Positions 1 through 20,415 of a DNA stretch of 20,415 nucleotides are shown piece after piece (the stretch's first letter is position 1; each line of letters begins with the position of its first letter). Source of the stretch: a virus; IMG/VR virus record IMGVR_UViG_3300007734_000436, positions 1 through 20,415 of that record, one strand, 5' to 3'. The position numbers and the translations under genes are program-made. The notes under the pieces are model-generated. The model had not been told where the DNA came from. It saw only the letters and a program-made list of their open reading frames with translations, and did not search any database.

Positions 1-41
1 GTATTCCGCACGCGTGTGTGGCAGGAAAAAACAGCTGTCAT
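1..41 (-). CDS. Possible start of a further gene, cut by the window edge
   Basis: An ATG at 41-39 directly follows the TAA stop (44-42) of the preceding gene, and the frame stays open for 13 codons to the edge (begins MTAVFSCH). Tight stop/start junctions are the rule in this array, which is the only support. Nothing can be said about function. Confidence 0.3.
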   Translation of the reverse strand, partial: MTAVFSCHTRVRN

Positions 42-299
42 TTAATCTATTTTAGACACTAAGACATTTAATGTGCCGGTGCCTGTCGTTGCAATTGCCC
101 ACAGATCCTCACCCTCAGCTAGTGTCAGCTGTATCTTGTCGCCATTGTCTAACTGGTAACCATTAGCTGCTGTAACTCCACTGTTGCCTACATGACACTC
201 ATGCTTTGCATGTAGCCTTACATCTCGGCTTACATTATCTACACTAACTATTGATTGACTTGTTGTTGTTACTGTCACCTTGCTTGTCACTATCGCCAT
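42..299 (-). CDS. Small beta-rich protein, possible virion decoration or fibre-associated protein
   Basis: An 85-residue protein starting MAIVTSKVTV. It is rich in Thr, Ser and Val, has no signal peptide or membrane segment, and has alternating polar/hydrophobic stretches typical of a small beta-sandwich. The middle and end (GNSGVTAANGYQLDNGD, then DLWAIATTGTGTLNVLV) resemble small phage proteins usually found among virion genes, where the GTGT...V strand closes the sheet. That resemblance is from memory and gives only a tentative structural role. Its start lies inside the 3' end of the glycosyltransferase gene (56-base overlap), so the two are probably translationally coupled. It could be a substrate of the neighbouring glycosyltransferase, but nothing in the sequence proves this. 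Confidence 0.7.
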   Translation of the reverse strand: MAIVTSKVTVTTTSQSIVSVDNVSRDVRLHAKHECHVGNSGVTAANGYQLDNGDKIQLTLAEGEDLWAIATTGTGTLNVLVSKID

Positions 300-1023
300 C
301 TATCTGATCCTTACTCTGTAGTCTTGCACGCCTGAACCTTGCAAAGTCTTGGTGTTGCTTTATGCCTACCCAATTCTTTCTTTGATGCTCCATCTGTACA
401 CCTGTATGTGCATAGATCTTGTAACCAAAACTCCTAGCTCTCATACACCAAAGTAGATCTTCACCTATCCACTCTTGATGTAAGGGCATGTCTTGGTAAT
501 AGCACCATTTATCTCCTTGGTGTATTTGATCAGCTTCTTTTCTAAAGCGATCAAAGACGGATCTATGTACCAAGATAGCCCCTGTCCCAGCTGCATCAAC
601 CTCTATAATGCTATCAGGCTCATAGTCATGTAATGCGTATAAGCCACTATCTTCACCAAACTTAAATATGCAAGGCACCGGCTCAAGGTATGGCTCCCCC
701 ACTTCCCAACCACCATGCACCACAGCTGACACAATTGGTCTGGTCTTAGCATCTGCCGCTGCTACAAGTTTCTTAAAGTCATTAACTGTAAAGCGTTGAT
801 CTGTGTCTATCTGCAATAGCCAATCATCTGTAGTCTTTTCCATAAAGGTTGCAACTACTTGATTGCGTAAGCGACTGATCACACCTGATCCTTGCAATGA
901 TATGAACTGACCTAATTGCTTTTGAGATCTAGCTACATCTAATATGCTTGTAAGGAAGTCTGTTACTACATAACCCGGTGAGCAGATACCAATTGTAATT
1001 TTTTCTGTGTCTTTCAATGCCAT
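244..1023 (-). CDS. GT-A fold glycosyltransferase (family 2-like)
   Basis: Expected to transfer a sugar from a nucleotide-sugar donor in the cytoplasm. From ATG 1023 the protein has 259 residues; this ATG overlaps the previous gene's stop by 10 bases, and an upstream ATG at 1047 is less likely. The GT-A pattern is visible: a beta strand ITIGICSPGY near residues 9-18, the metal/nucleotide motif WLLQIDTDQRF with DTD at about 73-75, an acceptor-side GTGAILVHRSVF, and GEDLLWCMRARSFGY near the end of the catalytic region, where the Glu-Asp pair commonly holds the catalytic base. The C-terminal tail is low-complexity (Asp, Asn, Ser, Lys) and is encoded where the next gene overlaps. Donor and acceptor are unknown; phage DNA, virion protein or host wall are all possible. 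Confidence 0.8.
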   Translation of the reverse strand: MALKDTEKITIGICSPGYVVTDFLTSILDVARSQKQLGQFISLQGSGVISRLRNQVVATFMEKTTDDWLLQIDTDQRFTVNDFKKLVAAADAKTRPIVSAVVHGGWEVGEPYLEPVPCIFKFGEDSGLYALHDYEPDSIIEVDAAGTGAILVHRSVFDRFRKEADQIHQGDKWCYYQDMPLHQEWIGEDLLWCMRARSFGYKIYAHTGVQMEHQRKNWVGIKQHQDFARFRRARLQSKDQIDGDSDKQGDSNNNKSINS

Positions 1024-1496
1024 CCCTTCATAAGCCAATGTGACCATGCACCACAGGCGTTTGCAGCACCAAACCTATCAGTGCCATATCTGTGTTTAAG
1101 GTATTTAATGTGCCAAGTAATTTGTGTCTTGTAGTCAGCTGTAGCTAAAAATTTTGATCGGCCTTGTGGCAAGCCATAATGTGACCCATTTTTACTTTTG
1201 GGATCCCAACGGCTCTCCATAGTCACCAATGATGTTAAACAATCATATTGATCTGCACTGTAATCTAATTGTCGCAGGTATTCCATTTGATAAGTTTTTA
1301 TATCTTGTTTAGCAAAGACAGGATTTATATTTATTAGATTTATTAGTATTACAAATATTGACATTTGGGTGACTAGATTTTTAGGAAAGCCCCCCCTACC
1401 CCCCCATTTGAAAACATAAGGTAGGTAAGAGAGTCTGACACTCGGTATGACTGAGTTCCAGTGTAAGCCCCCAACAAAGCGGTTGAAACTTAACAT
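1014..1496 (-). CDS. Secreted lytic transglycosylase-like protein (SLT/lysozyme-like fold)
   Basis: Predicted peptidoglycan-cleaving enzyme. The C-terminal about 90 residues carry the actinobacterial lysozyme-like pattern: DQYDCLTSLVTMESRWDP with the likely catalytic Glu in MES, then HYGLPQG, then CGAWSHWLMKGWH at the end. The two Cys (in YDC and ACGAW) could form a disulfide outside the cell. Two starts compete. ATG 1496 has a strong Shine-Dalgarno (AAGGAAGGA about 6 bases upstream) and gives 160 residues with an unusual 44-residue leader. ATG 1364 begins with a clean signal peptide (MSIFVILINLININPVFA) but lacks a good ribosome site. The leader contains two G7 runs. The gene is far from the endolysin/holin cassette, so it may serve wall remodelling or entry rather than final lysis. 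Confidence 0.75.
   Translation of the reverse strand: MLSFNRFVGGLHWNSVIPSVRLSYLPYVFKWGGRGGFPKNLVTQMSIFVILINLININPVFAKQDIKTYQMEYLRQLDYSADQYDCLTSLVTMESRWDPKSKNGSHYGLPQGRSKFLATADYKTQITWHIKYLKHRYGTDRFGAANACGAWSHWLMKGWH
1390..1405 (-). repeat. G7-TA-G7 homopolymer tract inside the transglycosylase leader
   Basis: The coding strand reads GGGGGGGTAGGGGGGG, two runs of exactly seven G separated by TA, in otherwise AT-rich DNA. It lies between the strong Shine-Dalgarno/ATG at 1496 and the signal-peptide ATG at 1364, and is read in frame as Gly-Gly-Arg-Gly-Gly. The tract satisfies the pattern of four G3 blocks with loops of 1, 2 and 1 bases, so a G-quadruplex is possible in the transcript. Runs of this length are also prone to slippage. 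Confidence 0.85.
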
Positions 1497-1516
1497 GGCT
1501 GTCCTTCCTTTGCAAG

Positions 1517-1624
1517 TTATCTAATGATTGCGTGTTTTGCTTTCTCTAGCATTTGACAGGTTACACAAGGATCATCCCTCATAATCCAACTGCCACAGTT
1601 ATTGCATCTCACCGGCTCGCTCAT
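1517..1624 (-). CDS. 35-aa zinc-ribbon-like microprotein
   Basis: A short frame starting ATG 1624 inside the last codons of the nuclease gene (26-base overlap) and ending TAA at 1519-1517. The product starts MSEPVRCNNCGSW and holds two CxxC pairs, C7/C10 and C20/C23, separated by nine residues: a minimal zinc knuckle. The tail is short and basic/hydrophobic (EKAKHAIIR). The spacing of the four cysteines and the overlap with the upstream gene argue for a real gene. A nucleic-acid- or protein-binding role is the usual expectation for such knuckles; the specific function is unknown. Confidence 0.65.
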   Translation of the reverse strand: MSEPVRCNNCGSWIMRDDPCVTCQMLEKAKHAIIR

Positions 1625-2102
1625 GTGCCCTTTCTAAAAGTATATCTATCAGCTCCAACAGTGGCCTACAGTGCCGCTTGGTTACAAAGTAACACTCAAC
1701 CTCAATCTGTCTTTTATGATCAAAGATTGTCGCAATTGTCCAGTATTGTCTTGTTGATACCGGTATCACAAAGGTTTCTTTAGTTACTTGACTGACATAA
1801 ATATAAGCAAAGGGTTTGATTATCTTTTGATCAAAGCCATACACAGTATCTACAATGACTAAGGCATATGGAAAGTCATCTGCGTTTGTAAAGGTTTGAG
1901 CAATGCTTTTGACCTCTAATACAAGCTGATCAACTACTATGTCTTTCTCATTTTTAGTTTTGTCTGCAATCTTGTCATGCGTTGTAGCAATACTAAACTC
2001 AGGCACATCAACATTAGGTACGCCATAAGACCGCAACAACTCACCTATAAATTTGTTGTACTGATGGCCTTCCGCCATAGCTTTAGGGTAGTCAAAGCTC
2101 AT
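1599..2102 (-). CDS. PD-(D/E)XK superfamily nuclease
   Basis: A 167-residue protein with a restriction-endonuclease-like core. The N-terminal helix AEGHQYNKFIGELLRSYGV (E11) matches the first acidic helix of the fold. A predicted strand then gives the catalytic set D54...E63-V-K65 in KDIVVDQLVLEVKS. C-terminal strand/helix elements follow (FAYIYVSQVTKETFVIPV). It starts at an ATGA overlap with the 56-aa zinc ribbon gene and lies two genes downstream of the ERF-like annealing protein. By analogy with phage exonuclease/annealase pairs, it could make the single strands used in recombination. A replication-junction or host-DNA-degrading nuclease is also possible, as sequence alone does not separate exo- from endonuclease activity. 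Confidence 0.7.
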   Translation of the reverse strand: MSFDYPKAMAEGHQYNKFIGELLRSYGVPNVDVPEFSIATTHDKIADKTKNEKDIVVDQLVLEVKSIAQTFTNADDFPYALVIVDTVYGFDQKIIKPFAYIYVSQVTKETFVIPVSTRQYWTIATIFDHKRQIEVECYFVTKRHCRPLLELIDILLERAHERAGEMQ

Positions 2103-2269
2103 TGCCTACACCCACAACAGACACAGACCTTAGTGTTGCCCTCACGCATGAGTCTAGGGTCATTACAGGCTATGCAGCGGTCTGACCACTTGACAATCTC
2201 AAGCTCTACACCATTGTCTGTAAATTTTGCTTTGACCCCATGCTCATCAATCATCTCCATGTCACCCAT
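2099..2269 (-). CDS. 56-aa zinc-ribbon protein
   Basis: A short frame from ATG 2269 (8-base overlap with the ERF-like gene) to TGA at 2101-2099, which overlaps the nuclease ATG as ATGA. The product begins MGDMEMIDEHG, has an acidic N-terminal half, then CIAC (C32/C35) and CVCCGC (C49, C51, C52, C54) at the end, consistent with one or two bound zinc ions. It exactly fills the gap between two genes and keeps the coupling pattern on both sides, so it is almost certainly expressed. It may be a partner of the recombination proteins beside it; that role is inference from position only. Confidence 0.8.
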   Translation of the reverse strand: MGDMEMIDEHGVKAKFTDNGVELEIVKWSDRCIACNDPRLMREGNTKVCVCCGCRQ

Positions 2270-2849
2270 TAACTAACTCTCTAAATACAAAGGTGCCGTC
2301 TGATTTAGCTGTACCCCAAATAGGCTGACATTTTTGACCACAGATACAGGTATAACCGGCAAAGGGTTTGCCTGTAGTTTTAGAAATACCGGCCTTATAC
2401 AACATGCGCTCACCGCCATCACATCTAGCATCTCTTAAGTTTGTCACCTCTATGTATTGTTTTTCTACAGGACTGACTTGTAACAGCTCTTTATCAAGAT
2501 CTGCCTTTGGCTCAACTGACCAGCTTGTAGCTCTTGCCATTGATTCTTTTGGTGCAGTCTTGTTTGATCCTTTGAGCAAGGTCAAGCATCTAGCTATACA
2601 GCTTGTGGCACAATCTTCAAGATACCACTTACGCATGTGCGCCGGGTAATCATCTCGCTCCCCCTTGGCATAATTAGTTACTGCCGGGTTTGCATCATTG
2701 CTATCTCTATACACACTGCCTTTGAATACAACAATGCCCTTATCAAGATTGATCTCTACCAGCTGTAAATCAATTCGGCCAAGCGGATAGTTATTTAGAA
2801 ACCATCTGTTTAAGGTGGCTGCATCTTCATACTGTGTAAGATCTATCAT
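2262..2849 (-). CDS. ERF-like single-strand annealing / recombination protein with C-terminal zinc motif
   Basis: A 195-residue protein. The N-terminal part (TLNRWFLNNYPLGRIDLQLV, a strand with VVFKGSVYRD near 41-49, then the helix EDCATSCIARCLTLL near 78-92) follows the layout of the ERF/Rad52-like annealing proteins common in actinophages: a helix with an N-Y-P-x-G-R motif, a strand with an x-x-A/G-x-V-Y-R motif, and a helix with small residues and an invariant-looking A-R. The C-terminal part is a likely zinc ribbon, C143...C168-x-C170...C174, around a GKPFAGYTC motif. The neighbouring nuclease supports a recombination or replication role. The ERF assignment is from pattern memory, so confidence is moderate. 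It starts at an ATGA overlap with the upstream gene. Confidence 0.6.
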   Translation of the reverse strand: MIDLTQYEDAATLNRWFLNNYPLGRIDLQLVEINLDKGIVVFKGSVYRDSNDANPAVTNYAKGERDDYPAHMRKWYLEDCATSCIARCLTLLKGSNKTAPKESMARATSWSVEPKADLDKELLQVSPVEKQYIEVTNLRDARCDGGERMLYKAGISKTTGKPFAGYTCICGQKCQPIWGTAKSDGTFVFRELVNG

Positions 2850-3088
2850 TTCATCTCTCTATCAAACAGACTTACAACCTTGCCCATAAGGTAGTCATTG
2901 TCAGCTGTTAATTGATGTTTTCTTTTATCCCAGTTTTGCAGCGCATCTATAGATCCTCTGGAATAACCTTTTTTGAAACCTTTGTCATAGCCATTTTCTA
3001 CAGCTACAATCCATGTCACTGTCAGTAACAGTGCTACTAAAGCAAACAAAATTATTGTAATTGCCCATCCATACATTTCAGAGTTCAT
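2846..3088 (-). CDS. Small single-pass membrane protein with charged C-terminal domain
   Basis: An 80-residue protein of unknown function. Residues about 7-30 (GWAITIILFALVALLLTVTWIV) form one strong membrane helix, with a short N-terminus in front. The rest is charged and probably helical (GYDKGFKKGYSRGSIDALQNW), with a Gly/Lys repeat just after the membrane segment. By the positive-inside rule the basic C-terminal part should be cytoplasmic. It overlaps the upstream gene by 11 bases and the ERF-like gene by 4 (ATGA). It could tether replication or recombination proteins to the membrane, or be a minor superinfection factor; nothing decides between these. Confidence 0.75.
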   Translation of the reverse strand: MNSEMYGWAITIILFALVALLLTVTWIVAVENGYDKGFKKGYSRGSIDALQNWDKRKHQLTADNDYLMGKVVSLFDREMK

Positions 3089-3275
3089 ACTTCACCGCTT
3101 CCTTGAACTTGTCTAACCAATAACCCTCAACCATTGCAGCTGAGAGCCTACCTCTGACCTGAGATGCACCCATAGATTTATGAGCGTATGCCCTAATCAG
3201 AGAAGCCTTTACAAAGTGTGTGCGTTTGCTATCAACATACGCACCACTCACCTTGTCATATTTAACAATTACCAT
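3078..3275 (-). CDS. Small basic hypothetical protein
   Basis: A 65-residue protein I do not recognise. It is basic and has no cysteine, membrane segment or signal peptide. An N-terminal beta-like stretch (MVIVKYDKVSGAYVDSKR) is followed by two probable helices (KASLIRAYAHKSMG and AAMVEGYWLDKFKEAV). The size and charge would suit a small nucleic-acid-binding or accessory protein of the prim-pol next to it, but this is inferred from context only. It overlaps the prim-pol gene's stop by 7 bases and the following gene's start by 11, so it is a member of the coupled array and not a chance frame. Confidence 0.7.
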   Translation of the reverse strand: MVIVKYDKVSGAYVDSKRTHFVKASLIRAYAHKSMGASQVRGRLSAAMVEGYWLDKFKEAVKYEL

Positions 3276-3751
3276 GTCATCAATTTCATCAAGTCCTCTG
3301 GTAGATCTACCGGTGCTACATCATTTACTATTTTGTATGGTGTACCGCTTGGATGTATTGATGGTGGTAGGACTACATAACCTTTGTGTTTTATATCTAT
3401 ACCGGATATTAGTTTGCCCTTAAATTGCATAGGCTTTGGCACATAAAAATATATGTGGTAGCCATCATGTGTAGCTACAACATGTGTATTGCATCTAAAA
3501 CAGCGATCCAATAACTCATAAAATTTAGGATCTCTGCATGCATTTCTAAAATCAAAATCTAATACAACCAAACTAGATTGTGATATACCAAGACCTATGT
3601 TTAGCTCTTGATCTGCAAACCATTGATCAATCTTTTCTTGATCTATTGTTGCATCTAAATAACCATGGCGTAAAAATCTTGCAGGCTCTTTAGATTGTTT
3701 TTTTAATGGCAGTACAAACCAACCCTTTTGTGCATACTCTGTAGCGTTCAT
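3269..3751 (-). CDS. Stand-alone prim-pol domain (bifunctional DNA primase/polymerase N-terminal, AEP superfamily)
   Basis: Predicted to synthesise primers and/or extend DNA. The 160-residue protein is essentially one domain. It starts with the helix YAQKGWFVLPLKKQSKEP, which is typical of the family (the 'Lys-x-P' loop before the first strand). It has the metal-binding motif VVLDFDFR (D65, D67), the nucleotide-binding THDGYHIYF (H99), and the third acidic motif GIDIKHKGYVVLPPS (D119) followed by IHPSGTPY. Most phage relatives continue into a helicase or a PriCT domain; here the stop comes right after the domain. No separate helicase is visible in this window. Start ATG 3751 makes an ATGA overlap with the zinc protein. 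Confidence 0.85.
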   Translation of the reverse strand: MNATEYAQKGWFVLPLKKQSKEPARFLRHGYLDATIDQEKIDQWFADQELNIGLGISQSSLVVLDFDFRNACRDPKFYELLDRCFRCNTHVVATHDGYHIYFYVPKPMQFKGKLISGIDIKHKGYVVLPPSIHPSGTPYKIVNDVAPVDLPEDLMKLMTW

Positions 3752-3987
3752 GCGTTCACCTTCACCCTATCGGCATAAGCTGTTTGCCAATCAAAATTAT
3801 TAGCATCATCAATTGCATAAGCTGTTTTAATTCTTGCATTATGTAACTCACTAGCTCTGTGACCAGATGGTCTTTTGCAACTTAATCCGGGCTGTGCATC
3901 ACATGTAGGACAAACTAAAGAGCGTGGACAAACATCACCACGCGTTACACCATTGCACCAAGTACATTTTGTTTCTGTATATTTCAT
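3748..3987 (-). CDS. Zinc-binding protein of the CPTC...GLSC actinophage type
   Basis: The ATG at 3987 is chosen because it has a strong Shine-Dalgarno (AGGGGG six bases upstream), giving 79 residues; an upstream ATG at 4014 lacks one and lies within the inverted repeat. There are two metal sites: CTWC with a later C (residues about 8-20), and CPTCDAQPGLSCKRPSGHRA followed by ELHNAR, the recognisable C-x2-C-x7-C...H pattern of small zinc-finger proteins found in actinophages and their hosts. The C-terminal part is helical and less conserved. It is the first gene after the regulatory gap at 3988-4054, so it probably leads the DNA-metabolism transcript. Nucleic-acid binding is likely; the exact role is unknown. 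Confidence 0.8.
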   Translation of the reverse strand: MKYTETKCTWCNGVTRGDVCPRSLVCPTCDAQPGLSCKRPSGHRASELHNARIKTAYAIDDANNFDWQTAYADRVKVNA

Positions 3988-4006
3988 ATTAACCCCCTTC
4001 AAGGTC

Positions 4007-4056
4007 AATTGCATTTACAAAAGCAATTAAAGCATATCCCACTGACAAATGCAATT
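4007..4056. repeat. 10-bp perfect inverted repeat around the early-block promoter
   Basis: The arms are AATTGCATTT (4007-4016) and AAATGCAATT (4047-4056), with a 30-base spacer. The repeat brackets the promoter candidate and sits between the metallophosphoesterase stop and the zinc-protein ribosome site. It could be a repressor operator pair or a hairpin in the transcript. Confidence 0.7.
4026..4054 (-). promoter_or_regulatory. Candidate promoter for the DNA-metabolism block
   Basis: Read on the minus strand: a -35-like TTGCAT (4054-4049), a 17-base spacer, and a -10-like TTTAAT (4031-4026, five of six matches to TATAAT). It lies in one of the few real intergenic gaps and is followed by a strong ribosome site for the zinc protein. 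The -35 match is weak (three of six), so this is a candidate only. Confidence 0.45.
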
Positions 4057-4828
4057 ACCCAAAGGCTTTTCCTAGCGCGGCAAAGCTGCCATCTGTGTTG
4101 AACCGGATCATCTCAAAGCTAGGATTGCCACGCTTGATCGTCATAATCACAGCCCCAGCTTGCCAATTAGCATAATAGCCGCCCTTGGCCAGATAGCGCA
4201 TCTTAGAGATGTTACATGTATGACCTACCTCTATACCTACTAAAACCCTCTGTAATCGGCCATTAAAGGCCTCTGAGTGGCATGTGTAGCCCATCCTATG
4301 ACTATGCCCTGCAATTACAGACCGACCCCACCTTTTTGCGATATTTAACGCGCTTGAACCGCCTACCCTAGAAAGGTTGCCCTCATCACCATGGCAGAGT
4401 ACAAAGTCAGTACCCGGTATCTCATAAGGCTTTTTAGCAAAGTAAATGCCAAGATCGTCATAGCCCATAAACTTTTCATATTGTAACTCTGGTAGAGCCA
4501 TCAAGCCCGGTATTTGACTAACTGCACTAAATAACCTATCACCATGATTAGACCTTGAAACTACATCTGTTTTAAGATCATACAAAATATCTTTGCAAAG
4601 ATCTCGGTCAGCATTTAATGTTTGTTGAAATGACTCAGCTTTACCTTGACTGTATTTTGAGATTGTATTTAGGTCAAGCTCATCACCTACATTTAATACA
4701 AGATCAAACTTAAAAGTATTAACAAGTTTTTTTAGATTGACAATAGCCTCATCAAATTGAAATGGTACTTGCAGGTCACTACAAATTAAGTACCTTGCGT
4801 TAAATGACTTGTCGCGCTTAATCGTCAT
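4055..4828 (-). CDS. Calcineurin-like metallophosphoesterase
   Basis: Predicted two-metal phosphoesterase acting on nucleic acid ends, cyclic or modified nucleotides, or phosphoproteins. From ATG 4828 it has 257 residues; in-frame ATGs at 4834 and 4837 add only two or three. Motifs in order: CSDLQVPF (residues about 16-23), VGDELD (47-52), SNHGD (93-97), CHGDEGNLS (145-153) and AGHSHRMG (173-180). This is the full metallophosphoesterase set, except that the first motif reads D-L-Q where the family usually has D-x-H, a substitution I recall in other phage members. It starts inside the last codons of the small charged gene and ends at the regulatory gap before the zinc protein. Confidence 0.85.
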   Translation of the reverse strand: MTIKRDKSFNARYLICSDLQVPFQFDEAIVNLKKLVNTFKFDLVLNVGDELDLNTISKYSQGKAESFQQTLNADRDLCKDILYDLKTDVVSRSNHGDRLFSAVSQIPGLMALPELQYEKFMGYDDLGIYFAKKPYEIPGTDFVLCHGDEGNLSRVGGSSALNIAKRWGRSVIAGHSHRMGYTCHSEAFNGRLQRVLVGIEVGHTCNISKMRYLAKGGYYANWQAGAVIMTIKRGNPSFEMIRFNTDGSFAALGKAFG

Positions 4829-5060
4829 CCTCATCATCAAAAGGATTTTTTATAGGATCTGTAGGATCAACAATCCAATCCGGATAACAAGACCGATCCA
4901 TAGCAAACGCTAGGGCGTTGCCCTCTGGCATACCAGCTTTGCGACAAGCTAAATAGACCTCTTGCGCCGCAATCGCCCAAAAATCTAACTTTGTTAATAC
5001 AGGTTCTTTTGTGGTGCGCCGCTTTGGAGTAATCTTTTTGCGTTTGCGTTTAGTTGCCAT
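4818..5060 (-). CDS. Small charged hypothetical protein (basic head, acidic tail)
   Basis: An 80-residue protein. Residues 1-18 are extremely basic (MATKRKRKKITPKRR) and the last 8 extremely acidic (FDDEDDD). The centre is helical with AAQEVYLACRKAGMPEG and a motif MDRSCYPDWIVDPTDP. No known enzyme motif is seen. The central part resembles small actinophage proteins of unknown role. The strongly bipolar charge could suit a DNA-associated or self-assembling protein. It lies between the epimerase (14-base gap) and the phosphoesterase (11-base overlap), so it is probably co-transcribed with both. Confidence 0.7.
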   Translation of the reverse strand: MATKRKRKKITPKRRTTKEPVLTKLDFWAIAAQEVYLACRKAGMPEGNALAFAMDRSCYPDWIVDPTDPIKNPFDDEDDD

Positions 5061-5074
5061 GAGCTAATCATAAA

Positions 5075-5947
5075 TCATAAAACACCGGAGATAGCCCTGT
5101 GGACACCTTCCTCTAAACTAATTTTTGGTGTGTAGTAATCACTCATCATTGTGGGATCACCTACGCGGTAGGCCACGCCTGCCGGCTTATCTGCCAGTAT
5201 GTTAAACCTAGGCATTTTTGTAATTCCAAGAGTTTTTAAGGCTATCTGTGACAGCTCAAGAAAGGTAGTAGGCCTGCCTGTACAAATATTAACTGTCTGA
5301 TTGCAATTGTTTTGAGCCATTGTGACTACAGCATCTATCACATCATCAATGTGTATAAAGTCCCTAGTAGTAGTTGCACGCCCCCATATATCAAATGGAT
5401 TTGAGTTAAGTATTGCCCTTTGCATTATTGATGGAAAGGGATATGTCATATCTTGGTCAGTGCCGTAACCACTAAAGGGTCTGAGTATTAAGACTTGTGT
5501 ACCCATCTCACGCAGGTAACTCATCAACATTTCACCTGTTAATTTAGCCCATCCATAGCTCATATCAGGTGCACCAATTTTCTTAAAGTTTAGATCTTTT
5601 TCTTTCAGTTTATGTTTTTTGTTCAAGGTTTGTAGCTCTGTCGGATAGGCAGCGGATGAGCTGAAATAAACTACATAAGGCTGCTCTGTGACCATGCACC
5701 AATTCGCAAACTCAGCATCAATAGCAAGATCTACAGCTAAACTTAAAGGTTGATTTTCTATCTGTTGCCGGCCACCTACAATAGCTGCAAGATGTATTAC
5801 AAGATCATATTTTTTTGTTTCTAGTCTAAAAAAGTCCCGGCAATCTGTACCATTTTTCAGATCTACTAAAGTCAATTGTGCATAAGGTAAGGCACGCCTA
5901 AAGGCTCTACCTACAAAACCATGTGAGCCGGTGATCAATACTTTCAT
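5075..5947 (-). CDS. NAD-dependent nucleotide-sugar epimerase/dehydratase (extended SDR)
   Basis: Makes or interconverts an activated sugar in the cytoplasm. The 290-residue protein has the full extended short-chain dehydrogenase layout: Rossmann motif GSHGFVG (residues 7-13), an acidic residue for the adenine ribose (D29), HLAAIVGG (52-59), active-site Ser in YFSSSAA (94-100), the catalytic YGWAK (Y131, K135), RPFSGYG (156-162), and TRDFIHIDDV (194-203) in the substrate domain. The combination is closest to GDP-fucose synthase or UDP-glucose 4-epimerase type enzymes; the exact sugar cannot be read from sequence. It starts with an ATGA overlap with the upstream glycosyltransferase, so the pair probably supplies and transfers one sugar. 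Confidence 0.85.
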   Translation of the reverse strand: MKVLITGSHGFVGRAFRRALPYAQLTLVDLKNGTDCRDFFRLETKKYDLVIHLAAIVGGRQQIENQPLSLAVDLAIDAEFANWCMVTEQPYVVYFSSSAAYPTELQTLNKKHKLKEKDLNFKKIGAPDMSYGWAKLTGEMLMSYLREMGTQVLILRPFSGYGTDQDMTYPFPSIMQRAILNSNPFDIWGRATTTRDFIHIDDVIDAVVTMAQNNCNQTVNICTGRPTTFLELSQIALKTLGITKMPRFNILADKPAGVAYRVGDPTMMSDYYTPKISLEEGVHRAISGVL

Positions 5948-6621
5948 TTGAGTGCATAAACAAGATCTGCATACTCTGTAGATCTTAAGTAAGTCTGCAA
6001 GGTTAATAGATCTTCCTCATACCATTTTGGTTGATTGACCCTTTCATAACCTTCATCCATAGGAGCTTTACCAGCTATCGGGTGTAAGTGTTCAATGATC
6101 ACATCTGGCAGATAAATAAAACACCCAAGATCTATTCCCAATTGTTTGACAAAGTTATCAAAATACAAATGCTTGCAACCGGGGAAGGTAATTCCCCTCA
6201 GCTCATCAACAATATCCCTAGTCATTGCAAAAGCTGTAGGCAAGTTTTGACCTTGTAAAAGATCATCACCATAGGCAATGCCGGTCTTACCTAATAAGGC
6301 TTTTTGAAAAGCTTTATCCCAATCCAGCGATCTAGGCAGGTGATCATCACCCATAAAAATGTACAGATCATAAAGAGGGAAGCGACTGTAATCAAGTAAA
6401 AGCCTTGCAGCATCATTAAGAGCTTTGGCACAGCCGCCTGTTTTATTCTCCGAAGGCAAGCATTTATAGTCTTCATTTTTTGCATACTCATCCCATTTCG
6501 GATCATCATTATCTATAACAGCATACAGATCTACAGATGCGTTTGTGCTAACAAAAGATGCGGCTAGTCTGGCCATGTTTTCAGGTCTGCCTCTAGTTGG
6601 GACTATCACGCAGCTTTTCAT
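5944..6621 (-). CDS. GT-A fold glycosyltransferase
   Basis: Predicted nucleotide-sugar transferase, 225 residues from ATG 6621; the frame can be extended two codons to a TTG, which I reject. Features: the opening strand KSCVIVPTRGRPENM typical of family-2-like enzymes, YAVIDNDDPKWDEY, then LYIFMGDDHLPRSLDWD, whose D-D-H corresponds to the metal-binding DxD, an acceptor-side segment YGDDLLQGQNLPTAFAMTRD, and IIEHLHP near the C-terminus, where a His often binds the metal or phosphate. It is coupled by ATGA to the epimerase. Targets could be virion proteins, modified DNA bases or host wall polymers. There is no membrane segment, so it should act in the cytoplasm. Confidence 0.8.
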   Translation of the reverse strand: MKSCVIVPTRGRPENMARLAASFVSTNASVDLYAVIDNDDPKWDEYAKNEDYKCLPSENKTGGCAKALNDAARLLLDYSRFPLYDLYIFMGDDHLPRSLDWDKAFQKALLGKTGIAYGDDLLQGQNLPTAFAMTRDIVDELRGITFPGCKHLYFDNFVKQLGIDLGCFIYLPDVIIEHLHPIAGKAPMDEGYERVNQPKWYEEDLLTLQTYLRSTEYADLVYALK

Positions 6622-6639
6622 AGCCAAAGAGTAAGGGGT

Positions 6640-6843
6640 TTATTGTTTAGTTATGAGGATCTCATAGAGCGTGTCTAATTTTTGCTCAATGCGTACAACG
6701 CGGCCTTGTAAATTATGACCACCATTTTGGTCATCTATTAACTCTGACAGATAATGATTTACTAACCATCTGACTGAGGCAATCAAAGAGCCTACAATTG
6801 TCAAAAGTGATACCGATAAAGCTGCCCAATCATTAGGACTCAT
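6640..6843 (-). CDS. Small membrane protein, second holin-like or lysis accessory protein
   Basis: A 67-residue protein with one membrane helix (residues about 6-27, WAALSVSLLTIVGSLIASVRWL) and a helical, charged C-terminus with a possible coiled coil (GRVVRIEQKLDTLYEILIT). A membrane helix followed by a short heptad-like tail is frequent among phage holin/antiholin and lysis accessory proteins. Its ATG overlaps the upstream holin stop by one base (TGATG), placing it as the third gene of an endolysin-holin-membrane protein cassette. Which of the two small membrane proteins makes the lethal hole cannot be told from sequence. Confidence 0.65.
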   Translation of the reverse strand: MSPNDWAALSVSLLTIVGSLIASVRWLVNHYLSELIDDQNGGHNLQGRVVRIEQKLDTLYEILITKQ

Positions 6844-7034
6844 CAGCTGTTAAGGCCAAAATTTTTATCTGTAGGATCAAAATATCTTGCCAAAGGTGCG
6901 ACTAATGCACCGGCAAGTATAGATAACTCAGGGCGTATATCTGCTACTAATGCCAAGACTGTGGTGACAGTAGCAGCGGCTATACTGCGTAAGTAAGATT
7001 TAACAATTGCTTTTTGTTTTACACTTAATTTCAT
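6843..7034 (-). CDS. Putative holin
   Basis: A 63-residue protein with a basic N-terminus (MKLSVKQKAIVKSYLR), a hydrophobic segment AAATVTTVLALVADI (about 19-33), a second one ELSILAGALVAPLARYF (about 36-52), and a short hydrophilic tail. Two closely spaced membrane segments in a protein of about 60 residues, coupled by ATGA to the endolysin gene, fit a small class II-like holin that opens the membrane for endolysin release. The segments are rather Ala-rich and moderately hydrophobic. The FDPTDKNFG tail resembles small actinophage holins. The assignment rests mainly on topology and position. Confidence 0.65.
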   Translation of the reverse strand: MKLSVKQKAIVKSYLRSIAAATVTTVLALVADIRPELSILAGALVAPLARYFDPTDKNFGLNS

Positions 7035-7504
7035 TTGAGTCCTAACTCTTTTATTTTAGTTTGCACTTGAGCTTTGTCAAAGGCTATTTCAAAGTGCATT
7101 TCATCCTTACGCCTTTTGTAATTGCCACCCCATGACAAACCATATTTGACTATAAGCAATTGTATAGTATTTGATTGTTGTTTTGTAAATGTATTTGATT
7201 TACCTAGAGGGTGTTTAGTAGCGTTCAAATCTACAGCTGTACCGGATGAGTGATTGCTCAAGACTTTATCTGATCCTCTAGTCATCCTAAATGCATATCC
7301 CCAGTCATCTAATTGACCTTGATCAATAGGCTCTACAAGCTCATCAAACTCTTTACAAAAGGCAACAAGTATTGGTGCTACATCTTTGGCACATGCAATT
7401 TTTAAGGATGTGCCGGTTATAGCAAAAGATTGTATGCCTATAGCTTTGCGGTCTTCGCTAGCCGGCCAGCCATTAGGACTTGTCAGCTCAATAATTCTTG
7501 CCAT
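7031..7504 (-). CDS. Endolysin, M15-family (VanY-like) zinc peptidase
   Basis: Cleaves peptide cross-links or stems of host peptidoglycan at lysis. The 157-residue protein is nearly a single catalytic domain. Visible: SNHSSGTAVDLN (residues 83-94), matching SxHxxGxAxD with zinc ligands H85 and D92, and DEMHFEI (134-140) with catalytic E135 and third ligand H137. F72-R73 and W125 sit where substrate-contacting residues usually lie. There is no signal peptide, so release should depend on the holin encoded immediately downstream (ATGA overlap). There is no separate wall-binding domain. The Shine-Dalgarno is distant: a GGGGG run about 14 bases before the ATG. L-alanyl-D-glutamate or D-Ala-D-Ala type specificity cannot be told apart. 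Confidence 0.85.
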   Translation of the reverse strand: MARIIELTSPNGWPASEDRKAIGIQSFAITGTSLKIACAKDVAPILVAFCKEFDELVEPIDQGQLDDWGYAFRMTRGSDKVLSNHSSGTAVDLNATKHPLGKSNTFTKQQSNTIQLLIVKYGLSWGGNYKRRKDEMHFEIAFDKAQVQTKIKELGLK

Positions 7505-7532
7505 CCATTACACACTATCCCCCAAGATTGTG

Positions 7533-7739
7533 CTATAAACCTAAAGCCCGAAGGTCATCAGTAGTTAAACCTAATGCTGCTAACTTGCCTTCGGCTGCGG
7601 CTTTGGCTTGCGCCTTTGCTTGGGCTTCGGCTTGCGCTGCCGCAATTTGTGCCTCATCAATTTCTTGCTGCGTAATTTCCTCAGCGTTTAATTCACGGTC
7701 TGTTATTTCGCCAGTTTCGCAGTTAATAATTCTTTTCAT
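7533..7739 (-). CDS. Small Ala/Glu-rich coiled-coil protein downstream of the tail fibre
   Basis: A 68-residue protein. It starts with a CETGEITDRELNAEE segment, a pattern I associate with small proteins after actinophage tail-fibre genes, followed by a long Ala/Gln/Glu/Lys helix (residues about 22-55, many AQA repeats) that should form a coiled coil, and ends TTDDLRALGL. It begins one base inside the fibre gene's stop (TAATG), so it is probably made together with the fibre and could assist its folding or attach to it. There are no catalytic motifs. The repeats make homology calls unreliable. Confidence 0.75.
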   Translation of the reverse strand: MKRIINCETGEITDRELNAEEITQQEIDEAQIAAAQAEAQAKAQAKAAAEGKLAALGLTTDDLRALGL

Positions 7740-8764
7740 TATGATATACCTAGCAATCTGATAGTAGTGTCGTTTTGATTTGTGAAAGTATCGCTACCAC
7801 TTAATCTAACAATATCAACAGTAGTAATAGCAGTAGTGGAATAAAAAGCACCAACACCAAAATATGTTTCACTAACTGCAGTAGTATTATTGAAATACCC
7901 ATAACCAAATTGAAATGATTTAGATTTTGTGGCTGAAGACACATTATCAATTAAAACATAACCTTCAGCGTGTGTTTCTTTACCAGCGGCGGAAGCATTT
8001 CTGCCAAATGGCGGCTTATCTACTGCCTGATTGATTAAACTTGCTTGATTAAATCTATCGCCAGTTGTGTCTATACCAGCGTAAGCACCTGCCGTGCTAT
8101 TGTTATTAAATCTTAAACCAAATAAAGTGCCAGTTGCAGAGTGTTTAACACCTGCCCAAGTTAAAAGTAATTGTTTATAAGTGCCAAAACCGCTAAAGGT
8201 TAAACTAGATAATGCACTTGCAGAAGTTTCACCAATAACTGTCATGCCACCACCCGAAGCAGTAGCCCATTTTAAACCTGTTGCTTCAGAACTATCCGCT
8301 ACAAGTGTGGTGCCGTTTGCGCCCACTGCTAGGCGACTGTCGGCACTAGAGGTGCGTGTATAAAGATCACCTTTAGTAGTCAATGGTGAAGCAGTGCCAG
8401 GCTGAGTGTAATCAAACCAAATAGCAGAACTAGCAGAACTGAAATATAAAAATCCACCATCATATTGAGATACGGCTAAACTACCTGCACTATTAACAGT
8501 TGCAGAACCAGCGGTTATAGTCATTGTGCCACTACCAATGTTTTGGATTTGTACACTATCGCCTGCACTAAACAATGATGTATTTACTGTAATTGTTGTG
8601 CTACTTGCGCTGTTCATTTGTATTACAGTGCCAGCATCCGCAGCAACTAATACATAACTTGCGGTCTTTGTACTAGGTGATCCACCACCCATGGCTGTTT
8701 GCTGAAGGGATGAAAGCTGACTGGCAAGCAAAACTTGGCCAGTGGTAAATGTCTGTTTTGCCAT
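7739..8764 (-). CDS. Tail fibre / receptor-binding virion protein
   Basis: A 341-residue protein rich in Ser, Thr, Ala and Gly. Residues 1-25 (MAKQTFTTGQVLLASQLSSLQQ) match the N-terminal attachment helix of many phage fibres. A beta-rich region (about 33-118) follows, with alternating T/I/V strands. The linker LTTKGDLYTRTSSADSRLAV plus GANGTTLVADSSEATGLKWA (128-167) is a recurrent module of phage fibres. The C-terminal about 170 residues look like a jelly-roll or lectin-like head (TYKQLLLTWAGVKHS, GLRFNNNST, FQFGYGYFNN, TIRLLGIS). It has a strong ribosome site (AGGAGAT before ATG). The very high Ser/Thr content would suit O-glycosylation by the encoded transferases, but that is speculation. 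Confidence 0.8.
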   Translation of the reverse strand: MAKQTFTTGQVLLASQLSSLQQTAMGGGSPSTKTASYVLVAADAGTVIQMNSASSTTITVNTSLFSAGDSVQIQNIGSGTMTITAGSATVNSAGSLAVSQYDGGFLYFSSASSAIWFDYTQPGTASPLTTKGDLYTRTSSADSRLAVGANGTTLVADSSEATGLKWATASGGGMTVIGETSASALSSLTFSGFGTYKQLLLTWAGVKHSATGTLFGLRFNNNSTAGAYAGIDTTGDRFNQASLINQAVDKPPFGRNASAAGKETHAEGYVLIDNVSSATKSKSFQFGYGYFNNTTAVSETYFGVGAFYSTTAITTVDIVRLSGSDTFTNQNDTTIRLLGIS

Positions 8765-8771
8765 GTATCTC

Positions 8772-10022
8772 CTAGTAACTCAAACTATCTTCATCAAGTA
8801 ACCCATCAACGGCTGAGTCTAGCAAAAAACCCACCGCAAAGGGTTGCGCACATGAGAATGTTACAAGAAAAGAATTGGGGGTGATTTGATACTGCACCCC
8901 AGCTATAACGCTATCACTAACCACATTGCCGGCAGGTAAGGTTTGAGTAACCTGAATAGGGTTGAAAATATCAAGCTCTAAAGCCGCGGTAGTCCTTGCA
9001 GGATCAGCTTGACTATAAGCATCTATAGTCAAAGAGTTAAGTTGTATATCAACACCTTGCTCTTTGCGTGATGCAATAATCATTTGAGCCTGAGATAAAG
9101 CATCTGCCTCTGTTTGCATAATGCCAGATCTGACCCGACTATGCTGAAAATAATCATCTATGCTTGTTAAATCGCTTGCGGTCTGACTACTCAACCCAGC
9201 CGGCGTGACAGTTACTTTGTTAATCATTTGATAGTCAGAAATGTCAAACTCAACATTTTGATAGGTAATATCACCTGATCCATCAACATCTGAAAATTTT
9301 GTAAGAGCTGATCCAGAGGCGGTAATAATGTCTGACCTTGACATAAACTTAACAAAGCCTCTTTGATCAACATACAAAGCCCCGGTTTCTGTCTGCTCAA
9401 TCTCTTGCAAAGCTGCAAGTAAAGATCTTGAAGCTCCAGTGTCGGCTTGTGCCGTGGTAGTAGATGTTGTAGATATATCCCTCATACCGCCCGGCCAATC
9501 TCCAGAATCAAGCAAGCTTGTAACTCTTTGTGCTGTAGTTTGTCCGGCTGTACCGCCTGTAACTGTAGTCAAAGTAGTCAGGTTTAGCAGCTGAAAACCA
9601 TCAACACAATTAAGGGTTACATAGGCCGGATCAAATCCAGTAGGACTTTTGTAATTCCACTCTTGCACATAGAAAGATCCGAGGCTGTACTTAATGCTAT
9701 TAAAAGATGCAGTCATGCGGATCTTACGCATAGGTTTAATTTTGCCGTATAAGGATGATGATGTATTGGCAGGATTAAATGTACCTGTCTGATCTACAAA
9801 GACTATTTTTGCACTGCCACCTATAAATGAGTCAGAGGATCTATTGAAGGCACGCCTTATGTAGCACTGAGTTACAAAAGCTGTTATATCCACAACATCC
9901 GCGGCAGCGGTACCAAGTACAGCTGTATCTAAAGGTGTTGAAGGATCATCTAGCACAAGAGCCGGATCAAAACTAGCTCCGTTGCTAAAATCTATTTCCG
10001 CCTTAAATACTGCCGCCGGCAT
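8772..10022 (-). CDS. Distal tail / baseplate hub protein (minor tail protein)
   Basis: A 416-residue protein directly after the tape measure, where the distal tail (Dit) and tail-associated lysin (Tal) proteins normally lie. The N-terminal part (FNRSSDSFIGGSAKIVFVD then IKPMRKIRMTASFNSIKYSLGSFYVQEW) is a beta-rich region that resembles the hub domain of siphovirus baseplate proteins. The middle has the phrase ALYVDQRGFVKFMSR, typical of the hub's later domains. The C-terminus is a beta domain (VIAGVQYQITPNSFLVTFSC). No peptidase or lysozyme motif is seen. One protein here seems to do the work of two; other baseplate parts may be outside the window. It starts with a one-base overlap (TAATG) with the tape measure stop. 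Confidence 0.75.
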   Translation of the reverse strand: MPAAVFKAEIDFSNGASFDPALVLDDPSTPLDTAVLGTAAADVVDITAFVTQCYIRRAFNRSSDSFIGGSAKIVFVDQTGTFNPANTSSSLYGKIKPMRKIRMTASFNSIKYSLGSFYVQEWNYKSPTGFDPAYVTLNCVDGFQLLNLTTLTTVTGGTAGQTTAQRVTSLLDSGDWPGGMRDISTTSTTTAQADTGASRSLLAALQEIEQTETGALYVDQRGFVKFMSRSDIITASGSALTKFSDVDGSGDITYQNVEFDISDYQMINKVTVTPAGLSSQTASDLTSIDDYFQHSRVRSGIMQTEADALSQAQMIIASRKEQGVDIQLNSLTIDAYSQADPARTTAALELDIFNPIQVTQTLPAGNVVSDSVIAGVQYQITPNSFLVTFSCAQPFAVGFLLDSAVDGLLDEDSLSY

Positions 10023-11842
10023 TATCTACCTAAGTTTGCTAACTGCGTGACTGCACCGGTGCGGTTTAAGTTATACAAAACATCTTGGATTACAGATTGC
10101 AATTGACCCTCAGAGATTACAGAGCCTTGTACATTTACTACTACCTTAGTACCCATGCTGCCCATGCGATCAAGTGGGATAACAGCCTCAGCTCCAGCTT
10201 CTCCGATCATTGCAATGGTTGGACTATTTACAACTCCACCATCTGCCATGCGTTCAAGTTTGCCATAAACATTTTTAGAAACAATATCTTGAACAGCTGA
10301 TACTTGTTCAGGTGTGCGTGCAAACCCACCTGCAAAACTGTATTGTGCAGGTGCTACAATGCCACCGCTAAACAATGATGCTGTTGTAGGAATAGTAATC
10401 ATTTTGTATGTGTTAGCTAATTCTGCTACTAATGCTATCATTTTGCGCAATTCTTCATTAGCGGCAAACAATTGTTGTAAATAAAGCAAAACACCTGTTA
10501 CTGTCATGCCCCATTTTTTAGCTAACATCTCTACTTCTTCGGTAGTTATCTGGCCATCCTCAATTACTTTGAGTACATCTGCATAGCGTTGAGCCTCATC
10601 AACAGCATTTTTTGTGCCATCTGCTAATTTTTGTAATATCTTTACGCGGATCTCATCCTCAGCATTTAACTTACGGCTTAGAGCAGCTTGAAGATTGATC
10701 TTATCAATGTCAAACATAGACTCAAGCTCTGCCTTTTTCTTATCTAATGCAGCTTGAGCTTCCCTTTCTTTTCTGAGTTTTTTCGCTTTATCTAAAGCGG
10801 CGGCGGCAAACTTATCAAACTTGGCTTGCAAGGCGGCCAATTTTTCGGCGGCAACCTTTTGTTCCTCTGTTTGCTCAACAGTTTTTTTAGAGCTTTCTGC
10901 AATCTTTTTACCATCCTCAGCTAAACCTCTAAAGCCTTCAATCCAACCGCCTAATACCGGAATAGATTTAGCAGAGCCAAAAAAGAATTTTAGAATTGGA
11001 TCACTGTTAATTTTTTCACTTAACCCACTAAAAGCTTCTTGTATTTTATTAACTTTGTCAGCTAAAGCAATTACAATATAACCGCCATTTAATCCTAGTA
11101 ACTCAAGTTTTGCACCAAAGACATCTGCTGCATCACTGCTACCTACAATAATTTCTGCCGCTGTAATAAATCCTTGACCTAAATTCTCTTGTGCCTCGCC
11201 TGCACTAATTTTAAGGTCATCTAGTTTTGACCCAAAAGTGCCTGTGGCTCTTTGTGCAGCCCCACCAAACTTAAGAGTCAAATAATCTGTTATATCTGCC
11301 AAGCCCATTTCTTCGGCTGTGACTGCGTTAAAGCCAAGACCTAGCTGACCTAAAGCTCTAAATTGTCCTCTGTTTGCCTTACCTAGAGCATCTGTGACTG
11401 AAAGTAAATCAACTCCACTTCCTTTACTTGTGTCAATGGCAATTCCCAATAAATTTTGCGCTTTACTCAAATTGCCGGTTGATATGATCAAACCATTTAA
11501 GGCAGGCGTTAATTGATCCTCAGTAATGTTTGTAGCTGTTTGTAAATCAGTGATAAAAGTTTTAACACTAGCTAAAGACCCAATTTCATTGATTGAGCTA
11601 AGGGATTGCTCTACAGATTTGTCTAGTCTTTCCTGCTCAAGTGCAGCTCTCACAGATGATTTAGCAAGTCTGTCAAGAGCGTACGCAGAGGCAATACCGG
11701 CGGTAACCAAGGCGGCTTTTGTTGCAAACTTACTTGAAGCTATAACCTTGTCAAAACCTTTAAGTTCTTTAGTAGCTCTTTGCAAACCCTTTTTATCAAA
11801 CTTGGTAAGGAAGTTAATTACAACATTTTGACTGAGTGCCAT
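10022..11842 (-). CDS. Tail tape measure protein
   Basis: Fixes tail length and is threaded through the tail tube. It is the longest gene in the window (606 residues), directly after the chaperone region. It is mostly helical. It has an Ala-rich hydrophobic segment at about 39-60, a long region with conserved motifs LGKANRGQFRALGQLGLGF and GGAAQRATGTFGSKLDDLK (the usual TP901-1-like core), a Lys/Ala/Glu-rich coiled coil at about 325-420, and the C-terminal phrase DGGVVNSPTIAMIGEAGAEA (from about 534), a hallmark of tape measures. At roughly 0.15 nm per residue the tail should be near 90 nm. No peptidase or lysozyme domain is seen. The start overlaps the gp10-like gene's stop by one base. Confidence 0.92.
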   Translation of the reverse strand: MALSQNVVINFLTKFDKKGLQRATKELKGFDKVIASSKFATKAALVTAGIASAYALDRLAKSSVRAALEQERLDKSVEQSLSSINEIGSLASVKTFITDLQTATNITEDQLTPALNGLIISTGNLSKAQNLLGIAIDTSKGSGVDLLSVTDALGKANRGQFRALGQLGLGFNAVTAEEMGLADITDYLTLKFGGAAQRATGTFGSKLDDLKISAGEAQENLGQGFITAAEIIVGSSDAADVFGAKLELLGLNGGYIVIALADKVNKIQEAFSGLSEKINSDPILKFFFGSAKSIPVLGGWIEGFRGLAEDGKKIAESSKKTVEQTEEQKVAAEKLAALQAKFDKFAAAALDKAKKLRKEREAQAALDKKKAELESMFDIDKINLQAALSRKLNAEDEIRVKILQKLADGTKNAVDEAQRYADVLKVIEDGQITTEEVEMLAKKWGMTVTGVLLYLQQLFAANEELRKMIALVAELANTYKMITIPTTASLFSGGIVAPAQYSFAGGFARTPEQVSAVQDIVSKNVYGKLERMADGGVVNSPTIAMIGEAGAEAVIPLDRMGSMGTKVVVNVQGSVISEGQLQSVIQDVLYNLNRTGAVTQLANLGR

Positions 11843-12498
11843 TAGTTACCCCTAAATGTTTGAGCAAGATATTTGTCAATAACTGCCCGGATGCCGTTTA
11901 GAGCCTGCTCACCTTTTTCAGCTGTAGCTTTGTAAATAACTCTTTTGCCTTTGCCATCTCCGGCAATTGCGCCATGAGCTTGTGAAACTTTGCGGATAAA
12001 ACCTTCACTAGCATTAGGGTTACGGCTAACACGCCTTGTCTTGCCTCTACTCCTAGCAGTACCGCCGCCTGTTAATTCAAAAATTATTCCCGGCACTGAT
12101 TTATTTACTAAGGCTAATGCTGTTACTTCAAAGTCAGTACCTCTACCTCTTTGTACTTTAACCTTTGCACTTGTTATTTGTATGCCTGCAACAGCATCCG
12201 CTTGTGACCATTGCCATCTGGACTCATTTGTTTTGCCATAGGTGCGGCCTCTGTGGCTTTGATCAAAAGCCCATCCCCATGTAGGTGGATAATAAGGTTT
12301 AGTGTCTCTCCAGCCGGGAAATACCTCAGATGGAATAAAACTCTTAGCTAGTTTTTCTACAGGCTTTATTTGTTTGCGTAATTCTTTCTTAAAAAGTTTT
12401 TTTGTGTCAGGGTTTATATCTTCTATTTTTTGCATGAGTTCATCAAACCCTTGTACATAGACAGCCTTGAGAGATCTATCGGACTTAAGCTCTGCCAC
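11842..12498 (-). CDS. HK97 gp10-like head-tail/tail completion protein (tentative)
   Basis: A 218-residue basic protein. The start is the GTG at 12498, chosen because it overlaps the frameshift product's TAG (TAGTG) and has a GGAG ribosome site about 6 bases upstream. The N-terminal helices (FDELMQKIEDINPDTKKLFKKELRKQIKPVEKLAKSFIP), the middle strands (TDFEVTALALVNKSVPGIIFELTGG) and a C-terminal helix (KGEQALNGIRAVIDKYLAQ) follow the gp10-like layout, where the GIIFE strand matches the family's A-x-x-x-E-x-G segment. Family members usually lie before the major tail protein; here the gene lies between chaperone and tape measure, so either the order is unusual or the assignment is wrong. A Gly/Arg/Ser-rich insert (GGGTARSRGKTRRVSRNP) may be disordered. 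Confidence 0.55.
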   Translation of the reverse strand: MAELKSDRSLKAVYVQGFDELMQKIEDINPDTKKLFKKELRKQIKPVEKLAKSFIPSEVFPGWRDTKPYYPPTWGWAFDQSHRGRTYGKTNESRWQWSQADAVAGIQITSAKVKVQRGRGTDFEVTALALVNKSVPGIIFELTGGGTARSRGKTRRVSRNPNASEGFIRKVSQAHGAIAGDGKGKRVIYKATAEKGEQALNGIRAVIDKYLAQTFRGN

Positions 12499-12913
12499 TA
12501 TCTCCGCCTGACTGTCCCTTTTGTTTTTGCATCTTGCTCTATCAATATTGCTTTGATTGCCATATAAATGGCCGGATCAACCTCTAATAAATCTTTAGGG
12601 CTAATACCAGTCCTTACCGACACAGAGGCAATCTCCCATATTTGACCATGCCGGTCTAGCCATTTTTTGCTTCATACAACAAATCAACATCTATAAATTG
12701 ATTGATGTAATCATCACCGAAAGCTAGTTCAGTCTTGCCTAAATCTTTTTCTAAACGCCAAGCAAGCCACCACAAATCAGATTCCATTTGTAGCTCACCT
12801 AATCTCTTACGCCATCCAGTCTTAAACTCAGCCTCAAAGGCTACTTTGACAGATGGCGTAAGATCATAAGTAATCTTTTTGCCGTCTTTCTTTGTTATTT
12901 CAATCTTGTGCAT
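12498..12913 (-). CDS. Tail assembly chaperone GT, made by -1 programmed frameshift
   Basis: Zero frame is followed to the slippery heptamer A_AAA_AAT (12668-12662), then the -1 frame continues for 54 codons to TAG 12500-12498. The join gives an EAKK(or N)WLDRHGQIW reading and a 138-residue protein. The added part (IASVSVRTGISPKDLLEVDP, then AIYMAIKAILIEQDAK, then KGTVRRR) has the helix-turn-helix appearance and the SPxxLLxxDP motif of phage T domains. It ends exactly at the GTG of the next gene. The T part is expected to bind the tape measure and the G part to bind the tail tube protein; a low ratio of GT to G is normal. Confidence 0.88.
12656..12913 (-). CDS. Tail assembly chaperone G (unshifted product)
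   Basis: An 85-residue protein with a strong ribosome site (AAAGGTGGGAC before ATG). It starts MHKIEITKKDGKKITYDLTP, a beta hairpin typical of phage tail chaperones, then a helical part with FKTGWRKRLGELQMESDLWWLAWRLEKDL, a pattern seen in many G-type chaperones ('F...G...A......W..W'). It ends KNG at TAG 12658-12656, just six bases after the slippery site. It lies between the major tail protein and the tape measure, the standard place. The product should bind tail proteins during assembly and not be part of the virion. Confidence 0.88.
   Translation of the reverse strand: MHKIEITKKDGKKITYDLTPSVKVAFEAEFKTGWRKRLGELQMESDLWWLAWRLEKDLGKTELAFGDDYINQFIDVDLLYEAKNG
12662..12668 (-). promoter_or_regulatory. 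Slippery heptamer for -1 ribosomal frameshift
   Basis: The minus strand reads A_AAA_AAT in zero-frame split, matching X_XXY_YYZ, so both tRNAs can re-pair with AAA after slipping one base back. The zero-frame stop TAG follows after one more codon (GGC), and the -1 frame is open for 54 codons. I see no strong downstream hairpin. Confidence 0.85.
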
Positions 12914-12929
12914 GTCCCACCTTTTCTAC

Positions 12930-13334
12930 TTAGCTTGTAGCTTTTGTTAAAGCTGTTACTGGAAAAGTTACACTTGCCAAGGCTGCACTATCTGTAGATC
13001 CTGCAATGGGTGTCCATTGTGTGATCAAACATGACATGCTGTAACTTGGATTTGTAGCGGTTACTGTGCCGGTTACTGGTATCAATTTGATTGCCAGTTT
13101 TGACCCGATTGCATCTTCAAAAAGAGAGTTCACTGAGGCTGCCGCAAAATCATTAAAGATCTCCATACTGATTGAAGACACTTCAATGCCACCAATCATA
13201 TTTTGTACAGTGTCGTTCATGGCTGTGATAGTCACAGCCTCTACTTCGCGGTTAAGACTTACAGTGCTGACAAATGAAGATATGGTTGAGGTACCTACAA
13301 TGACTGCTACTTTGTTACCCATAAATATGGCCAT
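12930..13334 (-). CDS. Major tail (tube) protein
   Basis: Forms the tail tube by stacking rings. The 134-residue protein sits immediately before the tail chaperones and has its own good ribosome site (AAAGGA before ATG 13334). It is beta-rich with few charges: KVAVIVGTSTISSFVSTVSL, then EVEAVTITAMNDTVQNMIGG, then GIEVSSISMEIFNDFAAA, and a final sheet PSYSMSCLITQWTPIAGSTD with ASVTFPVTALTKATS. This is the layout of the siphovirus tube fold, at the short end of the usual length. I see no extra immunoglobulin-like domain. Position and composition support the call more than any single motif. Confidence 0.8.
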   Translation of the reverse strand: MAIFMGNKVAVIVGTSTISSFVSTVSLNREVEAVTITAMNDTVQNMIGGIEVSSISMEIFNDFAAASVNSLFEDAIGSKLAIKLIPVTGTVTATNPSYSMSCLITQWTPIAGSTDSAALASVTFPVTALTKATS

Positions 13335-13347
13335 ATTTTTCCTTTCG

Positions 13348-13758
13348 CTAACCTATCAATTCCACTGAATACTGATAACTTAGGTAATCAATACTAGCGG
13401 ATGTTATTGTGCCGGGTGATGCAGACACAACTCTTAAAGTTTGCACTGCACCGCTTAGTGTTTTATCAGCCTCAATAGCGGCTTTAATTGAGGTTGAACC
13501 GGATGAGCTGAGTAGCCCATCCAATCTTGATTGCCCATCTTTTTCACTCATGCGACCAACCATGACAATTATGTTGCAGGTTGCAGAGTCAAAGCCTCTG
13601 TTAAGTGTGTAGTCATAATTCATTGACAATTGACCAATAACTGCAAAAGCATTATTAGTAGGCACATTTGTAGAGTCAGGGACATAATCCATTACACGCA
13701 AACCGGTAATAGCTGTAAGAGCTGTTTTAAGATTTGTCCTTACTGTACTTGGCACCAT
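13348..13758 (-). CDS. Tail terminator / tail completion protein (candidate)
   Basis: A 136-residue protein located between the connector and the major tail protein, where tail terminators or head-tail joining proteins lie. It starts with the helix STVRTNLKTALTAITGLRVMDYVPD, typical of terminator proteins ('L...L....gl.v..y.P'), then strands NNAFAVIGQLSMNYDYTLNRG and TCNIIVMVGRM, and ends with SIDYLSYQYSVELIG, a characteristic last strand. It should cap the tube and fix its end against the head connector. It overlaps the connector stop by one base (TAATG). A separate head-tail stopper gene is not visible here. Confidence 0.7.
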   Translation of the reverse strand: MVPSTVRTNLKTALTAITGLRVMDYVPDSTNVPTNNAFAVIGQLSMNYDYTLNRGFDSATCNIIVMVGRMSEKDGQSRLDGLLSSSGSTSIKAAIEADKTLSGAVQTLRVVSASPGTITSASIDYLSYQYSVELIG

Positions 13759-14381
13759 TAGGCAATAGCAATCTTTTGATATGCCCTAATCATTTGTGAT
13801 ACATCTCTGCCTACTGGGGACATGCGGATCACTCCTAAGTCACCAAGACCTAATACACCGCCCGGTGCATCTTTGCGCTTGTATAGATCAGCTGTTAGGA
13901 TTAAACAAGCTACATTGACATCACTGGGTACAGATGGCCAGCCAAACTTAGCTGTGACTTGTACACCGGGGCGTAAGCCGTTTTGTGTCAAGCCGGGAAA
14001 TATAGGCCATGTTTCAGTATTAGAAACCATAGTCAATTGTGTAAAGGGTCTGCCTAAAGCTGAGGCTGTAAGCGGATCCATAATAAAATCTGTGTTCAAA
14101 GTTAGTGTTTTTGTGTAGGTGCCATTGCCGGCTTCATCTACTTTTACAATAAGACCAGTGGTACTACTTATGTCATCTGTATAAACAAAAACATTTGAGT
14201 AAGCTCTGTAAGTGCGTGTTGTAGCCGAGGTGTCAGCATAAAATCTGCGATTGGCAATTTTATCAATTGAGCGTGATGATGACTCCACTAATGTTTCAAG
14301 TAAAGTGTCATCTGTTGAGTCTGAAATAGACAAGTAAGCTTTGATCGCTACCAGTGTTGCGTAGCCGTTTGTTATAGCCAT
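13758..14381 (-). CDS. Head-tail connector protein (gp6-like adaptor)
   Basis: Forms the ring below the portal that joins head and tail. 207 residues from ATG 14381, chosen because MAITNGYATLVAIKAYLSI is the usual beginning of the family; the frame extends to a TTG at 14444 that looks spurious. The N-terminal helical bundle (DDTLLETLVESSSRSIDKIANRRFY) has the pattern 'L...i..as..id...gr.f'. A beta insert follows, then a C-terminal helical part CLILTADLYKRKDAPGGVLG and DVSQMIRAYQKI, matching the adaptor's last helix. The start codon lies inside an 11-bp inverted repeat. The gene follows the capsid gene and a hairpin. Confidence 0.8.
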   Translation of the reverse strand: MAITNGYATLVAIKAYLSISDSTDDTLLETLVESSSRSIDKIANRRFYADTSATTRTYRAYSNVFVYTDDISSTTGLIVKVDEAGNGTYTKTLTLNTDFIMDPLTASALGRPFTQLTMVSNTETWPIFPGLTQNGLRPGVQVTAKFGWPSVPSDVNVACLILTADLYKRKDAPGGVLGLGDLGVIRMSPVGRDVSQMIRAYQKIAIA

Positions 14382-14448
14382 GGTTGGTATCCAAAACCTA
14401 AAGTGCTCTGGGACATTAAGCAAACTCCAATTCTTAAATACCAACCAT
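14380..14448 (-). repeat. 11-bp inverted repeat over the connector start codon
   Basis: Perfect arms ATGGTTGGTAT (14380-14390) and ATACCAACCAT (14438-14448) with a 47-base spacer. In the transcript they would pair and bury the connector ATG (14381-14379). There is no strong Shine-Dalgarno in the spacer. This could lower or regulate connector translation relative to the capsid. Confidence 0.7.
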
Positions 14449-14457
14449 AGTTAGGAT

Positions 14458-14487
14458 CTAAGCCCCTTGGAAGGGTAAGGGGCTTAG
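14458..14487. terminator. Strong 11-bp hairpin just after the major capsid gene
   Basis: Arms CTAAGCCCCTT (14458-14468) and AAGGGGCTTAG (14477-14487) pair perfectly with an 8-base loop. The position 11 bases after the capsid stop suggests a partial terminator, a processing site or a barrier against exonuclease. Neither strand shows a good U-tract after the stem, so a classic rho-independent terminator is not certain. Confidence 0.7.
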
Positions 14488-14498
14488 AAACTTATTGC

Positions 14499-15857
14499 TT
14501 AGAAGCTTGGTGCGGCCAAGCCGGTGCCGTTAATTTGTGCAATAGCACCTGCATATCTCAAACTTGTGAAAGCTGACATACCAAACATTACAATGTTGAT
14601 TGCAACCTTGCCATTTGGCTCTTCAAACTTAACATAAGTTGGTGAACCAGTTTCTTCCCAAAGGTGACACTCATTAAGATCAACCACAAAGATTGTATCT
14701 TGATTTGTGCTAGCGCCAATATTTGTTGCAATGTTAGCATCTGTAATAATTGGCAAGCCAAGTATTGAGTAGCCACTGTTGCCGTATGGCGGTGTGCCAT
14801 TGCCTGTACCAATTGCATTGATTGGGTTATAGGCGTTTGGTACTACAAGTGGGCGATTTGAACCATCTACTCCAGCCAATAGAAAACCTAAGCGGCGTGG
14901 ATGCATGATGATTGCATTTGGATTAGCATAGATTGTAGATTGAATCTGTTGGATGCTATCGGCAATCTTAGGATAAAGGCCGGCCACTGTACCTGTAGTA
15001 GCTGTGTAAGTTACCAAGATACCTGTTGTCATGCTCTTTAGACCTAATGGTTGTCCATTTGAACCTGATCCATTTAGAAGCGCATCATCAAGTTTTGTGT
15101 GATAAGCGCGTAACAAGTCTGCTAATACAATGTTTTCAATGTTGTATCCGCGTAGTAATGCTTGCTTTGAAATGCTGTTTTGTCCAGCAATTGTGTTCAC
15201 ATTTACTGTGAGTGTTGTATCATCTGGATCTGTGCTAACTGCGGCAGTGTTTTCAGATGTTTGATATGCAACGGCAGTACCAGTTGTAATACGGCTGATA
15301 ACTACTGACATACCCTGTGCAGGTAGTGGATGTTTGCGTGCTGCATCTGCAAACGGCCTACCGGCGCGTGATAGAGGTGCATACAAATCAACTAGATATT
15401 GAGGTACTACAAGGCCTGCAAAATTGCCTGAATCTGATGCACGCTTTTCAATTGCCATTTCTTTTTGATGGCGTTGAATACGCTCGGATGCTTCATAGTC
15501 ATTTGCGAATTGTGCTTTTAGTGCGTCACCTAAGAATTTATCTGCGGTGCGCTCTGAGTAAGTTAGTTCCTCTTTTGTGACAGTGAAACCACCGGCGCGT
15601 GTTTCTTTCTTTGTATCTACATTGGCATCAACCTTAGCTGCTAGATCAGCGGCTTTTTGGTTGCGCAGTTCAATATCTGACATCTGCTCAATTCTTTCAT
15701 CTAACTTTTTGACTTCAAGGTTTAGTGCCTCTACATTGGCAAGTTCAACCTCTGATAGATCGCGCATCTCATCTGCTGCACGCTCTACTGTTGATGAAAT
15801 AAGAGCAGTCTTTGTTTCACGCTTCTCACGCAGAGAGGCTAGAAATGTATTTGACAT
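14499..15857 (-). CDS. Major capsid protein, HK97 fold, with N-terminal scaffold (delta) domain
   Basis: Forms the icosahedral shell. 452 residues. The first about 115 residues are charged and coiled-coil forming (EVELANVEALNLEVKKLDERIEQM), the delta domain that acts as scaffold and is removed by the prohead protease. From about 150 the HK97 fold is visible: VPQYLVDLYAPLSRAGRPFADA, then ITTGTAVAYQTSENTAAVSTD (E-loop/P-domain strands), IAGQNSISKQALLRG, LRAYHTKLDDALLNGSGSNG, and IIMHPRRLGFLLAGVDGSN in the A-domain. No separate scaffold gene is present, in line with the built-in domain. It has its own promoter candidate and an excellent ribosome site (TAGGAG), as expected for the most abundant protein. 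Confidence 0.92.
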   Translation of the reverse strand: MSNTFLASLREKRETKTALISSTVERAADEMRDLSEVELANVEALNLEVKKLDERIEQMSDIELRNQKAADLAAKVDANVDTKKETRAGGFTVTKEELTYSERTADKFLGDALKAQFANDYEASERIQRHQKEMAIEKRASDSGNFAGLVVPQYLVDLYAPLSRAGRPFADAARKHPLPAQGMSVVISRITTGTAVAYQTSENTAAVSTDPDDTTLTVNVNTIAGQNSISKQALLRGYNIENIVLADLLRAYHTKLDDALLNGSGSNGQPLGLKSMTTGILVTYTATTGTVAGLYPKIADSIQQIQSTIYANPNAIIMHPRRLGFLLAGVDGSNRPLVVPNAYNPINAIGTGNGTPPYGNSGYSILGLPIITDANIATNIGASTNQDTIFVVDLNECHLWEETGSPTYVKFEEPNGKVAINIVMFGMSAFTSLRYAGAIAQINGTGLAAPSF

Positions 15858-15934
15858 TTTTCTCCTATAAATTAGTTTGGTTTGTGAGAAGGTGTGACTC
15901 GCTGCAATACAGGGTCAGGTGTTCTACTCTTTAT

Positions 15935-15962
15935 ATTATATCTGTTTTTTTAAGTTTTGTAA
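15935..15962 (-). promoter_or_regulatory. Candidate promoter for the major capsid gene
   Basis: On the minus strand a perfect -10 TATAAT (15940-15935) lies 16 bases after a weak -35-like TTACAA (15962-15957). It overlaps the stop of the upstream gene and leaves a leader of about 70 bases before the capsid ATG. This is one of the few real gaps in the array and stands before the gene needing the highest expression. The -35 is poor, so the call rests mainly on the -10 and position. Confidence 0.5.
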
Positions 15963-16640
15963 TATTTGTACAGCTGTGTTGTATCTTGGTTTCTTCTCTT
16001 CATCTTCATGATAATCTCTATCTTGGTTTGCTATGTTTTCTGCCCAAGACTTACCGGCATCACCGCCCCACAATGCCCACGCAATTCTGCCATTTGAAGG
16101 GTAGCCATCTTCTCCAGGGCTAAAACCCTCAGCTTGTTTATCTACTTCATGTCTTGCAAAAAAAGATACCATGCGATTGACTGTTTCTAAAGGCAAGTCT
16201 TTGCCACCTGCAATATCTCTGCCTCTAGCAATACCTATCTCAGTACCACCTCTGCCAAACTCTCTACGCCAATCAAGTCCTCTTTGTGCCTCTGTCCTCA
16301 TTGCAGCTGTAGTTGTAAAACTCTCGGCTCTATCTTGATTTTGCACTGCCCACCTGTTGCAGTAATAATCTGCCTGTACATTGGCTTCCCATAAATCACA
16401 ATAACCTTGCTCATAAAAATAACAGTTTGCGCAATTGCGACCCTCTGGCACATCTTGACTAGATGCCGGTCTGTAGTTTTGTGGTACCTCTCTGGTACCA
16501 AACTCTGAAATGTTTATCGCTGTTAATTGATCCTCAGCCTGAGCTTGAGTTTTGTGACAGCCTATTAGCTCATTGTTTTCATCTTTGACTACTGCAAAAC
16601 CCTCACAGTCAGGATGATTACTTACTACGCTGTATGGCAT
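15936..16640 (-). CDS. Head-region accessory protein with HiPIP-like cysteine motif and conserved C-terminal domain
   Basis: A 234-residue protein. Three parts are visible. Residues 1-47 (MPYSVVSNHPDCEGFAVVKD, then ELIGCHKTQAQAEDQLTAI) form a small domain often found near phage head proteases. Residues about 69-97 hold four cysteines as CANCYFYEQGYCDLWEANVQ followed by ADYYCNRW, i.e. C-x2-C-x7-C-x13-C ending C-x-W, which resembles the iron-sulfur site of high-potential iron-sulfur proteins. The C-terminal domain (GLDWRREFGRGGTEIGIARG, ETVNRMVSFFARHEVDK, GEDGYPSNGRIAWALWGGDA) is a widespread phage domain of unknown function, sometimes fused to protease or capsid genes. It overlaps the protease by 23 bases, so it may be an assembly factor or minor head protein. 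Confidence 0.75.
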   Translation of the reverse strand: MPYSVVSNHPDCEGFAVVKDENNELIGCHKTQAQAEDQLTAINISEFGTREVPQNYRPASSQDVPEGRNCANCYFYEQGYCDLWEANVQADYYCNRWAVQNQDRAESFTTTAAMRTEAQRGLDWRREFGRGGTEIGIARGRDIAGGKDLPLETVNRMVSFFARHEVDKQAEGFSPGEDGYPSNGRIAWALWGGDAGKSWAENIANQDRDYHEDEEKKPRYNTAVQILQNLKKQI

Positions 16641-17169
16641 CTAATATCTTTCTAGCTTCATCTAGTCTAGGTGTAACTTGAGGCGCACCTTGTCGCACTC
16701 CGGCAACAGCGGCCATATCTCCATAAGCTCCAAAGGTTACAAGTGATACCTCAGCTAGATGCGCCTTGATACGCTCCATCACACCATCTGGCCTTTTGCG
16801 GTTTTTGATTGGCATAAAGCCAATAGATAATTGATCTAGTGCGCCATCTCTTACTAGCTCTAAAGCTTCATCACCTTCTCTTGTTTTAGAAATTCTAAAC
16901 TCTGCATATAAACCTTCATCTGTTTCTTTCAAGAGCGTGGCTCTACCTAATACATTGTTTTCGCCATGACCGCGCAAAAGTTTTACTCTATGAGGTGCGC
17001 GGATAACATCTGCAAAAACACCTTTTCTAAATATCTCAGTGATTGTGCTACTTATGCGCTGCTCTTTGTTATATGGCACTGCCATGCCATAGATAGTGCG
17101 CCCATCACCATCTGCAAGGCGTAATTCAAACTCAACATTGTAACGCCTGTTTTCTATATCATTGCTCAT
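16618..17169 (-). CDS. HK97-family prohead protease
   Basis: Serine protease that removes the capsid protein's scaffold domain and then itself during head maturation. It has 183 residues, a usual length. Visible motifs: GRTIYGMAVPYNKEQRI (residues 23-39), the catalytic His in LLRGHGENNVLGRA (H68), RDGALDQLSIGFMPIK with catalytic Ser (S115), and RIKAHLAEVSLVTFGAYGDM, whose E140 is at the third catalytic position. The C-terminal tail (TPRLDEARKILDAIQRSK) is helical, like the self-cleaved part in relatives. It overlaps the portal by 11 bases and the accessory protein by 23. The delta domain of the capsid protein is the expected substrate. Confidence 0.92.
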   Translation of the reverse strand: MSNDIENRRYNVEFELRLADGDGRTIYGMAVPYNKEQRISSTITEIFRKGVFADVIRAPHRVKLLRGHGENNVLGRATLLKETDEGLYAEFRISKTREGDEALELVRDGALDQLSIGFMPIKNRKRPDGVMERIKAHLAEVSLVTFGAYGDMAAVAGVRQGAPQVTPRLDEARKILDAIQRSK

Positions 17170-18334
17170 TGTCAGTTACCTCTTGTATCTGTGCGGTTGC
17201 ATTTGTTTCATCATCATTTTCCCCTACTTCATAATCCATTGACTCAAGGTTTTCTCTATCTCTCACCTCATCAACAGTTAGAAATCCGCTTGACAATGCT
17301 GTTGCGTAAGCTGCGTATCTACTAGCGGTATCTGTCTTTAACATAGTGTCATACTTAAACTTGGCAACTTGTCCACGCACTAACAAATCAGAAAACGCGG
17401 CTTCAATTCTTTCAGCTATTGGTTGTATTGAAAATTTAATGAGCTGCAAGTTTTCCTCTTCAACATTGCTATAGGTACGGCTACTGTTTGGTGCGCCTAA
17501 ATAGTAAGCCGGTATTCCAAGGATGTTAGCGGCCTCTGTAAGACCGGCTGTTTGTGCCTCTACTAATTGACTTTCAGCTGCGTTACTACTTAATACCTCA
17601 AAGTCTGTAGATGCGTTCATAACTACTGGAGATCTATTGCGTGATGAGTACATTGACATCCATGCAGATTTCAGAGCATCCGCTTCCTCACTTGTAAGAT
17701 CTGGATTAGCTGATTTAATTACAGCTGTTGGATTTACTCCGCCATCAAAATATCTTGCAGCATATTCATTGATTGCAATTTCTTTGCCAAGTGATTGTTT
17801 TGCTACGGCTAAGATACCTCTACCTACAATGTCACCCGGCATTGTAAAATTTTTAATGTGGAAGATCTCTGATCTATCATAAGTTTTGTCATCAATGCGA
17901 TAAACAATCTTGCCTTTATCTCTTGCAACCTGTACGCGATCAGGTGACACAGGATAAAGACTATCCGGATAACCATTAGCCCCAGCCTCACCTAATACGG
18001 CAATATAATTACCATCCATCAAAAGACCAGCGGCCATTGCGGCAATTGTTTCCATGCGTGTTTCTGTTGGATTAGGCCGCGCTAATATGTTTGGCTTTGG
18101 CATAACTTCTCTACCATTGCGATATGCGCAAAGATCTAATGCACCAATAGCATCTGCAATGAGTGAGATACCGCGATAGATTGCAGGTATGCCTAACGCA
18201 GTGCGACCATCTACATAAGTGCCTGCATAATTACCTTCAAAAAATCTACCGACTCTACCAAGTGAATCTACATAACCGGATGCTGTATAAGCTATGCCGG
18301 GTTGTATCTGCCTCTTTAGTAGCTTGCCAAGCAT
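17159..18334 (-). CDS. Portal protein (HK97 type)
   Basis: Twelve copies form the DNA entry/exit ring at one head vertex. The 391-residue length is normal for the HK97 portal family. Recognisable segments: GIPAIYRGISLIADAIGALD (residues 48-67), a typical 'v.acv..ia..va.lp' helix; LLMDGNYIAVLGEAGANGYP; YPVSPDRVQVARDKGKIVYR; EIFHIKNFTMPGDIVGRGIL; and NEYAARYFDGGVNPTAVIKS, the signature around the stem. SNAAESQLVEAQ and ILGIPAYYLG lie in the crown-proximal part. The C-terminus is acidic and Thr/Asn-rich. Its ATG overlaps the small membrane protein's TAA by one base. No MuF-type protein follows. Confidence 0.92.
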   Translation of the reverse strand: MLGKLLKRQIQPGIAYTASGYVDSLGRVGRFFEGNYAGTYVDGRTALGIPAIYRGISLIADAIGALDLCAYRNGREVMPKPNILARPNPTETRMETIAAMAAGLLMDGNYIAVLGEAGANGYPDSLYPVSPDRVQVARDKGKIVYRIDDKTYDRSEIFHIKNFTMPGDIVGRGILAVAKQSLGKEIAINEYAARYFDGGVNPTAVIKSANPDLTSEEADALKSAWMSMYSSRNRSPVVMNASTDFEVLSSNAAESQLVEAQTAGLTEAANILGIPAYYLGAPNSSRTYSNVEEENLQLIKFSIQPIAERIEAAFSDLLVRGQVAKFKYDTMLKTDTASRYAAYATALSSGFLTVDEVRDRENLESMDYEVGENDDETNATAQIQEVTDNEQ

Positions 18335-18480
18335 TATTTACCTCTAACCTCTAAAGCAATGCCGAATAAAATTAAAAATACGCCGCCTAATAATACTCCA
18401 GAAATCAAGTTAAGAGATGCGACACCTAAGACTAACAGTAAAGATCCTGAAACTTGTAATATTGTTGATAAGTATTTCAT
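18334..18480 (-). CDS. 48-aa membrane microprotein between terminase and portal
   Basis: A short frame that exactly fills the gap between large terminase and portal. Its ATG overlaps the terminase TAA by one base, and its own TAA overlaps the portal ATG by one base. The product starts MKYLSTILQVSGSLLLVLG and is almost wholly hydrophobic, with two membrane segments (about 7-24 and 26-43, Gly-rich) and a short basic end (EVRGK). Perfect coupling on both sides makes this a real gene. The function is unknown; a membrane anchor for head assembly or packaging, or a lysis/superinfection factor, is possible. Confidence 0.8.
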   Translation of the reverse strand: MKYLSTILQVSGSLLLVLGVASLNLISGVLLGGVFLILFGIALEVRGK

Positions 18481-19889
18481 TAGTACATCTTACTCCTCAC
18501 CACTGGTCTTTCCTCTATTTTGGTCACTACTCCATAGCGTGCCAGTGTTACCGCTACAAGTGGTGTGATGTTTGTTGTACTTTGTCTATTCCAAGCCCAT
18601 GAGTCACCCAATGGTCTTTTTGTTGATCCCATGATTGCAGCTCTTAGGTTTGGGTCATCTATATGACAAATTGTCCTAGCTTGTACTGCATCATAGAAAG
18701 ATCCACATGCTCTTGCATAATCACGCAGATGTATAGCCATAACGCCTATCTCTTGTTTTTGCAGCTCTGCTATTAGAGATGCTGCCGGTGAACCTGTGTC
18801 TATGACTACCTTAGTCTTGTATTTTTCACACAACTCTACAAGCTTTGGCAATACCCATGATGTGCCCTCTTTAGACTCTATAAGTTCAACAGGTGTATAG
18901 CCTAAGACTTGACCTGATACTGCAATAGTAGCTCTGTCGCGCTCCCTAGATATATCAACACCAAAGACCACATTGTTGCCAAGGATAATGTCAGTCCTAG
19001 CCAAACCATCCCAAACCTCTGTACTTATCACTTGCACTGCATCTTTGGCAGGCCACACATTAAGCCACTCTTTTGTAAATATCTCTGGACTGTTGGTTTG
19101 TGATGCCTCTTTGACCGCTTCAAGTAATACACCCTTTTCTTCATGCAAGGATGGGATTGCTTGGTACCACACATTTTGATCCATATAATCAAAATCATCT
19201 GACAAAGGTGACCACTCAAACCAAGCTAGTTTGTTTGTAGGATCTGCTATCTCTCGGTGACCCAATTCTCTGTAATGCTCTAATAACTCTGATTGCCCCG
19301 GAATACCGGCATTAGACATTATCCATAACTGCCCATTGCGCTTTGTTGCCAGTGTAGGTTGTAAGTTTGCTATCAAAGACAATTGATGCGTAAGTGCCTC
19401 ATCAATCACCATAAGGTTAAGACTTAAACCGCGTGCGCCTTTGTCATTAGGTGTGACAATGCCATAGGTAGATCCATTGCGCATGTAAATCTTTTCATTG
19501 CCATTTGTTTTACTCACTCTTGCAATACGCTTTGAAAACTTTGGCGACATCATAAAGCTTAATAAATGCTCTTCCCATTTAACTTTAGCCATGTTGCGGT
19601 CTTGAGCTGTATATGCCACATGTCTTTTAGATTGCAATAACTCATAAGCAATGCGCGTTTCAATTAACTTAGACTTACCAGACTGCCTACTAACTTGAGC
19701 TGCAACAGTCCGGTATTTATATTGGCCATGTTTGTTTTTTTCTAAACCCACATCACAGACATAGCGTTGCCACTCAAATAAGCTGTAACCTAATAGATCT
19801 GCGACAATGGCCATATTGTCGCCATCTGTTTCACAGCTCTCATCTCTTAGTGATGCCCACCGAGGTGGACACTTATTTAAAAATGTCAT
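18480..19889 (-). CDS. Terminase large subunit (DNA packaging ATPase/nuclease)
   Basis: Drives DNA into the prohead and cuts the concatemer. 469 residues from ATG 19889, chosen for its GAGG ribosome site five bases upstream and the family-like start; the frame extends to a TTG at 19979, which would lie fully inside the small subunit gene. ATPase motifs: adenine-contact region LFEWQRYV, Walker A VSRQSGKS (residues 66-73) with the R-x-S-GKS variant, Walker B LMVIDEA (159-165), and coupling motif LWIMSNAG. Nuclease motifs: VFGVDISRERDRATIAV (first Asp), KVVIDTGSPAA (second) and HIDDPNLRAAI (third). It overlaps the small subunit by 17 bases. Confidence 0.93.
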   Translation of the reverse strand: MTFLNKCPPRWASLRDESCETDGDNMAIVADLLGYSLFEWQRYVCDVGLEKNKHGQYKYRTVAAQVSRQSGKSKLIETRIAYELLQSKRHVAYTAQDRNMAKVKWEEHLLSFMMSPKFSKRIARVSKTNGNEKIYMRNGSTYGIVTPNDKGARGLSLNLMVIDEALTHQLSLIANLQPTLATKRNGQLWIMSNAGIPGQSELLEHYRELGHREIADPTNKLAWFEWSPLSDDFDYMDQNVWYQAIPSLHEEKGVLLEAVKEASQTNSPEIFTKEWLNVWPAKDAVQVISTEVWDGLARTDIILGNNVVFGVDISRERDRATIAVSGQVLGYTPVELIESKEGTSWVLPKLVELCEKYKTKVVIDTGSPAASLIAELQKQEIGVMAIHLRDYARACGSFYDAVQARTICHIDDPNLRAAIMGSTKRPLGDSWAWNRQSTTNITPLVAVTLARYGVVTKIEERPVVRSKMY

Positions 19890-20139
19890 CTGCCTCTGGC
19901 AAGCCGCAATAAGTCCAGATCTCTCTAAGCTCTCTGGATATAGATGGGATGGTGTGCGTATTCTCGCCTGTCTTCTCAATAAGATCCCACGCAGTAGCTA
20001 GACCAAGTAAAGCCACCTGTGTTACACCATCAATATCTTTGCGACCCTTCAAAGCGTTAATCATTGCAGCTGTATGTCTGCCGGGTGCGGCCTTACCACT
20101 TACGGCTGTTTTTGATGGCTTTTCTTTTTTTGTTGCCAT
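19873..20139 (-). CDS. Terminase small subunit (by position and composition)
   Basis: Expected to recognise the packaging site and regulate the large subunit. It has 88 residues, short for the family. The start is basic and Lys/Ala-rich (MATKKEKPSKTAVSGKAAPG), followed by helices TAAMINALKGRKDIDGVTQV and ALLGLATAWDLIEKTGE, and a C-terminal ISRELREIWTYCGLPEADD, which resembles the end of short actinophage small terminases. No helix-turn-helix is obvious. It has a strong ribosome site (AAGGGGGCG about 6 bases before the ATG). It overlaps HNH by 47 bases and the large subunit by 17. The call depends largely on the neighbouring genes. Confidence 0.75.
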   Translation of the reverse strand: MATKKEKPSKTAVSGKAAPGRHTAAMINALKGRKDIDGVTQVALLGLATAWDLIEKTGENTHTIPSISRELREIWTYCGLPEADDIFK

Positions 20140-20353
20140 AGATCGCCCCCTTGGAATAGTTGCAATGTGCGCACGCAGGTCTTAGAGTACCAACCCAAAG
20201 CTCTGGAGATGGGAAGGTATCAATTGGTGGATCATGGTCAATAGTTGTAGCAGGGGCTTTTTTGCAGTAAAAACAGGCCGGTTGAGTAGCCAAAATAATC
20301 TGCCTCAATCGCTTGTAATGAGCGTTGTATTTTCTACTTTTAAGAGTTTTCAT
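20093..20353 (-). CDS. HNH endonuclease (packaging-associated); N-terminus uncertain
   Basis: 86 residues from ATG 20353. The HNH core is clear: CFYCKKAP (first Cys pair), TTIDHDPPID with the catalytic His, and LRPACAHCNYSKGA (second Cys pair plus Asn). HNH proteins immediately before the terminase genes are frequent in cos-type phages and are thought to assist terminase cutting. The chosen ATG has no Shine-Dalgarno and sits inside a short palindrome. The same frame stays open upstream to the window edge (basic, ending SKPKRQKKDNNFV before the Met), so the protein may be longer than listed. A homing endonuclease is less likely given its place and tight overlap with the small terminase. Confidence 0.85.
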   Translation of the reverse strand: MKTLKSRKYNAHYKRLRQIILATQPACFYCKKAPATTIDHDPPIDTFPSPELWVGTLRPACAHCNYSKGAIYGNKKRKAIKNSRKW

Positions 20354-20367
20354 AACAAAATTGTTAT
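20352..20367. repeat. Short palindrome over the HNH ATG
   Basis: ATAACAA (20352-20358) and TTGTTAT (20361-20367) pair perfectly around a two-base centre and overlap the ATG at 20353-20351. It could be a binding site for a dimeric regulator or a chance AT-rich palindrome. An A-tract (about 8 bases) lies just upstream on the coding strand. Confidence 0.5.
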
Positions 20368-20415
20368 CTTTTTTTTGCCTTTTGGGCTTGCTTCGGGGAG
20401 AGAGATTCGCAGCAC
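20354..20415 (-). other. Window-edge segment upstream of HNH
   Basis: 62 bases with no complete gene. All three minus-strand frames are open at the edge. One ends in TGA overlapping the HNH ATG as ATGA, one ends in TAA at 20366-20364, and one runs into HNH. The segment may be the 3' end of a preceding gene or the 5' part of HNH; it is too short to decide. Confidence 0.5.

Follow-up and report, generated by a model that had tools for sequence, protein, structure and literature searches.

A conserved structured phage RNA with a G-tract hairpin, nested in the reading frame of a lysin gene of an uncultivated virus

The lysin gene and the RNA element at its 5' end

The window, i.e., the whole stretch of DNA analyzed here, comprises the 20,415 bases of the IMG/VR record IMGVR_UViG_3300007734_000436. 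On its minus strand an ORF of 160 amino acids (1014-1496), supported by a Shine-Dalgarno sequence, an open frame and a PHROG match, encodes a lysin, the C-terminal part of which is a transglycosylase (PHROG 12661 profile match, E = 5.7e-10), while its first 44 codons come from the RNA element described below. The first-pass annotation of this DNA had placed a strong Shine-Dalgarno sequence ahead of ATG 1496 and a signal peptide starting at ATG 1364, and both features were found: AAAGGAAGGA lies at 1502-1511 (minus), where the relatives are purine-rich at the equivalent position, and the hydrophobic, signal-peptide-like segment MSIFVILINLININPVFA, as read from the sequence, begins at ATG 1364 and occupies 1311-1364 (minus). 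In the relatives the codon corresponding to ATG 1364 is usually GTG, or GCG in L006-L010, and is not preceded by a Shine-Dalgarno sequence. Since ATG 1364 is not kept and lacks such a sequence, ATG 1496 is the better-supported start, and ATG 1364, judging by this comparison, is not a conserved second start. The transglycosylase is not the sole lysis candidate, as the window also encodes a second wall hydrolase, an endolysin, beside the tail genes (7031-7504, minus; PHROG 1512, E = 5.8e-25). Small zinc-ribbon-like ORFs with CxxC pairs adjoin the lysin (1520-1622 and 2100-2270, minus); FmdB-like zinc-ribbon genes flank many non-coding members of the RNA family as well.

Many of the relatives' contigs stop at the same ...GCGGAATAC as base 1 of the window (window positions 1-20 and 20415), with HNH and terminase genes at the opposite end. 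This is probably a natural end of a linear genome, in which case the 20.4-kb window would be a near-complete genome. A cos or packaging site at the tract was rejected, as the natural end shared by the relatives' contigs is found away from the tract, about 1.1 kb downstream of the lysin. Two of the lysin matches, L012 and L044, belong to one 21.3-kb contig (IMGVR_UViG_3300042317_000124) and lie at its two ends, which perhaps reflects a terminal repeat or an assembly join.

The structured RNA element of about 120 nt, delimited by a covariance model (model R3, see below), extends over 1365-1485 (minus). Its architecture, common to the family, is a P1 hairpin, a repeat R1, a middle strand M, a hairpin P3 with a G5-9/TA/G5-9 arm, and a second repeat copy R2. 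Ahead of it, an extended -10-like motif TGTTAAGTT (1487-1495, minus) overlaps the start codon and represents a putative promoter of the RNA. The equivalent of P1, CAAC-CGCUUU-GUUG at 1472-1485 (minus), was identified by the cmsearch alignment to the family P1; this hairpin is weak or absent in several lysin relatives. R1, the first copy of an imperfect direct repeat (GGGGGCTTACAC...GAGTGTCA; 1436-1472, minus), is conserved in all lysin leaders and is homologous, via L145, to GTGGGGCRGAAACYTC...GATGACGG of the non-coding members. P3 (1391-1433, minus) consists of a pyrimidine-rich 5' arm (1416-1433), a loop (1408-1415) and a 3' arm (1391-1407) carrying the G-tract; its folding energy is -22.1 kcal/mol (z = -3.15), the tract being paired with CUCUCUUACCUACCUUAU. 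The G7-TA-G7 tract itself, GGGGGGGTAGGGGGGG, is located at 1390-1405 (minus), as established by sequence and folding, and is the single such site in the 20,415-base record; it is real and belongs to the 3' arm of P3, within a structured RNA conserved in phages. R2 (CTTTCCTAAAAATCTAGTCACCCAAATGTCA; 1359-1389, minus), recognized by comparison of the leaders, corresponds to CRTTTCTTAAAATC...GGATTCAGGCA in the non-coding members. A scan for an intrinsic terminator (a GC-rich hairpin with a direct U run) found none, P3 being followed by CUUUCCUAAAAAUC. The P2 stem, formed by M with the R2 tail, is present in the non-coding members and mismatched in the window, which is a derived, partial member of the P1-R1-M-P3-R2 family.

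Conservation of the leader among lysin relatives

From IMG/VR, 42 close lysin relatives with the leader were collected (L002-L043; 61-85% identity over the match), and 12 further ones were added (L117, L120, L164, L187 and new contigs). All of them keep R1 (GGGGGCTTACACTGGAACTCAGTCATACCGAGTGTCA), the pyrimidine arm and hairpin, the G-tract and R2 (CTTTCCTAAAAATCTAGTCACCCAAGTGTCA). A hairpin whose 3' arm is the tract was present in 34 of the 34 lysin leaders folded, with varying stems (CAU/AUG, AUAUAAAA/UUUUAUAU, AAUAUU/AAUAUU) and with G5TG7 or G6TAG6 as the tract in some of them. The tract or its close forms (G6TAG6, G5TG7) occur in about 50 related phage contigs, and since the whole leader is conserved at the nucleotide level in the relatives, the tract is neither a chance occurrence nor an assembly error.

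The alignment also shows that the tract is kept while the amino acids vary. Insertions and deletions between lineages shift the frame locally, so that the same nucleotides are translated as GGLHWNSVIPSV or GAYTETQSYRVS, depending on the lineage, and the G-tract is read in three phases across the lysin leaders. At the same time, the frame of the ORF is open from the start codon to beyond R2 in all 32 distinct leaders, the other two frames in none of the 32. The frame is open, yet the nucleotides are kept across lineages, which means that both the nucleic acid sequence and the open frame are maintained: in the lineage of the window the lysin reading frame runs through the RNA, and the same DNA is kept as RNA and as an open frame. 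The identity of the element as an RNA and its nesting in the lysin frame are very probable; covariation within the lysin family alone is thin. In the likely history of this lineage, an RNA leader preceding the lysin was drawn into the coding sequence once the ORF had acquired a start further upstream, and the RNA constraints were retained.

A lysin-specific regulator common to all lysin relatives was also considered and rejected: the 37 distant lysins (L045-L081) have no nearby tract, bar one short unrelated G run. The element is therefore separable from the lysin.

Homologs in other phages

The RNA family was found in some 200 environmental contigs of uncultivated phages, about 160 of which carry the RNA as non-coding sequence; these counts were obtained with exact patterns and are lower bounds. 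Contigs with the tract and the same surroundings outside the lysin surfaced among the matches to the bare tract. The R1 pattern (GTGGGGCNGNNACNTCN{0,8}GATGACGG) matched 95 stretches of viral contigs, and in nearly all of these a hairpin with a G-tract follows some 50 nt further on. An independent pattern of tract plus R2 gave 70 further contigs, with R1 upstream in 70 of 70 and P1 wherever the contig reaches. The bare 16-mer G7TAG7 is common in viral contigs (at least 120 stretches), and a generic G7TAG7 motif was rejected, many of its matches being C-run/G-run hairpins followed by degenerate TTCTG repeats, without R1; these were left out of the family counts. There are also many GC-rich viral contigs (L091, L108, L114, L126, L129, L148, L172, L191 and others) in which a C-run/short-loop/G7TAG7 hairpin is followed by degenerate tandem pentamers or hexamers, e.g., TTCTG or GATTCT, with no R1 upstream.

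Coding and non-coding members are linked by covariance models, for which all E-values are rough, the calibration having been shortened. Model R1, built from eight non-coding sequences, matched L145 (E = 4e-12) and L152 (E = 4e-7; both rough, shortened calibration), and it matched the lysin leaders L120 and L164 at full length (rough E = 1e-4) and the window element in part only. In the reverse direction, model R2, built from 15 lysin leaders, gave a full-length match to the non-coding L145 (E = 3.2e-11; rough, shortened calibration). Model R3, comprising 96 sequences including L120 and L164 and excluding the window and L002-L043, matched the window at full length over 1365-1485 with 35.3 bits and a rough E of 1.6e-8, the next best match having 7.6 bits; in 409 kb the same match had E = 3.2e-7 (rough, shortened calibration). 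Most other lysin leaders are also matched by this model, L002, L030 and L031 scoring weakly.

Several more distant elements were observed. In a GC-rich contig, L157 (4746-4882), a G7TAG7 element matches model R3 at full length (E = 8e-5), being a further divergent member. A G7TAG7 hairpin near terminase genes of unrelated phages (L123, 7414-7567; L154, 11695-11850; L130, minus strand, about 2906-2968; L150, about 3907-4110) is flanked by imperfect direct repeats, in which upstream ACTCA boxes become downstream ATCTA boxes. The match of model R3 to the elements of L123, L154 and L130 is weak (E 0.002-0.03), and L150 gives none; these elements are possibly a distant branch or a convergent one.

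Scanning of 13 sources, including the window and non-coding members, against Rfam 15 gave no match at the gathering threshold, and a permissive Rfam scan of the window region gave chance-level matches only. Applied to the genomes of 84,980 species of bacteria and archaea, the R1 pattern gave eight matches, none with a G-tract and all judged to be due to chance, and a host-encoded RNA was accordingly rejected. Searches with blastn detected no similar element in 50,697 named phage records (window, L085, L208-type, L154 and L150 queries; chance-level matches at most) or in 72,556 plasmid records (L213-type query). Apparently, as far as these searches reach, the RNA family is confined to phages. 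It is absent from Rfam 15, and no description of this RNA was found in the open-access literature; the functional kind of the family (leader, small RNA, primer) may be a known one.

Covariation and competing pairings

The fold was evaluated on alignment A6, consisting of 71 distinct non-coding rows, with a structure of P1, P2 and P3 (24 pairs). In this alignment 95.5% of the cells are paired, and 14 of the 24 pairs have changes on both sides. Double-change cells number 105, compared with a mean of 24 in shuffled alignments (0 of 500 shuffles reaching the observed value; the shuffles are not corrected for relatedness), and when the partners were slid by 1-3 columns, pairing fell to 45-62%. Covariation on alignment A3 was similar. 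P1 of the family, with 100% of its cells paired and both sides showing changes, is a short stem with mostly GNRA-like loops (GCGG-GNAA-CCGU, GCGC-GAAA-GCGU, GCGA-GUAA-UCGU); the helix homologous to P3 covaries in the non-coding members. P3 contains many G-U pairs (one pair is U-G in 49 sequences and C-G in 18), which indicates RNA rather than DNA.

The tails of R1 and R2 agree within a sequence in 79 of 99 cases, versus 17% when swapped between different types, and M is complementary to both of them: the triple R1 tail/M/R2 tail reads GGC/GCC/GGC in 28 distinct sequences and GAC/GTC/GAC in 21, rarer matched types being also present. Pairing of the same three M columns amounts to 98.6% for the R1 tail (24 double-change cells) and to 98.1% for the R2 tail (29 double-change cells), at only three pairs per side and among related sequences. 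These linked changes of M with both tails are what a strand-exchange switch predicts, and we consider a two-state fold slightly more likely than not. Pairing of R1 with the entire middle strand beyond the tail was, by eye, not consistently complementary and was dropped.

Promoter signal and genomic context

A -10-like hexamer, often extended (TGNTANNNT), is located 6-7 nt ahead of P1 in 44 of 66 distinct non-coding members; with this spacing transcription would begin at P1. All 34 lysin leaders examined have TGNTANNNT in overlap with the start codon, and codon 2 is always NTA (TTA, ATA or GTA, for Leu, Ile or Val), which suggests a nucleotide constraint. A sigma-70 scan for two hexamers detected no promoter at this site in the window, so that an own promoter there is inferred.

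Most non-coding members lie in the space that separates the last late genes from an early operon, which includes Cas4-like and DnaB-like genes; in those clades with a lysin homolog detected downstream, this homolog is about 2.3-3 kb from the element. Other arrangements also occur. The non-coding element stands directly before a lysin homolog in L216, L222, L235, L240, L244, L249, L255 and L285 and in L219, and in L235 and L152, where it precedes the lysin, the lysin-glycosyltransferase order is the same as in the window. In the L155 group the first gene begins about 13 nt after R2. L085, L147, L151 and L211 have the element in antisense orientation to both neighbors. In the window a prim-pol is encoded at 3269-3751.

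Possible functions of the RNA

The overall best explanation of these data, which we regard as probable, is a conserved phage RNA acting in cis as a leader, with strand exchange, and nested in the lysin frame in the lineage of the window. Transcription would start from a promoter that belongs to the RNA itself and lies immediately ahead of P1 (overlapping the start codon in the window lineage); M would pair first with the R1 tail as the RNA emerges and, after synthesis of the R2 tail and the G-tract, would shift to these. In this way the RNA may control the genes that follow, either the early replication operon or the lysin, as a leader or attenuator acting in cis; in the window lineage, refolding would be coupled to the passage of the ribosomes that translate the element. 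Taken separately, the cis-leader role is a tentative assignment. The explanation as a whole is weakened by P2 not being kept in the window lineage, by the thin covariation within the lysin family and by the negative sigma-70 scan.

The proposed leader resembles known leader RNAs with competing helices, such as attenuators and riboswitches, in that M pairs with an upstream or a downstream partner with linked changes for both, and in its position before operons; it differs from them in having no identified ligand, terminator or sequestered ribosome site and in matching no Rfam family. The put element of phage HK022 is a processive antitermination RNA at the head of the phage early operon. With RNAs of the put type the phage element would share the position right behind an early promoter and a structure starting from the first nucleotides; its architecture, with a G-tract arm and two direct repeats, sets it apart.

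The main rival to a cis-acting leader is a free-standing, trans-acting small RNA of the phage, with its own promoter, ending after R2 and directed at host or phage targets, in which case the proximity to particular genes would be incidental; we consider it unlikely. The promoter signature is as expected of such an RNA. The clade of L085, L147 and L211, being antisense to both flanking genes, fits it better than it fits a cis leader, GC-rich hairpins follow just past R2 in these contigs and in L151, and in the L208 group the next gene apparently, judging by the sequence, has a promoter of its own. Against it stand the short distance from R2 to the gene in the L155 group and the lysin directly behind the element in L216, L235 and L219, as expected of a 5' leader, and no target of such a small RNA was identified.

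A less probable alternative, suggested by analogy, is that of a replication-priming transcript: the G-tract RNA would stay on the C-rich template as an R-loop or hybrid quadruplex, and its end would prime phage DNA synthesis, a mechanism of the kind proposed for mitochondrial CSB II. In teleost mitochondria, CSB-2 (CCCCCCTACCCCCC) is thought to take part in RNA-primer formation, and G6-TA-G6 is its exact complement (PMC3739747). The element, moreover, adjoins replication genes (DnaB-like, Cas4-like, the prim-pol of the window) in either orientation, and for a hybrid quadruplex just two G runs per strand, as present in G6TAG6, are enough. However, tracts of this kind often arise by chance in viral contigs, and priming leaves the covarying P1 and P2 helices and the competing R1:M and M:R2 pairings unexplained. 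The likeness to mitochondrial CSB II lies in the nearly identical tract (G6-TA-G6 in the RNA sense in teleosts; PMC3739747), in the location near a replication module and, presumably, in the tract being within about 100 nt of a promoter; the phage element differs in its covarying P1 and P2, the pyrimidine 5' arm on its G-tract and the duplicated R1 and R2, and is unrelated in sequence outside the tract. More doubtful still is a full phage analog of the CSB II primer, i.e., a promoter-driven two-state transcript whose G-tract would rest on the C-rich template and prime replication, and in which, in the lineage of the window, an origin transcript would have been turned into lysin coding sequence with its RNA structure kept.

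That the element acts at the DNA level, as origin iterons or a terminase or recombination site with a protein bound to R1 and R2, seems improbable. R1 and R2 do co-vary as direct repeats and the element is kept in either orientation relative to its neighbors, but the GNRA-like loops and the numerous G-U pairs point to RNA, and the genome end lies elsewhere, at the ...GCGGAATAC shared by many relatives with base 1 of the window.

The first-pass annotation had proposed that homopolymer slippage or a G-quadruplex in the tract toggles the long form of the lysin or its export. The notion of the tract as a nucleic acid element acting at the RNA level is supported by our data; the switch itself is very unlikely. 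It is true that a slip of a single G in either run breaks the long form, since, as read from the sequence, any one-base slip introduces an in-frame stop ahead of the hydrophobic segment. Nearly all lysin relatives with G7TAG7, however, share one tract length, lineages with other tracts (G5TG7, G6TAG6) are again in frame, as are all the distinct leaders, and no frame-changing variation in tract length was seen among near-identical genomes of lysin relatives. Near-identical non-coding contigs, L085 and L141, do differ in the second G run (G8 vs G9), which speaks for slippage; the difference, in the non-coding form, is possibly homopolymer variation or a sequencing error. With quadruplexes allowed, ViennaRNA predicts for G7TAG7 a three-tier quadruplex of -27.7 kcal/mol versus -22.1 for the hairpin, which favors a quadruplex in silico, but for G6TAG6, G5TAG5 and G5TG7, the forms in most homologs and some lysin relatives, it predicts weak two-tier quadruplexes only (-9.7 to -18 kcal/mol). 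Four G3 blocks are not conserved in the homologs, most of which are thus incapable of an intramolecular three-tier quadruplex, while the hairpin is kept in every folded leader; the hairpin is thus the conserved property, and a three-tier quadruplex may be possible in this particular phage. Toggling of export between two starts fares no better, the inner ATG not being conserved and the element not being tied to export, as most members are non-coding. Phase-variable homopolymer (contingency) loci are similar in having extended runs of G close to the 5' end of the ORF of a surface-acting protein; they differ from the phage tract, which belongs to a conserved RNA fold, is for the most part fixed among the lysin relatives and lies in non-coding sequence in the majority of homologs.

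Finally, ordinary protein-coding conservation of an extended signal peptide, consistent as it is with the Shine-Dalgarno sequence and the always-open frame, is practically negligible as an explanation, since different frames are used across the middle of the leader, yielding unrelated peptides (GGLHWNSVIPSV vs GAYTETQSYRVS) from unchanged nucleotides, and the homologs are non-coding; the frame changes rule out a protein-level explanation of the leader.

Significance

The position of the RNA at the head of early operons or before a lysin makes a regulatory or a replication role directly testable. One odd G-tract has led to an RNA family with direct evidence for two competing folds, and the lineage of the window provides a natural case of a structured RNA gene taken into a reading frame, in which the nucleotides are kept, the amino acids are free and the frame is always open.
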